Assembly (NCBI RefSeq): GCF_005233845.1
Contig: NZ_SZQL01000013.1
Span: 62,001 to 126,000 of the forward strand
Direction: 5' to 3'
Origin: Ilyomonas limi
GTDB taxonomy: Bacteria > Bacteroidota > Bacteroidia > Chitinophagales > Chitinophagaceae
Length of the DNA: 64,000 bases
Part shown: positions 1-64,000 of the stretch, one piece after another
How the letters are laid out: every line of letters starts with the position of its first letter
Numbering within the stretch: the stretch's first letter is position 1
The notes under the pieces: generated by a model
Seen by the model: only the letters and a program-made list of their open reading frames with translations
Told to the model about the DNA's origin: nothing
Database searches by the model: none
Translations under genes and position numbers: made by a program

Positions 1-1
1 T

Positions 2-949
2 TCCATCATCACCTCTTTCAACAGAAACTTTGCAAAGCGTAACGATGGTAACTCCAGCACGCACGCGTTTGTAGCTTCGCCCGAAATAGTAACCGCTTTT
101 GCAATAGCCGGTGATCTTACATTTAATCCGCTCACCGATAAGCTGAAAAACACTAAAGGCGAAGAGGTAATGCTGGATGAGCCTACGGGTTACGAACTGC
201 CGCCAAGAGGTTTTGCAGTGGATGATGCCGGTTACCAGGCGCCTGCCGCTAATGGCAAAGACATAGAAGTAATTGTATCGCCGGATAGTGACCGTTTGCA
301 ACTGCTCGAAGTGTTTCCTGCATGGGAAGGCACCGATCTTAAAGGCTTGCTGCTGCTAATAAAGGCAAAAGGTAAATGTACTACCGACCATATTTCAATG
401 GCTGGTCCGTGGCTCAACTATCGCGGACATCTCGATAATATCTCCAACAACCTGCTGATTGGTGCAGTGAATTATTTTAATGAAAAAACCGACTCTGTAA
501 AAAATCAATTGACCGGTGAATACGGTCATGTGCCGGCTACGCAAAGAGCGTATAAAGCCGCCGGCATCGGCAGTGTGGTGGTCGGCGATGAAAACTATGG
601 CGAAGGTTCTTCCCGCGAACATGCGGCAATGGAGCCGCGCCACCTAGGCGTTCGTGCCATTCTGGTAAAATCTTTCGCCCGCATTCACGAAACCAACCTG
701 AAAAAGCAAGGTATGCTGGGGCTCACTTTCGATAACAAAGACGATTACGATAAAGTGCAGGAGGATGATAGAATTGATATTTTGGGATTAACTGAATTTG
801 CTCCCGGCAAACAGCTTACGGTAGTATTGCATCACAAAGACGGCAGCACCGACAGTTTTCCGGTAAACCATACCTACAACGAGCAGCAGATAGAATGGTT
901 TAAGGCGGGTGCAGCATTGAATATTATTCGCCAGAAATTCAATAAATAA
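2..949 (+). CDS. acn: Aconitate hydratase, 3' part (cut by window start)
   Basis: C-terminal 315 codons of an aconitase, the TCA-cycle [4Fe-4S] enzyme that interconverts citrate and isocitrate. The frame is open from base 2, so the gene begins before the window. Visible hallmarks are RNFAKRNDG followed by [11 protein letters not shown] near the start of the fragment, and the swivel-domain substrate-binding block [11 protein letters not shown] with PRHLG after it. The order and wording resemble the mitochondrial-type aconitase family rather than AcnB. The cluster cysteines lie upstream and cannot be seen. An intrinsic terminator follows directly. Family assignment is secure; the exact subfamily is inferred. 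Confidence 0.95.
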
Positions 950-972
950 TACACTATTATTTTGCAAAATAT

Positions 973-998
973 AGCCGGTTTTTAACAAAAAACCGGCT
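973..998 (+). terminator. Intrinsic terminator after aconitase
   Basis: Perfect 11-bp stem (AGCCGGTTTTT / AAAAACCGGCT) with a 4-nt loop, followed by TTTGCTTTT. It lies 23 bases after the aconitase stop. Confidence 0.8.
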
Positions 999-1077
999 TT
1001 TGCTTTTAGGTAAAAAAAGCGAAATTTCTTAGTTTTATAAGTATTGGTTTAATATTGCAGCCATGGATGCTGAAGAA

Positions 1078-1112
1078 AAAAATGTTTGGCAGGTATTTAG
1101 CCAAACATTTTT
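1078..1112 (+). terminator. Second terminator-like hairpin, in the topA leader
   Basis: Perfect 13-bp stem (AAAAATGTTTGGC / GCCAAACATTTTT), 9-nt loop, ending in a T run. It sits 53 bases upstream of the chosen topA start. It could be a backup terminator for aconitase or a leader structure of topA. The sequence alone does not decide. Confidence 0.55.
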
Positions 1113-1165
1113 GTGAAGATATAGGGCAAGCAGATAGCAGACCGTGTAAATTTTTAAAAAAAGCA

Positions 1166-3505
1166 ATGGCAAAAAATTTATTGATAGTAGAATCGCCTGC
1201 AAAAGCAAAGACGATTGAAAAGATTTTAGGCGACGACTTTGAGGTAAAAAGCTGTTACGGACATATACGGGATCTTGAAAAAGATGACATGGGCATTGAC
1301 ATAAAGCACAATTACAAGCCCCGCTATATAGTGCCCGAAGACAAGCAAAAAGTAGTAAAAGAACTAAAGCAACTGGCAAAAAAGTCGGACGAAGTGTGGC
1401 TGGCTACGGATGAGGACCGCGAAGGCGAAGCCATTAGCTGGCACCTGTGCGAAGTATTAGGGCTGGATCCCAAAAACACCAAGCGCATTGTCTTTCACGA
1501 AATCACCAAACCTGCTATTAAACAGGCAGTGGCAAAGCCGCGCCTGCTGGATATGAACCTCGTAAATGCACAACAGGCACGCCGCGTATTGGATCGTATT
1601 GTAGGTTTTGAACTCAGTCCCGTTTTATGGCGCAAAATGAGCATGGGCAATTCGTTGAGTGCCGGTCGTGTGCAAAGTGTAGCCGTTCGCCTCATTGCCG
1701 AGCGCGAACGGGAAATCAACGCTTTTAAGCCGGTAAGTTCTTTTAGAATTGAAGCTTTTTTTACCGAAAAAGATGCACAGGGCAGGCCGGTAACCTTTAA
1801 AGCCGAAGGTGCCAGGCAAAATACCGCACAGGCAGCCGAGCAGTTTTTGCAAAGCTGTATGGGCGCCGGTTACACGGTAAAAGACATTCAGGTAAAACCT
1901 ACCAAACGCTCACCGGCAGCGCCATTTACCACTTCTACCCTGCAGCAGGAAGCTAGCCGCAAGCTGGGCTACGGCGTAAGCAAGACCATGCTGCTGGCCC
2001 AAAAACTGTATGAAGCCGGGCACATTACGTACATGCGTACCGATAGTGTAAATTTGAGCGATACAGCATTGCAGGATATTCAAGGGCAGATTAATAACCA
2101 GTTTGGTAATAAGTACGTGCAGATGCGCAAGTATAAAAACAAAAACGAAAGCGCACAGGAAGCCCACGAAGCGATTCGCCCCACCTACATGAATCATCAT
2201 ACGGTGAACGATGCCGATTCCAAACGCTTGTACGAGCTGATATGGAAGCGCACGATGGCATCGCAAATGGCAGACGCAGAGCTGGAAAAAACCATTGCAA
2301 AAATTGCTGTCTCTACCAATAATGCCGAATTGACTGCAACCGGCGAAGTGCTGAAGTTTGATGGTTTTTTGAAAGTGTATTACGAAGGCCGCGACGACGA
2401 AGATATGGGTGACGGCGACGATGAAGAAGGTGTGTTGCCGCCGCTGCAAAAAGGGCAGCAACTGCATTTTAAAGAGATGAAAGCTACCGAACGTTTTACC
2501 CGTCCCGCACCGCGCTATACCGAGGCATCGCTGGTAAAAAAACTGGAAGAACTGGGTATTGGCCGTCCTTCGACGTATGCACCAACTATTTCCACCATAC
2601 TTAAAAGAGGCTATGTAGAAAAGCGGGATAAAGAGGGTATAAAACGGGACTTGCGAATAATGGTACTACGCAACAACCAGTTGTATAAAACAGTAGAAAA
2701 CGAGAATACCGGCGCCGAAAAATCGAAGCTTTTTCCCACTGATCTCGGATTAGTTGTTACCGATTTTCTGAATCAGCATTTCGATGACATTATGGACTAC
2801 GGCTTTACTGCCAAAATAGAAAGTGAGTTTGATGAAATAGCCAACGGTAAAGAGCAGTGGACAAAAATGGTGGATGAATTTTATCAACCTTTTAAGCAGG
2901 ATATTGCCAATACGCTCGAAACCGCGCAGCGCATTAAAGGCGAGCGCGAATTGGGCGCCGACACCGAAACCGGCAAAAAAGTAGTAGCCCGAATGGGGCG
3001 TTTTGGCCCAATGGTGCAAATAGGCGATGCCAATGAAGAAGAAAAGCCCCGCTTTGCCAAGCTAAAATCTACCCAAAGCATTGAAACCATTACGTATGCG
3101 GAGGCAATGGATCTCTTCAGGCTGCCGCGCCAGTTGGGTTTGTTTGAAGGCAGCGAGGTAATGGTAAATATTGGTCGCTTCGGGCCATATATAGCACACG
3201 ACAAAAAGTTTTACTCTTTAAGCAAAGACATAGATCCATACAGCATTACGCTGGAAGAAGCAGCCCCCATTATTATAGAAAAGCGGCAGGCAAAAGACGA
3301 GCGTACCCTTAAAGTATTTGAAAAAGAAAAAATTCAAATATTGAAAGGCCCTTACGGCCCATATATAAAGCAAGGGTTGCGCAATTACAAGCTAACCAAA
3401 GAGCAGCAGGAAAAAGCTGCTTCTTTAACAATAGAGGAAGTAAAAGCCATTATTGACAATCTCAAAGCAAATCCGCCTAAAAAAGTTGCCCGGAAAAAGA
3501 AATGA
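1166..3505 (+). CDS. topA: DNA topoisomerase I (type IA)
   Basis: Type IA topoisomerase, 779 aa, relaxes negatively supercoiled DNA through a transient 5'-phosphotyrosine. The Toprim domain is at the N terminus, opening with NLLIVESPAKAKTIEK and with the acidic DEDREGE block at residues 82-88. The active-site tyrosine is Y289 in ITYMRTDS. The C terminus has no cysteine zinc ribbons. It carries repeated G-R/P-x-GP blocks (GRFGPMVQIG, GRFGPYIAHD, GPYGPYIKQG) and a lysine-rich tail, as in TopoI C-terminal repeat proteins. The frame stays open upstream to 1055, but ATG 1166 is chosen because the family begins with this motif and the upstream 37 codons run through a terminator-like hairpin. A weak AT-rich hairpin with a T run follows the stop near 3517-3543. 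Confidence 0.97.
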   Translation: MAKNLLIVESPAKAKTIEKILGDDFEVKSCYGHIRDLEKDDMGIDIKHNYKPRYIVPEDKQKVVKELKQLAKKSDEVWLATDEDREGEAISWHLCEVLGLDPKNTKRIVFHEITKPAIKQAVAKPRLLDMNLVNAQQARRVLDRIVGFELSPVLWRKMSMGNSLSAGRVQSVAVRLIAEREREINAFKPVSSFRIEAFFTEKDAQGRPVTFKAEGARQNTAQAAEQFLQSCMGAGYTVKDIQVKPTKRSPAAPFTTSTLQQEASRKLGYGVSKTMLLAQKLYEAGHITYMRTDSVNLSDTALQDIQGQINNQFGNKYVQMRKYKNKNESAQEAHEAIRPTYMNHHTVNDADSKRLYELIWKRTMASQMADAELEKTIAKIAVSTNNAELTATGEVLKFDGFLKVYYEGRDDEDMGDGDDEEGVLPPLQKGQQLHFKEMKATERFTRPAPRYTEASLVKKLEELGIGRPSTYAPTISTILKRGYVEKRDKEGIKRDLRIMVLRNNQLYKTVENENTGAEKSKLFPTDLGLVVTDFLNQHFDDIMDYGFTAKIESEFDEIANGKEQWTKMVDEFYQPFKQDIANTLETAQRIKGERELGADTETGKKVVARMGRFGPMVQIGDANEEEKPRFAKLKSTQSIETITYAEAMDLFRLPRQLGLFEGSEVMVNIGRFGPYIAHDKKFYSLSKDIDPYSITLEEAAPIIIEKRQAKDERTLKVFEKEKIQILKGPYGPYIKQGLRNYKLTKEQQEKAASLTIEEVKAIIDNLKANPPKKVARKKK

Positions 3506-3669
3506 AAATAAATAAAAAGAGGGCTTTAAAAGGCTCCTTTTTTATTCCACAATTTTTTTAATATGTATAAAGAGTTTTATCTTTAAGTCGCTGATGAGAT
3601 ATTTTGATAAATATCCACACTTACTGAATAAATTTTTAACAACTGCTTTAAAATTAGAACGTAGTTTGT

Positions 3670-4551
3670 ATGCGTAACTTAATGCTCGAAACTAAAGAAA
3701 TAGCTGCTTTGTTCAACCTGATTGACGATCCGGATGAGGAAGTGTACTCTACCGTTTCGCAACGCATTACCGATTTTGGCACCAATATTATCCCCAACCT
3801 CGAAAACCTTTGGGAAAATACGCTGCGGGAAGATGTGCAGGAGCGCATAGAAATCTTAATTCATAAGCTGCACTATTCCGACCTGGTAAACGATATTGCG
3901 CAGTGGAACAGCAGCGCTTATAACGACTTGTTGTTTGGTGCGCTGCTCGTATCCAAGTTTCAGTATCCCGAGCTGCAAACCACGCCGGTGTTGCAGGAAA
4001 TAGAAAAAATAAGACGTAATGTATGGCTGGAGTTGAATAGTTTTTTGACGCCGTTAGAGCAAGCGAACGTCATTACCAGCATTATTTATAATTATTACAA
4101 TCTGAAAGGTGCCGAAATTACCTATGCCAACCCAGACGATTTCCTTTTGCATAAAGTATTGCAAACCAAAAAAGGCAATACGCTATCCAATGGCGTGTTG
4201 TACCTGGTGCTGGCTGCTTTGCTGGATATACCGGTAAAAGCAATTAACGTACCCAAGCATTTTGTACTGGCTTATTTCAAAAAAGATTATGATGCGGCTG
4301 TGCACAAAGGCAACCCACAACAATACATACAGTTTTATGTAGATGCTACAACGGGGCAACCTTTCAGTCATAAAGATATTGAACTGTACTTCAAACGTAT
4401 TTCGGTGCCCATTGCATCGTTTTATTTTCGCCCGATCAGCAATAAGCGCATTATTCAAATGCTGGTAGAAGAATTAGCCAAGTGCTTTATGGCGCCAAAG
4501 GTGCAATACAAGCAGGAGGAACTATTAAAGCTGGCAGCACTGTTGGATTAA
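3670..4551 (+). CDS. SirB1-like transglutaminase-fold protein
   Basis: A 293-aa soluble protein resembling the SirB1/transglutaminase-like core-2 family. The N-terminal third is helical and acidic (residues about 5-65). The core holds the family-type stretch KGNTLSNGVLYLVLAALLDIP followed by INVPKHFVLAYF, which corresponds to the region around the catalytic Cys/His of true transglutaminases. The expected cysteine before VLYL is not seen (SNGVLYL), so enzymatic activity is doubtful. No signal peptide. The biochemical role of this family is not known to me. dps follows 33 bases downstream but has its own promoter-like site, so co-transcription is uncertain. Confidence 0.7.
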   Translation: MRNLMLETKEIAALFNLIDDPDEEVYSTVSQRITDFGTNIIPNLENLWENTLREDVQERIEILIHKLHYSDLVNDIAQWNSSAYNDLLFGALLVSKFQYPELQTTPVLQEIEKIRRNVWLELNSFLTPLEQANVITSIIYNYYNLKGAEITYANPDDFLLHKVLQTKKGNTLSNGVLYLVLAALLDIPVKAINVPKHFVLAYFKKDYDAAVHKGNPQQYIQFYVDATTGQPFSHKDIELYFKRISVPIASFYFRPISNKRIIQMLVEELAKCFMAPKVQYKQEELLKLAALLD

Positions 4552-4556
4552 AGCGC

Positions 4557-4564
4557 TAAGTTTG
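4557..4564 (+). promoter_or_regulatory. -7 element candidate for dps
   Basis: TAAGTTTG matches the Bacteroidota -7 consensus TAnnTTTG, 20 bases before the dps ATG. No matching -33 TTTG is seen at the expected distance, so this is half a promoter. Confidence 0.4.
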
Positions 4565-4584
4565 TAGTATTCTAAACACATATT

Positions 4585-5055
4585 ATGATCGCAAACATTG
4601 GTATAACCGAAGAACACAAGCAAAGAGCTGCGCAACTACTGCAACGCACCCTCGCTAACGAATTTTTACTGTACACAAAAACCCGCAATTATCACTGGAA
4701 TGTAGAAGGAAACAACTTTGTAGGCATGCACGAGTTTTACCAGCGTATGTATAACGAGCTGGACGAGGTGTTTGACGAAGTGGCCGAGCGCATCCGTATG
4801 TTAGGGCATTATTCACAAGGCAGGCTGAAAGATTTTATAGAAGCCACCGACCTGGTAGAGCAGGATTATACCAACGACCAGAAAACCCAATTGCAAAACC
4901 TGCTTAACGACCATGAAACAATTATCCGTTTGCTGCGTAATGATATTGATGTTTTTCAGGAGCAATTGAAAGATGCAGGCAACGCCGATTTTGCTACGCA
5001 ACTAATGCAAAAACATGAGAAATGGGCATGGTTTATCAGGAGCTATTTGAAGTAG
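4585..5055 (+). CDS. dps: Dps-family DNA-protecting ferritin
   Basis: A 156-aa ferritin-like protein of the Dps family, which oxidises Fe(II) with peroxide and stores iron in a dodecameric shell. The ferroxidase-site signatures are present: NYHWNVEG near residue 34, then FYQRMYNELDEVFDEVAERI near residues 51-70 supplying the acidic ligands. Length is normal for the family. It has a promoter-like site upstream and a strong terminator downstream, so it is probably a single-gene unit. Regulation by oxidative stress or iron is typical of the family, but no operator is recognised here. Confidence 0.93.
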   Translation: MIANIGITEEHKQRAAQLLQRTLANEFLLYTKTRNYHWNVEGNNFVGMHEFYQRMYNELDEVFDEVAERIRMLGHYSQGRLKDFIEATDLVEQDYTNDQKTQLQNLLNDHETIIRLLRNDIDVFQEQLKDAGNADFATQLMQKHEKWAWFIRSYLK

Positions 5056-5078
5056 GTTAATTAATTTGATATAGATAC

Positions 5079-5107
5079 AAAAAGCCCTGCCGCTGGCAGG
5101 GCTTTTT
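5079..5107 (+). terminator. Intrinsic terminator after dps
   Basis: Perfect 13-bp stem (AAAAAGCCCTGCC / GGCAGGGCTTTTT) with a 3-nt loop, ending in a T run. Confidence 0.9.
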
Positions 5108-5109
5108 GT

Positions 5110-5378
5110 ATTTTTGACAATGGGTTGTAGTATAAGGCGGTGGTTACTTAGGACTGTTAAAGGCGGTGGTCGCATTCACAGAATTCTGTGGACATTTTGT
5201 ACATCTTGTTCGCTGTTCAGCAAGGCTTGGACCTTTAACCTTTAAATGCTGACAGAGTGCTAAACCGCATCAGCGTTAATAAATAGAAAGGATGCAAAAT
5301 CTTTCTACTTTGCTTTAATTATAACATCAAACTGTTGTACTCTTATCATTTAACTTACACCGAAACCATACCCCTCTC
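5110..5378. other. Non-coding stretch with a 14-bp palindrome
   Basis: No convincing gene. It contains a perfect palindrome CACAGAATTCTGTG at 5177-5190 and a short direct repeat (AAGGCGGTGGT) just before it. The palindrome could bind a dimeric regulator of the downstream acetyltransferase gene; nothing else supports this. Confidence 0.4.
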
Positions 5379-5909
5379 ATGCAGCAACGATTTTTGCCAT
5401 CACTAACAACCGAACGTCTCCTCTTAAGACAACTTCAACTTACAGATGATAAAGCTATTTTTTTGCTGCGTAATAATGAACAGGTAAATGCATTCATACA
5501 AAGACCTTTATTGAATAATATCAACGATGCGCACGACTTCATAAGTACCATTAATGAAGGCATTGAGAACAAGGAGTGGCTGTACTGGGCAATGGTTTTA
5601 AAAAATACACAACAACTGATTGGCACTATTTGCTTATGGCATTTCTCCAATGATAATACAACCGCAGAAATTGGCTACGAACTGCATCCACATTTTCAAG
5701 GCGCAGGATTAATGAATGAAGCGTTGCAGAAAATAATAGACTATGGCTTTACTACACTGCACTTAAAAACAATAGAAGCTTACACACAACCAGATAATAA
5801 AAGGTCTATACAACTTTTGGAGAAGAATTATTTTGTACAAGATCAAAATAAAGGCAGCACAATTATAAGAAGAGAAATAAGGCTTATACGCACCAAACCG
5901 CAACATTGA
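5379..5909 (+). CDS. GNAT-family N-acetyltransferase (RimJ/RimL type)
   Basis: A 176-aa GNAT acetyltransferase. The opening LTTERLLLRQLQLTDD and the later EIGYELHPHFQGAGLMNEAL (acetyl-CoA pyrophosphate-binding loop, residues about 94-113) are typical of the RimJ/RimL subgroup, as is the C-terminal NKRSIQLLEK. The substrate cannot be told: relatives modify ribosomal proteins, amino acids or antibiotics. No signal peptide. It is an isolated gene between a terminator and a repeat-rich convergent intergenic region. Confidence 0.85.
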   Translation: MQQRFLPSLTTERLLLRQLQLTDDKAIFLLRNNEQVNAFIQRPLLNNINDAHDFISTINEGIENKEWLYWAMVLKNTQQLIGTICLWHFSNDNTTAEIGYELHPHFQGAGLMNEALQKIIDYGFTTLHLKTIEAYTQPDNKRSIQLLEKNYFVQDQNKGSTIIRREIRLIRTKPQH

Positions 5910-5954
5910 TTCATTTATAAACACAAGATTATCAACCTTCGCTATTGCATAGGA

Positions 5955-5978
5955 TGCCTGCCTGACGGCAGACAGGCA
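5955..5978. repeat. TGCCTG/CAGGCA hairpin repeat
   Basis: Imperfect inverted repeat: TGCCTG-c-CTG, loop ACGG, CAG-a-CAGGCA. A related GGCAGGCAGGCA motif occurs at about 18692-18704. This looks like a dispersed GC-rich intergenic repeat in an AT-rich background. Confidence 0.45.
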
Positions 5979-6027
5979 ATCTGCGAATTGTAGCAGAGTC
6001 AAAATGAGCCATCAATAACGATTTACA

Positions 6028-6073
6028 GCATAGCACAGATTGCTTCGCGCTGCTCGCAATGACGAAGCTATGC
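6028..6073. repeat. REP-like nested inverted repeat
   Basis: Outer arms GCATAGC / GCTATGC (6028-6034 and 6067-6073) enclose inner arms ATTGC / GCAAT around TTCGCGCTGCTC. The stretch AGATTGCTTCGCGCTGCTCG resembles a widely scattered bacterial intergenic repeat. It lies between two convergent genes. Confidence 0.45.
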
Positions 6074-6136
6074 CCATCTTCTAATTATCTCTTGAGTCTT
6101 GCAGTCTTGTATCTTGTTTCTTATATCTTATTCTAT

Positions 6137-9100
6137 TTACCGCATCAGATACATTTTACCATACCCTTTATTAAAATACTGGTCGGTGTTGATGGTCTGT
6201 CCATTGGCATCTGGTATATTATACTTATCCAACTTCTTTCCATTCAGGTTGGTGATAACGCGATAGAGGTACACACCATTCGCCAGTTGTTGCCCGTATT
6301 GGTCAGTACCGTCCCATTTATATTCGGTGATATTGCGGCCAATGTGCAACGGTCCTAATTCTTCTTTGGTAATCTCTTTTACTACTTTTCCGGTAATCGT
6401 TAATATTTGTATGCGAAGGTTTTGCGGCACTTCGCTGCCGGTAACGGTAAACACAAACGACGTAGAAGTCGTAAACGGATTGGGATAGTTGAACATGTTA
6501 GAAATCATTGGCTTATTAACGACCATAAAAGCAACACTATATTGGGTGTTGCCTGCCGTGTTGCCAGTTTGGTCTTTGCCGCTTACCACCAGTTTATACT
6601 GACCATCATCGGTAAGATAGGGTGTAAAATCAACCGTTGCCTCATTGTCTGCGCCACCTTTGGTCGCCGGTGTAAAATGCAGCGTATCGGAGTTAAACGT
6701 AAACCGCCGTACCGAACCATCAGGATAAATGAGTTGTACATTTACTAGTGAAGTATCGTTCAACAATAAATAATTCGATTCGTCTTTCATCTTAATAGTA
6801 ATGAAAGGTTTCGCCGAAACCAGACCATTATTAAGGATGTGTACGCCATCAAACGTTACGTCCAGCACCGGATTATAAATGTCTTCTTTTACATACAACG
6901 ATTTGTACATAAAATTGTTGATATGTGTTTGCTCCTGCTGCGCATTATTAGGATTAACATCTAAATATATCGTATTTAAACCCGGATACTCTTTTGAATT
7001 GATATTAAAATGAATGATTGCTGTATCGCCCGGCACTAATTTTTTCAATGGATTCGGATCAAGGGACAACGTAGTAGCCGCATTGTTCTTATTATACAAC
7101 ACAAGATTTGCTTTAATACTATCGCTGAATGCCACATCACTCACATTTTTAAAAGCAATGGCACCTTTCAATGTTTCACCAGGCTCCAACGTATCTTTAT
7201 AGCTGTATGCAATATTGGCGCTTAAACCGCCTTCGGGCACAGGATCGTACAAGATACGCCAGTATGTTAATTGATAGGGTGTAAAGTGAATACTATCGGC
7301 ATTGCGCAGTTGTAATTGCAGGTAAGGATAAGTAGCAGCATTTACATTGCTGATATCAACGTCTTGTTGCGAACTGTTCAAATTATATAATACCTGTTGC
7401 GCGCCACTGCTGGTAATACCAATAACGCTCACTACCGGCTCATCACCTGCTGTTGCATCCAATGATCTACCACGCCATTTAATTTGTTTCCAGGCTTTTG
7501 CAGGGCCAAACTGCGGCGAGGTAATAAAGCCCAGGCTATCGGGCGAGGCAATATTTCTGATATAATCAATTCTATCTTCCAGCCCGGCACTAAACACCTG
7601 CGAAGCTTCAAAAGAAGTATTGTTTTTTTGATAAATAAATACCGCAATGCGTGGATAACTAAACGAATCTACTTTGGTAAAGCCCGCACTCACCAATCTG
7701 TCGTACCACGTATTGCCCGCGCCATAATATTGCGCATCGGCTTTCCAGGTGGGCGCAAAGGCATTTTGCTGATAGGGCGGATCCATCCAAAAACGGGCAA
7801 CCACAATGGCTCCGTTGGGTACCCAGTCCATAAAGTCGCGCATCTTGCGGCGGCTGGCGGTATCCTGATAACTAAATTCAAAATTATGCTCTACGCCTTC
7901 GTGCTGGCAACTGGAAGCACTGCCCATGAAATTGCCATACCTGCCGCTGCCATTTACCGAAGGAATAGCCTGATTGAAATAAGGCTTTAACGTAACCGGA
8001 TCAAAAACATTATAAATAACGCTATGTCCTAAGCAGGCAGAACTGGTAATTAATTCACCATTAATGCGCACACTTTGATCTACATCCTCAAAACCCGACA
8101 CACCAAACACAGAATGGATAACTTCCATGGCTGAATTACGGTCTTCGTAGTTCCATATACGACTTGTACTATCTAAATAAACCCGGTCTGTTGTTGATTG
8201 CAAATGCTGGTACAAATGCGATTGATTATACCCAAAAGAATTATTATTTATATACACAAAACTGCTGCTGTTCCAGCGATAAGCACTGCCATCTGTTGGT
8301 ACCGGCGCCACACGCCAGTAATACACAGTACTATCTCTAAAAGCAATACCCGGATCAAACTCAATAATACCGCCTAATGAGGAAACTGTTTTAGTTGCTT
8401 TTACAGGAGAATTGAACAATGCTGTTGTATCAATCTCCATGGCGTATTGCCGCATGGGCGCAGTAGGATCGGCAGTAGAAGCACTGAGCTTGATGTTGGT
8501 TTTATTAACAATAGAATATTTATAAGGATATACCGGCGTTAGCTCATCTTCATAGATAAAGAATGCTTTAGTAACGGTGTTATTCCCTTCGCTTAATTCG
8601 TCATATTTATTCAAATTGTCTATGGAAACAATCAACTTGTTTTGGCCTTTATCGCGCGAAGCGATGATAGGCACATCCATAGATAAGGAATCTTCGTAGC
8701 GGACCGATTTGATTTTTTTGGACAACAATGTTACAATACTGCCATCAGGATATTGCCTCTTGACGCTTATTGAAACAGAATCGCCGGTAGCCTTACCGAT
8801 GTTATAAAAATATGCTTTTACATTAAAGCTGTTGCTCGCAACCGATACAAAACTTGGATTAATAACCACCTGCGGTTCTTCTATAGCAAAGTCGGGCTTA
8901 TCAAAGGCATAAATTTTCAATGCCGGGTCGCCATGCAATACGGTTTGTTCTGCATGTAAATATTTGGACGTGGAATCGGTTCCGCTGTTCAACAGGTTCC
9001 GGATGCCACCCGCCATACTCACAGAAATATCCTTATTATAACCAACAGAACTGTTTAACGTATTAATAAATCCAAGGTTGTAATAATTGAGATAATCTCC

Positions 9101-11224
9101 AACACCAAAGTGCGTGCTGCCCACCAGGCATATAGAGCCGCGTTCTTTTGCCAGTACATACTTTTCAGCAATAGAACTTATGATGTTTAACCGCGTAGTG
9201 CTGTAACCGTAAAAATCGCCGGCATCGCAACCGCTTACTAAAAAGGACGGATACTTACCCTGATTGTTATACGCTTCCGGATCGTTGAGATTGTAGTTTA
9301 GAGTAATAGAAGAAGAATGCCCGAAGTAGTTGATGATAGAGATGCCATCGGCAAAAAGCTGCGACATCAATGCATTGGTAATAGGTGTGGCAGCGCCGGT
9401 AGTGGATTTACTAAAGGTATAAACATGCGCACCATACAAGGTGTCTTTCAAGATATTCTCGTATGTTTTTAAATAATTGCCAAGGTACACATCCTCAAAG
9501 TCGTTGCTTGCACCCACCACATGCACTACTGTTTTCATCCAGGCTTTGTTATCAATGGCTTGTGTGTTGTCTTTTTGTACCTGCTCGTATTCTTTTATTT
9601 TACTTAAATAAATGTTTACTTCCTCATTACTAATAGCAGATAAACGACCAATAGGTGTAGCAGCAACCGGATCAAGATTGTTGGAAACTAAAATATTATC
9701 GGATGCAGGCCAACCAAAAGTAGGCACGAGGTTAAGCCGGTCTGCATACTGCGAAGATTCGTTGTAACGATATTGATCGTACGTAACCGCTTTGCCTATA
9801 ATAAATACATACTTCGGCTTTACAGAAAATTGATCCCGGCTATATTGTAAAAAGTTTTTTACGCTTAGCGGATGCTTTTTGATACCAAAAGCAAACTGAT
9901 CTACCAGTTCATCAATGTCGTAAACTTTTGTATTGTAATTGCCGCCTGCAACACTTGCGCGGTAAGCACGGTATTGCTCTACGGCATTATCACCGGTGAA
10001 TAATAATTTATTGGAGATAATAAGATAATTACCCTGATTAGCAGATAAGGCATAATTGATAAAATTGCGCTTGGTAAAAGCTGTTACAGGTGTAATGTTA
10101 GATGCTTCTTCATTCACCAAAATAAGTATTCTATCTACACTGCTCGGCGCTAATGCAAACTTTAAAACGTTGGCTGCTGAGGTATTGGCTATATATCTTT
10201 TTCCATTGGAAATATCATATAAAACAGGTGTTGCCGCACCGCTGTTGAAATTAGTGATTTCCAAATAATTCCCGTTGGCAGCAGCAGGCAATTGAAAGGT
10301 AAAATTTTTTACCCCGCCAAAGTTGAACAAGCGCGGATACGTAAGATGAATATAGCCTACAGCAAAATGATCACCCGCATCTGCACTGGTTTTTGAAACC
10401 TTAATGGTTGCAGTATTAGAACTGATGGCAGTCAAAGGAATATTATTATTGCTTAATACCTGCGCATTGTACAAGGTTAATGGCTGGTCTATATAATTCG
10501 TACCATTGATGCTTACTTTGATACGCCGGTCGTTGCCGGTATAAGAATTGCCGGCTACAGCAGTAGTTAATACTGCTGCGGGACCATTGGTAGCAACAAA
10601 TAAATTAGTTGCAGTAGCCGTTACCGCATCGTTGCCGTAAACGTCGTTGGTTGTCCAAAACTCACCCATATCATAGGTAGAAGAATGTACTACCTGACCA
10701 AAATAAACACCTTTACCCTCGTTGATAGTTTGCTTATAATCCTGCCTGAAAGTGTATAAAAAATAAGGCTCCGGTGCTAAAGTATTGTTAGCTACATCGT
10801 TGGTAGCATCAGCGATTCGTTTGTTGCGGGAGGCGGTATTCACCGTTAAAAAATAAGCGGCGGTGTCGGTTTCCAAGCTGTACGTATCGGCTAATTGGTA
10901 AGCGGGATTTTTATATAAAGCCCTGTCTGGCTTTCCATCATTCATTTCGCCCCAAAACTCTATATAACTACCCGCCGGCAAAGCGCCGCTTGCAACCGAA
11001 GTGTACACCGGCACTTCCTGCCCGTTGCGCCAAAGCTGAAACTGCTCTGCTCGTGTATTGCCCAATCCAAGTGCACTTAATGCATCCTGATTGATGCGGT
11101 ACAAACCCGTTTTCCCAACTTTGAATTTATAATAGGTTTTGGAGTAATCTATCCATTCATTATTGTACTGCGCATGAGCGGCAGCCATCAACAATAAACA
11201 GGCAATCAAAACATATTTTCTCAT
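6137..11224 (-). CDS. porU2: PorU2-type C25 (gingipain-fold) sortase-like protein of the type IX secretion system
   Basis: A 1695-aa exported protein with a Sec signal peptide (cleavage after AHA, about residue 18). A gingipain-like C25 peptidase region in the middle carries the catalytic pair His636 (INYFGHSSS) and Cys666 (FLVSGCDAG). Several Ig/CARDB-like beta domains follow. The C-terminal about 100 residues start with NYPNPF and contain YKWDGTDQYGQQLANGVYLY, the FlgD/type-A CTD-like fold found on T9SS proteins. PorU is the T9SS sortase that trims CTDs at the cell surface. This protein matches the larger PorU2 paralogue by size and by its PorV-like neighbour at 11554-12675. The role of PorU2 is less certain than that of PorU. 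Confidence 0.85.
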   Translation of the reverse strand: MRKYVLIACLLLMAAAHAQYNNEWIDYSKTYYKFKVGKTGLYRINQDALSALGLGNTRAEQFQLWRNGQEVPVYTSVASGALPAGSYIEFWGEMNDGKPDRALYKNPAYQLADTYSLETDTAAYFLTVNTASRNKRIADATNDVANNTLAPEPYFLYTFRQDYKQTINEGKGVYFGQVVHSSTYDMGEFWTTNDVYGNDAVTATATNLFVATNGPAAVLTTAVAGNSYTGNDRRIKVSINGTNYIDQPLTLYNAQVLSNNNIPLTAISSNTATIKVSKTSADAGDHFAVGYIHLTYPRLFNFGGVKNFTFQLPAAANGNYLEITNFNSGAATPVLYDISNGKRYIANTSAANVLKFALAPSSVDRILILVNEEASNITPVTAFTKRNFINYALSANQGNYLIISNKLLFTGDNAVEQYRAYRASVAGGNYNTKVYDIDELVDQFAFGIKKHPLSVKNFLQYSRDQFSVKPKYVFIIGKAVTYDQYRYNESSQYADRLNLVPTFGWPASDNILVSNNLDPVAATPIGRLSAISNEEVNIYLSKIKEYEQVQKDNTQAIDNKAWMKTVVHVVGASNDFEDVYLGNYLKTYENILKDTLYGAHVYTFSKSTTGAATPITNALMSQLFADGISIINYFGHSSSITLNYNLNDPEAYNNQGKYPSFLVSGCDAGDFYGYSTTRLNIISSIAEKYVLAKERGSICLVGSTHFGVGDYLNYYNLGFINTLNSSVGYNKDISVSMAGGIRNLLNSGTDSTSKYLHAEQTVLHGDPALKIYAFDKPDFAIEEPQVVINPSFVSVASNSFNVKAYFYNIGKATGDSVSISVKRQYPDGSIVTLLSKKIKSVRYEDSLSMDVPIIASRDKGQNKLIVSIDNLNKYDELSEGNNTVTKAFFIYEDELTPVYPYKYSIVNKTNIKLSASTADPTAPMRQYAMEIDTTALFNSPVKATKTVSSLGGIIEFDPGIAFRDSTVYYWRVAPVPTDGSAYRWNSSSFVYINNNSFGYNQSHLYQHLQSTTDRVYLDSTSRIWNYEDRNSAMEVIHSVFGVSGFEDVDQSVRINGELITSSACLGHSVIYNVFDPVTLKPYFNQAIPSVNGSGRYGNFMGSASSCQHEGVEHNFEFSYQDTASRRKMRDFMDWVPNGAIVVARFWMDPPYQQNAFAPTWKADAQYYGAGNTWYDRLVSAGFTKVDSFSYPRIAVFIYQKNNTSFEASQVFSAGLEDRIDYIRNIASPDSLGFITSPQFGPAKAWKQIKWRGRSLDATAGDEPVVSVIGITSSGAQQVLYNLNSSQQDVDISNVNAATYPYLQLQLRNADSIHFTPYQLTYWRILYDPVPEGGLSANIAYSYKDTLEPGETLKGAIAFKNVSDVAFSDSIKANLVLYNKNNAATTLSLDPNPLKKLVPGDTAIIHFNINSKEYPGLNTIYLDVNPNNAQQEQTHINNFMYKSLYVKEDIYNPVLDVTFDGVHILNNGLVSAKPFITIKMKDESNYLLLNDTSLVNVQLIYPDGSVRRFTFNSDTLHFTPATKGGADNEATVDFTPYLTDDGQYKLVVSGKDQTGNTAGNTQYSVAFMVVNKPMISNMFNYPNPFTTSTSFVFTVTGSEVPQNLRIQILTITGKVVKEITKEELGPLHIGRNITEYKWDGTDQYGQQLANGVYLYRVITNLNGKKLDKYNIPDANGQTINTDQYFNKGYGKMYLMR

Positions 11225-11553
11225 ACATCAACTCTTTTGGTTGTTTGGCGTTGTGCTGCTGCAAACGCTGTATATAGCCAGTTCTTTTGTGTTTATTAAA
11301 GGGATGATTTTTAAACGCTGATTCAAGTTATATGCTTAACCTCCGCAGGAGTGATATATTTATAATTAATACATCAATGTATTGCTCCTATGAAGGCTAA
11401 GCCATTTATCAATGCTTACTACTAACCTATCGCTCCTATGAAGCTTCAATATACTTTTTATTTACACGATATCGTGTTGAAGCCTTGGGCTAATTGTTAC
11501 GAATCAGCTGTATAATTTTTTCCTTTTCTTCTATCATTTAAAAATACAATCCT
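11225..11553. other. Non-coding gap between porV2 and porU2 with repeats
   Basis: 329 bases without a gene between two same-strand genes. It holds a 12-nt direct repeat GCTCCTATGAAG at 11384-11395 and 11432-11443, a nearby CTCCGCAGGAG inverted repeat at 11341-11351, and a 14-bp palindrome at 11464-11477. The repeats look like degenerate copies of one short intergenic element. Confidence 0.5.
11464..11477. repeat. 14-bp perfect palindrome
   Basis: ACACGATATCGTGT, upstream of porU2 on its coding strand. It is a possible operator or a chance palindrome; no second copy was noticed. Confidence 0.35.
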
Positions 11554-12675
11554 TTAATAATAGTCCTTCTTCACCAAATCCACCGTTAAAGAGAAAATGT
11601 GTGTATAAAGCGGATTTGACTGATTGGTTAAATTGGTAAAGGCATAATCAATTTTTACATTGCCCAACTTGAAGCCCGCGCCAACACCCGGCTGAAAAAT
11701 CCATACTTTTTGCTGGTTTAATGTATCGGCATCGTCAATGGTGCGCTGAAAATTGGAAGCACCGGCACGAATAAAAACGGTATTATTGATGTTTGCTTCC
11801 AACCCAATGCGCGGGTCTATACTGACGGGATTGCCGCTGATAACAGTGTTTCTTTTGCCATCAAACGTGGCATCCAAATCGGCTTCGGCCAGCAAATGAA
11901 ATTTATCACTGAACTCAAAGTTGTAAGCACCGCCGAGGATCAATCGCGGTAAGGTAGTTTCTGTAGATTTTACCGGTATTTCATTATCAGTAAGATAGAG
12001 CACTTCTTTTTCTCTATCGGTAAAACTAAAACGCCAGGCATTAAAGGTGGTCGTCACATCTCTTGCTACTGCACCCAGTTGCCAATTGCCGGTGCGATAC
12101 ATAATGCCGCCATCAAATCCAAACCCAATAGCATTGGCAAATGAACCTACCTTGCGATAAATGATTTTTGCATTGCCACCAATATTCAGGCTCCGGTCGT
12201 CTTCATCTATCAACATGCGCGAGTAAGAAAGCAACAACGCATAATCAGCCGAAGAAAAAGTAGTAATATTATCGTAATTGATAGAACCATCCGGCTGTAC
12301 CAGATCAAGCGTATTGGCAATATCATCTACACCAAAGCGGATAGCTGAAATGCCAAACGAAGATGGCAGATCGGTGTTTAAAGGGAATACTGCGGCGGCG
12401 TAATCGTATTTACCAATGCCCGAAAAATACTCTGCATGCATAGCCGTGATAGATGGATTATCGCTGTTGTAAGATAAACCTGCAGGATTCCAATAGCCAG
12501 CCGTTGCATCGGATACAGACGCTACCGAAGTGCTGCCCATGCCCAATGCACGTGCACCAGAACCAATGTTTAAAAATTCGTTGGAGTAAATTCTGGGGCG
12601 GAAGAATTGTGCCCGCACGTGCGTACAGCCCAACAGAATAAATATAGAGAAAAGCAGTAGCTGTGGGTATCTCAT
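11554..12675 (-). CDS. porV2: PorV/PorQ-family outer membrane protein (PorV2 type)
   Basis: A 373-aa outer membrane beta-barrel of the FadL-like PorV/PorQ family. A lipoprotein-like or Sec signal sequence (ILLGCTHVRAQ) precedes NIGSGARALGMGSTSVASVSD and ATAGYWNPAGL, the N-terminal hallmark of PorV proteins. The remainder alternates in beta-strand style and ends in an aromatic residue (KKDYY), as barrel proteins do. PorV shuttles T9SS cargo to the sortase PorU. The adjacent porU2 on the same strand supports a PorU2-PorV2 pair. The 329-bp gap means a separate promoter for porU2 is possible. Confidence 0.85.
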   Translation of the reverse strand: MRYPQLLLFSIFILLGCTHVRAQFFRPRIYSNEFLNIGSGARALGMGSTSVASVSDATAGYWNPAGLSYNSDNPSITAMHAEYFSGIGKYDYAAAVFPLNTDLPSSFGISAIRFGVDDIANTLDLVQPDGSINYDNITTFSSADYALLLSYSRMLIDEDDRSLNIGGNAKIIYRKVGSFANAIGFGFDGGIMYRTGNWQLGAVARDVTTTFNAWRFSFTDREKEVLYLTDNEIPVKSTETTLPRLILGGAYNFEFSDKFHLLAEADLDATFDGKRNTVISGNPVSIDPRIGLEANINNTVFIRAGASNFQRTIDDADTLNQQKVWIFQPGVGAGFKLGNVKIDYAFTNLTNQSNPLYTHIFSLTVDLVKKDYY

Positions 12676-12867
12676 AACAAAAATAAAAACGAAGTTAAAG
12701 TAAGCTTATTTCAAGCTTATTATTTTTTGTTGTACTTTTCCTGCGTAAAGAATCGTCCCCGGTTTCACGTCCCCACTAAGCCGCCTTTACCAAAATTAAC
12801 TGTTATTATCTGACTTTTAATTTGTTCCTGTTCAAACAAATTAATCACTTATTTTTTTAACGGCTGT

Positions 12868-14286
12868 ATGTTGTTTAATTCCCTTGGATTCTTAATTTTT
12901 TTACCAACAGTATTCTTATTATACTGGTTTGTTTTCAAAAAGAGCCTGCTTACCCAGAATATTTTTATTCTTGCAGTTAGCTATCTTTTTTATGCCTGGT
13001 GGGACTGGCGTTTTCTGTTGCTACTCATTCTCTCCACGTTGCTCGATTATGCTTTTGGGTTATTATTAGCTTCAACGCGCCATAAAAAGTTATACTTCTG
13101 GCTGAGTGTGGTAAACAATTTATCCATTTTAGGATTCTTTAAATACTACAATTTTTTTGCAGATTCTGCCAGCGAATTGTTGCGACAGATGGGCTTTCAA
13201 ACAAATCCTTATTTTTTAAGTATAGCACTGCCGGTAGGTATTTCATTTTATACATTCCATGGCATGTCGTACGTGTTTGATATTTATAATGGCAAAATAA
13301 AACCAATAAAAAACTTTATCCATTATGCCGTGTTTGTATGTTTTTTTCCGCTGCTGGTTGCCGGGCCTATTGAACGGGCTTCGCACCTGCTGCCACAAGT
13401 GGAGAAAAAAAGAATCTTTAGCTATGGGCAGGCTGTAGAAGGTATGCGCCTGATGCTTTGGGGATTTTTTAAAAAAGTAGTAATAGCCGATACTTTAGCA
13501 GCAGATGTGAATCTTATATTCAATAACTATAAAGAATATAACGGCTCTACACTGCTGCTGGGCGCCATCTATTTTTCAATACAGATTTATTGCGACTTCA
13601 GCGGTTATACCGACATTGCATTAGGCGCCGCCAAACTGTTTGGCTTTGAGTTATTAACCAACTTCCGCTTTCCATATTTCTCCCGCAATATTGCAGAGTT
13701 TTGGCGCCGATGGCATATTTCATTATCCTCATGGTTCAAAGATTATTTGTACATACCGCTTGGTGGCTCTAAAGAAGGCAAATGGAAAGCGGTAAGAAAT
13801 ACGTTTATTATCTTTCTCGTAAGTGGCTTTTGGCATGGCGCCAACTGGACATTTATTTTTTGGGGATTAATACACGCGCTGCTTTTCTTACCCCTATTGC
13901 TTAGCAATAAAAACCGAAACTATACCGGACACATAGTAGCAGCCGATAAGAAAATACCGGGCGCACAAGAATTGCTGCAGATGCTGCTTACGTTTTCGCT
14001 CGTTACAATTGCATGGATATTTTTTAGATCGCCCAATATTTACGATGCATTCGATTATATCGGCGGTATAGGAGACAGTTTCTTTACAGTGCCGGCATAT
14101 TACAATCAGTTGGTGTATGTTTTTATTTTTCTGTGGCTCGATTGGATGCAGCGGCGTAATGAAAGATGCGTACTGGAGTTTAAGAACAAGTACGTGCGGC
14201 GGTTTGTCTATTTTGTATTTGCCATGCTCATCATCTTTCACTTCAACTTTATCAACCGGGCAGAGTTTATTTATTTTCAATTTTAA
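12868..14286 (+). CDS. MBOAT-family O-acyltransferase (AlgI-like)
   Basis: A 472-aa polytopic membrane protein of the AlgI/DltB branch of membrane-bound O-acyltransferases, which pass acyl groups across the membrane for transfer to surface polymers. Typical landmarks are LPVGISFYTFHGMSYVFDIY (residues about 121-140), YCDFSGYTDIALG (241-253), EFWRRWHISLSSWFKDYLYIPLGG (277-300) and the catalytic-histidine region SGFWHGANWTFIFWGLIHAL with His323 and His336. The partner SGNH-like gene starts 3 bases after the stop, so the two are co-transcribed. No alginate or teichoic-acid genes are in the window, so the acceptor polymer is unknown. Confidence 0.92.
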   Translation: MLFNSLGFLIFLPTVFLLYWFVFKKSLLTQNIFILAVSYLFYAWWDWRFLLLLILSTLLDYAFGLLLASTRHKKLYFWLSVVNNLSILGFFKYYNFFADSASELLRQMGFQTNPYFLSIALPVGISFYTFHGMSYVFDIYNGKIKPIKNFIHYAVFVCFFPLLVAGPIERASHLLPQVEKKRIFSYGQAVEGMRLMLWGFFKKVVIADTLAADVNLIFNNYKEYNGSTLLLGAIYFSIQIYCDFSGYTDIALGAAKLFGFELLTNFRFPYFSRNIAEFWRRWHISLSSWFKDYLYIPLGGSKEGKWKAVRNTFIIFLVSGFWHGANWTFIFWGLIHALLFLPLLLSNKNRNYTGHIVAADKKIPGAQELLQMLLTFSLVTIAWIFFRSPNIYDAFDYIGGIGDSFFTVPAYYNQLVYVFIFLWLDWMQRRNERCVLEFKNKYVRRFVYFVFAMLIIFHFNFINRAEFIYFQF

Positions 14287-14289
14287 TAA

Positions 14290-15237
14290 ATGAAACAATT
14301 TTTATTTAAAACATCACTCTGGATAGCAAGCGTCTTACTTTGCTTTATTGTATTGCTGTATCCGGTTAATAAGGAAGTATTTGCAGATAAAAAAGCTGTT
14401 TATCTGGAAAACGCACATTCTAAAGATTTTGATCTGCTGATATTAGGCTCTTCACGTGCAGAACACAGCATTTTGCCTACCCTGCTGGATACCACCAAAA
14501 ATATATTCAACATGGGGGAAGAAGGCAATGGAATGCCGTCAAACTACATTATGCTTAAACTGCTTACAGAAAATTACGGACTACAAATAAAAACGTTGCT
14601 GCTGGAAGTAGATGAATTTTCTTTCAATGGATCTACAGGTTTTTCAAGACAGTTCAGGGATGATAATTTTTATTATCATCTCAATGACCCGGAAATTTAT
14701 GATGCAACAAAGAGATACAGAGGGCCGGTATATGCCTCACTGCTTCATATTTTTCCGCAGGCTGGTGGTCTTCTTTATAACGATTTTTCGCAGTTCCTTA
14801 AAGCTTATCCTTTTGTTTTTAAAGCCTATTCCCAATCGTTACAAGACACCTACAATAAGCTGGTAAATGTATATGCCTTTAGCAAAGGATATGTGCCCCT
14901 TACCGATCCGGCAAAAGTGCTGCCTGTACAATCCAAAACACGGCAACATCACATATTGGAAGCAGATGATGTAGCTTATTTTGACAAACTGGTTAGGCTT
15001 TGCAAAAAGCACAACATCAAACTATACCTGTACCGGATGCCTATACTCAACTGTGAGCACGAGGATTCGCAGGAGTTTGACCAGTTTATCCATAACTTCT
15101 GCCAGCAAAATGAGGTACTGTTTTTTGATTATAAATGCAGTTACCAAAACAGCAATTGGTTTCACGATTATACACATGCCACCGACACTATTGCCAGAAT
15201 GGTGACAAAAGATCTTAAATCAAAAATTAGTATTTAA
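14290..15237 (+). CDS. SGNH-hydrolase-like partner of the MBOAT acyltransferase
   Basis: A 315-aa protein with one N-terminal membrane anchor (residues about 7-25) and a periplasmic domain. LILGSSRAEHS (Ser54/Ser55) corresponds to block I of SGNH esterases/acyltransferases. WFHDYTHAT near the C terminus could supply the Asp/His of the catalytic set. Such proteins often pair with MBOAT proteins and complete the transfer of an acetyl group to a polysaccharide, as AlgX/AlgJ do. The 3-base spacing to the MBOAT gene supports this. Sequence similarity is confined to the short motifs, so the assignment rests on motifs plus context. Confidence 0.7.
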   Translation: MKQFLFKTSLWIASVLLCFIVLLYPVNKEVFADKKAVYLENAHSKDFDLLILGSSRAEHSILPTLLDTTKNIFNMGEEGNGMPSNYIMLKLLTENYGLQIKTLLLEVDEFSFNGSTGFSRQFRDDNFYYHLNDPEIYDATKRYRGPVYASLLHIFPQAGGLLYNDFSQFLKAYPFVFKAYSQSLQDTYNKLVNVYAFSKGYVPLTDPAKVLPVQSKTRQHHILEADDVAYFDKLVRLCKKHNIKLYLYRMPILNCEHEDSQEFDQFIHNFCQQNEVLFFDYKCSYQNSNWFHDYTHATDTIARMVTKDLKSKISI

Positions 15238-15251
15238 TTGATTCGGTTTAC

Positions 15252-16259
15252 CTACTGCCCTGCTAGTGTCGTTCGCTGCACTTTCCGCAACCGCACTGCG
15301 CCATTTTTCTGATAATTACTTTGCAGCGGAATTTCATAGCGGTTGCTGCCGTCTTTCACAATCATAATAGCCGAGTTGGGCGGAATAGTGCCCAAGTTTT
15401 CGGCAAACATGAGCAGGTCGTTGTGCTTTTCGATGGAATCTACAAATACCCTGAGACTGATAGGTTTGCGTGTGCTAAGTTCCTGCCGGTGGGCTATTAG
15501 TTTGTTGTTGTAAAATATGGAAATTGAATCAGCATCAAAATCACCGTTGTCATACAGATCCACATCTACCGAATCGGTGACTACATCTAAAATACGGATG
15601 TACGTATTGGTACGCATCTTCACTGCATCTTCTGTTGCTTTCACTGTAGGCGAAGGCAACACGAGCGGCGTTGTTGGCTGGGTACTTACTATAGCAGGTG
15701 CAGTTGTTTGCTGCGCCGGCACTGCCTGTGTTTGCACTTCCGGCGCTTCTTCCAGCACCAGGTCTTTCATTTTAATACGTTCTTTCAGTTCCGGCTCATC
15801 TTTGCCCAGCTTGCGGAAATTTACCTTCACCGGCGGCGAAGTGTATTTATGAAGCTCATCACTTAAAAATTCGCCGCTTAAGGTAGATTCTACTTTTGCC
15901 ACCTTCAGCTTAAATACACCGGTCATAATGCAATCTACGCCATTGCCTACATTAGCGCTCAGGTGATACAAAATGGGCAACGGTTTTAGCACCAGCAAAC
16001 GCTTTGAAGCATCGTACCTGCCCACGAGCTTATTGCTGAAGTAACCATTACGAAAAAAGTAGTTGAAATAGCCGGTTACATTACTGCCGTTTTGCGTAAT
16101 GATAAACTCGCATAAGTAACTGTTGCTGCTACCTGGTATGTCGGGGTTGCCAATGCCATACCATTTACCCGTAACGCTTTGCGCCCTGGCAGTAAAAACA
16201 TTGCCTATCAAGCATACAGCAATGCAAATAAGAATGTGCCTGTAGTTTCCTTTTCTCAT
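15252..16259 (-). CDS. Secreted protein of unknown function
   Basis: A 335-aa protein with a clear Sec signal peptide (LICIAVCLIGNVFTARA, cleavage near residue 26). The first 130 residues read as a beta-rich domain (SVTGKWYGIGNPD, YLCEFIITQNGSNVTGYF) like lipocalin-type binding modules. A low-complexity P/T/A/Q linker spans about 170-205. The C-terminal domain (about 220-325) includes DVDLYDNGDFDADSISIFYNN and ends with a conserved-looking YEIPLQSNYQKNGAVRLRK stretch. It probably sits in the periplasm or outer surface. It converges with the MBOAT/SGNH pair, 14 bases apart, so it is not part of that operon. Confidence 0.75.
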   Translation of the reverse strand: MRKGNYRHILICIAVCLIGNVFTARAQSVTGKWYGIGNPDIPGSSNSYLCEFIITQNGSNVTGYFNYFFRNGYFSNKLVGRYDASKRLLVLKPLPILYHLSANVGNGVDCIMTGVFKLKVAKVESTLSGEFLSDELHKYTSPPVKVNFRKLGKDEPELKERIKMKDLVLEEAPEVQTQAVPAQQTTAPAIVSTQPTTPLVLPSPTVKATEDAVKMRTNTYIRILDVVTDSVDVDLYDNGDFDADSISIFYNNKLIAHRQELSTRKPISLRVFVDSIEKHNDLLMFAENLGTIPPNSAIMIVKDGSNRYEIPLQSNYQKNGAVRLRKVQRTTLAGQ

Positions 16260-16289
16260 GACAATCAGATACCCAATATTTACAATCCG

Positions 16290-16736
16290 TTATTTTAAGA
16301 AGCGTTTTATCTCACGGTCCGTATCGCGCTTTTTAATAGTCTCTCTCTTATCGTGTGTTTTTTTACCCCGCGCCAGTCCTATCTCTACTTTTACCAGGTT
16401 TTTATCATTAAAAAAAACACGCAGCGGCACAATGGTAAAGCCACGTTCTTTAGTACTTGCCTGCAACCGTTTCAATTCGCGCGCGGTAAGCAACAGTTTG
16501 CGGTCGTGCACGGCTATATGATTGTTAGTGGTGCCTAAAGCATACTCGGCAATGTATAATCCGCGCAGCCATAGTTCGCCCTTATCAAATAAGCAAAAGC
16601 TATCATTAAAACTTACTTTTCCTTCGCGAACAGACTTTACTTCGGTGCCCAGCAATGCAATGCCTGCCACATATCTATCATCTATCTGGTAATTAAAATA
16701 AGCCTGCCGATTGTTCATTTCCTTCGCCATATACAT
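16290..16736 (-). CDS. smpB: SsrA-binding protein SmpB
   Basis: SmpB, the partner of tmRNA in rescuing stalled ribosomes. Characteristic blocks are GIALLGTEVKSVREGKVSFNDSF, ELWLRGLYIAEY and LKVEIGLARGKKTHDKRE-type endings (here LVKVEIGLARGKKTHDKRE), with a basic C-terminal tail that enters the ribosome. Three possible ATG starts lie within the first six codons (16736, 16730, 16721); the first is used. Length of 143-148 aa is normal for the family. No tmRNA gene was recognised in the window. The secreted protein gene downstream starts 31 bases away on the same strand. Confidence 0.96.
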   Translation of the reverse strand: MYMAKEMNNRQAYFNYQIDDRYVAGIALLGTEVKSVREGKVSFNDSFCLFDKGELWLRGLYIAEYALGTTNNHIAVHDRKLLLTARELKRLQASTKERGFTIVPLRVFFNDKNLVKVEIGLARGKKTHDKRETIKKRDTDREIKRFLK

Positions 16737-16971
16737 ATACCCTGTACAACGACAAAGATGAAATAAAGTTTGAGTTTTTCAACAGCATTAACTTTTTTGC
16801 ATCAGTAAAGTTTTTAACACCAACCTAGTGCAGTTTCCAAACCGTACCAGCGCATATGCTTTATTAACGTTTTTAGGAATGTAATATTTCTTTCTGTGAT
16901 AAGGAGAAAATAAGTTTTGGGAAGTGGCTCAGAAGTATCGAAAGTTCTTATAAAAGCCTGCAGATCTTTAT

Positions 16972-17325
16972 TTAGTGATGAGGCAATGCTTTATATCCGT
17001 CGGGTGGTAAATTTTGTATTTCATAATCAGTTGCCTGAATATGGACTGCTTCATTTTTGGATAGATCAGGCGGGTAGAATTTGACGAAGTAAATTTTATC
17101 AATACTGTAGCTACCACCAGCTTGACCAGCATATTTTTTTGAATTAACAACAAAATCACAAACTCTAAATGTATGACCTCTACCATCCGTGCCAGCCATG
17201 ACAATACTTATCATTATCAAATATTTCGTTTCCTTAGACAAGTAATGGTTGTCTAAAATTAGTTTTGTGCAATACCATACGATTCCGACCAGTATAAGTA
17301 CAGCAATCGTTAATACTATGTACAC
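16972..17325 (-). CDS. Small single-pass membrane protein, unknown
   Basis: A 117-aa predicted protein. Residues 1-22 form one hydrophobic helix (IVLTIAVLILVGIVWYC). The rest is a short polar domain with no family motif that I recognise, containing CDFVVNSKKYAGQAGGSYSIDKIYFVKFYPPDLSKNE. The topology suggests a membrane-anchored extracytoplasmic domain. It lies between smpB and accD with non-coding gaps on both sides, so it may be a lone accessory gene. The chance that it is not a gene is real. Confidence 0.5.
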   Translation of the reverse strand: MYIVLTIAVLILVGIVWYCTKLILDNHYLSKETKYLIMISIVMAGTDGRGHTFRVCDFVVNSKKYAGQAGGSYSIDKIYFVKFYPPDLSKNEAVHIQATDYEIQNLPPDGYKALPHH

Positions 17326-17475
17326 TTTTACCTTATCGGCAACTGTTCTTTCAAAACAGTTTTGTATTACTTACATCGGTAAGCGATAAAACGTAGGATT
17401 AGCTAATCATCCGTATAAGCAGTTATTAAAATCGGCAGTAAATGCATTCAAACAATCAGTATAATCTGCGATCAA

Positions 17476-18405
17476 TTACTTCTCAAACAGTTCTATCAGC
17501 AAGCTTATTTTATCTTTCAGTTGTTTTCTATCTACAATAAAATCCAGAAAACCATGCTCTAATAAAAACTCGCTACGCTGAAAACCTTCGGGCAGGTCTT
17601 TCTTAATGGTTTCTTTTATCACGCGCGGACCAGCAAAGCCAATGAGTGCGCCCGGCTCTGCAATATTTAAGTCGCCCAGCATACCAAAAGAAGCAGTAAT
17701 GCCACCAAAAGTAGGATCGGTAAGCAAGGATATAAATGGCAGTTTGGCATCGCTCAACTGCGATAATTTGCCACTGGTCTTAGCCAGTTGCATCAGGCTA
17801 AAAGCACTTTCCATCATACGCGCGCCACCGCTTTTGCTGATGACTAAAAACGGCAAACGGTGTTCTATACAATAATCCACGGCACGGCTAAATTTCTCTC
17901 CCATCACACTGCCCAGCGAGCCGCCAATAAATTCAAAATCCATACAGGCAATCACTATCTCCTTGCCATTTACATTGCCTACCGCCACACGCATACTGTC
18001 TTTCAGGTCGCTTTTGGCATAAATCTCATCCAAACGCTGGCGGTAAGGTTTCAGGTCGGTAAAGCCTAAGAAGTCTTTACTTTTAATATTACCAAAAAGC
18101 TCAGTGTAGGTATTATTGTCAAATAAAATGGCAAAGTATTCATCGCTGCCTATGCGGTGGTGATAGTTGCACCGGGGACACACATACAGGTTTTCTTCCA
18201 GCTCGGTAGTGGTAGTAATGTAGTTGCACTCCGGGCACTTATTCCATAATCCTTCCGGTGTTTCTTTTTTTTCGGCAGTAGAGGTAGTAATGCCCTTTCT
18301 GAATCGCCTGAACCATCTCCGCTGTTCGCCTCCTTCTGCCTGTGGCTGACCGGATGAAGGGGTATTACCGGTAATGCCTAAATAATTTTCGTCGTTCTGT
18401 TCCAT
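17476..18405 (-). CDS. accD: Acetyl-CoA carboxylase carboxyltransferase subunit beta
   Basis: A 309-aa AccD, which with AccA transfers carboxyl from carboxybiotin to acetyl-CoA to make malonyl-CoA for fatty acid synthesis. The zinc ribbon is intact: C57/C60 (CPEC) and C76/C79 (CPRC). The crotonase-like core shows [26 protein letters not shown] and [17 protein letters not shown] variable N-terminal extension of about 50 residues precedes the zinc ribbon. No accA, accB or accC lies nearby, so the complex is encoded at several loci. A -7 promoter match is found about 32 bases upstream. Confidence 0.96.
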
Positions 18406-18436
18406 AATTTCGGCTATTGAATATATAACAGGAAAG

Positions 18437-18444
18437 CAAATGTA
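18437..18444 (-). promoter_or_regulatory. -7 element candidate for accD
   Basis: On the minus strand TACATTTG matches TAnnTTTG, 31 bases before the accD ATG. The -33 region shows only TTTC at a 23-bp spacing. Confidence 0.4.
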
Positions 18445-18672
18445 AGGAGTTTACAGTATCATAACGGGAAACCACTGCGAAGTGTATAGTTTGGACTGGA
18501 AAAATGAAAATACCTACAACGTTGTTTTTACCGTAGGAACGAAGGGTATAAGGAACATTGTACACCATACTTCGTATATAGCCTCACACTTAGCACCATC
18601 AGGTGGCACTCAGCACTACACCATTAAATGGTATATGTTAATTCATACATCCAAATAATTCGTGCTCCCGAC

Positions 18673-18695
18673 GCCGGCAATCCCTGTTTGCCGGC
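18673..18695. repeat. GCCGGCAA/TTGCCGGC hairpin repeat
   Basis: Perfect 8-bp arms with a 7-nt loop, continuing into AGGCAGGCA. It lies inside the 386-bp divergent accD-fba gap and shares the GGCAGGCA motif with the repeat at 5955-5978. The remainder of the gap shows no gene. Confidence 0.45.
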
Positions 18696-18746
18696 AGGCA
18701 GGCATGTGTCATAAACATTTTCTGCTCCGTTTCTATCAAGAATGAG

Positions 18747-18754
18747 TAATTTTG
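18747..18754 (+). promoter_or_regulatory. -7 element candidate for the aldolase gene
   Basis: TAATTTTG matches TAnnTTTG, 37 bases before the fructose-bisphosphate aldolase ATG. No exact -33 TTTG is seen. Confidence 0.4.
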
Positions 18755-18791
18755 CGCCCTCATAAATTCATTACAACAAAATACAATAACA

Positions 18792-19865
18792 ATGGCAAAG
18801 TACCGCGCAGGCATTTTATTTGGCGATGAGCTGGCAGCTTTATATGAAGATGCCAAGCAAAACAAGTTTGCAATGCCGGCAGTAAATGTTACGAATACCG
18901 ATACCATCAATGCCGTGCTGGAAACAGCGGCAAAGGTGAACTCTCCGGTAATTATCCAGTTCAGCAATGGCGGCGCACAGTTTTTTGCAGGTAAGGGCAT
19001 GCCCAACGATAAATTGCAGGCAAATATATCAGGTGCCATCAGCGGCGCACTGCATGTACATAATGTAGCCAAATATTATGGTGTACCCGTAGTAATGCAT
19101 ACCGACCATGCTGCAAAAAAATGGTTACCGTGGATAGATGCATTGCTCACTGCCGGTGAAGAACATTATCAACGGTTTGGGCATCCGCTGTATAGCTCGC
19201 ACATGCTCGACTTAAGTGAAGAACCCATTCATGAAAATATAGAAACTTCGGTTGGCTTTTTCAAGCGCATGCAAAAGCTGGGCATGAGTATAGAAATTGA
19301 ATTGGGCGTAACCGGTGGCGAAGAAGATGGTGTTGATAATTCCGGCGTTGAAAACAGTAAATTATATACACAGCCTGAAGAAGTATATCAGGCTTATGCT
19401 GAATTGAGAAAAATAGGACCGCTCTTTACTATAGCAGCAGCATTTGGTAATGTTCATGGTGTGTACAGTCCGGGAAATGTAGAGTTGCGTCCTGATATAT
19501 TGAAGAACAGCCAGGCTTATATTGCTGAAAAATTAGGCAGGCCCGCTACCGACAAACCAGTGTATTTTGTATTTCACGGCGGCAGCGGTTCACCCAAAAA
19601 CCAGATAGAGGAAACATTGGATTATGGTGTTATCAAAATGAATTTGGATACCGATATGCAATGGGCTTTTTGGGAAGGGGTGCTTAATTATTACGAAAAA
19701 AATAAAGCGTATTTGCAAGGTCAGTTGGGCAACCCCGAAGGAGCAGAAAAACCCAACAAAAAATACTACGACCCGCGCGTATGGCTGCGCAAAGGCGAAG
19801 AAAACTTTGTTAAGCGTTTGGAAGAAGCATTCAAAGATTTGAACTGCATTGGCAGAAATGCATAA
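18792..19865 (+). CDS. fbaA: Class II fructose-bisphosphate aldolase
   Basis: A 357-aa zinc-dependent aldolase that cleaves fructose 1,6-bisphosphate in glycolysis and runs in reverse in gluconeogenesis. Length and wording follow E. coli FbaA closely. VVMHTDHAAKKWLPWIDALL carries the catalytic Asp105 and a zinc His106. GNVHGVY supplies another zinc histidine, and FHGGSGSP binds the substrate phosphate. It is a single-gene unit, with a -7 promoter candidate upstream and a strong terminator downstream. Confidence 0.97.
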   Translation: MAKYRAGILFGDELAALYEDAKQNKFAMPAVNVTNTDTINAVLETAAKVNSPVIIQFSNGGAQFFAGKGMPNDKLQANISGAISGALHVHNVAKYYGVPVVMHTDHAAKKWLPWIDALLTAGEEHYQRFGHPLYSSHMLDLSEEPIHENIETSVGFFKRMQKLGMSIEIELGVTGGEEDGVDNSGVENSKLYTQPEEVYQAYAELRKIGPLFTIAAAFGNVHGVYSPGNVELRPDILKNSQAYIAEKLGRPATDKPVYFVFHGGSGSPKNQIEETLDYGVIKMNLDTDMQWAFWEGVLNYYEKNKAYLQGQLGNPEGAEKPNKKYYDPRVWLRKGEENFVKRLEEAFKDLNCIGRNA

Positions 19866-19898
19866 ATAAAAGAACTGTAGGCAGTGTATTACGATAGT

Positions 19899-19935
19899 AA
19901 AAATCGGAATGTCTTTGAAAGACATTCCGATTTTT
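19899..19935 (+). terminator. Intrinsic terminator after fbaA
   Basis: Perfect 15-bp stem (AAAAATCGGAATGTC / GACATTCCGATTTTT), 7-nt loop, T run. Confidence 0.92.
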
Positions 19936-20080
19936 TGTTGAGGCAATTACAAACCACATTTTTTTTCAACTCATTCCTATCTTTTTCCATTTCATAAAAA
20001 CATTTAAGCAGCTTATGTAAATAAAGATTGCCTTGCAGCTTTTGCAGCAACATCTTGCACCGTATTCAAACAAAACCCTT

Positions 20081-20821
20081 ATGAAAACTTCAATGTATTT
20101 AATGATGCTGTTGCTACTTTTCAGCTATTCGCTTCCGGCTTGTAAAAAAGACACACACCCACCTTCTTCGGCAGGCTATGTAACCGGTAAGGTTACTGAT
20201 GCAAGCGGACAGCCGCTGCCAGGTGTGAAAGTAACTATAGAGCATACGGTTTGGGCAAACTCGTATGTATTTGCAACTACTGATAATAACGGTAATTATA
20301 AAGTAGCTATCCCTGCAGAACCCGCCGGAGATTGGACGGCAAAAGCCCAAATAAAAAAGTCGGCTTACGGTCAAGATTATACATTTGACTTAGCGCCTGG
20401 CAGCACCGATGCTTTCACTGTAAATGATGCTGTAACCAGAAATTTTACATGGAAGCTAAGTGGCGAAAAGCCGGCTGCAGGCACTTATTACGGTGCACAT
20501 GTTGACCTGTATCAGTTTGGCACGGATGCACCGGTGGATAAAATAAAGCTGATTTTTACACCAACAGAAAGCACCTTAATTGATGGCAGTCCAGCCACAA
20601 CTATAGAAAAAACAGTGGAAGATGTTGCTGGTACGTTTATGGCCAAAGATATTCCGATAGGAAAATATACCATAAAAGCTGTGTATCCCGGCAAAACCTT
20701 ACTGCTCGATAATCGTCACGATGATCATGATGCACCTGCAGTGGAGCAGCCGGTAATATTTGGCAAATCCGGTTACCTCGGTGAAACGGAGTATAATGTT
20801 GAATTCTGGCTATCTGAATAA
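20081..20821 (+). CDS. Lipoprotein with carboxypeptidase-regulatory-like domain
   Basis: A 246-aa Sec lipoprotein. The start at 20081 is chosen because it gives a short signal sequence ending in the lipobox LPAC (Cys about residue 21). The open frame continues to 20033 without one. Residues about 34-110 form a carboxypeptidase-regulatory-like beta-sandwich: GYVTGKVTDASGQPLPGVKVTIE, then TTDNNGNYKVAIP. A second beta domain follows (KIKLIFTPTEST, GKYTIKAVYPGKTLLL). It is probably anchored in the outer membrane. Function is unknown. It is flanked by terminators on both sides. Confidence 0.75.
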   Translation: MKTSMYLMMLLLLFSYSLPACKKDTHPPSSAGYVTGKVTDASGQPLPGVKVTIEHTVWANSYVFATTDNNGNYKVAIPAEPAGDWTAKAQIKKSAYGQDYTFDLAPGSTDAFTVNDAVTRNFTWKLSGEKPAAGTYYGAHVDLYQFGTDAPVDKIKLIFTPTESTLIDGSPATTIEKTVEDVAGTFMAKDIPIGKYTIKAVYPGKTLLLDNRHDDHDAPAVEQPVIFGKSGYLGETEYNVEFWLSE

Positions 20822-20970
20822 ATTCAATACTATTTATCTATAACATCCTATCGCATCTTTATGCGGTTGACAACCCTGTTTTCTACTTGTATTTTTGTGT
20901 TTTAATCAGTATAAGTAAACGCTTCAACCGTTTAAAAGATAAAGGTTTCGATGGTGATGTTGCATAAAAA

Positions 20971-20995
20971 TAAACCCGCTTTTAAAGCGGGTTTT
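20971..20995. terminator. Bidirectional terminator
   Basis: AAACCCGCT / AGCGGGTTT stem with A and T tracts on both sides, between the convergent lipoprotein and DPP-IV-like genes. Confidence 0.8.
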
Positions 20996-21039
20996 ACATT
21001 TTTGTAAAAAGTATAAATAATACCTTAAAAGCTAATACT

Positions 21040-23202
21040 TTACTTTCCGCCCGGCGGGCAATGTTCCCTCAGATAATTAGTGAACAAAGTATGCAGGTGC
21101 GCAGTTGTGCCCTCCCCTTCGTTAATGCTATGCGTGCGGTTGGGATAACTCATCAGCGAAAACTGGCGATTATATTTTACCAGCTCATTAATCAACAACT
21201 CTGTGTTTTGATAATGCACATTATCATCGCCGGTGCCATGTATGACCAATAAATTGCCCTGTAGATTTTTAGCATACGTAATGGGTGAACCTTTTATAAA
21301 AGGCTCCATATCTTCCTGCGGCAATCCCATATAACGTTCCTGGTAAATATCATCGTACGTAAGCTGGTAAGCTACCGGTGCTATAGCTATGCCGGTTTTA
21401 TAAATATCGGGATATTGAAACAGAAGATTAAGCGTAGTAGAGCCGCCGCCACTCCAGCCCCATACCGCAATGCGGCTGGTATCTACAAATGGCCATTGCA
21501 TGATTTTTTTTGCAGCCATCGCCTGGTCTCTGATGTTGATGATACCAACATTTTTATAAATGGATTTGCGCCAGGCAGCACCTTTTGGCGCCGGCGCACC
21601 ACGTCCATCCACGCTTATATAAATATAACCATCATTAGCCATGTTGCCGTTGTACAGGCTTCTTGCCACCCCCCAGCGGTCTTCTACCGTAGCTCCCGCC
21701 GGTTCGGTATATACATAAAATACTACCGGATATTTCTTGGTAGAATCAAAATTGGCAGGCTTAATCATCCAGCCATCCATCGCGATGTTATCGGCTGTTG
21801 TCACCTGGAAAAATTCTATTTTGTTGTGTTCTTTAGCAGTACGCGCTTCTTCGCTCCGCAATACTTTATGGGTTGGCAAGCTTACCCAATCTGTTATCCG
21901 CGGCGTATTGGCATTAGAAAACAGGTGTTCTGCATATAATCCCTTTGGAGAAACATCATACTCGTGTGTACCTTGCTCGTTGGCAGGCGATAACTTCTCG
22001 GGCTGACCGCCGCTCGTTTTTATACGATATAAATATTTTTGCGTAGCATTTTGCGGTGATGCAGTGAAATAGATGTAACCCGATTTATCATCATAACCAT
22101 TAATGGTAATAATATCGTAATCGCCTTTGGTAATGAGCGTTTCTTTTTTACCATCGCGGCTTATCATATACACATGCCGCCAGCCATCTTTCTCGCTTAC
22201 CCACAAAAAAGCGGTGCCTTTTTTTATCCATTCCCAGCCGGTAGGATCATCGCTCCAGCGTGCCTTAACATCTATCCAGGCGTTACTCGTTTCACTGTAT
22301 ATCTCCTGCACATTGCCGCTGGCAGCATTGCAATACATCACCTTGCTTTCGTTTTGCCTGCGATTAAGTTGCTGTATTACCAGTTCATTACTGTTAGCCG
22401 CCCATTCCATACGCGGTATATAATGTTGCTGTGCATCGCCCGGTACATCCATTTTGACAGAAGTACCATTGGCCACATCTACCACATAGATATAGCAAAA
22501 AGAAGGACTCACACCCACCTTGGGGTATTCTACCGGCTTGGTAAAAGAATAAATAGAATCGGTATTATTTATCAATAAAAAATTAGGGATCTGTCGTGCA
22601 TCTATCTTCCAATAAGCAATGTTTTTGCTGTCGGGGCTCCAGCGAAAGCCATCACGGCAGTCAAATTCTTCTTCGTATGCCCAGTCAAAAGTGCCGTTTA
22701 TTATACGGTCAGTGCCATCGGTAGTGAGTTGTTTAATATTACCACTGGCAATATCTTCTGTATAAATATTATGCCTACTCACATATGCCACGCTGTTGCC
22801 ATCGGGGGAAAACTTAGCAAACATGAGCGATGAGGCGGGCAAGCTTTTACCCAGTTGCTTCAGGCTATTATTCGTTTTATCGTACACCCAGTAATCGCCG
22901 CGCGTATGATAACGCCATACTTTTTTACTATTGGTAAATACGAGCATTTTGTTGCCATCTTCCGAAAAGAAAAAGTTCTCCACCGACAATGGTTCCTGCA
23001 CGCCGGCTGGTGTAAGTTGTGCATGTGTAATTACGGGCGTGGACGTAAAAGCCGGTAGCTGTACTTGCACAATACCATTATCGGTTGCTTCGTAAAAACT
23101 GCTGCCATCAGCAGCCCAGTGCAATCCTTTTGGAGGCTGCGCATAAACTGTACAAATAATTATTTGTAAAACAATTAATACGAAAAACTTAATCTTCCTC
23201 AT
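21040..23202 (-). CDS. DPP-IV-like S9B prolyl oligopeptidase
   Basis: A 720-aa exported serine peptidase of the S9B dipeptidyl-peptidase IV group, which removes X-Pro or X-Ala dipeptides from peptide N termini. The signal peptide ends at VYA-Q (residue 21). An eight-bladed propeller follows and contains the family motif DWAYEEEF, whose two glutamates hold the substrate N terminus. The alpha/beta-hydrolase domain carries Ser584 in GWSGGG, Asp659/660 in HGTGDDNVH and His691 in NRTHS. It likely works in the periplasm. It is transcribed divergently from prfA. Confidence 0.93.
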   Translation of the reverse strand: MRKIKFFVLIVLQIIICTVYAQPPKGLHWAADGSSFYEATDNGIVQVQLPAFTSTPVITHAQLTPAGVQEPLSVENFFFSEDGNKMLVFTNSKKVWRYHTRGDYWVYDKTNNSLKQLGKSLPASSLMFAKFSPDGNSVAYVSRHNIYTEDIASGNIKQLTTDGTDRIINGTFDWAYEEEFDCRDGFRWSPDSKNIAYWKIDARQIPNFLLINNTDSIYSFTKPVEYPKVGVSPSFCYIYVVDVANGTSVKMDVPGDAQQHYIPRMEWAANSNELVIQQLNRRQNESKVMYCNAASGNVQEIYSETSNAWIDVKARWSDDPTGWEWIKKGTAFLWVSEKDGWRHVYMISRDGKKETLITKGDYDIITINGYDDKSGYIYFTASPQNATQKYLYRIKTSGGQPEKLSPANEQGTHEYDVSPKGLYAEHLFSNANTPRITDWVSLPTHKVLRSEEARTAKEHNKIEFFQVTTADNIAMDGWMIKPANFDSTKKYPVVFYVYTEPAGATVEDRWGVARSLYNGNMANDGYIYISVDGRGAPAPKGAAWRKSIYKNVGIINIRDQAMAAKKIMQWPFVDTSRIAVWGWSGGGSTTLNLLFQYPDIYKTGIAIAPVAYQLTYDDIYQERYMGLPQEDMEPFIKGSPITYAKNLQGNLLVIHGTGDDNVHYQNTELLINELVKYNRQFSLMSYPNRTHSINEGEGTTAHLHTLFTNYLREHCPPGGK

Positions 23203-23355
23203 GCTAAAATATTAAAGGGTGAAAAGTAATACGAGTAGGGCACAAAAAGAAACGAATAGAGAAAAAAGTTATAAAAGCGAATTGCCTGTGGCTGGTAGCG
23301 CACCGCTAAACTAATTGACTTAATTTCGCGCCGCTAAATAATAGCATATTGATGT

Positions 23356-24423
23356 ATGTTGACAGACCAGTTAGACGCATTAAAAGCAAGATTTGAACAA
23401 GTGGGTGTAGCACTTACCAACCCTGAAATCATAAGTAATCAGAAAGAGTTTGGTAAATTGAGTAAGGAATACCGCGATCTTGAAAAGATAGTAAAACCTT
23501 ATGAAGAATACCGGCGCGTAGTAGCAGATTATGAATTTACGCACGAAGCATTGAATGGAAATGATGAAGAAATGCGCGAGCTGGCAAAAATGGAAATGCC
23601 GGAACTGGAAGAAAAGAAAGAGGTTTTAGAGAAAGAACTCACCAAATTATTAATACCTAAGGACCCGCAAGATGATAAAAATGCCGTGCTTGAAATACGT
23701 GCCGGTACCGGCGGTGATGAGGCCAGTTTGTTTGCCGGTGATTTGCTGAACATGTATCTCCGCTATTGCGCCAAAAAAGGCTGGAAAACAGCCATCGTTA
23801 CTGAAAGCGAAGGCACTGTAGGCGGCTACAAAGAAGTGATTGTGGAAGTGCAGGGCGAAGATGTGTACGGCACTTTGAAATTTGAAAGCGGCGTGCACCG
23901 CGTACAGCGCGTACCCAGCACCGAAACGCAGGGCCGGGTACATACTTCGGCGGCAACCGTGGCTGTAATGCCCGAGGCAGAAGAAGTGGACTTTGAACTA
24001 AATCCTGCCGATGTAAAAATGGAAACTGCCCGAAGCGGCGGCGCCGGTGGACAGAACGTAAATAAAGTGGAAACAAAAGTGATGCTGACACATATTCCTA
24101 CCGGCACGGTAGTCGTGTGCCAAACAGAACGCAGCCAGCTTGGCAACCGCGAAAAAGCCATGACTATGCTGCGTACCAAACTATACGAAGAGCAGGTACG
24201 TAAGCAGGAAGAAGAAATATCGCGGCACCGCAAAACATTGGTAAGTACCGGCGACCGTAGTGCTAAAATCCGGACGTACAACTGGCCACAAGGCCGTGTA
24301 ACTGACCATCGCATTGGGCTCACTTCCTATAATCTCGATGCGGTGATCAACGGCGATATTGATGAATTTATTGAAGCACTTCAGGTAGCAGAAAATACCG
24401 AGAAAATGATGAAACAGGATTAA
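23356..24423 (+). CDS. prfA: Peptide chain release factor 1
   Basis: RF1, 355 aa, terminates translation at UAA and UAG. The GGQ motif that triggers peptidyl-tRNA hydrolysis is at residues 231-233 ([11 protein letters not shown]). The codon-recognition tripeptide is PST at 187-189 ([18 protein letters not shown]), a variant of the RF1-type P-x-T motif rather than the SPF of RF2. Length is normal. A VanZ-like gene follows 37 bases downstream on the same strand. The prmC gene often linked to prfA is absent here. Confidence 0.97.
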
Positions 24424-24460
24424 TTTTTAAAGTCTTTTTCCATTTACAAAAAATATACGC

Positions 24461-24856
24461 TTGAAACCTCGCCCAATTGCTTTTTTGCCACCGGTTATCT
24501 GGTTGGTACTTATTTATATGCTGCTTACATTGCCCGGCAGCGATATACCAAAAGTAAATTTTTTGGACGCTATTTATTTTGACAAATGGGTACACACCGG
24601 CTTGTTTGCCATGCTGGTGTTTCTTTTTTGCTGGCCCTTCAGAAAACAGTACCCAATGCAACATAGTTTATTCATCAGCATTACTGTTTTTGCTGTCGTG
24701 TATGGCATTGCACTGGAATATGTACAAAAATATTTTGCGAGCGACAGATCGTTTGATATCTCCGATATGATTGCAGACGCATTCGGCTCTTTATTGGGCT
24801 ATATGGCAATAAGATATGTAGCCAGGAAAATAGCAGAAAAAAATAAGCCCCTGTAG
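24461..24856 (+). CDS. VanZ-family membrane protein (TTG start)
   Basis: A 131-aa protein with about four membrane helices resembling the VanZ-like family. Features are LPPVIWLVLIYMLLTLPGSDIP in the first helix, a FDKWVHTGLFAMLVFLF second block, and the acidic SFDISDMIADAFGSLLGY segment near the C terminus. The TTG at 24461 is taken as start, because the first in-frame ATG would cut off the first helix that the family keeps. Relatives include the teicoplanin-resistance VanZ, but most members have no known function. It is probably co-transcribed with prfA. Confidence 0.8.
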   Translation: MKPRPIAFLPPVIWLVLIYMLLTLPGSDIPKVNFLDAIYFDKWVHTGLFAMLVFLFCWPFRKQYPMQHSLFISITVFAVVYGIALEYVQKYFASDRSFDISDMIADAFGSLLGYMAIRYVARKIAEKNKPL

Positions 24857-24866
24857 AAACAGGGGC
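24847..24866. terminator. Hairpin overlapping the VanZ stop codon
   Basis: GCCCCTGT / ACAGGGGC 8-bp perfect stem with an AGAA loop; the VanZ stop codon lies across the stem and loop. No T run follows, so termination by this hairpin is uncertain. Confidence 0.4.
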
Positions 24867-25105
24867 CGCAACCAAAACTAACTGCTTATGAGAAAATTGA
24901 CTACTTATATTCTATCTTAAGTTCAACAAACGAAGTGCCAGAAAAAGTTATCAATTATTTGGTCACCTCGTTGTTCTTGCTTTCGCTATGCAAATATCAG
25001 TAACATGCCACAGAAAAAAAGTTAATCAATCGTTACAGATATGTACTTATCAAACTCTTAACAAAGATAAATAAAAGGTTTGATTTTCCACAGTATATAA
25101 ACTTA

Positions 25106-26146
25106 TTAATTTTTAACCGTTTGTACGTCTGAAAGCAACATTTCTACGCTTTCTTTCAAAATCGTATTCTTTGCTTGTTTAAATGGCTCCACTTTATCCG
25201 TTGGCAAGCGGAGGTTATACGTTGTACCGGCATTCAAAGCATCATCCAGTCCCGGATTCAGGCGGTTAAGTAAGCCTTCATCCATTTGTAGATATTTCGC
25301 CATAATTGTAGAATTGTATTTGCCCTGGATTTCTACAATTGCAGTATGCTCCAAATCATCAATTTTTATTTTAGGAATCCCCAATGGCATGTATTGTTTC
25401 ACTTCTTCTGCCGTCATGGTCGTTACGCCGCCTGAACCCTCAAAATAATATTGCGTGGCAATAAACTTCTTCACATGGTTGCGTGTTTCTGCAGGCAAAA
25501 AGTTTTGCAATACCCAAAAACTACTGCTGCCTGCCTTTTTAATGGCTTGTCTTACTCTGCCTTCGCCAGCATTGTAAGCGGCTATTACCAGCAGCCAATC
25601 GCCAAAACGGTCATATAATTTGCTTAAGAGTTTTGCAGCAACTGTAGTGCTCTTTGCAAAATCTTTACGCTCGTCATGTTTACCTATTTTCAAGCCATAC
25701 GCTCTTGCCTCATCGGGCATTATTTGCCAGGGACCTACTGCACCTGCACTAGATACTGTAGCTGGCCGCAAACTGCTTTCTATTACCGCCAGGTACTTCA
25801 GTTGGCAGGGCACATCATATTTAGTAAGTATTTTATCAAATAATGCAAAATAAGATTTACCCCAGTTTTTCATACTGCTGTAATCATCGCCTTCTCTTTT
25901 AATAAAACTTTTTACAAAAGAAACTACATTCGGATTTAAAGGAACTCTCAGCAAACCATCGCCTACAGAGTAAGTACCTGGCATTTCGCCTAAAACATCA
26001 TCAAAGTTTTTGGAAGCATTAGAACTGTCTTTTTTGGGACCGCCGGTTTTGGTACGGCCATTGCCAGTAAAAGACATAAGAGCGACACTAAAGAAACAAA
26101 AAACACTTACAATAAGTGCACTTGCCAGTTTTCTTATTTGCATCAA
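25106..26146 (-). CDS. Lytic transglycosylase (SLT domain, MltD-like)
   Basis: A 346-aa exported peptidoglycan lytic transglycosylase that cleaves MurNAc-GlcNAc bonds to give 1,6-anhydro ends. A Sec signal peptide or anchor covers residues about 8-28. The SLT goose-lysozyme-type domain (about 105-230) shows catalytic Glu123 in LAVIESSL, GAVGPWQIMPDEARAYGL, and the YNAGEGRV block. The C-terminal part (about 255-330) resembles a degenerate LysM module (VEIQGKYNSTIMAKYLQMDEGLLNRLNPGL). A 249-bp stretch with no gene separates it from the VanZ-like gene. Confidence 0.9.
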   Translation of the reverse strand: MMQIRKLASALIVSVFCFFSVALMSFTGNGRTKTGGPKKDSSNASKNFDDVLGEMPGTYSVGDGLLRVPLNPNVVSFVKSFIKREGDDYSSMKNWGKSYFALFDKILTKYDVPCQLKYLAVIESSLRPATVSSAGAVGPWQIMPDEARAYGLKIGKHDERKDFAKSTTVAAKLLSKLYDRFGDWLLVIAAYNAGEGRVRQAIKKAGSSSFWVLQNFLPAETRNHVKKFIATQYYFEGSGGVTTMTAEEVKQYMPLGIPKIKIDDLEHTAIVEIQGKYNSTIMAKYLQMDEGLLNRLNPGLDDALNAGTTYNLRLPTDKVEPFKQAKNTILKESVEMLLSDVQTVKN

Positions 26147-26227
26147 TTTCGTTTTATTTTTTTAAAAGTTAAAAAATAAAGCGGCTTATAAGCGCTTAAA
26201 ATACCTGGTAATTTAAGGGGGTAGAAC

Positions 26228-27670
26228 CTACTTTTTACTTGCCAGTTGCATCATTTGCTCCGACAAAGAAAGCAAACATAGATCATTTTCCTGAAACGTC
26301 ATTACCTGCATCCCAAAAGGTATGTTATTACTGTGAATAAAAAGGGGCAGCGAAATAGCCGGGATGCCGGTAAGGTTAGCAAATACAGTATAGATATCAG
26401 CGAGAAACATTTCTATCGGGTCTGAAATTTCCCCAAACTTAAATGCAGGCGATGGTACAGTAGGTGAGATAATTGCATCGAACTGGCTGAAAATCTCTTT
26501 TGTTTTCTCCACCAGTAGATACCTAACCTTTTGAGCTTTAGTAAAATATGCATCAAAATAGCCTGCACTTAACACAAAAGTACCTAATAATATGCGGCGT
26601 TGTACTTCCTTGCCAAAACCTTCTGTACGGGTTTTATTATACATCTGTGTCAGGCTTACATCATTACCATTACTCCTGTAGCCATACTTTACCCCATCAT
26701 ACCTCGAAAGGTTACTGGAGGCCTCAGCAGTTGTTAAAACGTAATAAGCAGGCACCACATAATCAAGGTATTCAAAATCAATTGGTTCTACTTCGTAGCC
26801 GTTGTCAGTTAATGTTTTAATAAAACTCCTGAAAGCAGCAGCAATTTCGGGGTCAAGCGCAGCATGCTCAAGTGCCTGCCTGAAGTAAGCAATGCGCTTT
26901 GGAGTCGCTACTTGATGTAGCAGGTGTGAATAACTTTCTACAGGCGTAGCTGATGCTGTACTGTCGTAGGCATCTTTCCCGGCTATTATTTCCAAAACAA
27001 TTGCTAAATCGGGCACCGACCTGGCAAAAATGCCAATCTGGTCGAAGGAGGAGGCATAAGCAATTAATCCGTAACGGGAAATTCGTCCATAGGTAGGCTT
27101 CATGCCTACAATACCGCAAAAGTCGGCAGGCTGTCTTACCGAGCCACCTGTGTCGCTGCCCAGGCTTACCATGCACAATCCTGCCTGCACAGCAACTGCC
27201 GAGCCGCCCGAAGAACCGCCAGGTACTCTATCGTTATCAGCGTCGTTCAATACATTACCATAGGCAGAATTTTCGTTGCTGCTGCCCATAGCAAACTCAT
27301 CGCAATTTTGCCGGCCAATAATAACAGCGCCGGCTGCCAGCAACCGCTCAACAGCCGTAGCATTGTATATACTGGTAAAACCTTCTAATATTTTGGAAGC
27401 AGCAGTTACTGCATGGTCTTTATAGCAAATAACGTCTTTCAGGCCTATTACCACGCCATGTAGCGGGCCTTGCAGGCTGCCCGATTCTGTAAGGCTATCA
27501 TCAAGTTGAGCTGCGCGTGCTAAAGCTTCTTCAGCATACACTTCTAAAAAAGCGTTCAGGTGTTTTTTCGTTGCTATCTGCGCTAAAAAATATTGCACGG
27601 CTGCCACACAGGTGGTGCGGCCGTGCAATAAATCAGCATGATAGTCTTTGATAGAGGTGAAACTAAACAA
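26228..27670 (-). CDS. gatA: Glu-tRNA(Gln)/Asp-tRNA(Asn) amidotransferase subunit A (TTG start)
   Basis: A 480-aa amidase-signature enzyme that releases ammonia from glutamine for the GatCAB transamidation of Glu-tRNA(Gln). The catalytic triad is in place: Lys78 (VIGLKDVI), cis-Ser153 (PGGSSGGSAVAVQAG) and nucleophile Ser177 (GSDTGGSVRQPADFCG). The start is a TTG. An in-frame TAA lies a few codons upstream, no ATG is available, and AAGGA stands just upstream as a ribosome-binding site. It lies 31 bases after tatA on the same strand and is probably in one transcript with it. gatB and gatC are not in the window. Confidence 0.94.
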   Translation of the reverse strand: MFSFTSIKDYHADLLHGRTTCVAAVQYFLAQIATKKHLNAFLEVYAEEALARAAQLDDSLTESGSLQGPLHGVVIGLKDVICYKDHAVTAASKILEGFTSIYNATAVERLLAAGAVIIGRQNCDEFAMGSSNENSAYGNVLNDADNDRVPGGSSGGSAVAVQAGLCMVSLGSDTGGSVRQPADFCGIVGMKPTYGRISRYGLIAYASSFDQIGIFARSVPDLAIVLEIIAGKDAYDSTASATPVESYSHLLHQVATPKRIAYFRQALEHAALDPEIAAAFRSFIKTLTDNGYEVEPIDFEYLDYVVPAYYVLTTAEASSNLSRYDGVKYGYRSNGNDVSLTQMYNKTRTEGFGKEVQRRILLGTFVLSAGYFDAYFTKAQKVRYLLVEKTKEIFSQFDAIISPTVPSPAFKFGEISDPIEMFLADIYTVFANLTGIPAISLPLFIHSNNIPFGMQVMTFQENDLCLLSLSEQMMQLASKK

Positions 27671-27701
27671 AGGCTAATCCTTATTTATGTGAAAGAAATA
27701 A

Positions 27702-27947
27702 TTACGGCTGTGTGGTAGTGGCGGCAGTGTTATTAGAAGCAGGTGCGGCAGTTGTTCCATTGGCAGCAACCCGGTCTTTTTCTTTCATGCCTTCTTCCAA
27801 TTCTTTCTTCACATTGTCTTTAGCATCGTTAAACTCGCGGATGCCCTTGCCCAGACCGCGCATAAACTCAGGAATTTTACGACCGCCAAACAGTACTAAG
27901 ATTACAACTGCTATCAGCAGAATTTCCTGGAAACCTAAATTGCCCAT
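27702..27947 (-). CDS. tatA: Sec-independent translocase subunit TatA/E
   Basis: An 81-aa TatA-family protein of the twin-arginine export machinery. It has one N-terminal helix ([12 protein letters not shown]) followed by the family hinge [20 protein letters not shown] and an amphipathic helix. The C-terminal tail is a low-complexity A/T/N stretch. It stands ahead of gatA and is not beside tatC. Several predicted Tat substrates are encoded within 10 kb. The -7 promoter candidate and the rplS terminator upstream suggest an independent tatA-gatA transcript. Confidence 0.93.
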
Positions 27948-27975
27948 AAAATGATTTTAAGATGATGATGAGAAA

Positions 27976-27983
27976 CAAAGTTA
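27976..27983 (-). promoter_or_regulatory. -7 element candidate for tatA-gatA
   Basis: On the minus strand TAACTTTG matches TAnnTTTG. A CTTG lies about 22 bp upstream in place of the -33 TTTG. Confidence 0.45.
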
Positions 27984-28020
27984 AAATAAATACGAAGTTT
28001 TTGCACAAGAAAGGGTTAAT

Positions 28021-28069
28021 ACTTTAATAAAAAAGCAGAAGAAAAAATCTTCTGCTTTTTTATTAAAGT
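28021..28069 (-). terminator. Strong terminator after rplS
   Basis: Perfect 22-bp inverted repeat with a 5-nt loop; core AAAAAAGCAGAAGA / TCTTCTGCTTTTTT. It begins 2 bases after the rplS stop. Confidence 0.93.
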
Positions 28070-28071
28070 AT

Positions 28072-28425
28072 TTATTTCATGCGCTTTTCCTTGATTCTGG
28101 CGCTTTTACCACTGCGCTCGCGCAAGTAGTACAGTTTGGAACGGCGCACTTTACCTACCTTGTTCAGAATGATTGCATCAATATTGGGCGAGAAGAAAGG
28201 AAATACTCTCTCCACACCTATGCTGTCCGATATTTTACGAACAGTAAAAGTAGTAGTTGCACCTTCGCCCTGGATTTTTACCACGTCGCCGCGGAAACCC
28301 TGGATACGTTCTTTACCACCTTCAATGATTTTATAGTTGACAGTAACATTGTCACCGGCTTTGAACTTCGGAAATTGCTTTTTTGTCGTAAGCTGGTCGT
28401 GTACAAATTGAACTGCTGCGTTCAT
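28072..28425 (-). CDS. rplS: 50S ribosomal protein L19
   Basis: A 117-aa L19 protein of the large ribosomal subunit at the 30S-50S interface. Recognisable stretches are FKAGDNVTVNYKIIEGGKERIQ, FRGDVVKIQGEGATTTFTVRKIS and GVERVFPFFSPNIDAI, followed by KLYYLRERSGKSARIKEK. The gene stands alone with a full-consensus promoter upstream and a strong terminator, rather than in the rpsP-rimM-trmD-rplS operon found in many bacteria. Confidence 0.97.
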   Translation of the reverse strand: MNAAVQFVHDQLTTKKQFPKFKAGDNVTVNYKIIEGGKERIQGFRGDVVKIQGEGATTTFTVRKISDSIGVERVFPFFSPNIDAIILNKVGKVRRSKLYYLRERSGKSARIKEKRMK

Positions 28426-28447
28426 GGCTCAAATTTTTAAAGGACGG

Positions 28448-28479
28448 CAAAAGTAAGATGATTTGGAAGAACAGCCAAA
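28448..28479 (-). promoter_or_regulatory. Bacteroidota-type promoter of rplS
   Basis: On the minus strand TTTG-N20-TACTTTTG, a full match to the -33 TTTG / -7 TAnnTTTG pattern. The -7 box is 22 bases before the rplS ATG. Confidence 0.75.
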
Positions 28480-28577
28480 CTTTATTTTATAATAACTTGT
28501 TAGGTATATTTTGAGACAATGCCTTATAAATTGTTACTTGCCTTATTCAATTTTATTAAGACTTGCCGCCCATTGAT

Positions 28578-29261
28578 TTAATAGCTTGCACACTCCTTCA
28601 ATTCTTTATCTGTATAAGCCAGGTTGTATTGCTTTAATACATCTGCCGGCACACCATTCCATTGATTAGGCGTATTACCCATGTAACCGATATCTTTTAG
28701 ACCAATTTCCGAGGTATAAAATCCGGTAGCCGTCAAATTGCGCATCAGATTGAAGAAAGACACGCCAGGCGCCATGCCAGGCTTTGCTTTTGCCGGATAA
28801 GCAATTTCATCAACCATCGCGATGCGTTGCTTATCATCGCAATCCACAAAAGTCTTCTCGTAGCGGTTAAGGCATTGCATATCCAGCCAACGGAGACCAC
28901 CGCGCATAGGCGTCTGGTGCTCAGGAAAATCTTTTACAATAAATTCAATAAAATCGGGCACCTTGGCATCGGTGGCACTGCCGCTTACATCATCTTTGGG
29001 TATGATAATGTCTGCCAGCACTGCAATGGTTTTCATTTCATGGTCATCAAAAAAAGTATAAGAAGTTACTTCTTCGTAATGCTTTCTTTCTTCCGGCATA
29101 CGGTCGAAGTCCTTACCCTGACTTTCTACCGCTTTCTTACTCGGTACTTTTTTAGTGTTATCCGTTTGAATATCATCATTGCCGCTATTGCAGGCTTCAA
29201 GCACTACGCCGGTAGCAACGGCACCGGTAACCAAAGCTTTAAGGGAATCTCTTCTGTCCAT
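28578..29261 (-). CDS. Gluconate 2-dehydrogenase subunit 3-like protein (Tat signal)
   Basis: A 227-aa small subunit that accompanies GMC-type membrane dehydrogenases (gluconate 2-dehydrogenase subunit 3 family). The N terminus MDRRDSLKALVTGAVATG is a twin-arginine signal, followed by a possible lipobox (LEAC). The mature domain has LADIIIPKDDVSGSATDAKVPDFIEF and other family blocks. In related glucose and fructose dehydrogenases this hitchhiker subunit carries the signal-less flavoprotein through the Tat pore. The GMC gene at 29468-31210 lies just upstream on the same strand. The 206-bp gap is almost filled by an inverted-repeat element. Confidence 0.88.
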   Translation of the reverse strand: MDRRDSLKALVTGAVATGVVLEACNSGNDDIQTDNTKKVPSKKAVESQGKDFDRMPEERKHYEEVTSYTFFDDHEMKTIAVLADIIIPKDDVSGSATDAKVPDFIEFIVKDFPEHQTPMRGGLRWLDMQCLNRYEKTFVDCDDKQRIAMVDEIAYPAKAKPGMAPGVSFFNLMRNLTATGFYTSEIGLKDIGYMGNTPNQWNGVPADVLKQYNLAYTDKELKECASY

Positions 29262-29277
29262 AATATTGTTTTTTTTT

Positions 29278-29458
29278 GATCACAGATATTACTGATAATC
29301 TATTAATAATGATTTAACTGATAGTGAATCTGACGTTTTAATTTCATTAGTATCTATATTAAAATATCTATACTTGCTTTATGATAACAAACATTACTGA
29401 TGTTTTCTTATTAACTGAATATCAGCAAAGTCAGTTCTTATCAGTAATATCTGTGATC
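29278..29458. repeat. 181-bp element with perfect 21-bp terminal inverted repeats
   Basis: Arms at 29278-29298 and 29438-29458 are exact reverse complements. The left arm starts GATCACAGATATTACTG and the right arm ends CAGTAATATCTGTGATC. The AT-rich interior has no ORF and contains another ATTACTGAT copy near 29392. It sits between the two dehydrogenase genes, 16 bases from the small-subunit ATG and 9 bases from the flavoprotein stop. It resembles a MITE; no target-site duplication is evident. Confidence 0.75.
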
Positions 29459-29467
29459 CTTTCCCAT

Positions 29468-31210
29468 TTATATATTCTGTTTTTTCATTTCATCCACCAA
29501 ATGTTCACTGGCACGCATACTTAAAGCAAGTATCGTCCAGGTAATATTTTTATCCGCCTGCGATACAAATTGGCCGCCATCTACACAAAATACGTTTTTG
29601 CAATCGTGCGCCTGGCTCCACTTATTCAAAGCCGATGTTTTAGGATTATCGCCCATACGCACCGTACCCGCTTCGTGAATAATCTTACCTGGTGATTCCA
29701 GTCCCCAGTTGTTTTCCTTACTGTTATTTGCCCCCCAGGTAATCACGGCTCCCATCGAGTGTAATATTTCGGAGAACGTCTCTGTCATGTGCTTTGCCTG
29801 GTTAATTTCATAATCGGTGTATTTTGTATGAAAACGCAGCACCGGAATACCAAATTTATCCACCACCTTGGGATCAATTTCACAATAATTACTCTCTAAT
29901 GCAATCGACTCGCCTCTGCCAGCCATGCCTACACCAGCACCGTAGAAAAAGCGATAATCTTCCTTCAAAGAAGCGCCGTAGCCGCCGCCTTCTTTCTGTT
30001 TGCCTTTTACTGTGTACTTGCCGTTGAGGTTTTCTATCCCCCAGCTAAAGCCATACAAAGGCATACCCATACCACCACCATACTCGATATGATAGCCACG
30101 CGGGAAGTCTAACTTTTTATTATCCAGCCACCATGGCGTATAAACGTGCATCCCTCCTACTCCATCTTCGTTATAGCGTTTTCTGTCAAATAACGCCGGA
30201 ATAATACCACCCATACCCGAACCGGTAGAATCGTGCAAATATTTACCAACTACATTGCTGGAATTTGCCACGCCATTTGGATGCCGCTGCGATTTGGAAT
30301 TAAGCAGTAAACGCGCAGATTCGCACGCACTGGCAGCAAGGATAACCGTGCGGCCACTCACCTGATATTCCTGCATGTCCTCCTTATTTACATAAGATAC
30401 ACCGGTAGCCAGCCCTGTATTTTTATCAGTTAATACCTCCCGCGCCATTGCATTGGTTACCAGGTCAACATTGCCGGTAGCTAATGCCGGTATCACTAAG
30501 CACGAAGAAGAAGAAAAGTCGGCATAAGCTTTACAGCTACGTCCGCACTGCGAGCAAAAAAAGCAGGAGCCCCTTTCCTTATTAATTGGTTTGGTAAGAA
30601 TAGATAAACGCGATGGAATAACGGGAATACCAACACTGGTTCCCGCTTTTTTAATCATCAGCTCGTGCAGGCGCGGTTTGGGCGGCGGCAGAAAAATTCC
30701 ATCAGGATGATCTTCCAGACCTTCATTGGTACCAAAAATACCTAACAGCCGGTCTATTTTATCGTAGTAAGGTTTTATATCCTCATAGCCAATCGGCCAA
30801 TCTTCACCCAAACCGTCCCTGCTTTTTCCTTTAAAATCTTTTGGTCCAAAGCGCAGCGAAATTCTGCCCCAGTGATTGGTACGTCCGCCCAGCATACGCG
30901 CACGCCACCAGTCCCACTGCGTACCTTCTGCCTGTGTGTAAGGCTCGCCGTCTATTTCCCAGCCCCAGTAGCAGCCGTCGAAATCGCCAAACGGACGATA
31001 CTTGGTACTGGCACCGCGCCTTGGAGAATCCCAGGGTTTGGTAAGCTGTAAAGAATTTTTCTTAGGGTCATACATAGGACCCGCTTCCAGCAGGCATACC
31101 TTGAGGCCAGCTTTTGATAATACATAAGCCGCCATACCACCACCGGCGCCGGAACCTACAATTACGGCATCGTATTTCTTAGCATTTTTCTTGATTTGGA
31201 AATCACCCAT
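29468..31210 (-). CDS. GMC-family FAD dehydrogenase (sugar/aldonate oxidoreductase)
   Basis: A 580-aa glucose-methanol-choline family flavoprotein. The FAD dinucleotide-binding motif GSGAGGG is at residues 19-25 and ARMLGGRTNHWGR follows at about 104-116. The C-terminal catalytic region has IHEAGTVRMGDNP and DGGQFV. A four-cysteine motif C216-x2-C219-x2-C222-x3-C226 (SCFFCSQCGRSC) could bind an iron-sulfur cluster, as reported for the catalytic subunit of bacterial FAD glucose and fructose dehydrogenases. There is no signal peptide, so export must depend on the Tat subunit encoded downstream. A cytochrome subunit is absent nearby. The sugar oxidised is unknown; the gluconokinase next door hints at glucose or gluconate. 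Confidence 0.9.
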   Translation of the reverse strand: MGDFQIKKNAKKYDAVIVGSGAGGGMAAYVLSKAGLKVCLLEAGPMYDPKKNSLQLTKPWDSPRRGASTKYRPFGDFDGCYWGWEIDGEPYTQAEGTQWDWWRARMLGGRTNHWGRISLRFGPKDFKGKSRDGLGEDWPIGYEDIKPYYDKIDRLLGIFGTNEGLEDHPDGIFLPPPKPRLHELMIKKAGTSVGIPVIPSRLSILTKPINKERGSCFFCSQCGRSCKAYADFSSSSCLVIPALATGNVDLVTNAMAREVLTDKNTGLATGVSYVNKEDMQEYQVSGRTVILAASACESARLLLNSKSQRHPNGVANSSNVVGKYLHDSTGSGMGGIIPALFDRKRYNEDGVGGMHVYTPWWLDNKKLDFPRGYHIEYGGGMGMPLYGFSWGIENLNGKYTVKGKQKEGGGYGASLKEDYRFFYGAGVGMAGRGESIALESNYCEIDPKVVDKFGIPVLRFHTKYTDYEINQAKHMTETFSEILHSMGAVITWGANNSKENNWGLESPGKIIHEAGTVRMGDNPKTSALNKWSQAHDCKNVFCVDGGQFVSQADKNITWTILALSMRASEHLVDEMKKQNI

Positions 31211-31541
31211 AAAGCAAACAATTTTTTATAATTCGGAGGGCTAAATGTAGGACATAACCTGTAAACGTAAAGTGATTTTTTTATTCGCCCGTGATACTGT
31301 TTTATTGGTTAAAGTAAAACAAGAAGCTGTTAATAAAGAAGAATGCGCAGGCTTTATAAATGAAAAGGTATTTTGAACGAATGAGCCAGACAGAATTATC
31401 TCTGTCGCAGTCAAACAAGTGCAATAGATTTACCCATATAAAAGACCATTAGCTGCAGCTCCAGTTCTATTTATAAAAGATAGCAAAAACATACTTAACA
31501 TCTTACTTTCATATCTTTCGCTGCACACTTACTTTTACACC
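31211..31541. other. Divergent intergenic region, GMC gene / gluconokinase
   Basis: 331 bases with no gene. It must hold both divergent promoters, but no full TTTG/TAnnTTTG match was found. A 10-bp palindrome AGCTGCAGCT is at 31451-31460. Confidence 0.5.
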
Positions 31542-33029
31542 ATGAGTTACCTGTTAGCTATAGACATCGGCACTACCCATTGCAAAGCCATCACGTTTGA
31601 TACACAATGCAAGGCTGTTCATTCATTAAAAGCAACCTACGAAACCATTAATGACGAACCGGGGCAGAATGAGCAAAACCCCGATGAAATACTGCAACAG
31701 GTAGCCACCTTGATTACCCAATCTTTACAGGCAAACACAACAATACAAGGTGTTTGTTTCAGCGCAGCCATGCACAGCATTATCGCAGTAAATAAAGAAG
31801 GCAAGCCCCTTACCAACGCTATCATTTGGGCAGATACAAGAAGCAGTAAGCAGGCAGTCAATCTCAGGAATAGTGACACAGGTACGATTATTTATCAAAA
31901 AACAGGCACCCCCATTCATCCTATGTCGCCACTGTGCAAGCTGCTGTGGATGAAAGAAGTAATGCCGCAGATTTTTAGCGAAGCCTATAAATTTATTTCC
32001 ATAAAAGAATATATTTTTTATAAGCTCTTTGGCAAATATATTATTGATCATTCCATTGCATCTGCTACCGGCTTGTTTGATATACATACCCTTGCCTGGT
32101 GTAATGAAGCACTGGAAGTTGCAGGCATTGCTGCAGATAAATTATCCACCCCGGTTGTAATAACACATATTGAAAAAGCACTCACCTCAACCGGCAAGCA
32201 ACTGCTTAAGGCAGAAAATGATATTGCGTTTATTATTGGCGGTAACGATGGTTGCTTAGCCAATTTAGGCTGCGGTGCCATTCACCCCGGCGATGCAGCA
32301 CTTACTATTGGTACAAGTGGTGCGGTGCGCACCACTTGTACTACCAAACAAACCGATGATACACAACGTTTATTCAGCTATTTGCTTACCGATGACATGA
32401 TAATCACCGGCGGCGCCATCAACAATGGCGGCGTGGTACTGGAATGGTTTGGAAAAATGATGGCGGATAATGACAAAACTGCGGATTTTAATTATTGGCT
32501 GCAACAGGCAGCAACTGCACCGGCAGGTGCAGACAAGCTCTTGTTTTTACCATATATTTTAGGCGAACGTGCGCCCATGTGGGATGCCGATGTTAAAGGT
32601 GTGTTCTTTGGCCTGAGCAGTCAGCATACACAGCAACACCTTGCACGTGCGGTGATAGAAGGCATTTGCTTTGCCATGCGCAACGTGGTAGCTGCTATTG
32701 AAGATACAAGCGGCAACATCAGCAATTTATATGCAAGCGGTGGTTTTATACAATCGCCATTTTGGTTGCAGTTGCTTACTGATATTTTGGGAAAGCGAAT
32801 AAGCATTAACAATAGCGCAGATGCTTCGGCTGCGGGAGCTGCCATTATAGGATTATATGCATTGGGCTTTATTAAAAACCTGAATGATTCAGCACAGTTT
32901 TTTAAAACAGAAAAGGTATATGAGCCGCAGGAAAAAGGACGCCGGCAATACGATGCACTCTTTACTATTTTTCAATCTTTATATCCAAAATTGAAAGATG
33001 AATTTCATGCATTAAGTAAGTTGAAATAG
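31542..33029 (+). CDS. gntK: FGGY-family gluconokinase
   Basis: A 495-aa FGGY carbohydrate kinase, best matching the Bacillus-type gluconokinase that phosphorylates D-gluconate to 6-phosphogluconate. The N-terminal phosphate loop is AIDIGTTHCKA. IIWADTR (about 95-100) and the catalytic Asp236 in IIGGNDGCLANLGCGA follow. The second domain has GTSGAVR, LPYILGERAPMWD and ASGGFIQSPFWLQLLTDILG. Relatives phosphorylate xylulose, ribulose or glycerol, so substrate identity is likely, not certain. It is divergent from the GMC dehydrogenase gene, in line with oxidation of sugar outside and phosphorylation of the acid inside. Confidence 0.88.
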   Translation: MSYLLAIDIGTTHCKAITFDTQCKAVHSLKATYETINDEPGQNEQNPDEILQQVATLITQSLQANTTIQGVCFSAAMHSIIAVNKEGKPLTNAIIWADTRSSKQAVNLRNSDTGTIIYQKTGTPIHPMSPLCKLLWMKEVMPQIFSEAYKFISIKEYIFYKLFGKYIIDHSIASATGLFDIHTLAWCNEALEVAGIAADKLSTPVVITHIEKALTSTGKQLLKAENDIAFIIGGNDGCLANLGCGAIHPGDAALTIGTSGAVRTTCTTKQTDDTQRLFSYLLTDDMIITGGAINNGGVVLEWFGKMMADNDKTADFNYWLQQAATAPAGADKLLFLPYILGERAPMWDADVKGVFFGLSSQHTQQHLARAVIEGICFAMRNVVAAIEDTSGNISNLYASGGFIQSPFWLQLLTDILGKRISINNSADASAAGAAIIGLYALGFIKNLNDSAQFFKTEKVYEPQEKGRRQYDALFTIFQSLYPKLKDEFHALSKLK

Positions 33030-33345
33030 ATAAACGAGAATTATTTACAAGATATACCACTGGTTTCTGATTCGTGAGCTTTAACTTGTTAAGTCTTACT
33101 TTAAGGATGGTTTTCAAAGTCGAGCCAATCGTTCTTATGTATGTAACCAATTATTTACATGCGTATTAAGGCGTTCAGTATTGGATGGTATGTTAGTATA
33201 ATTGCAGCAGCTTACTTTTTGAATTGATAAATGCAAACGCCCCTTATAATACCTTAAAATTCCTTAAATACAATTTAAAAGAAGGGAATGTGAAAATATT
33301 TTGAGTAGGTTAGCAGTTATAAAAAATATACCAAAACTATTGTTT
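33030..33345. other. Non-coding stretch after gluconokinase
   Basis: 316 AT-rich bases with no supported gene, terminator or known RNA. An in-frame TTG at 33301 could extend the next small ORF. Confidence 0.5.
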
Positions 33346-33552
33346 ATGACAGTAAATCCATCTAATGTTCAGCACATCGTGCAGCCTGATTTTTCTCAGG
33401 CATACAACAGTATCCATTTAATAGCCGACCTGCAATCGGAACTGGCAATGTTGAAGGCAAAAGTAGCAACTTATTATCACGAGGAAATAGTACTTCGCGG
33501 AGATCAAATAATGATGCGCGAATACTGCAGGTATTTTGGCATAAAGCCTTAG
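33346..33552 (+). CDS. Small protein of unknown function (68 aa)
   Basis: A 68-residue ORF beginning MTVNPSNVQHIVQPDF and ending REYCRYFGIKP. It is mostly helical with mixed charge and no membrane segment. A stretch YNSIHLIADLQSELAMLKAKVA looks like a short coiled coil. A TTG start 45 bases upstream would add 15 residues. A strong terminator 32 bases downstream supports a real transcript. No family recognised. Confidence 0.5.
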   Translation: MTVNPSNVQHIVQPDFSQAYNSIHLIADLQSELAMLKAKVATYYHEEIVLRGDQIMMREYCRYFGIKP

Positions 33553-33584
33553 AAGTGTGATATTTAAGTAGGGCTATATAGCAG

Positions 33585-33625
33585 AAAATAAAGAGGGAAG
33601 AGCACTATTCTTCCCTCTTTATTTT
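33585..33625. terminator. Bidirectional intrinsic terminator
   Basis: Perfect 16-bp stem (AAAATAAAGAGGGAAG and its complement) with a 9-nt loop. It lies between the small-protein gene (+) and the YhcH-like gene (-), and A/T tracts make it usable in both directions. Confidence 0.9.
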
Positions 33626-33659
33626 GCAGAAGCTATTTAAGATACGTTTCTATTACCCT

Positions 33660-34271
33660 TTACTCCGCATACCTAATCTTAATCACCAGTTTTTTATCAG
33701 GCTTATTGCCGCCGGTGGTAATGTTTGGCATATGTGCATCGGCAGGGAAAAACAGGAAAAAAGTGCCGGGGGTAGCTGTGTAAAAAGTGCCTTCGCCAGA
33801 ATAATTGATGAGGTCTTTGGCAGCATCATACGGCATGGTAACCGTGAGACTGGAAATGGGTGCCACCCCTATCTTTTCTTCACCCGAAATAACGCCCTGA
33901 AGGTCTATATAATTGCGGTGTGATTCCCACTTGGCACTATCTACATCCTTGGTAGGATTTTTCGTGATCATTGCATACACGTTATCGCCGTCAATTGCAT
34001 ACCTGCCGGAAGCCATAGTTTGCAGATTGTTGTTTTTTAAAAAGGCAAACGCTTTGTCCCAATAATCTTTATTGAGCTGATATTGCCGTGCAAATGTTGC
34101 TTTGTTTATAGATTCGTGTGGCTGCATGGATAAGCCGTTTAACCATTTTTTTTGCTGAAACCATTGATTTGCTTCCTGAGCAGATTGTTTGTTGGCACTT
34201 TGCTGTGCGGTAACGTGGCAAGCTGATAATGACAATAGAAATGCTATAAATGGCAACGAAATTCTTTTCAT
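33660..34271 (-). CDS. Exported YhcH/YjgK/YiaL-family protein
   Basis: A 203-aa member of the YhcH/YjgK/YiaL (DUF386) cupin-like family, linked elsewhere to sialic acid, gulonate and other sugar-acid catabolism. Core stretches are YAIDGDNVYAMITK, ESHRNYIDLQGVISGEEKIGV and TFFLFFPADAHMPNIT, which provide His and Glu residues for a metal site. Unlike the short cytoplasmic relatives it begins with a signal sequence, either a lipoprotein type (LSLSAC) or cleaved at VTA-Q. It is the last gene of the RraA-dehydratase-MFS cluster, 42 bases after the transporter, and ends at a strong terminator. Confidence 0.87.
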   Translation of the reverse strand: MKRISLPFIAFLLSLSACHVTAQQSANKQSAQEANQWFQQKKWLNGLSMQPHESINKATFARQYQLNKDYWDKAFAFLKNNNLQTMASGRYAIDGDNVYAMITKNPTKDVDSAKWESHRNYIDLQGVISGEEKIGVAPISSLTVTMPYDAAKDLINYSGEGTFYTATPGTFFLFFPADAHMPNITTGGNKPDKKLVIKIRYAE

Positions 34272-34313
34272 GTTTTTATTTTAAATATACCTGAAATAAA
34301 TAAACCAAAATTA

Positions 34314-35594
34314 TTACGCCATCGCTTCTTTCAGCAACTGTTTTTGCATTACACTTTTATTTTTTACCGCAACTATTGTAATAACAGCCGATAACAACAA
34401 CGAGCCTGCCATAAAAATATAAGATGCACTAAAACCACCGGTAGTTCCATTTAAATACCCCACCATATACGAACCTGCAAACGAGCCCAGTGCACCCAAA
34501 CTATTGATGAGTGCAATAGCACCAGCCGTTACATTAGCAGGCAATATTTCGGTGATAATGGCAAAGAAAGGTCCGTAAGGTGCATACATGGCAGTGCCTG
34601 CAATCACAAGCAGTACAAACGACAGCCAGAAGTTGCTGGTACCTGTTAAATACGACCCATAGAATGCTAAGGACGCAACAAGCAAAAATGGCCATATAAA
34701 TGCTTTGCGGTTCAATGTTTTGTCGGAGAAATAAGAAGCAGTTAACATACCAATAATTGCAAACGCATAAGGCAACGAAGACAACCAGCCTGTTTCAATG
34801 ATATTCATTTGCGGCGCTGCCTTAATGATGGAAGGCAGCCACAATACAAAGCCATACACGCCAATGCTCCACAACGCATATTGCAAACACAACAAAATAA
34901 CCACACCCGACCGGAATGCTGCTGCATAATTCTTTACCGGCTTAATGCCTTGCTGCTCTTTTTGCAGAGCAGTTTCCAAAGCTTCTTTTTCATCTGTTGT
35001 TAACCAATCTGCATTTGCGGGTTTATCATTGACCAAACGCCACCAAAAAAACGCCCAAATAATTGCAGGTAACCCTTCCCAAATGAACATCCAGCGCCAG
35101 CCCACCGAATTAATCAGATAGCCGGATACGATAGACATCCAAAGAATGGTAACGGGATTGCCGAGAATTAAAAATGTATTGGCACGCGACCGTTCTGCTT
35201 TGGTAAACCAACGACTTAATAAAATAAGCATTGCCGGCATTACCGCACTCTCTACTACACCGAGCATAAAACGGATAATAATGAGTAAAGTAATATTACT
35301 GACCATACCGGTTGCCATTGCCAGTGCACCCCATAATATCAGCGACCAGAAGATGAGTTTTTTGGCACTTTTATTTGCAGCGTAATGTGCACCAGGTATT
35401 TGGAAAAAGAAATAGCCTAAAAAGAAAAGCGAACCTAATAAAGAAGAGGTAGCGGCAGTAATATGTAAATCTTTCGCCATCTCCCCTGCTGCAGCAAAAC
35501 CAAAGTTTGCCCTATCGAGATAAGCAAGGCTGTAAGTGATAAAAGCCACAGGAATAAGGCGATACCAGCGCTGCGGTGCAATTGTATTTCTCAT
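34314..35594 (-). CDS. MFS transporter, anion:cation symporter (ACS) type
   Basis: A 426-aa major facilitator protein with twelve predicted helices, of the ACS group that imports hexuronates, galactonate, glucarate and related organic anions (ExuT/DgoT/GudP type). Features are SLAYLDRANFGFAAAGEMAKDL in the first helix-loop, RFMLGVVESAVMPAMLILLSRWF between helices 4 and 5, and GWRWMFIWEGLPAIIWAFFWW later. It lies in the minus-strand cluster between the dehydratase-like gene and the YhcH-like gene, which supports import of a sugar acid or keto-acid product. The exact substrate is unknown. Confidence 0.9.
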   Translation of the reverse strand: MRNTIAPQRWYRLIPVAFITYSLAYLDRANFGFAAAGEMAKDLHITAATSSLLGSLFFLGYFFFQIPGAHYAANKSAKKLIFWSLILWGALAMATGMVSNITLLIIIRFMLGVVESAVMPAMLILLSRWFTKAERSRANTFLILGNPVTILWMSIVSGYLINSVGWRWMFIWEGLPAIIWAFFWWRLVNDKPANADWLTTDEKEALETALQKEQQGIKPVKNYAAAFRSGVVILLCLQYALWSIGVYGFVLWLPSIIKAAPQMNIIETGWLSSLPYAFAIIGMLTASYFSDKTLNRKAFIWPFLLVASLAFYGSYLTGTSNFWLSFVLLVIAGTAMYAPYGPFFAIITEILPANVTAGAIALINSLGALGSFAGSYMVGYLNGTTGGFSASYIFMAGSLLLSAVITIVAVKNKSVMQKQLLKEAMA

Positions 35595-35771
35595 GGATTC
35601 GCTTACATTTTATTTATTCTTTCTGTTATTCTAAAAATAACAGCACTGAACAATAAAACCACAGCAGAAAAAGAGCTATATACACGGAGTCACACAAAGT
35701 TATTTACCCTGTTTACACGTGATTCAACTCCTTGTAATGCTGTGGCTTTCAATCATCTTTAGTAAAATTCT

Positions 35772-37271
35772 TTAGCTAAATATCCTATCGTGCGAACGCC
35801 TGTCATTCCATTGCGGCGTTGGCTCAAAATAGCTTTTGTCTGATGGATGCAGGTGTTGTTTTACCACATCATCGTTCAACTCTATGCCCAGCCCCGGAGC
35901 AGACAGTGGAATATTGGCAAAGCCTTTTGTAATTAATTGCCTGCCATCGGTAGTTTTTACCAAACTTTCCCACCATGGCAGATCAATGGAATGGTGCTCA
36001 AGCGCGAGGAAGTTTTGCGTAGCCGCAGCACAATGCACATTTGCCATAAACGAAACAGGGGTACCTGCCTGGTGCATGGCCATAGCAACGCCGTGTTCTT
36101 CAGCATAGTCACCAATTCTTTTCGTTTCCAGCAGTCCGCCCGAAGAAGCAAGATCCGGGTGAATAATATCTACTGCATGCGCATCAATCAGCAGCTTAAA
36201 ACTTTTCAGCAGGTAAATATCTTCGCCGGTAAGGCAGGGCGTTTCCAATGCATCCGACAGCATTTTCCATTGATCTGTGTATTCCCATGGAATGACATCT
36301 TCCAGCCACGCCAGCCGGTACTGTTCTAATTTTTTGCCCAGGCGAATGCCGTTATTTACATCAAAATGCCCGTAGTGATCGGTAGAAAGCGGAATATCGT
36401 ACCCCAGCATATTTCTTACATTTTCCACCAGTTTAGCCAGTTCGTCCAAGCCTTTTTCGGTTATCTGTATTTGAGTAAAAGGATGCGCCGTATTGCCATA
36501 ACCCATGTAATTGCTTTGGTCGCCCCATTGTTGCAAATCTCCCTTATCATTTCGCCAAAATTTATCATTTACCAAAGTGCCCGGAATGCCTTTCAACTCA
36601 CCAATACTCAAATCCATCTTCAGCCAGGTATAACCCTGGTCGTTGATGCGGTAATCCATAAGTTTCTTTTGTTCTTCGGGCGAGCCGGCTTCGGGGGTAT
36701 CGGCGTATAATCTTATTTTATCTCTATATCTCCCGCCCAGCATTTGCCATGCTGGTACATTATAAGCTTTACCCACAATATCCCACAACGCCATTTCTAC
36801 ACCACATACGCCACCAGCCTGCCGGCTTTGTCCGCCAAATTGCTTAATGGATTTGAATACCTGCTCTACGTTGCAGGGATTTTGTCCTAATATCCTGCTT
36901 TTCAGCATCAGGGCATAGCGTTCGTCGGCGCCATCTCTTACTTCACCCAAACCATAAATGCCTTGGTTAGTATCTATGCGTATAATGGCAGTACGGCCTA
37001 AAACAGTCGTTACGCAATAACGCATATCCGTAATTTTTAAGTCGGAAGGCGATGAATAACGCCTTACATTTTGCGTGCTTTGCGCTATTAAATCTTCCAC
37101 CGGCGAAAACATAAAAGCACTGCCTAAAGTAATGCCGCCTAAGGCTGATTTTTTAAGAAAAGAACGGCGTGGGTTTTCCGGTACAGCTTCCTTGTGTTCA
37201 GTAGCTGTTTCGGCAGTAGTATCCTGGTCTTTCAAGCCAAGTTTTTGTAAATACTTTTGAGAGGGAGTCAT
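35772..37271 (-). CDS. Tat-exported enolase-superfamily sugar-acid dehydratase
   Basis: A 499-aa mandelate racemase/muconate lactonizing enzyme-type protein. A twin-arginine signal follows a 33-residue leader: R35-R36 in PRRSFLKKSALGGITLG. The barrel carries the catalytic lysine motif KMD (218-220), metal ligands Asp298, Glu324 and Glu350, and His400 (AMHQAGTP). This set fits acid-sugar dehydratases of the mandelate racemase/galactonate dehydratase groups, which turn aldonates into 2-keto-3-deoxy acids. Most such enzymes are cytoplasmic, so the Tat signal is unusual. It is flanked by the RraA-like gene (170 bases upstream) and the MFS gene (177 bases downstream). Confidence 0.9.
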   Translation of the reverse strand: MTPSQKYLQKLGLKDQDTTAETATEHKEAVPENPRRSFLKKSALGGITLGSAFMFSPVEDLIAQSTQNVRRYSSPSDLKITDMRYCVTTVLGRTAIIRIDTNQGIYGLGEVRDGADERYALMLKSRILGQNPCNVEQVFKSIKQFGGQSRQAGGVCGVEMALWDIVGKAYNVPAWQMLGGRYRDKIRLYADTPEAGSPEEQKKLMDYRINDQGYTWLKMDLSIGELKGIPGTLVNDKFWRNDKGDLQQWGDQSNYMGYGNTAHPFTQIQITEKGLDELAKLVENVRNMLGYDIPLSTDHYGHFDVNNGIRLGKKLEQYRLAWLEDVIPWEYTDQWKMLSDALETPCLTGEDIYLLKSFKLLIDAHAVDIIHPDLASSGGLLETKRIGDYAEEHGVAMAMHQAGTPVSFMANVHCAAATQNFLALEHHSIDLPWWESLVKTTDGRQLITKGFANIPLSAPGLGIELNDDVVKQHLHPSDKSYFEPTPQWNDRRSHDRIFS

Positions 37272-37441
37272 GTCTTAGTTGTTTATTTTATGGTTAAGCA
37301 ATCGGGATAAATCTCTTTTTATTACTCCTAACGAAAAAATGCTTTTCTTTCATCGCAAACAGGGAACAGGAGTAAACAGAGGTTTCACAAAGGCTGTTTT
37401 CTCTGCGAAACCTCTGCCTCTTTGCTCTTAGCGGTGAAAAA

Positions 37442-38365
37442 CTACCAGGTTCTGTCTTTCATATATTTATCCAGTTCTTCCCTAGTCATCGGCAAATCTT
37501 TCTGCGTGCCAATCCATTGTAAAAAATCTTTTTTTATTTCATCGGTCCATTGTGTATCTATTTGACCTGGTGTGTACTTGCCTTCGCGCAAACGCTGATG
37601 TCCAAAAGCATCTCTCAACTCTACAAATTCGGAGTTCAATACCAAGTCTTCGAGGAATTGTGCAGGGATGAAAACGATGCCTCCTTTCTTTGCCAGCACT
37701 ACATCACCGGGCAATACGGTAGCTCTGCCAATACGTATGGGTACGTTGATGCCTGACAGCATCATTTGTTGTATATACGAAGGGTCGTAGCCTTTTATCC
37801 AGCCGTTAAAGCCTTGTATTTCTTCCAGTCCTTCAATGTCGCGCACCGAACCATAAAAGATAACGCCGGTATGCGATTTTGCATAAATAGCATTACCCAG
37901 GTTATCACCAATCAAAGTGCCGTCTACAATTTTTCCATAGCTGTCGGCAACATACACATCACCGTTTTGCAACACATCAATTGGCCAGGAGTTGGTGGCA
38001 CCAATGCGACCTTCTGCTTTGCCCTTGTCTGTAATTAACTTATTCAAATCTGGCCGCAGTGGCATATATTGGGCTGTTACCACACGGCCTACCATTGCAG
38101 AGTCGGGGCGTATAACCATCCAATCACCTTCAAACTGGTTTTGATAGCCTTTGTTGCGCAGGTAACCCCAAGCCTCTTCAAGGGATATATTTTTCAAACG
38201 ATTTAAAAAACGGTCTTCCGTTTTAGGACGGCCATCGGCAAGGCGCTCTCCTTTCCAGTCGGGCGTTAACGCTTTTATCTGGTCGGGTGTTAAAGTAACC
38301 TGTTGTGCAGATGCAAAATGAGTAATACAAATAAACGATGCAAAGCAAATCAATTTGCGAATCAT
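37442..38365 (-). CDS. Exported RraA-like aldolase/decarboxylase-family protein
   Basis: A 307-aa protein of the RraA/HMG-aldolase-like family. A Sec signal peptide ends at ASA-Q (residue 20). The core motif region is GDVYVADSYGKIVDGTLIGD, then GDNLG at 153-157 and GSVRDIEGL with Arg175-Asp176. These are the residues that bind the enolate and Mg in 4-hydroxy-4-methyl-2-oxoglutarate aldolase and oxaloacetate decarboxylase members. RraA proteins sit in many sugar-acid clusters. Export is unusual for the family. It is the first gene of the four-gene minus-strand cluster. Confidence 0.87.
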   Translation of the reverse strand: MIRKLICFASFICITHFASAQQVTLTPDQIKALTPDWKGERLADGRPKTEDRFLNRLKNISLEEAWGYLRNKGYQNQFEGDWMVIRPDSAMVGRVVTAQYMPLRPDLNKLITDKGKAEGRIGATNSWPIDVLQNGDVYVADSYGKIVDGTLIGDNLGNAIYAKSHTGVIFYGSVRDIEGLEEIQGFNGWIKGYDPSYIQQMMLSGINVPIRIGRATVLPGDVVLAKKGGIVFIPAQFLEDLVLNSEFVELRDAFGHQRLREGKYTPGQIDTQWTDEIKKDFLQWIGTQKDLPMTREELDKYMKDRTW

Positions 38366-38563
38366 ACGGCGATGTTTTAGTTAGCGTAACTATTATTTTG
38401 TGCGGTTAAAGTAAAGAATTTTTTATACACTTTTTATGATAATGTTTTATCAGGGAATGATATTATATTATTGAATAACAGCAGCAATCCTGAAAACGGA
38501 GATAAAATACTTACTTCCATGGCATAGTCTTGGCATTATATACACACAATAAAACATATAATA

Positions 38564-38908
38564 ATGGTAATAAAACAAGAAAATGCTTCAGACAAATGGG
38601 ATAAAGAAAATGAAGACGCTTTAGCACCCGGAACAGCAAACAACAGTGCGTCAGAAATAGGCACGGAGGCTACTCAATTTTATAACGATCAAATCTTATC
38701 GGCAGAACATACGGAAGGTGAAATAACCAATAATGACGGATCAGTGATAGAGACTTTAGATACTGATTTTCACGATGTGCCGGGTTATATAAGTAATCAC
38801 AGCTTGGCAGGCAGTAACCGTGCAGATTATTATGAAAAAAGATCGCAGGGCAAAAGTGACACGGAGGAAGAGCAGGAGTATATGAGAGACCATCAGCCGG
38901 AGGAATAA
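38564..38908 (+). CDS. Small acidic protein of unknown function
   Basis: A 114-aa, strongly hydrophilic and acidic protein, rich in D, E, N and S, with no hydrophobic segment. It is probably disordered (ENEDALAPGTANNSASEIGT near the start; KSDTEEEQEYMRDHQPEE at the end). No family recognised. It is divergent from the RraA-like gene and followed by a hairpin. It could be a stress-related or cytoplasmic buffering protein, but nothing in the sequence shows it. Confidence 0.6.
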   Translation: MVIKQENASDKWDKENEDALAPGTANNSASEIGTEATQFYNDQILSAEHTEGEITNNDGSVIETLDTDFHDVPGYISNHSLAGSNRADYYEKRSQGKSDTEEEQEYMRDHQPEE

Positions 38909-38962
38909 AAGTATCGTGCGTTAAGAGTTGAAGTGCATATTAAGACATGCAAACACTATAAA

Positions 38963-38984
38963 GAGGCTCGTAAAAACGAGCCTC
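38963..38984. terminator. Hairpin between convergent genes
   Basis: Perfect 8-bp stem GAGGCTCG / CGAGCCTC with a 6-nt loop, between the acidic protein (+) and the PepSY-like protein (-). T runs on either side are weak. Confidence 0.5.
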
Positions 38985-39029
38985 GTGCTTGTCTATATTT
39001 TCAAAAACCATCGAGAAAAAACCAACAAG

Positions 39030-39596
39030 TCAGCCTTTGGTATAATCGTGAATAACTTCCATTTCACCTTCGTATATTCTTACTACTTTTATGGTGGTAG
39101 CATCCTGCATTTTTACAAGAAAAATATTGTTTTCTTTATACGGAATTTGTACTTCTTCAATATTTACAATGCTGTAATCGTAATAGGTTCCTTTTACAAG
39201 TGCTCTTATATTTTCAGGCATTTTCATTTCACCATAGCTCGTAATAGTGTACAACCATTCGCCATTCTTTTTGTAAGTAACAGTAGTCGTTGCTTCACCG
39301 GCAGTAAACCTAGCTACAAAACCATTATCTACTTCATACCAGCTTGCATCATCCACATCTTTATATTTAATCATAAAATCACGCATTGCATGTATGCTGA
39401 TGTTATTTAATCGCATTTTTTTAGTTCCTGTAAATGGGACATACTGCGTGTTGCTATCTTCATCAATTACAGAATGCACAAGAGATGTATGGTGCACTGC
39501 TATTAGCAGCCGGGCGTTGGCATTATTTCGTAGCAATACTGCAGTAAGTACTGCTATCAGCATTATCGCTGTACGGAAGAATGATGGTGTTTTCAT
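39030..39596 (-). CDS. Exported PepSY-like (BLIP-type) domain protein
   Basis: A 188-aa protein with an N-terminal hydrophobic signal segment (TAIMLIAVLTAVLL, cleavage probably after ANA). The mature part has the order seen in the periplasmic PepSY-like family of Bacteroidota: a DDASWYEVDNGFVARFT block, then TTVTYKKNGEWLYTITSYGE, and PENIRALVKGTYYDYSIVNIEEVQIP. Such proteins are small extracytoplasmic folds of unclear role. It converges with the acidic protein gene and stands about 290 bases from egtD. Confidence 0.7.
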   Translation of the reverse strand: MKTPSFFRTAIMLIAVLTAVLLRNNANARLLIAVHHTSLVHSVIDEDSNTQYVPFTGTKKMRLNNISIHAMRDFMIKYKDVDDASWYEVDNGFVARFTAGEATTTVTYKKNGEWLYTITSYGEMKMPENIRALVKGTYYDYSIVNIEEVQIPYKENNIFLVKMQDATTIKVVRIYEGEMEVIHDYTKG

Positions 39597-39885
39597 GGGA
39601 AAAGGTTTAGGGTTATTATCTTTTCATTTGCACACCAAAACTATGGGACAAGGAGGGCGCATACTACCTGAAAAACGCCCGGCCGCGTAGGGTATTTTGC
39701 ACGTGGTACCTTATCAGCAAAAAATAATTGCTTGATATACGGATACACAGGAGGATAGTATGTTGACGAAGAAAGAGAATGACTGTGCAGATGAACTATT
39801 TGTCAAAGATTTACCCCCTCTGGCGATTGCACTGCAATTAAGAAACAAAATAGGCGATTGTACACTAATCTATTGTAAAATATCG

Positions 39886-40869
39886 CTATATCCGCTCCCA
39901 CAAAACATCTACAAACCAATCTTTGCTATCGTAATACTTGGCAATGGGTTTAAAGCCTGCGCGCATTGCCAATTCATCTATTTCGCGCTCTGCATATTTT
40001 TGCGACAGCTCTGTCCAGACGGGCTCATTTTTATAAAATGAAAATGATTCTTCGCCAATGGTTACTTGCTGGTTTTGCAAACTGATTAAATAACTTTTAC
40101 AAGCGCCGCTGATTGGATTATAGGTTGGATAATGGTCAAATTTTGTAAGGTTAAAATCAGCTCCTAATTCGCAATTAATGCGCTTAAGCAGGTTTAAATT
40201 AAATGCCTTGGTTACACCCGAATCATCGTTGTATGCAGCCAGTATATCTTTGGGATTTTTTTTTACATCAAAGCCAATCAACACCATGTCGCCGGGCTGT
40301 AAATGATAGTTAAGTGCCTGCAAAAAACGTTCAGCTTCATCCCTTTTAAAGTTGCCAATATTGGAGCCTAAAAAAAGTACTAATTTATTACGATTGGATA
40401 GATCATAACTCTTAGCCAACATATCAAAATAATCGCCATTCAATCCGTGCACTTCCAAACCTGGAATACGCTGTGGCATTTCGTTTTCTAAAAGCCGGAT
40501 TACATTCTCCGAAATATCTATTGGATAATACGTAAAGTCCTTTGCACTGTCATTCAAATAACGCAACAGGTGTGTGGATTTTGTTGCATCGCCTGCACCT
40601 AACTCCAATACATCAAACGTTTCAAACTGCTGTAATAGTGGTGCAGCCAGCGCTTTGGTTTGCTTCACAAATATCTCATGCTCGCATCGTGTAAGATAAT
40701 ATTCCGGCAACTGCATAATCTGCTGAAACAAACGGTCGCCGGCTGCGTCGTAAAAATATTTAGACGGCAGGTATTTTGGCGTGGAAGAAAGCCCGTGTAT
40801 CACTTCTCTATAAAACCGTTCCTTTGCCGTTAGCTCTACCGTGCCAGCCTGATGCCTGTGAATTGCCAT
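39886..40869 (-). CDS. egtD: L-histidine N(alpha)-methyltransferase EgtD
   Basis: A 327-aa SAM-dependent methyltransferase that trimethylates histidine to hercynine, the first step of ergothioneine synthesis. Typical EgtD features are LSSTPKYLPSKYFYDAAGDRLF, QIMQLPEYYLTRCEHEI, the SAM site VLELGAGDATKSTHLLRYL (about residues 86-104), NKLVLFLGSNIGNF and the C-terminal ELSQKYAEREIDELA. Its first 34 bases overlap the end of egtB, so the two are translationally coupled. No other methionine-start fits the family. Confidence 0.95.
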   Translation of the reverse strand: MAIHRHQAGTVELTAKERFYREVIHGLSSTPKYLPSKYFYDAAGDRLFQQIMQLPEYYLTRCEHEIFVKQTKALAAPLLQQFETFDVLELGAGDATKSTHLLRYLNDSAKDFTYYPIDISENVIRLLENEMPQRIPGLEVHGLNGDYFDMLAKSYDLSNRNKLVLFLGSNIGNFKRDEAERFLQALNYHLQPGDMVLIGFDVKKNPKDILAAYNDDSGVTKAFNLNLLKRINCELGADFNLTKFDHYPTYNPISGACKSYLISLQNQQVTIGEESFSFYKNEPVWTELSQKYAEREIDELAMRAGFKPIAKYYDSKDWFVDVLWERI

Positions 40870-42074
40870 TGTAAGTGGGTTTGAAAAAAGTTACGGTAAG
40901 TAATTCTGCTGTGTCCTTCGGGTGTAGCTACCGATGCGCCACGGAGCACCATTTGGTTCACCATAAATTTGCCATTGTATTCGCCTATAGCACCTTCGGC
41001 TTTTGAAAAATCAGGATAAGGCAGGTACGCACTTTCGGTCCACTCCCATCGTTGTCCCCAGACAAATTTTGTTGCAGCCACTTCCCATTCTGCTTCGGTG
41101 GGCAGGCGCGCCCCTTTCCATGCAGCAAAGGCGGTTGCTTCAAAATAATTGATGTGTGTAACAGGTTGCTGCGGGTCTATTTTTTGTAACCCGCTGAGTG
41201 TGTAATAATGCCATTCATCATTAATCAAAAACCAATATAAAGGTGCGATTACTTTTCTGTTTTTTACCCATTCCCAACCTTCGGCATGCCAGTAGCGAAA
41301 GTTGTTGTAACCACCTGCATTAATAAACTGTAAGTATGCTGCATTCGTCACCAAACGGTTGCATATATGATAAGGCTGCAGGTACACTTTATGCCTCTGC
41401 AGCTCATTATCAAAACAAAATCCATCACCTGCAAAACCCATTTCATACACACCTTCTTCAATGCTTATCCAACTTTCATTTTGCTCAACCGCAATATTCT
41501 CTATTCCTTTATCATCATAAGCAGGCAATAAAGGATTATGACCTAAAATGTATTTAATATCGGTGTATAACAGTTCCTGATGCTGTTGTTCATGATTGAA
41601 TCCAAGAATAACTACTGCTTCTATTTCCGGCGATAACTCATTGCTTAAAAACACATCCATGGCATCATCCACATAGCGGCGGTAACTGTAAACTTCATCC
41701 ACCGTTGGCCTGCTCAAATTACCTCTGTCAGTACGTATCACCCTTGCACCCACACTTTCGTAATAACTGTTGAAAACAAAGTTGAAAGCAGGATCAAATT
41801 CCTGATAGTCCTTTGCATAAGGCTTCAATAAAAAAGTCTCAAAAAACCATGTAGTATGTCCCAAATGCCATTTGGGCGGACTCACATCTGCTACCGGCTG
41901 CACTACATAATCTTCGGTTTTTAGCGGTTTGCAAATGGCTTCTGAATGTTGCCGGATGGTCTTATAACTGCTCCGCAAATCATTCATTTTGCCTGTAAAT
42001 TCCTGCTCCATTATGTGCGGCACTTTAGCAAATGGATGCGTGATTAATGGTTCTTTTGCTAAGGTTGTTTTCAT
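40836..42074 (-). CDS. egtB: EgtB, sulfoxide synthase of ergothioneine biosynthesis
   Basis: A 412-aa non-haem iron enzyme that joins a cysteine-type thiol to hercynine with oxygen. The DinB-like N-terminal domain holds the iron histidines: His73 (WHLGHTTWFFE) and the HX3HXE motif at His161/His165/Glu167 (NHEQQHQEL). A formylglycine-generating-enzyme-like C-terminal domain ends RNFFQTHLQWQFTGIRLAR. The frame is open to 42200, but ATG 42074 is chosen because the upstream 42 codons are hydrophobic and unlike the family. It is coupled to egtD. There is no egtA or egtC in the window, so the sulfur donor may be cysteine. Confidence 0.94.
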   Translation of the reverse strand: MKTTLAKEPLITHPFAKVPHIMEQEFTGKMNDLRSSYKTIRQHSEAICKPLKTEDYVVQPVADVSPPKWHLGHTTWFFETFLLKPYAKDYQEFDPAFNFVFNSYYESVGARVIRTDRGNLSRPTVDEVYSYRRYVDDAMDVFLSNELSPEIEAVVILGFNHEQQHQELLYTDIKYILGHNPLLPAYDDKGIENIAVEQNESWISIEEGVYEMGFAGDGFCFDNELQRHKVYLQPYHICNRLVTNAAYLQFINAGGYNNFRYWHAEGWEWVKNRKVIAPLYWFLINDEWHYYTLSGLQKIDPQQPVTHINYFEATAFAAWKGARLPTEAEWEVAATKFVWGQRWEWTESAYLPYPDFSKAEGAIGEYNGKFMVNQMVLRGASVATPEGHSRITYRNFFQTHLQWQFTGIRLAR

Positions 42075-42313
42075 AGGAAAATGAAGATACTGTATTTTAT
42101 ATACGAAAGAACAGCAGAGAAGATATTGGTTAAAAATAATCGCGACTGGTGCCTTGCAAATAACGCAGATGAGCACAGATGGAGATAGAAGAAGTGCCAC
42201 AAATCACTTATGCATTTTCCATTTTATTGTAGAGAAAAATAAATAAAATTCTTCCGTAGATGCAACGTATAAATGAGAATAAATAATCAAAAAATACAAT
42301 ATTTTATCGGTGT

Positions 42314-43894
42314 TTATCTGTTAGAGACAATCCTCCCATCTGTATAACGCTTCAAATCGGATATGGTATTGATGTGCAACTGCCCGGCTTGTTTTCTTCG
42401 CATCATTAACGCATAGGTATTATTGAAACCTATAGATTGCAACCAGGTAAGATTGTATTTCTCTGTAAAAGCTTTTTTCACATATTGATACACACTATCC
42501 GGGTTGCTTATCAATTGCGCTACTCTTTCTTTAGGTGGTTGCAAAATCACCAGCAAACCAGTACCGGTATATTCAGGATACATATCAATCTGATTATGCA
42601 ATAACGCATCAAAACAAATTTTTGTGCCACCAAGGCCAGTCTTTGTTTCTACCTGCAAAGCGGTATAACCTTCCAGTAACATGCGGTACATATTGATGAG
42701 AATATATTGTTCACCAAACACTTTTGAGCCCAAACGTATTACACCTTTCCGTCCGTTTTGCGGCTCCTTATACAAGCCTTTGGATACTAAGAAATCGCGT
42801 GCTACTTTTTGTGGCAATTGCTTCAGATAATCTACCCGATAGTTTAGCTCCGTCATAATGCTATCGTTGATCTTTCCTGCCAGCAAATTCAATACGGGTG
42901 CCACTTCGGGGTATTCTTTCAACACCTCATTGCGTACAAAAGGCGCTGCATAGTACGGCGGAAAAATAGTTTTATCATCCTGCAAAGTCACCAGGTCAAA
43001 AGCTTTCAATCTGCCATCTGTGCTGTAACCACCTATTATATCCAGCTCTTTTTCATATACGGCTTTATACATCATCGCATCACTAATCACCACATTACGG
43101 ATGCTTAAATGGTATTTGGATTTTAACCCCAAATAACCATCTTCTCTTCCCATAAACTCCGGCTCAAAGCCTGCAAGCAAACTTTTGTCTGTTGCGGGAA
43201 TGATATAAAATGAAGAAAGCAGGAGCAAGATAAAAGGTAAAAAAATAAAACTTTTATGTAGCTTTTTTATATTCATCCGTTGCACCAGTGAAAGCAAAAA
43301 ATCGAACAGGATAGCAAGCAATGCAGCAGGAATAGCGCCTGCTAAAATCATGTTGGTATTGTTGAGTGCAATACCACCAAAAATAAATTCGCCTAAGCCG
43401 CCTGCAGCAATGTAAGCAGCCAATGTAGCTACGCCCACATTAATTACCGTTGCCGTGCGAATGCCTGCTAAAATAACCGGCATAGCCAAAGGTAGTTGTA
43501 CTTGCAAAAGTATCTGTCTATTGGTCATACCCATACCTTTGGCAGCATCCACAACAGCACTATTTACTTCTTTTATGCCCGTGTATGTATTACGGATGAT
43601 AGGCAATAAAGCATATAAAAACAAAGCTGCAATAGCCGGTATAGCACCAATGCCAAAAAGCGGAATTAAAAAGCCTAATAATGCAATGGAAGGAATGGTT
43701 TGCAGCACGCCGGCAAAACCCAGTACAACGCCTGCCCATTTGTGCTTGCGGGCAATAAGAATGCCTAGCGGAAGTCCAACCAAAACAGCAATAAATAATG
43801 CAATAAACGTAAGTCCAATATGCGTAATGGTTTGCTGCCAAAGCTTGTCTGACTGCTGTACCATAAACTGCCAAAGGTTTTGCTGTTCTTCCAT
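42314..43894 (-). CDS. Betaine-type ABC importer: permease fused to lobe-swapped binding domain (EgtU-like)
   Basis: A 526-aa fusion. Residues 1-205 are an OpuB/ProW-type permease with the EAA loop VVDAAKGMGMTNRQILLQ (114-131) and about five helices. A further helix at 216-232 leads to the extracytoplasmic binding domain. The lobe order is reversed against stand-alone ProX/OpuBC proteins. The C-lobe motifs come first (EPEFMGREDGY, IIGGYSTDGRLKAFDL, FPPYYAAPFV at 243-320), then the N-lobe (IRLGSKVFGEQYIL at 386-399, MYPEYTGTGL at 438-447, FNNTYAL). Family members bind betaines. EgtU importers for ergothioneine, a betaine, have this fusion layout. The egtB-egtD genes beside it make ergothioneine a likely substrate. 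Confidence 0.88.
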   Translation of the reverse strand: MEEQQNLWQFMVQQSDKLWQQTITHIGLTFIALFIAVLVGLPLGILIARKHKWAGVVLGFAGVLQTIPSIALLGFLIPLFGIGAIPAIAALFLYALLPIIRNTYTGIKEVNSAVVDAAKGMGMTNRQILLQVQLPLAMPVILAGIRTATVINVGVATLAAYIAAGGLGEFIFGGIALNNTNMILAGAIPAALLAILFDFLLSLVQRMNIKKLHKSFIFLPFILLLLSSFYIIPATDKSLLAGFEPEFMGREDGYLGLKSKYHLSIRNVVISDAMMYKAVYEKELDIIGGYSTDGRLKAFDLVTLQDDKTIFPPYYAAPFVRNEVLKEYPEVAPVLNLLAGKINDSIMTELNYRVDYLKQLPQKVARDFLVSKGLYKEPQNGRKGVIRLGSKVFGEQYILINMYRMLLEGYTALQVETKTGLGGTKICFDALLHNQIDMYPEYTGTGLLVILQPPKERVAQLISNPDSVYQYVKKAFTEKYNLTWLQSIGFNNTYALMMRRKQAGQLHINTISDLKRYTDGRIVSNR

Positions 43895-43895
43895 G

Positions 43896-44849
43896 TCAGG
43901 CTGGTTGTTTTTGGCGTTGAATGGCAGTCGTTAAATGCGAAAAATTAAATACCTTTTTAGTTGCTGTTGCTTTATCAAAGGCAACTACGGGTAATGTACT
44001 GTTTGTTAGTTCGGCCAATGCATTCCACAATGTTTGCTGGCTGGTTAATGTAATGGCAGCATCGTTTTCAGCTACCGGCAAATCATTCCAGATGTCTATT
44101 AAACGCAGGGATTGCCATTCTAATTGAAACAACTGCTGCTGTAAAAACTGTTTTACAAAATCATTCGCCGGTTGAAATAATAATTCAGTTGGTGTTGCTA
44201 ATTGTTGTATGCAGCCTTTGTCCATCAAACCAATTATATTGCCCAGTTCAAAAGCTTCCTGCACATCATGTGTAACAAGAATGATGGTTTTCTTTTTTAA
44301 TTCATCTAATTCTTTTAACTCCTTTCTTACCGCTGTACGCGTGAGCGGATCTAAAGCACCAAAAGGTTCGTCCATTAAGAGTATGGGTGGGTTAGCAGCT
44401 AATGCCCTTGCCAGGCCTACGCGTTGCATTTGCCCGCCACTTAATTGCGATGGATATACATGGCGATATTTCGCCGGTGACAACTGTAATTTATGTAGTA
44501 ATTCATCTGTTCTTTGTTCGATTCTTCCCTTATTCCATTTCAATAACCTGGGTACAATGGCAATATTTTCGGCTACGGTGTAATGTGGAAACAAACCATA
44601 ACCTTGTAATACATAACCAATGCTTCTTCGTAGTATTTCTGGCGGCTGCGAAAGAATATTTTTACCATTAATAAAGATGCTGCCGGAGGTAGGTTCAATC
44701 AGCCGGTTAATCATGCGTAGCGTAGTGGTTTTGCCCGAGCCGCTGGTGCCCAGCAATACCAATGTTTGCCCTGCATGTACAGTAAAAGACACATTACTTA
44801 CCGCAACTGTTTGCTGATACTTTTTAGTAAGCTGCTGCACTTCAATCAT
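43896..44849 (-). CDS. ATPase of the betaine-type ABC importer (EgtV-like)
   Basis: A 317-aa ABC ATPase of the OpuA/ProV/OpuC group that powers the permease encoded 1 base downstream. Walker A GTSGSGKT is at 34-41, Q-loop GYVLQGYGLFPHYTV at about 78-92, signature LSGGQ at 136-140, Walker B ILLMDEP at 156-162, and the switch histidine in VTHDVQEAF. A C-terminal extension of about 90 residues follows the nucleotide-binding domain (LPVVAFDKATATKKVFNFSHL near its end). It may be a degenerate CBS regulatory module like that of osmoregulated OpuCA. Order on the strand is ATPase, permease-SBP, then egtB and egtD. Confidence 0.92.
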   Translation of the reverse strand: MIEVQQLTKKYQQTVAVSNVSFTVHAGQTLVLLGTSGSGKTTTLRMINRLIEPTSGSIFINGKNILSQPPEILRRSIGYVLQGYGLFPHYTVAENIAIVPRLLKWNKGRIEQRTDELLHKLQLSPAKYRHVYPSQLSGGQMQRVGLARALAANPPILLMDEPFGALDPLTRTAVRKELKELDELKKKTIILVTHDVQEAFELGNIIGLMDKGCIQQLATPTELLFQPANDFVKQFLQQQLFQLEWQSLRLIDIWNDLPVAENDAAITLTSQQTLWNALAELTNSTLPVVAFDKATATKKVFNFSHLTTAIQRQKQPA

Positions 44850-44992
44850 CGTGTTTTAGTCATTGCATGAATACATTGATTACAAATGATACAGATAAAA
44901 ACATCTGTAAAATTTAAATTCACTTTTTGTTACAGGTTTACTATATAACTACTTCCAACGAATGTTAAAAGCTTAAAATTTTTTGTGCTTAT

Positions 44993-45298
44993 TTATACAA
45001 TCTGTAAGTAGTTTTCTTGTAATTCCACCTTTACTCCTTTCCAGCAACCAATCCGGTTTTTTATTTCCTTAGCTACTTCTTTCGGTTTGGGATAATGCCA
45101 TGCCGCATTTTTATTGATTGTGTCATTTACCTGCAGTGTATAATAGGAAGCCAATCCTTTCAACAAACAGGTAGTATGTGTATCAGAAAGTTGCAAATAT
45201 TCCTTATTTACCGCGTCCGGTGGAAAATAATGATTATTTTCTACTACAATCGTATCGTTACTTTCTGCAATTACCTGATTGTTCCAGATTGCTTTCAT
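44993..45298 (-). CDS. DUF427 family protein
   Basis: A 101-aa protein of the DUF427 family. Recognisable stretches are MKAIWNNQVIAES, VENNHYFPPDAV, TTCLLKGLASYYTLQV and AWHYPKPKEVAKEIKNRIGCWKGV near the end. The fold is a small beta barrel and the function is unknown. It lies about 140 bases upstream of the ABC transporter genes on the same strand. Co-transcription is possible but not shown. Confidence 0.88.
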   Translation of the reverse strand: MKAIWNNQVIAESNDTIVVENNHYFPPDAVNKEYLQLSDTHTTCLLKGLASYYTLQVNDTINKNAAWHYPKPKEVAKEIKNRIGCWKGVKVELQENYLQIV

Positions 45299-45429
45299 AG
45301 ATTTTATTGTATGCTATGCTAATGTATTTGAAGTTTTTTGCATTAACAGACTAAATCTATTACATTCCTGTTCTTTACAGTAATAAAATCTATTTGTCAG
45401 ATTATTCGTAATATTCTGCAGATTTTAGC

Positions 45430-46725
45430 CTATCGCTTTTTTAGCCACGCTTTTACCAACTCCACATCACTTTTGTGCCATGTAAAAAAATCCTTTACGC
45501 TTAAGTTATACTCCTTTTTAAACTGTACTAAATAATAACCAAGATGTACTGCATAGCCAACAGTACTTACAATTGCTGCTGCAATAATACCATATACCGG
45601 AACAAACAAATAATCGCCTGCGAGCACTACAATTAATGCCAGCAATGCGGCATACATGCTCACCCGCACATTGCCTTTACCCGAAAAAAAAGAACCCAAT
45701 ATTACCAGTACCGATACACAAAAAATGCCTGGCAACAGCAACAACATTGGCATCTGCATTTTATTGAAGGTAGCACCAAACACAAAAGGAAACAACCATC
45801 CGCCCACCAAAGCAACACCAATCATCAGGAATAAAAAAACAATAGAAAATAACCGCGCCAGCAGCATAATAGTTTCACTTACCAGTGCTCTGTTTTCGCC
45901 CGAAGACATTTGCGGCCATACCGCACTGGCAATGATTTGCGGGATAATGATCAGCATTTGTCCCAGCTTAGATACCTGCATATAATTACCTAAATCAGTA
46001 TCGGTGCACACCGGGCTGGCATGCACAAAATAATAATCTACGCGATATACAAAAAAAAACAGCACATTAGAAGCCAGTACCTGCAGGGAATAGTAGTAAA
46101 ACCGTTTTGTCTCTGCCCAGCGGGGCAATTGAAATTGTTGCCAGCTTTTATGTTGCAATATATAAGCAATTATTACTGCTACACCTTGCAATGGAAACAT
46201 GCAAAAATAAACATCGGTTATTAACTTGCCATCGTGCCGTTGTGTGTAAATAATGCTTGCTACAACAGCAAATGAAATATTAATAACAGCGAGTATAACA
46301 TTAGGCAGTAAAAAATTGCCATGCGCATAAAAGAGATTGCAAGCATAATTGGTAAGCATCAATCCTACGATGAAACAAAAAGCATATACTGCTACATCCA
46401 ATCCTTCAAACAAGCTGTTGATAGCATGGTGCCCTATAAAAAAAATAAAGAGAAAACAAAGTATGATCATCAAAGTCCACAGCAGGCAAAGCCATAATAT
46501 TTTATTAGCCTGGATGGTTTTAGATGCAATAAAATAAGTTATGCCACCTTCGAGGCAGCAACCGGCAATGAGATGAATGAGTGCAAAAGTGTTGGAGATG
46601 AAATAAATCTTACCCACGCCATCGGCATGCAAATAGTGCGATAAAACTACATTCACCAAAAACAAAGTAGCGAAGTACAAGCCGCGCCATACAATGCTTT
46701 GAGTAAGTAATTTCTTAAAATTCAT
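45430..46725 (-). CDS. Oligosaccharide flippase (MATE/MOP superfamily, Wzx-like)
   Basis: A 431-aa membrane protein with about twelve to fourteen hydrophobic helices in the pattern of Wzx/RfbX polysaccharide flippases. It opens SIVWRGLYFATLFLVNVVLSHYLHADGVGKIYF, typical of the family. A central segment YRVDYYFVHA and the later GIFCVSVLVILGSFFSGKGNVRVSMYAALLAL fit too. It would move lipid-linked oligosaccharides across the inner membrane. No glycosyltransferase genes lie nearby, so it is an orphan here. Confidence 0.8.
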   Translation of the reverse strand: MNFKKLLTQSIVWRGLYFATLFLVNVVLSHYLHADGVGKIYFISNTFALIHLIAGCCLEGGITYFIASKTIQANKILWLCLLWTLMIILCFLFIFFIGHHAINSLFEGLDVAVYAFCFIVGLMLTNYACNLFYAHGNFLLPNVILAVINISFAVVASIIYTQRHDGKLITDVYFCMFPLQGVAVIIAYILQHKSWQQFQLPRWAETKRFYYYSLQVLASNVLFFFVYRVDYYFVHASPVCTDTDLGNYMQVSKLGQMLIIIPQIIASAVWPQMSSGENRALVSETIMLLARLFSIVFLFLMIGVALVGGWLFPFVFGATFNKMQMPMLLLLPGIFCVSVLVILGSFFSGKGNVRVSMYAALLALIVVLAGDYLFVPVYGIIAAAIVSTVGYAVHLGYYLVQFKKEYNLSVKDFFTWHKSDVELVKAWLKKR

Positions 46726-47067
46726 GCAGCAAATGTTAGGAATTAAAGTGGATTATAAATACATGCAGCAGCAGGATTTTCAAACATAAATAGATATACT
46801 GCAAAGGTGCAGGAGCTTGAACCGGGATTTGGGGAGATTTGGCTGATTAACCTGATAGAAGGGCTTATTTTCTCTGTGCTACCCTGTGAAATTACATACA
46901 AATATCTGTGGTTAAACAAACACGTGCTCGCACAAAAAACCTATGTATATTCTTCAGTTGCAGTGTCCATGTGATTCTGCGAATGTGACACAAGGGAAGT
47001 TCCATAGCAGCACAGCAGTCAGTCACATAAAAATAAACATGCAGGTGGCATCATTGTTTTATCAGGC
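46726..47067. other. Divergent intergenic region with decayed repeat
   Basis: No supported gene between the flippase and fumC. A stretch near 46870-46915 (TCTCTGTGCTACCCTGTG, then ATATCTGTGG) resembles decayed intergenic repeats found elsewhere in the window. Confidence 0.4.
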
Positions 47068-47075
47068 TATCTTTG
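47068..47075 (+). promoter_or_regulatory. -7 element candidate for fumC
   Basis: TATCTTTG matches TAnnTTTG, 20 bases before ATG 47096. It supports that start over the upstream in-frame ATG at 46943. No -33 match at the expected spacing. Confidence 0.4.
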
Positions 47076-47095
47076 CCCATCTTAAATTACGCGAT

Positions 47096-48499
47096 ATGAA
47101 TTACCGTATAGAAAAAGACACGATGGGCGAAGTGCAGGTGCCCGCCGATGTATATTGGGGTGCACAAACGCAACGCAGCATCGAAAATTTTAAGATTGCG
47201 CAGGACATCAATAAAATGCCAAAGGAAATTATTAAAGCGTTTGCTTATCTCAAAAAAGCGGCTGCATTAACCAATCTTGAACTCGGCGTACTCTCGCAGG
47301 AAAAAGCCGATGCCATCGCACAGGTTTGTGATGAAATACTGGAAGGAAAACTGGATGATCAGTTTCCATTGGTAGTATGGCAAACGGGCAGCGGTACGCA
47401 AAGCAATATGAATGCGAATGAAGTAATTGCTTATCGTGCACACGTATTGCATGGCGGTGCATTGACCGATAAAGACAAGTTCCTGCATCCGAATGATGAT
47501 GTGAATAAATCGCAATCGAGCAATGATACCTTTCCTACCGCGATGCACATTGCAGCGTATAAAATGCTGGTAGAAACAACCATTCCCGGCATTGAAAAAC
47601 TACGTGATACACTGGCAAAAAAAAGTAGTGAATTTATGCACGTGGTGAAGATTGGCCGCACGCACTTTATGGATGCCACGCCGCTCACGCTCGGGCAGGA
47701 ATTCAGCGGCTATGTATCGCAGTTGAATCATGGGTTAAAAGCCATTAAAAATTCGCTGCCACACCTAAGCGAATTAGCGTTGGGTGGCACGGCGGTGGGC
47801 ACTGGCATTAATACACCAAAAGGTTATGCTGCTTTGGTAGCCAAACACATTGCACAACTCACCGGACTGTCGTTTATAACTGCCGAAAATAAGTTTGAAG
47901 CGTTGGCTGCTCACGATGCAATAGTAGAGGCACATGGCGCATTGAAAACAGTAGCTGTAAGCCTGATGAAAATTGCGAATGATATCCGTATGCTATCGAG
48001 CGGTCCCCGTAGTGGTATTGGCGAAATATTTATTCCGGATAACGAACCTGGTTCTTCTATCATGCCCGGCAAGGTAAATCCCACCCAATGCGAGGCATTA
48101 ACGATGATTGTCGCGCAAGTATTGGGCAATGACGTTGCTATAAATGTAGGCGGCTCCATGGGGCATTTTGAACTGAATGTATTTAAGCCGGTGATTATTT
48201 ATAACTTTTTACACAGTGCCCGCTTAGTTGGCGATGGTTGCGTAAGCTTTAATGATAAATGCGCCGCAGGTATAGAACCGATCGAAGCCAACATTAAAAA
48301 ACACGTGGATAACAGCCTGATGCTGGTAACAGCATTGAACCCAAAAATTGGCTATTACAAAGCTGCCGAAATTGCACAAAAGGCGCACAAGCAAGGCACT
48401 ACACTCAAAGAAATGGCAGTGCAGCTTGGTTATCTCACACCCGAAGAATTTGACCAGTGGGTAGTGCCGGCAAATATGGTGGGCGATTTGAACCAGTAA
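47096..48499 (+). CDS. fumC: Class II fumarate hydratase
   Basis: A 467-aa iron-independent fumarase that hydrates fumarate to L-malate in the TCA cycle. Family landmarks are [20 protein letters not shown] near the N terminus, [47 protein letters not shown] and the superfamily signature [17 protein letters not shown]. The frame is open to 46943, but the first 51 codons do not resemble the family and a promoter element lies inside them. The gene is monocistronic as far as seen. Confidence 0.96.
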
Positions 48500-48592
48500 A
48501 ATTTTAAACCCTTTTTAAGGTACAGGCAATTTTATTTTACGGGCAACGTTAATAGGTTCATACGCATCTTTTATTTACCACAACTATTCATT

Positions 48593-49525
48593 ATGAAGCG
48601 TTTATTGTTGTTCGGATTTCTTTTTATTCTGATCACTTCGGTTATCATGTCGTGCCAGAAAGAATTAAGTTATGAGGCAGACCAAAGCACCGGACACGGT
48701 ACATTGTATGATACTGCCAACTCATGCCAACCCATGGTTCCGAATGGTACTTATTACAATGGTGTATCTGCCAGCAGGGATACCAATTATGTAAAAGTGG
48801 TAGTTACCATTACGCAAACAGGCACTTACGAATTAAACACGGGTTTGAAGAACGGTTTTGGATTTAGTGATAGCGGCTATTTTGCCAAATTGGGTGTAGA
48901 TACGCTTTTGTTGCATGCTTATGGTACACCTATCCTGAACGTTCCGACAGATTTTACACTCACGCTGGATAGTTCTACCTGCGGCTTTACCATTAATGTG
49001 CAGGACAGCACCGGTACGGGCCTAGGCGGAGATGCCGGTGGTGTGATTGTAGGTGATAGCAGTTTTGTAGATCCGGCTCCGGCTGCTACCAACACGTGGC
49101 ATTTTACCGATTCAACCTCCAATCAAACCTATAGCGGCATTTTTGATGTTACCAACATTAATGATCCCCAAGGCGGTTTTTTGCAGAATGATACATTATT
49201 TGTAGTTGGTCAGTCCAGCACAACTGATACGCTGTTTGGATTAAAATTGGTAGTACCAGCTCAAAATATTGTTCCGGGTACAATATATCCTGTTACTGCA
49301 AACAATATTGTTGGCTTGCAAATAGTAACAGATCCCAACAACCCGGTAGTAATATATGGTGCTAATGATCAAACTGCAGCATCCGGTGCTCCCAACGGTA
49401 ATTCTTACATAACAATCACCAGCTACAGCAACGGTCAGTTAGCCGGTTCATTTCACGTTTATGCACAACGGTCCGATGGTATCCTTGTGCTGATAGCGGG
49501 TTCGTTTGATTGTACCGTCCGATAA
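48593..49525 (+). CDS. Lipoprotein of unknown function
   Basis: A 310-aa lipoprotein: short signal peptide then lipobox VIMSC (Cys21). The mature protein is rich in T, G, S, N and D with beta-strand periodicity and no charged helices. Two repeated halves can be guessed (YYNGVSASRDTNYVKVVVTI and TLFVVGQSSTTDTLFGLKLVV) without clear identity. It is probably an outer-membrane surface or periplasmic binding module. It is preceded by fumC and followed by a strong hairpin, so it is its own unit. Confidence 0.75.
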   Translation: MKRLLLFGFLFILITSVIMSCQKELSYEADQSTGHGTLYDTANSCQPMVPNGTYYNGVSASRDTNYVKVVVTITQTGTYELNTGLKNGFGFSDSGYFAKLGVDTLLLHAYGTPILNVPTDFTLTLDSSTCGFTINVQDSTGTGLGGDAGGVIVGDSSFVDPAPAATNTWHFTDSTSNQTYSGIFDVTNINDPQGGFLQNDTLFVVGQSSTTDTLFGLKLVVPAQNIVPGTIYPVTANNIVGLQIVTDPNNPVVIYGANDQTAASGAPNGNSYITITSYSNGQLAGSFHVYAQRSDGILVLIAGSFDCTVR

Positions 49526-49544
49526 CGTAGCTTACAACATATTG

Positions 49545-49586
49545 TACAACAACAAATGCCACTTTTAAGTGGCATTTGTTGTTGTA
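49545..49586. terminator. Long perfect hairpin after the lipoprotein gene
   Basis: 19-bp perfect stem with arm TACAACAACAAATGCCACT and a 4-nt loop. No long T tail, but position and strength suggest a terminator. The following 260 bases up to the TonB-like gene contain no other gene. Confidence 0.8.
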
Positions 49587-49832
49587 TGGAACGAACACCA
49601 GGGCTACTATGCGGCGGCTGGTATAACCTTTGGCACTACAAGCGCCAATCACTCACTGCTACACCTTTGCTCACTTTAGCAAGACTTACAACCTTACACT
49701 TCAGTTGCATATTTTAACAAGCACATGCTAAACTATTCACACACCTTTACTTCTTATTAAAAATTATGCACAGCAATGCTATAATGAAGGCTTGTTTGCA
49801 TTTTTGTAACAATACTTTTTTTATTCTGCCGT

Positions 49833-49840
49833 TACATTTG
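49833..49840 (+). promoter_or_regulatory. -7 element candidate directly before the TonB-like gene
   Basis: TACATTTG matches TAnnTTTG only 6 bases before ATG 49847. If used, the transcript would start at or near the start codon. No clear -33. Confidence 0.35.
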
Positions 49841-49846
49841 TAAAGT

Positions 49847-50737
49847 ATGGCTTCCACAATTACACATCAGGAGTTTGAAAGACAAAAAAATTTAAAAGCA
49901 TTGGGCTTAACAATAGCCGTATGCGCTATTCTTTTCTTGTTGATGTTTTTGATTAGCTGGACACTGCCAGCGCCCGAGCAACCTGTTGCGGACGAAGGCA
50001 TCGAAGTAAACCTCGGCAACAGTGATGTAGGAATGGGCAATATTGCGCCGGAAATACCCGGCGAAATGAGCAATAGCGATGAAACCACTATTCAATCGCC
50101 CAAAACAGCCTCCGCGCAGGCCGAACCTGAAGAGGCGAAAGAAGTAGCCGAAAACAACGACAACGATGTACCGGTTATTCATACATCACCCAAGCCCGAA
50201 AAAAAGCCGGCACCGGCAGCAGAATTACCTAAAGCAAAGAAAACCACCACACAACCGGTAGTTGCTGCCACGCCCAAGCCTCCCGCACCAAAGGCGGTTT
50301 ACAAGGGCGGAACCTCAGCAAATAATTCCGGTGGTAATGGCGGCGACACATACAATGGCGTGCGTAATCAGGGCATCGCCGGCGGTAATGGTGATCAGGG
50401 CAATCCCAATGGTAATCCTAACTCCGATAGTTATACGGGTAATGGAGGTACGGGTAAAAGTGGCGTAAGCATCCGTAGTGGTTTGAGTGGCAGAAGATTT
50501 ACACACCTGCCTTCTTTTACAGATGATTTCAACCAAAACGCAAAGGTAGCGGTAGACATCACTGTAAACAGCAGTGGCAATGTAATTCAGGCAATGGTAA
50601 ACCCGCGCGGCACCACCACTACTAATCAGAACATCAGAAGTATTGCTGTTACCAAAGCCCGTCAGCTAAAACTCAACAGCAGTACTGCCGAAGAACAAAC
50701 CGGCACCATCGTTTTCGATTTCAGGTTGCGTGGATAA
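49847..50737 (+). CDS. TonB-like energy transducer
   Basis: A 296-aa TonB/TolA-type protein. A cytoplasmic N-terminal stretch is followed by one membrane helix (TIAVCAILFLLMFLISW, about residues 23-39). A long P/A/K/T-rich and G/N-rich linker runs from about 60 to 215. The C-terminal domain (about 218-296) has FNQNAKVAVDITVNSSGNVI and TGTIVFDFRLRG as in TonB C-terminal modules. It would pass proton-motive energy to outer membrane receptors. Usual partners exbB and exbD are not adjacent. folC starts 26 bases downstream. Confidence 0.8.
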   Translation: MASTITHQEFERQKNLKALGLTIAVCAILFLLMFLISWTLPAPEQPVADEGIEVNLGNSDVGMGNIAPEIPGEMSNSDETTIQSPKTASAQAEPEEAKEVAENNDNDVPVIHTSPKPEKKPAPAAELPKAKKTTTQPVVAATPKPPAPKAVYKGGTSANNSGGNGGDTYNGVRNQGIAGGNGDQGNPNGNPNSDSYTGNGGTGKSGVSIRSGLSGRRFTHLPSFTDDFNQNAKVAVDITVNSSGNVIQAMVNPRGTTTTNQNIRSIAVTKARQLKLNSSTAEEQTGTIVFDFRLRG

Positions 50738-50763
50738 GCTCTAATAGTTGCATCTTTGCGAAC

Positions 50764-52053
50764 ATGAATTATCAGCAAACTATTGCTTATTTATATCATC
50801 AGTTGCCACTATTCAGCCGGTTGGGTGCTACAGCTATCAAAAAAGATTTAACCAATACGGTACAAATTTGCGAAGCGCTGGGCAACCCACAACAGCAGTT
50901 TACATCCATTCATGTTGCCGGTACTAATGGCAAAGGCTCGGTAAGCCACATGCTTGCAGCCATATTGCAAACAGCAGGCTACAAAACGGGCTTATATACT
51001 TCACCACATTTAAAAGATTTCAGGGAAAGAATTAAAGTAAACGGGCAACTGTGCGAAGAAGATTTCGTGGTACAATTCACAGAAAAAGTAAAGCCGTTAA
51101 TTGAAAGTATTCAACCATCTTTTTTTGAAATTACGGTAGCAATGGCTTTTGAATATTTTGCCCGGCAACAGGTGGATATTGCCATAATTGAAACCGGCCT
51201 CGGCGGAAGGTTGGACAGTACAAATGTTATTCAGCCCATACTCAGTATTATCACCAATATCAGCTATGACCACATGAATATTCTGGGCAATACCTTGCCC
51301 GAAATTGCTTTTGAAAAAGCAGGCATTATCAAGCAAAATACGCCGGTAGTAATTGGTGAAGTTGTTAGTGAAACCAAGGCTGTTTTTGATACAATGGCTG
51401 CGCAAAAAGCTGCACCCATCCTATATGCTGAAGACCAAAGATTTATCACTGAATTTACTTATCAGCATCATCAATTGAAACTAACCGTAGCAGACAAGAA
51501 AACGGATGAACATAATACCTATTTACTTGATCTGCCAGGTATCTATCAACGAAAAAATCTTCTTACTGTTTTAGAAGCAGTTCATCAGTTACAATTGCAA
51601 GGCTTTTCTATCACACACCAACACGTTGCAACGGCTTTGCAGCATGTAAAAAAATTAACCGGCTTGCATGGCCGCTGGGAAGTGGTTCATCAGCAGCCTG
51701 CCGTTATTGTGGATGTGGCGCATAATGAAGATGGTATGAAGCAGCTGGCAGCACAATTAGAACTGGCAACCTACCGTCAGTTATATATCGTTGTTGGTAT
51801 GGTAAAAGATAAAGAGATAAGTAAATCATTATCTTACTTACCCAAAACCGCGCATTACTGTTTTACCAAAGCACAAACGCCGCGCGCTTTGCCCGAAGAA
51901 GAATTGCAGGCTATTGCAGCTTCCTTAGGCTTGCATGGTGCAACGTATCCAAACGTTAATGCAGCCTTACAGGAAGTGCTGACTCATGCGCATAAAGATG
52001 ATTTAGTACTGGTTTGCGGCAGCGTATTTCTAGTAGCAGAAGTAGAGTTGTAA
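50764..52053 (+). CDS. folC: Folylpolyglutamate synthase/dihydrofolate synthase
   Basis: A 429-aa Mur-ligase-type enzyme that adds glutamates to folates and often also makes dihydrofolate from dihydropteroate. The ATP loop GTNGKGS is at residues 53-59. SPHLKDFRERIKVNG, AIIETGLGGRLDSTN and the Mur-like C-terminal HGRWEVV and VDVAHNEDG motifs fit the family. Whether it has both activities cannot be read from the motifs alone. Its stop is 13 bases from the stop of the convergent epimerase gene. Confidence 0.95.
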   Translation: MNYQQTIAYLYHQLPLFSRLGATAIKKDLTNTVQICEALGNPQQQFTSIHVAGTNGKGSVSHMLAAILQTAGYKTGLYTSPHLKDFRERIKVNGQLCEEDFVVQFTEKVKPLIESIQPSFFEITVAMAFEYFARQQVDIAIIETGLGGRLDSTNVIQPILSIITNISYDHMNILGNTLPEIAFEKAGIIKQNTPVVIGEVVSETKAVFDTMAAQKAAPILYAEDQRFITEFTYQHHQLKLTVADKKTDEHNTYLLDLPGIYQRKNLLTVLEAVHQLQLQGFSITHQHVATALQHVKKLTGLHGRWEVVHQQPAVIVDVAHNEDGMKQLAAQLELATYRQLYIVVGMVKDKEISKSLSYLPKTAHYCFTKAQTPRALPEEELQAIAASLGLHGATYPNVNAALQEVLTHAHKDDLVLVCGSVFLVAEVEL

Positions 52054-52066
52054 TACGTAATAAATA

Positions 52067-52999
52067 TTACTTTCTTTGGATCAATTGCACCAACGCCGCC
52101 TCAATGGTGGAATAAGAAAATGAAAAGCCACTCTGCAATATTTTATCAGCATTTACGGTTGTACTTTTAAGTACTTCCACACTCATTTCGCCAAGCGTCA
52201 GTTGGAGTGCAAATGCCGGAATATGTATGGGTAAATAAGCATTGCCACGCATCTTTTTTGCCAGCGCAAGCGTGAGTTCTTTATTAGTTACAGGCGCTGG
52301 TGCCACTGCATTATACACGCCATTCATTTTTTCGTTTTGTATGGCGGCAAGATACATGCGACAAATGTCTTCAATATGTATCCAGCTTACTACCTGGCTG
52401 CCACTGCCCAATATAGCTGCAATACCTGCTTTTAAAGGCTTTTTAAATTCTGCCAAAGCACCGCCTTCGTTACTTAATACAATACCCGTGCGCAGCTTAA
52501 TCAATCGCTTGCCAAGCATTCTCACAGGCTCTATGCTTTCTTCCCAAAGACGGCAGGTTTCGCCCAAAAAATCATTGGAAGAAAGTTCATCTTCAGTAAA
52601 GCCATTTTTGCGTGAAGTATAACTATCTGGCCCATAACAGCCAATAGCAGAGGAAGCTACAACGGCAGTGATATGGTTATCGGTTTCGGATAAAGCTTTT
52701 ACCAGTAAAGCGCTGCTCTTTGTACGGCTCTCTACAATTTCTTTTTTTCTGGCTTTTGTCCAGCGCCTATCTGCTACGCCCGCACCAGTAAGATGAATGA
52801 TGTAGTCTGCTTTTGCAATGGCTGTTGTATCTATCTCACCGGTGTGTATATTCCAATGTGCAATGGAAGGGTTGCTTTGCATATTGCTATCTTGCCGGCT
52901 ATGGCTGAAAATGATAACATTATATCCTTTTTTAATGAGCAACGCAGTGAGCTGCTTTCCTATCAATCCTGTACCACCTGTGATGATGACTGTTTTCAT
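52067..52999 (-). CDS. TIGR01777-type NAD(P)-binding epimerase
   Basis: A 310-aa short-chain dehydrogenase-like protein of the SDR39U1/YfcH group. The Rossmann motif GGTGLIGKQL is at residues 8-17. IHLTGAGVADRRWTKARKKEI is the subgroup hallmark, and SSAIGCYGP supplies the catalytic region. RTGIVLSNEGGALAEF and VVSWIHIEDI follow. The substrate of this subgroup is unknown. It converges with folC. Confidence 0.92.
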   Translation of the reverse strand: MKTVIITGGTGLIGKQLTALLIKKGYNVIIFSHSRQDSNMQSNPSIAHWNIHTGEIDTTAIAKADYIIHLTGAGVADRRWTKARKKEIVESRTKSSALLVKALSETDNHITAVVASSAIGCYGPDSYTSRKNGFTEDELSSNDFLGETCRLWEESIEPVRMLGKRLIKLRTGIVLSNEGGALAEFKKPLKAGIAAILGSGSQVVSWIHIEDICRMYLAAIQNEKMNGVYNAVAPAPVTNKELTLALAKKMRGNAYLPIHIPAFALQLTLGEMSVEVLKSTTVNADKILQSGFSFSYSTIEAALVQLIQRK

Positions 53000-53149
53000 G
53001 TTAATGCTTAAAATAAAGCTAAGCAGTAAAATTAAAGGTAACTACTTCTTCTCTTAAGATAATTGAGATAATAGTTATTGTTTAATGCCTGCTTTATATA
53101 ACGGTATTTCATCTGGCATTGTTTTTAATCCACTTCCATAAAAACAAAA

Positions 53150-53662
53150 ATGAGATACAATAAAAGATTTTCGTGGTGGCAGTTAGCATTTGCATCTGTT
53201 GTGGTTTCTGCAATTGGTGGACTATCGTCGGGAAAACCCAATAGCCAAGAAAGAAAATTATATGAAAAAGAACTAAAACAAGCTCCATGGGCGCCACCGG
53301 GCTGGTTGTTTGCACCGGCATGGACAATCAACAATTTTTTTCTCTTAAAAGCGTTAGAGCAACTACTACACCGTAAGGATATTGATAAAAAGAAAAAGCT
53401 ATTGATTGAACAGGCAATCATCTGGATCATTTTCTTTTCATTCAACTATATCTATTTCAACAGGAAAAGTACGGTGCTTGCTGCTTTATGGACCATAACT
53501 GATGCAGCACTTGCAACCAGCAGTTTTATTATCAGCAGAAAAAGTAATAAGAGCTTCTCATTACTCTATTTACCGCTGCTTGGCTGGACCTCTTTTGCCA
53601 GTACAATAGCCATTTATCAGGCATTAAAAAACAATGATCCTGTACTTCATTTCAACCCGTGA
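53150..53662 (+). CDS. tspO: TspO/MBR family tryptophan-rich protein
   Basis: A 170-aa membrane protein of the TspO/peripheral benzodiazepine receptor family, with five predicted helices. The family core WAPPGWLFAPAWTI (about residues 46-59) is intact, and the last helix has YLPLLGWTSFASTIAIYQ. The family binds porphyrins, and in bacteria affects tetrapyrrole and stress responses. The gene stands alone. The usual N/W pair in the fourth helix is only partly kept. Confidence 0.87.
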   Translation: MRYNKRFSWWQLAFASVVVSAIGGLSSGKPNSQERKLYEKELKQAPWAPPGWLFAPAWTINNFFLLKALEQLLHRKDIDKKKKLLIEQAIIWIIFFSFNYIYFNRKSTVLAALWTITDAALATSSFIISRKSNKSFSLLYLPLLGWTSFASTIAIYQALKNNDPVLHFNP

Positions 53663-53807
53663 AAGCTGCATTAATAGATAAAATTATACAATAACAGAAC
53701 AGGCGCTTTGGTAGATTCACAAACAGTTATACTAACTAAAGAGCCCGCTCTGTTATCAACAATATATTCCGCCTTTAGCGGTGTCCTTCGCGGGCAAATA
53801 ATCTGCT

Positions 53808-53826
53808 GTTGGTGGGGAACATCAAC
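53808..53826. repeat. Short hairpin repeat in the TspO/receptor gap
   Basis: Arms GTTGGTG / CATCAAC around GGGAA (one G-T pair). It looks like a decayed copy of a GC-rich intergenic repeat. The surrounding 295-bp gap has no supported gene. Confidence 0.35.
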
Positions 53827-53898
53827 GGCGGCGAGAACGCTAAATAATTATAATGCCGGCAAGAACATCAAAGAAGATAAATACCTTACCACAAAAAA

Positions 53899-53926
53899 TA
53901 AGCCTTGCATTACCCTGCAAGGCTTA
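53899..53926 (-). terminator. Terminator of the TonB-dependent receptor gene
   Basis: Perfect 11-bp stem TAAGCCTTGCA / TGCAAGGCTTA with a 6-nt loop. On the minus strand it is followed by TTTTTTG. Confidence 0.82.
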
Positions 53927-53957
53927 ATAATCTAACAAATTTTAATGAAAATATTGC

Positions 53958-56573
53958 TTATCCACCTCCCATCATTTCCGTGCCGGCAGGAGCACCTGAC
54001 GGCGCATTGCGGCGCTTGAATAAGGAAGCATCAAACTTTCCAAAACGATAATTAATGTTAAGCCGCACCACCTGCGGGTCTCTGCGGCGGGTTGCAATTT
54101 GCGAAAAGTATTCGGTAGGCGAAAAATACGATTCAGAATAGGTTTTAAAGCGTTGCGTACGTGCAAAGTCGTTGATGCTAAGTGTAATGGAAGCACCGCT
54201 GCCACCTTTCCAGTTCCAGTCTTTGCGTATCGCTGCATCAAAGCTGTATTGCGGATAAATATAGCCCTGTGCCGAGGTCATGGGTGGAGGTCCCCAACCA
54301 CGACCGCCCGAGCCTTCGTTGCGTGCGCTACCCGAAGAAGCCGGCAATACTGTTTTAGACTGATAATTGCCGGAGAGTTGTATAGAAAAACCTGCAGGCA
54401 GTTTGATGTTGTTGTTTAGCTTGGCAAACCAGCTCCAGCGCTCTACCGTTACATCATTCGTTAGGTTGCTGCCATTAATTTTGGAGTTAAACAAATTGAT
54501 ATTGGCAGTCATGTCCCAAACTTTTGCCAGCAAAATTTTGTTGGTAAATTCCAGTCCGTAAGTACTGCTGCTATTGGTATTTACAAACGTGCTGAAATAA
54601 ACGCTATCTGCTTTATTAATTGTTTTATCCGGGTTCAATCCGCGGTAAATATAGTTGGTGATGAGATTATCGGAATGTTTATAATAAACTGAAATGAGCA
54701 GGTTGGCACCTTTTGTATAAGCATTGCTGTAATTCACTTCAAAAGCATTGGTAAACTCAGGTTTTAGTGCCGGATTACCAACAGAAAGGTTCAGCGGATC
54801 GGTATTATCTATAAACGGCAGCAACTGGAAAAAGTTGGGGCGGTTGATACGCCGTGAGTAATTCGCCTGCATATCCTGTTTATCGCTCAACCGGAACGTA
54901 AGGAATGCACTTGGGAAAAGGCTGATTGGATAGCTCACTTTAAACCCGGAATCTTTGCCCAGCAAAGTGCCGTTGTAGTTAGAGCTTTCAGCCCGCAAAC
55001 CAACCTGATAGCTGAAGTTCTTTAGCTTCATGCTATAAGTAGCATAACCTGCATACACCTGGTCGGTGTATTTGTAGCGGCTACTAATGTTGGCAAGCGT
55101 TACATACCCTTTTACACTCGTATCATAGTATTCCTGTATGTTCTCGTTTTCGTAATTGCGGATAGCACCTCTCACGCCGGCTTCTATTTTTATTTTGTCC
55201 GTTACCGGATTTTCGTAATCGCTTTGTACCGTTACAAATCTGTTATACCCACCACCACCAATGCGTTGCAGGTAAGGCGTATATTTCTGGGCACCATCGG
55301 GTGCAAAATAGCGCGTATCGTAGTTGCCATCGCTGTTGCTGTTGCTATAATTGTAATTAACATCGGCAGTAAGGTCGTGACCATCTTTTGCAAAATTGTG
55401 TTTATACCCCAGTTGCGCGCCTGTGTTATGAAAGCTTCTTTTTGTAATGGCATCGCGGAGGCTTTTGGTAGTAAATGCGTCACTTACCACACTATCAATA
55501 GTCTGGTTTTCAGCGTTATTAAAATTGCCATTTACATAACTGCCCGAAACGGTGAGCGTATTTCTGTTATCGATAAAATAGTCAAATCCGCCTCGCACAA
55601 AGGCAAACGAACCATTCATCGTACCATCGCTGTACTGATGAATATTATCCGCTGTGCCATTGATATAATTGTTTCTCAAGACATCTGTGGTAGAAGAAGA
55701 TTTGCGCTGGTTTACGTTTCCACTTAGGAAAAAATTCACCTTATTCTGGCGGGCATTGATATCGAAACCGCCGTTCATTCTTCCTCTCGAATCGGCACCT
55801 ACACGTATATTACCATTGTAGCCTATCTTTTTATTTTTCTTCAATACAATATTCAATATACCGGCATTACCACCCGAAGCATCGTACTTGGCAGAAGGAT
55901 TGGTGATCAGTTCTACCTTGTCAATAATGTCTGCGGGTATCTGGTCGAGCGTTAAGGTTGTCGGGCGACCATCCACAAATATGGTTGGTGCGGCATTGCG
56001 CAGCGTTACATTGCCATCAATATCCACGTTTAAAGATGGTATTTGCTTCATTACTTCGGTAGCTGTTTGTCCGGTAGTAACGATGTTTTTATCCACATTA
56101 AATACTCTTCTGTCCACGCCCATTTCAAAAAATGGTTTGGCACTCGTAGTAACGGTAACACCGGCCAAATTGGTTTCAGAAGGTTCGAGTTTGATGTTGC
56201 CCAAGTCCTTATCGAAGGAGCCGGCTGAAAAAGAAACTTTATCTGTAAAATCGGTGTACCCGATGTTGGATACATGCAGTGTAAAATTGCCGCGAACCGG
56301 CAGTTTGTCGAGGTTAAAATCGCCGTTAGGCTCCGTAAGTACAGTAGCTACGGGCATGTCGTGCGTTTTACCCGTACTGTCTTTCCGGGAAGCAATCAGC
56401 AATACGGTAGCGCCATTTAAACCTTTATTGGTTTTGGCATCCACTACTTTACCAAAAAAATGTCCGTTATTAGCCATAGGCGCAAAGTTGCCTCTGGGTT
56501 GCCCGCCGCCCGGAGGCTGCGCAATGGAAAGCAGGCAGGAAAGGGATAAGAAGAGTAATAAAAGGTATTTCAT
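53958..56573 (-). CDS. TonB-dependent outer membrane receptor
   Basis: An 871-aa outer membrane protein. A Sec signal peptide (about residues 1-18) precedes a carboxypeptidase-regulatory-like domain (GKVVDAKTNKGLNGATVLL, about 41-59 onward), the plug (about 145-250, with RNAAPTIFVDGRPTTLTLDQ), and a large barrel of the outer-membrane-beta-barrel family (RINRPNFFQLLPFIDNTDPL, NYRFGKFDASLF near the end). The lack of a SusD partner and the barrel subtype distinguish it from SusC. It imports or binds an unknown ligand. It is a single-gene unit with its own terminator. Confidence 0.9.
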   Translation of the reverse strand: MKYLLLLFLSLSCLLSIAQPPGGGQPRGNFAPMANNGHFFGKVVDAKTNKGLNGATVLLIASRKDSTGKTHDMPVATVLTEPNGDFNLDKLPVRGNFTLHVSNIGYTDFTDKVSFSAGSFDKDLGNIKLEPSETNLAGVTVTTSAKPFFEMGVDRRVFNVDKNIVTTGQTATEVMKQIPSLNVDIDGNVTLRNAAPTIFVDGRPTTLTLDQIPADIIDKVELITNPSAKYDASGGNAGILNIVLKKNKKIGYNGNIRVGADSRGRMNGGFDINARQNKVNFFLSGNVNQRKSSSTTDVLRNNYINGTADNIHQYSDGTMNGSFAFVRGGFDYFIDNRNTLTVSGSYVNGNFNNAENQTIDSVVSDAFTTKSLRDAITKRSFHNTGAQLGYKHNFAKDGHDLTADVNYNYSNSNSDGNYDTRYFAPDGAQKYTPYLQRIGGGGYNRFVTVQSDYENPVTDKIKIEAGVRGAIRNYENENIQEYYDTSVKGYVTLANISSRYKYTDQVYAGYATYSMKLKNFSYQVGLRAESSNYNGTLLGKDSGFKVSYPISLFPSAFLTFRLSDKQDMQANYSRRINRPNFFQLLPFIDNTDPLNLSVGNPALKPEFTNAFEVNYSNAYTKGANLLISVYYKHSDNLITNYIYRGLNPDKTINKADSVYFSTFVNTNSSSTYGLEFTNKILLAKVWDMTANINLFNSKINGSNLTNDVTVERWSWFAKLNNNIKLPAGFSIQLSGNYQSKTVLPASSGSARNEGSGGRGWGPPPMTSAQGYIYPQYSFDAAIRKDWNWKGGSGASITLSINDFARTQRFKTYSESYFSPTEYFSQIATRRRDPQVVRLNINYRFGKFDASLFKRRNAPSGAPAGTEMMGGG

Positions 56574-56688
56574 ACAGGGTTTCTTTATAGTGATTACTTA
56601 TATAACTTTAGCCATCATACAAGAATCACCGCAAAGTTTGAGCAACGGATAATGCTGTATGAAAGTTTTCGGCTATACCCTGCTTAGT

Positions 56689-57249
56689 TTAGGCAATCCG
56701 TGTTAAGAAAATCTGAATGCCGCCGGTAACGAAGCCGATAAGCGCACCGAAAAACGCTATTTTGTTCAATTCGCTTCGCAATGCATATTTAACTTTATTG
56801 ATATCAATAGCTTCCAGCCTGTTTGCAACTATTTTATCTATCGCTATTGCCGACGTTGCATTGGATAAATATTGATTGATAATGGTTGGAAAAAGTTCTT
56901 TCAATTCGGCCATAAATATGGCTTTCATATCTGCCACTAATTTGTCGCTGATGAACATAGTGAGCATAGGCATGGCAGCAGGCAATTTCACCCGTAAAAA
57001 GTGGTCAATGTGCTCTTCGGCAACAGGCAGTATTTTTTCAATCGCTTCTTTGCTGGTGAGTTTGGCCGCTATCTCATCGAACGAAAAACCGGCAGCCACG
57101 TAACTCCCTGCCTGCATTGCTAACGTTTTTTGCTGCGCCTGCAAACGTTTGAAGAATAAACTGATTCCTAAACGGCTTATCAGCCAGCCGGTGAAGGCTG
57201 AAATAATGGGTAATAAGTATAACAAAGTATTTGTCATAAATAATTGCAT
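56689..57249 (-). CDS. DUF445-type membrane protein
   Basis: A 186-aa protein with an N-terminal helix (LLYLLPIISAFTGWLISRL) and a C-terminal helix (IAFFGALIGFVTGGIQIFL), and a charged helical middle part. This fits the DUF445 family, short form. Function unknown. ATG 57249 is used; ATG 57237 four codons later is an alternative. It follows the tRNA-His gene and its terminator on the same strand. Confidence 0.72.
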   Translation of the reverse strand: MQLFMTNTLLYLLPIISAFTGWLISRLGISLFFKRLQAQQKTLAMQAGSYVAAGFSFDEIAAKLTSKEAIEKILPVAEEHIDHFLRVKLPAAMPMLTMFISDKLVADMKAIFMAELKELFPTIINQYLSNATSAIAIDKIVANRLEAIDINKVKYALRSELNKIAFFGALIGFVTGGIQIFLTRIA

Positions 57250-57256
57250 TCAGTAA

Positions 57257-57291
57257 AAAAGCCTTGCAAATATTGTATTTACAAGGCTTTT
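57257..57291 (-). terminator. Terminator after tRNA-His
   Basis: 10-bp perfect stem AAAAGCCTTG / CAAGGCTTTT with a 15-nt loop, continuing TT on the minus strand. It lies 10 bases past the tRNA 3' end. Confidence 0.8.
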
Positions 57292-57301
57292 ACTATGTGT
57301 G

Positions 57302-57376
<75 letters not shown>

Positions 57377-57388
57377 GTACAAGGGCTG

Positions 57389-57419
57389 CAAATGTAAAAT
57401 GATTTTGCTGTAAAACAAA
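57389..57419 (-). promoter_or_regulatory. Bacteroidota-type promoter of tRNA-His
   Basis: On the minus strand TTTG-N19-TACATTTG, a full consensus match. The -7 box ends 12 bases before the mature tRNA 5' end. Confidence 0.78.
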
Positions 57420-58193
57420 TGATTTGTTGCTAAAAATTTCTTTTAAACCGTGGAGGCATTACGTTATAGAAAGGTATTCTGATGTTTGGCTGATTTTTGC
57501 ACTGTTTATATACACTGTTACAGAAAATTGTTCACTTTATGAGCAGGTGTACACACTAAAGGTTTTGAAAGTTTGACTTCTCACAGTGAGTTCTTATTTG
57601 TCACTTTTTTCTTGATAAAAAAGTAACCAAAAAGTATGAATGTACTGATGTTTTACCAATGGTATTCATAAGAGCGCTGCGCTTAGTTATTTCGTGAACT
57701 ACTATTTTCTTTTGCCTCAATGAGCCACTCCGTGGGTTCAAGGATTGCATGATCGCTCCGCGCATCCGTCCGGGCATGCGCCTCCACTTACACTAATTGC
57801 ATCTCTGTTTTAGATGAATGGCCTGGCTGGCAATGATTCCAGGAGCATCGGTGTATTCCCTACTAAGGTTGAAATTAATTTATGTAACCGTGTAGTAAGG
57901 CTAATATGGTAGTGTCTCAGTTTGAAATTTAATGCTCGACCGCGCAATAGCCCTGCACTTTGTTTATTACAACTGATGCAACATTCTTATAAACATATTT
58001 TACATTTATATACTGTTTATTTTAACGGGAGTTTAAGTTTTAATGCTGCTGCGAACACCACTAATATCTATATTCTCATAGACACAGATAAAATCATTTA
58101 TATTTATTAATAAATCAACTTCCGGTATCCGCGATTTTGATAATAAATTAAATTCGGTTTCAATTTTGTTTCCACGTTTCTTTACCTAATCTT
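57420..58193. other. Long non-coding region before the CheB-CheR kinase gene
   Basis: About 770 bases with no supported gene. It holds an inverted repeat ACTTTTTT / AAAAAAGT at 57603-57624 followed by AACCAAAAAG, which resembles a Bacteroidota intergenic repeat. A GC-richer patch at 57715-57790 is unlike its surroundings, and the left 34-bp inverted repeat starts at 57908. A 62-codon ORF at 57922 is judged spurious. Confidence 0.5.
57908..57941 (+). repeat. Left 34-bp inverted repeat flanking the kinase gene
   Basis: Begins GGTAGTGT, core CTCAGTTTGAAATTTAAT, ends GCTCGACC. Its reverse complement recurs at 61901-61934 with 30 of 34 positions identical; all four differences are transitions. 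Confidence 0.85.
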
Positions 58194-61100
58194 ATGAACA
58201 CACCTAACGATCAACCGGAAAAACAACCTATTACCAATCATGCTGCCCTTCCTGTTGTTGCTTTGGGCGCTTCTGCCGGAGGTTTAGATGCCATCGTACA
58301 ATTACTCAGTGTGCTTACAGCAGATACAGGCATGGCTTATGTAATCATCCAGCATCTTGCCCCCACGCATGAGAGCATGCTGTCTTCCATTCTTGGTAAA
58401 CATACCAAAATGACGGTACAGGAAGTAACAGACCGGGTACTGGTGGAGCCTAATGTTGTTTATATCATCCCGCCCGGTAAAGACATGGAAATTATAGATG
58501 GTCATCTTACATTAGCTCCCAGGACTGCAAAGCTGAACATGCCCATTGATAAATTCTTTATTTCACTGGCTGAAGTAAAAGGCAGCGACGCTATTGGAAT
58601 AGTGCTTTCCGGCGCTGCTACAGATGGCACAGCAGGGTTGAAAGCAATCAGGGAAGCAGGCGGATTAACCATTGTTCAGGATGATTCCGCCAAGTTCCAG
58701 AGCATGCCTAAAAGTGCTATTGCGGAAGGGGTAGTAGATTTGGTGCTCCGCCCCGAAGACATTGCCAAAGAATTAATAAAGATTAGCAGAAATCCTTTTG
58801 CACGGAAAAGCCTGGACGATGCTGGTGAAGAGAAGGATAACAACGATGAAGAGGTGCAGCATATTTTTAAACAACTGAAAGAATATGCAGGCGTTAATTT
58901 TAATTTTTACAAAGAGACAAGTGTATACAGGCGCATGATACGCCGCATGCTGATTATAAACCTGCAATCATTTAAAGATTACAACAACTATCTTAAAGAG
59001 CATAGGGAAGAATTGAACCTTCTGTACGATGACTTACTGATAAATGTTACCAGGTTTTTCAGAGAACCTGAAACAAATGAATATGTAAGCAGCACTTTAC
59101 TGCCACACATACTAAAAAATAAAAAGAATAACGAACCTATCAGAATATGGGTGCCTGCCTGCGCAGCAGGTCAGGAAGTGTATTCGCTGGCTATGCTGTT
59201 GTTAGAAACAACAAATACCCATAAGCAGAAACCTGTGATACAAATTTTTGGAAGTGATTTAAGCGAAAACTGTATAAAAAAAGCAAGAATAGGCGTCTAT
59301 TCAAAAAATGAAGTGGACAATATTCCGCCACCACTGCTTACGCGGTATTTTGATGCCATAGATGTAGGCTACCGGGTTAAAAAAACAATCAAGGAACTAT
59401 GTTTGTTTACCAGGCATAATGTTTTGACTGATCCTCCTTTTTCAAGATTGGATCTCATTAGCTGCTGTAATTTCCTGATTTATCTAAAAGCGGAAGGACA
59501 ACACAAAGTAATACATACTTTTCATTATGCGCTGCAAAACGATGGCTACCTGGTATTAGGCAAATCTGAAACCATTGGCAACGCTACTAAATACTTTAAA
59601 TATGTAGGTAATGAATTCAAGGCAAATATTTATATAAAAGAGTTTTACAAACGGGCTTTGTTACTAAACCAAACCTTTTTAAACGATAATTTACGGGTAC
59701 AGGATAGCGAAGAAAAGCAGAAAATAAACAGCATTCCAGGTGCAGCTCCTTTAAACCTGGCTGTAGATCACCTGCTGCTGACACAATTTATTCCTTCCAA
59801 CGTGGTCATCAACAAAGAAATGGAAATATTGCAGTTCCGGGGGTCAACCAGCCTGTACCTGGAACCAGCACAGGGAGCAGCCTCCTTTAACCTGTTGAAA
59901 ATGGCACGTACCGGGCTAAAAGTTGAACTCAGGAATGCTGTTTTTAAATCTATGAGAAGCGGTCAGGCTGCTAAAAAGGAAGGACTGGAATTTAAATTCC
60001 AGGATGTTAGCTACAAGTGTGATATAGAAGTAGTACCGCTACATATCGTTCCCGATGAAAAGTATTATTTGGTATTATTCAAAAATACACCAGCCAGTGC
60101 CTTGTCAGAACCTGCTACTAATAAACGTAAAAGCGGAAGAGAAAAGGAACTGGAAAAAGAGCTTCTGGTTATAAAGGAAGACATGACCACCATTATTGAA
60201 GAGCGGGAAGGTGCTATAGAAGAATTACAAACGGCTAATGAGGAGATTATTTCAACCAATGAAGAACTGCAAACAATTAATGAAGAGTTGCATACTTCAA
60301 AGGAAGAAATGGAATCAACCAATGAAGAGCTTGCTACCATTAACGACCAGTTGATGCTGCGCAATGAGCAGTTGAATGAATTACAGAATTATACAGATGG
60401 CATCGTAGCAACTATTGCTGAAGCGATGATTGTGCTTGATAAAAACCTGGTAGTGAGATCAGCTAACCAGAGCTTTTATGCCCTTTTTAAAACCAGCCCG
60501 GAAGAAACAGAAGGCTTTTACCTGTTTGATTTGGGTAATGGTCAATGGAAGATACCGCGGCTAAAAGAATTGTTGCTACAGGTTATACCACAGAGAAATG
60601 AAATCTATAATTTTAAAGTAACACATGAGTTTCCCCGCATAGGCAATAAAATTATGATGCTCAATGCAAAGTTGTTATCGCAAAAGATACATAGCCAGGA
60701 ACTGATCTTTTTAGCTATACAGGATATTACTGCGCATGTGGAGGCAGAGAAAATAATCCGGGAAAGAGAGGAATGGTTTAACAATATGGCTAATAATGCT
60801 CCGGTGATGATCTGGGTGGCGGGAAAGGATAAGACAATAACTTTCTTCAATAATACCTGGTATGCCTTTACAGGCAATACCGCTTCCGAAAACGTGGAAA
60901 ATGATTGGATGAAGGCTATTCAAAAGGAAGATGTAGAGCGTTATCTCACAGCATATAATGAATCGTTTGATAGTCAACAGCCGTTCACCATAGAATATCG
61001 TTTGAAACGGTATGACAGCGTTTACAGATGGGTGCTTAATCAGGGAAAACCTACTTATGATGGAAGTAGTAATTTTACCGGATATATTGGCACCTGTACA

Positions 61101-61814
61101 GATATAGATGACCAGAAAAAAATAGCAGAAAAAAAAGATGAGTTTATAACTATTGCCAGCCATGAATTAAAGACTCCTTTAACCACTGCAAAAGCTTATG
61201 TGCAGTTATTAGAAGACCTTCTTAAAGAAAACGGCAACGAAGAGATCATTACATTTTTGCATAAAACCAAGGTCTCCATTGAAAAGCTAAACCAGTTGAT
61301 TGGACAATTGCTGGATACGACCAAATTGCAGAATGGCAAAATGACCCTGAATATCACTGAATTCAATTTTGAAGACCTGTTTATTGAAACAATTGACTTT
61401 ATACGTGCATCACACCCTAAATACAATATAACGGCTACAGGTAATGCCGGTACTACAATACATGCAGATTATGAACGCCTGCAACAGGTGATCACCAATT
61501 TATTAACTAATGCTGTTAAGTATTCTCAATCGTCTGAAAAGATTGAAATACATGTTGGGGATAGCAATGATGAATTACTGTTTTCAGTAAGAGACCATGG
61601 TGTTGGTATTCACCCCAATAATCAAAAGAATATTTTTGAGAAGTATTACAGAGAGGCTGAGAAAACAACTCATTATCCCGGCTTAGGGGTTGGGCTATTT
61701 ATTGCCGCGGAAATAATTGAACGCCATCATGGACGTATATGGGTAGAAAGCATGGTTGGAGAGGGATCTACATTTTACTTTACCATACCCCTAAAAAGGT
61801 CATCAGGTGATTAG
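58194..61814 (+). CDS. CheB-CheR-PAS-histidine kinase fusion protein
   Basis: A 1206-aa cytoplasmic signalling protein. CheB-type methylesterase: Ser27 (GASAGG), His54 (IIQHLAPTHES) and Asp144 (GAATDGTAG) are all present. CheR-type methyltransferase follows at about 225-485. Its NVTRFFREP is normal, but the SAM motif reads VPACAAGQEVYS at 320-331 and a second motif reads ISCCNFLIYL at 422-431. A long coiled coil spans about 648-735, followed by two PAS domains (about 735-850 and 857-975). The kinase core has His990 (ASHELKTPLT), N box NLLTNAVKYS, DHGVGI and GLGVGLFIA. There is no receiver domain. No cognate response regulator or chemotaxis gene is nearby. It lies between 34-bp inverted repeats. 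Confidence 0.93.
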   Translation: MNTPNDQPEKQPITNHAALPVVALGASAGGLDAIVQLLSVLTADTGMAYVIIQHLAPTHESMLSSILGKHTKMTVQEVTDRVLVEPNVVYIIPPGKDMEIIDGHLTLAPRTAKLNMPIDKFFISLAEVKGSDAIGIVLSGAATDGTAGLKAIREAGGLTIVQDDSAKFQSMPKSAIAEGVVDLVLRPEDIAKELIKISRNPFARKSLDDAGEEKDNNDEEVQHIFKQLKEYAGVNFNFYKETSVYRRMIRRMLIINLQSFKDYNNYLKEHREELNLLYDDLLINVTRFFREPETNEYVSSTLLPHILKNKKNNEPIRIWVPACAAGQEVYSLAMLLLETTNTHKQKPVIQIFGSDLSENCIKKARIGVYSKNEVDNIPPPLLTRYFDAIDVGYRVKKTIKELCLFTRHNVLTDPPFSRLDLISCCNFLIYLKAEGQHKVIHTFHYALQNDGYLVLGKSETIGNATKYFKYVGNEFKANIYIKEFYKRALLLNQTFLNDNLRVQDSEEKQKINSIPGAAPLNLAVDHLLLTQFIPSNVVINKEMEILQFRGSTSLYLEPAQGAASFNLLKMARTGLKVELRNAVFKSMRSGQAAKKEGLEFKFQDVSYKCDIEVVPLHIVPDEKYYLVLFKNTPASALSEPATNKRKSGREKELEKELLVIKEDMTTIIEEREGAIEELQTANEEIISTNEELQTINEELHTSKEEMESTNEELATINDQLMLRNEQLNELQNYTDGIVATIAEAMIVLDKNLVVRSANQSFYALFKTSPEETEGFYLFDLGNGQWKIPRLKELLLQVIPQRNEIYNFKVTHEFPRIGNKIMMLNAKLLSQKIHSQELIFLAIQDITAHVEAEKIIREREEWFNNMANNAPVMIWVAGKDKTITFFNNTWYAFTGNTASENVENDWMKAIQKEDVERYLTAYNESFDSQQPFTIEYRLKRYDSVYRWVLNQGKPTYDGSSNFTGYIGTCTDIDDQKKIAEKKDEFITIASHELKTPLTTAKAYVQLLEDLLKENGNEEIITFLHKTKVSIEKLNQLIGQLLDTTKLQNGKMTLNITEFNFEDLFIETIDFIRASHPKYNITATGNAGTTIHADYERLQQVITNLLTNAVKYSQSSEKIEIHVGDSNDELLFSVRDHGVGIHPNNQKNIFEKYYREAEKTTHYPGLGVGLFIAAEIIERHHGRIWVESMVGEGSTFYFTIPLKRSSGD

Positions 61815-62230
61815 AATTGTACGTTTCTCTACCTATGAAACTCTTAGCTCAATAGATTGTCCTGCATCGTAGGAGTAACAGATATTATTCTTTATTGTGA
61901 GGTCAAGTATTAAATTTCAAACTGAGGCGCTACCTAAAATTTAGTTGTTTAAAAAATAAGATATAATACAGCTTTATTCTTCCTGGTGTCTTTGCGCCTT
62001 CACAATTATCATTATTTCCACGTAAATCCTGTTTGATAGGTAATGAAAATTTATTGGTAAAATACATAGCTATTTACCAATTTCAGATTAATATCTCTGA
62101 ACGCTTACTTCTTTATAAAAGCAATACTCCTGCTCCGGCATCACATATTTATGCTATTGAAACAGCTTCATCAGCCATCTATTTTTGCAGTACACAATTC
62201 AACCTAAACCCTGAAAAAAACACACAGATT
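61815..62230. other. Non-coding stretch after the kinase gene
   Basis: 416 bases without a supported gene. It contains the right 34-bp inverted repeat and a patch near 61983-62000 (TGGTGTCTTTGCGCCTTCAC) that looks like a decayed intergenic repeat. The lipoprotein frame is open here, but its likely start is at 62231. Confidence 0.5.
61901..61934 (-). repeat. Right 34-bp inverted repeat flanking the kinase gene
   Basis: Reverse complement of the repeat at 57908-57941 with four transition differences. The perfect shared core is 18 bp. It ends 120 bases after the kinase stop. Confidence 0.85.
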
Positions 62231-62620
62231 ATGAAACATGTTAGAATGTTGGTGCTGGCAATAGCAGTTATCTTTTTTGCAGCTTCGTGCAGTAAAGACA
62301 AAGGCGACAAGCCTGCCGATAATGCCTCTATCAAAGGCAGATGGAATGTAAGTTCTATACTTACTATTGAGCCCGACGCCGAGCCTTATACTTACACCGG
62401 ACAAAATGGTGACTTTGTAGAATTTAAAGAAGACGGCACCATGTCGTCGAGTGTGGATGGCTACGAGCAAACGGTAGATTATGAAATAATAGATGCTACA
62501 CACGTAAAAGTAGATGGCAGTGTTACCGAAGTAAAGGAATTAACAAATAGTAAACTGGTAATGCTTGATCCGGCACACGAAGGACAACCCGAAGATATTA
62601 CTTACACACTTACCAAATAA
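62231..62620 (+). CDS. Small lipocalin-like lipoprotein
   Basis: A 129-aa lipoprotein with signal peptide and lipobox FAASC (Cys about residue 20). The mature part opens IKGRWNVSSILTIEPD and continues DFVEFKEDGTMSSSVDGYEQTVDYEI, the pattern of the Bacteroidota lipocalin-like family. The frame stays open to 62033, but ATG 62231 gives the lipoprotein signal directly. Ligand and role unknown. A terminator follows. Confidence 0.78.
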   Translation: MKHVRMLVLAIAVIFFAASCSKDKGDKPADNASIKGRWNVSSILTIEPDAEPYTYTGQNGDFVEFKEDGTMSSSVDGYEQTVDYEIIDATHVKVDGSVTEVKELTNSKLVMLDPAHEGQPEDITYTLTK

Positions 62621-62641
62621 ATATTCACATACATAGCAAGT

Positions 62642-62670
62642 AAAAAGTGAGGCTGCAGACCTCACTTTTT
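62642..62670 (+). terminator. Intrinsic terminator after the lipocalin-like gene
   Basis: Perfect 11-bp stem AAAAAGTGAGG / CCTCACTTTTT, 7-nt loop, then GTTTTT. Confidence 0.9.
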
Positions 62671-62686
62671 GTTTTTAATCTGTTTA

Positions 62687-62798
62687 GCCACGAAGATGAT
62701 AAGGTTAATTATATTTAAATATTTACGCTGCGATACAAGAATACAAAGCACGTAAATAATACAGTTGATACAACTTTGTGCCTTTGTTCCTTCGTGGC
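62687..62798. repeat. 112-bp segment bounded by 9-bp inverted repeats
   Basis: Arms GCCACGAAG (62687-62695) and CTTCGTGGC (62790-62798). The right end reads CTTTGTGCCTTTGTTCCTTC, a form of a common Bacteroidota intergenic repeat. It lies in the convergent gap before the SpmA/B-type gene. Confidence 0.55.
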
Positions 62799-62805
62799 AA
62801 TATCA

Positions 62806-63999
62806 TTAATGAAAGAATAAATACCCGATACAAATAGCGGAAATTACCCCAATCAAATCGGCTGCAATGCCTGCCCATATTGCATAGCGCACATTCTTGA
62901 TACCTACGCTGCCAAAGTATAAAGCAATAATATAAAAAGTAGTATCGGCAGAACCTCTTAATACACTTGCCATTTTACCCACGAAAGAATCGGGACCATA
63001 CGCCGGGTTTTTAAAAATATCCAGCATCAGTCCGCGGGCGCCGCTGCCGCTAAAGGGCACCATGATAGATACGGGCAATGCCGGTACAAAATCGGTATTC
63101 AAGCCAGCTAAATGAATGATATAAGCAATGCCATCGGTAAGATACCCTAATGCACCGCTATCGCGAAACACACGAATGGCAACCAGCATTCCAACCAAGT
63201 AGGGTATGATTTTAAGTACCACATCAAAGCCGTTTTTGGCACCATCAATAAATGTATCAAACACCGATACTTTTTTGTAGGCACCGCCTGCAATAATGAG
63301 GATAATAATAGTAAGCAATATCAGATTACCGGAGATATTGGTGAAGATATTACGCGCAGCATCACTCAATGTACTTACAAGTAATAAAAGTGCTGCAATA
63401 ATAGCTGCAATAGTCAGCAACCAGGCAAGCAACACCGCATCCCACTTTAATTTTTGCCTTATTCCAACTATAATAATAGAAGCTAAAGTAGCTACCACTG
63501 TACCTGCCACACAAGGAATAAAAACACTTGTTGCATCGGTAGAGCCGGCCGCCACGCGGTAAGAAATAACAGATAAAGGAATTAAGGTTAAGCCACTTGT
63601 ATGCAACACCAGAAACATGATTTGCGCATCGCTTGCTTTATCTGCAGAAGGATTAAGCGATTGCAAACTTTGCATTGCCTTCAATCCAAATGGGGTAGCA
63701 GCATTATCCAAGCCAAGCATGTTGGCACTGAAGTTCATCACCATCTCTCCCATTGCCGGATGATTGTCGGGCACCTCCGGAAATAAACGCTTTAAAAACG
63801 GGTTGAGTAAACGAGCCATCCAGCGGATAGCACCGGCTTTCTCTGCAATATTCATTAAACCCAGGAAGAAAACCATCGTGCCTGCGAGTGGAAAAGCAAC
63901 ATCGGTAACGGATGTTTTGGCTGCATCAAACAAGCCATCTGTAAGGGTCTTAAAAATAGTAGTATCGCCAAGCCAAATCCATTTATATAAAGCAATGAA
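62806..63999 (-). CDS. SpmA/SpmB-type nucleoside-recognition membrane protein, 5' end cut
   Basis: At least 397 residues of a membrane protein that joins SpmA-like and SpmB-like halves, each with a nucleoside-recognition (Gate) domain. The first half has NFSANMLGLDNAATPFGLKAM and FLVLHTSGLTLIPLSVI. The second has IIPYLVGMLVAIRVFRDSGAL and PVSIMVPFSGSGARGLM, followed by VLRGSADTTFYIIALYFGSVG. The frame stays open to the window edge and reads IALYKWIWLGDTTIFKTLTDG before the TTG at 63933, matching the family N-terminal region, so the real start lies beyond 64000. Function outside sporulation is not established. Confidence 0.88.
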   Translation of the reverse strand, partial: FIALYKWIWLGDTTIFKTLTDGLFDAAKTSVTDVAFPLAGTMVFFLGLMNIAEKAGAIRWMARLLNPFLKRLFPEVPDNHPAMGEMVMNFSANMLGLDNAATPFGLKAMQSLQSLNPSADKASDAQIMFLVLHTSGLTLIPLSVISYRVAAGSTDATSVFIPCVAGTVVATLASIIIVGIRQKLKWDAVLLAWLLTIAAIIAALLLLVSTLSDAARNIFTNISGNLILLTIIILIIAGGAYKKVSVFDTFIDGAKNGFDVVLKIIPYLVGMLVAIRVFRDSGALGYLTDGIAYIIHLAGLNTDFVPALPVSIMVPFSGSGARGLMLDIFKNPAYGPDSFVGKMASVLRGSADTTFYIIALYFGSVGIKNVRYAIWAGIAADLIGVISAICIGYLFFH

Positions 64000-64000
64000 A

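Follow-up and report, generated by a model that had tools for sequence, protein, structure and literature searches.

Towards the right-hand end of the window, that is, the whole 64,000-nucleotide stretch of the Ilyomonas limi genome that was analysed, one intact gene for a large sensor kinase lies between two inverted repeats that span 4,027 bp from arm to arm (Table 1). The left arm, 57908-57941 (GGTAGTGTCTCAGTTTGAAATTTAATGCTCGACC), is identical at 30 of 34 positions to the right arm, 61901-61934, read as its reverse complement (GGTAGCGCCTCAGTTTGAAATTTAATACTTGACC); they differ by four transitions, and the arms have a perfect core of 18 bp in common (CTCAGTTTGAAATTTAAT). The sequence-only reading had described these properties, and each of them was reproduced. 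Repeat detection extends the arms to 42 bp, with 36 identities (57908-57949 and 61893-61934). The kinase contains CheB (E-value 1.1e-52), CheR (5.2e-52), HATPase_c (1.9e-29) and HisKA (2.1e-12) domains, and PAS is present as well. That reading had further placed the kinase gene alone, without a transposase, between the arms. It was right about one intact gene and no transposase gene; a relic of ten transposase codons (57944-57973) was not recognisable to it. Scans for sigma-70 promoters and terminators gave no excess over shuffled controls. A tRNA gene (Rfam RF00005, 66 bits) is located at 57302-57375 on the minus strand, 0.5 kb to the left of the left end.

Table 1. Features of the bracketed kinase locus, in window numbering
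Feature	Position	Strand	Evidence or remark
Left flank, expected position of a target duplication: GCTAATAT	57900..57907	.	4/8 to right flank
Left terminal inverted repeat with subterminal transposase-5'-end motif	57908..57941	+	Outer bases 19/19 to the family consensus
5'-end motif TGCTCGACCG (consensus TGCTTGACCG)	57933..57942	+	Motif counts in transposase-bearing elements
Transposase relic, codons 237-246, AIALHFVYYN, then stop	57944..57973	+	27/29 nt to the transposase of L255
Cargo: intact 1206-aa CheB-CheR-PAS-HisKA-HATPase kinase	58194..61814	+	Pfam
Right terminal inverted repeat (61901-61934) plus 8 bp in common with the left arm, including CAATA	61893..61934	-	36/42 to left arm
Right flank, expected position of a target duplication: TAAAATTT	61935..61942	.	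4/8 to left flank

Taken by itself, the similarity of the arms is barely above chance, since simulated sequences reach a maximum of 29/34 (best of 20 sequences of 10 kb). This slight margin is what could be held in favour of a chance inverted repeat, or of an intergenic motif without mobility. The 18 bp of the core, with at most 3 mismatches, have two matches in the window where 0.14 are expected. What excludes chance is that the arms match an independent terminal repeat, which elsewhere is accompanied by a transposase and 8-bp duplications, while control matches were zero in 246 genomes for the ends and zero among 396 genomes for the 34-mer with at most 3 mismatches. The chance explanation is thus ruled out for practical purposes, with hardly any probability left to it, and the inverted repeat is real.

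The independent terminal repeat is GGTAGYGYCTCAGTTTGAA, which corresponds to the outer 19 bases of the window repeat; the right end agrees with this family consensus at 17 of 19 of its outer bases. It occurs in at least 118 stretches of genome contigs, from Bacteroidota, Pseudomonadota, Acidobacteriota and other phyla, and in at least 120 IMG/VR stretches. Among the matches listed, many ends face a partner at a distance of 0.1-5 kb, and the 8 bp adjoining the two on the outside are identical. Pooled over the retrieved loci there are 104 facing pairs, of which 66 have a perfect target duplication of 8 bp and 6 have one of 7/8; inside these 72 pairs, 50 show similarity to a common transposase and 22 do not. 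In the relatives, an IS1-type DDE transposase is located between the duplication-flanked ends. It scores 34.5 and 32.5 bits with PF03400 (cut-off 24.1; E-values 3e-8 and 1.3e-7), and its plasmid homologs are annotated as IS1 family transposases. With NF033558 it reaches 72 bits, below the 100-bit NCBIfam threshold for the equivalog, so that the group is IS1-like and not a strict equivalog. Because homologous ends are found elsewhere together with this transposase and 8-bp duplications, the window repeats are the ends of a widespread group of single-ORF, IS1-like DDE elements. The suggestion that they are insertion-sequence ends is therefore borne out by hundreds of homologous ends. The likeness to the IS1 family (PF03400, NF033558) lies in the relatives with matching ends, which encode the transposase and generate the duplications; in contrast, all that the window unit retains of a transposase gene is the ten-codon relic. 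Within the same bacterial family, 36 of 246 genomes have such ends and 14 encode the transposase, and elsewhere in the phylum the end is rare (15 of 395 genomes). A literature search for the terminal sequence returned no relevant paper mentioning it.

The inner part of the repeat informs about the type of end. Positions 20-34 (GAAATTTRATGCTTGACC) are not random but match what Bacteroidota elements have subterminally at their transposase-5' end. An exact copy of the complete 34-mer lies at the 5' end of L256, a transposase element of the family genome G218 that is flanked by a target duplication; G228 has an exact copy too, and G781 one with a single mismatch. Altogether the 34-mer is present in 5 of 396 family genomes, and twice only in the genome of the window. 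The left window copy differs from the element 5' end at one position, and the right copy differs from the pattern at three. When the consensus TGCTTGACCG was sought with at most 2 mismatches in 60 transposase-bearing pairs, 16 had it at the 5' end, 2 had it at the 3' end and no pair had it on both sides, the null rate being about 2.7% per end. Since the subterminal motif is present on both arms, the window contains two inward-facing ends, both of the transposase-5' type. In L256, a motif of the TGCTTGACCG type is followed 17 bases further on by TACCTTTG, which we take to fit the Bacteroidota promoter pattern. The window motif TGCTCGACCG is likely a remnant of the parent element's putative inward promoter. 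A parallel for symmetric ends is provided by a MITE-like unit of 188 bp (L105, 2958-3145), in which some 25 bp of subterminal sequence are common to the two ends.

Directly inside the left end, the relic reads in frame as residues 237-246 of the family transposases, with 10 of 10 amino acids conserved. Its score was reached by none of 1000 shuffles, but by 3 of 1000 real pieces of the window; the protein score is modest, and it is the position directly at the left end that makes the relic convincing. The right arm shares the start of this junction (GACC-N-C-N-CAATA) and then diverges. The junction CTYGACCNCNCAATA is absent from all other retrieved loci, and the same deletion junction was found in none of the viral contigs. 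As the right arm repeats the start of a left junction unseen in the other loci, a single internal-deletion derivative is the probable ancestor of both arms, on the evidence of about six bases. Some 66 bp of element sequence are left in the window on the left and some 42 bp on the right.

The host genome (5.88 Mb) contains two good ends only, both in the window, facing each other 4 kb apart; under random placement, the chance of such an arrangement of two ends is about 3e-4. Instead of a solitary repeat scattered over the genome, the search for the 34-mer thus returned the two window copies and a single further match of 22/25 at G000:C2:96493-96517 (position 8494 of L204). This third match has no 5' motif and no partner within the 17 kb read, and with 3 mismatches in 25 bases it is a doubtful candidate for a solo remnant. 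No family transposase was detected at E<=1 and no second copy of the unit was found in this assembly, a draft of 70 contigs from which copies may be missing. An IS1595 transposase (PF12762) was considered as a source as well, and none is encoded in the genome.

Among the relatives, 22 units with a duplication of at least 7/8 have no detectable transposase, and some of these consist of a single gene. Single-gene examples with duplications encode an Imm32 protein (L265, 1603-1994), a RibD_C protein (L091) and a methyltransferase (L093); others carry membrane proteins (L095 and L081) or, on an IMG/VR contig, a DNA methyltransferase (L401, 1213-3717). One unit (L429, 5754-6267) has an ORF of 104 amino acids behind a window-like 5'-type end, with a 7/8 duplication. 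From the existence of duplication-flanked units without a transposase, it is a fair inference that cassettes mobilised in trans occur in the IS1-like family. Another IMG/VR unit, duplication-flanked and without transposase (L363, 3122-4729), holds a 207-aa ORF that by eye looks SocA/DUF4065-like.

The sequence-only reading had proposed that the kinase gene was moved as a cargo unit by a transposase in trans. Trans mobilisation itself is thereby supported for the family, but the movement of a single unit at this locus is unproven, because the locus has no duplication and two ends of the 5' type, and the genome contains no transposase. The kinase has a patchy distribution in the bacterial family (48 of 149 genomes with a match at 1e-100), and its best homolog, at 50% identity, is from another genus; no genome of the same genus was among the sampled family members. 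None of about 30 homolog loci has the same ends, nor were kinase homologs with these ends found in viral contigs. In three genomes of three genera (G112, G077 and G017), the DUF445-TonB pair adjoins the protease gene and no kinase is present there. The kinase is probably an acquired cargo in the Ilyomonas limi genome and not ancestral. In a comparison of window positions 53958-64000 with these genera (L296, L297 and L298), the order there is Gate, YchF, NusG-like, tail-type protease, DUF445 and TonB-type receptor; in the window, Gate is inverted next to the unit, the intervening genes are gone and the kinase is situated at the synteny breakpoint. The breakpoint lies between DUF445 and Gate and has no base-level position. 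Across 14 related genera, the Gate gene alone is in common with the stretch searched on the 3' side of the unit. Two short, paralog-like lipoprotein genes flank Gate about 6 kb apart, at 62231-62620 and 68316-68705 in window numbering, the latter on the same contig (C5) beyond the window, as read in L202.

We favour the reading, at a probability of about 0.5, that the locus is a fossil transposase-less cassette of the mobile insertion cassette type, derived from the IS1-like family and carrying the CheB-CheR-PAS-HisKA kinase. On this reading, an internal deletion in an autonomous copy would have joined the 5' end to transposase codon 237, and the kinase gene would have become bracketed by two inverted copies of the deleted end. 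The two ends would then have been recognised by a transposase acting in trans, and the 4.0-kb segment excised and inserted here. Later on, the transposase source would have been lost, the right end mutated and the target duplication erased through mutation or local rearrangement; the rearranged state of the locus, with Gate inverted relative to the three genera, suggests that the duplication could have been removed in this way. The kinase would be a passenger and not part of the machinery, and it would probably be expressed from its own upstream region, since the left end retains its inward promoter motif in a decayed form only. Several observations speak against this cassette. It lacks a target duplication, the flanks GCTAATAT and TAAAATTT agreeing at 4 of 8 positions only, though most facing pairs have one. 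It has two 5'-type ends, a combination seen in 0 of 60 transposase-bearing elements. Its 4.0 kb compare with at most 2.5 kb (L401) for the duplication-flanked units seen here in which no transposase was detected. Furthermore, kinase homologs elsewhere occur without such ends, the host draft offers neither transposase nor second copy, and the right arm adds only 8 bp beyond the 34-mer, so that the argument for a common junction rests on few bases. The missing duplication need not be decisive, since this is common in other elements: in Amoebophilus asiaticus, direct repeats are missing from 83% of the full-length IS copies (PMC3196728), and 60% of MITEAba12 copies have no duplications while 40% do (PMC6382973).

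A possible, clearly less probable reading is that of two separate remnants: copies of a deletion derivative would have inserted independently, in opposite orientations, around a resident kinase and lost their inner parts. Such an origin would account for outer flanks without a common duplication, and inward ends of the same 5' type are what is expected once two inverted copies lose their inner sides; the 30 bp of transposase retained by the left arm, as opposed to almost none in the right, likewise point to different truncations. It fits less well with the spacing and facing of the only two good ends in the genome, which random placement would seldom produce, with the lack of scattered copies of the derivative, or with the absence of the kinase from this place in three genera in which the DUF445-TonB pair is kept. 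A single unit is preferred over two remnants because the only two good ends face each other and seemingly share one deletion junction. It is improbable that the locus is instead a decayed composite transposon, in which the inner parts of two inverted full elements were deleted, or a recombined unit with swapped flanks. In the latter case, recombination between two copies of the unit would have inverted the neighbouring chromosome, exchanged the flanks and removed the duplication. Both variants account at once for the lack of a duplication and for two outer 5' ends, and the synteny breakpoint relative to G112, G077 and G017 agrees with them; yet the genome has no known second copy and no known reciprocal junction, no 3' (inner) ends are left, and the breakpoint is not placed to the base. 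A composite transposon consists of two IS copies around a cargo, while the window retains short terminal pieces only.

Read as a fossil cassette, the window locus is an additional example of a type already known. In mobile insertion cassettes such as MIC231 of Bacillus cereus and mic-qnrD, as defined in PMC3913671, two inverted IS-family repeats bracket a gene unrelated to transposition, without a transposase, just as in the window, and the founding case was mobilised in trans by its cognate IS (PMC3913671). The window unit differs in its ends, which are IS1-like instead of IS231 and both of one type, in its size of 4.0 kb and its 1206-aa kinase, and in lacking both a target duplication (usual but not obligatory) and a transposase source in the genome. 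With MITEs such as MITEAba12 (PMC6382973), it shares a non-autonomous nature, ends that match an IS and the frequent absence of duplications, but these are short (113 bp for MITEAba12) and geneless, as opposed to 4,027 bp with a 1206-aa ORF.

An anonymous repeat can now be assigned to the termini of a widespread IS1-like group, and its diagnostic sequence can serve to find further cassettes. More interesting than the locus itself is that this group repeatedly forms single-gene cassettes without a transposase; for this genome, a large signalling kinase is flagged as probable acquired cargo. It would go further, and we consider it rather unlikely, to propose that two copies of a promoter-bearing IS1-like 5' end can be mobilised in trans and have moved an entire sensor kinase between bacteria. 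If true, single regulatory, immunity and methylase genes would have a broad vehicle in this under-described IS1-like group.

Transporter ISs (PMC3129680) also have IS ends around a passenger gene; they keep their own transposase, unlike the window unit, and the intact elements of L253, L257 and L261 fit this type exactly. In L257 (3333-4556) and L261 (6347-7585), the cargo gene adjoins the transposase of an intact IS1-like element. The cargo of L257 matches PADLOC PD-Lambda-2_B (E-value 1.6e-18) and is a candidate anti-phage protein, and the cargo at the corresponding position of L261 is an apparent homolog of it.
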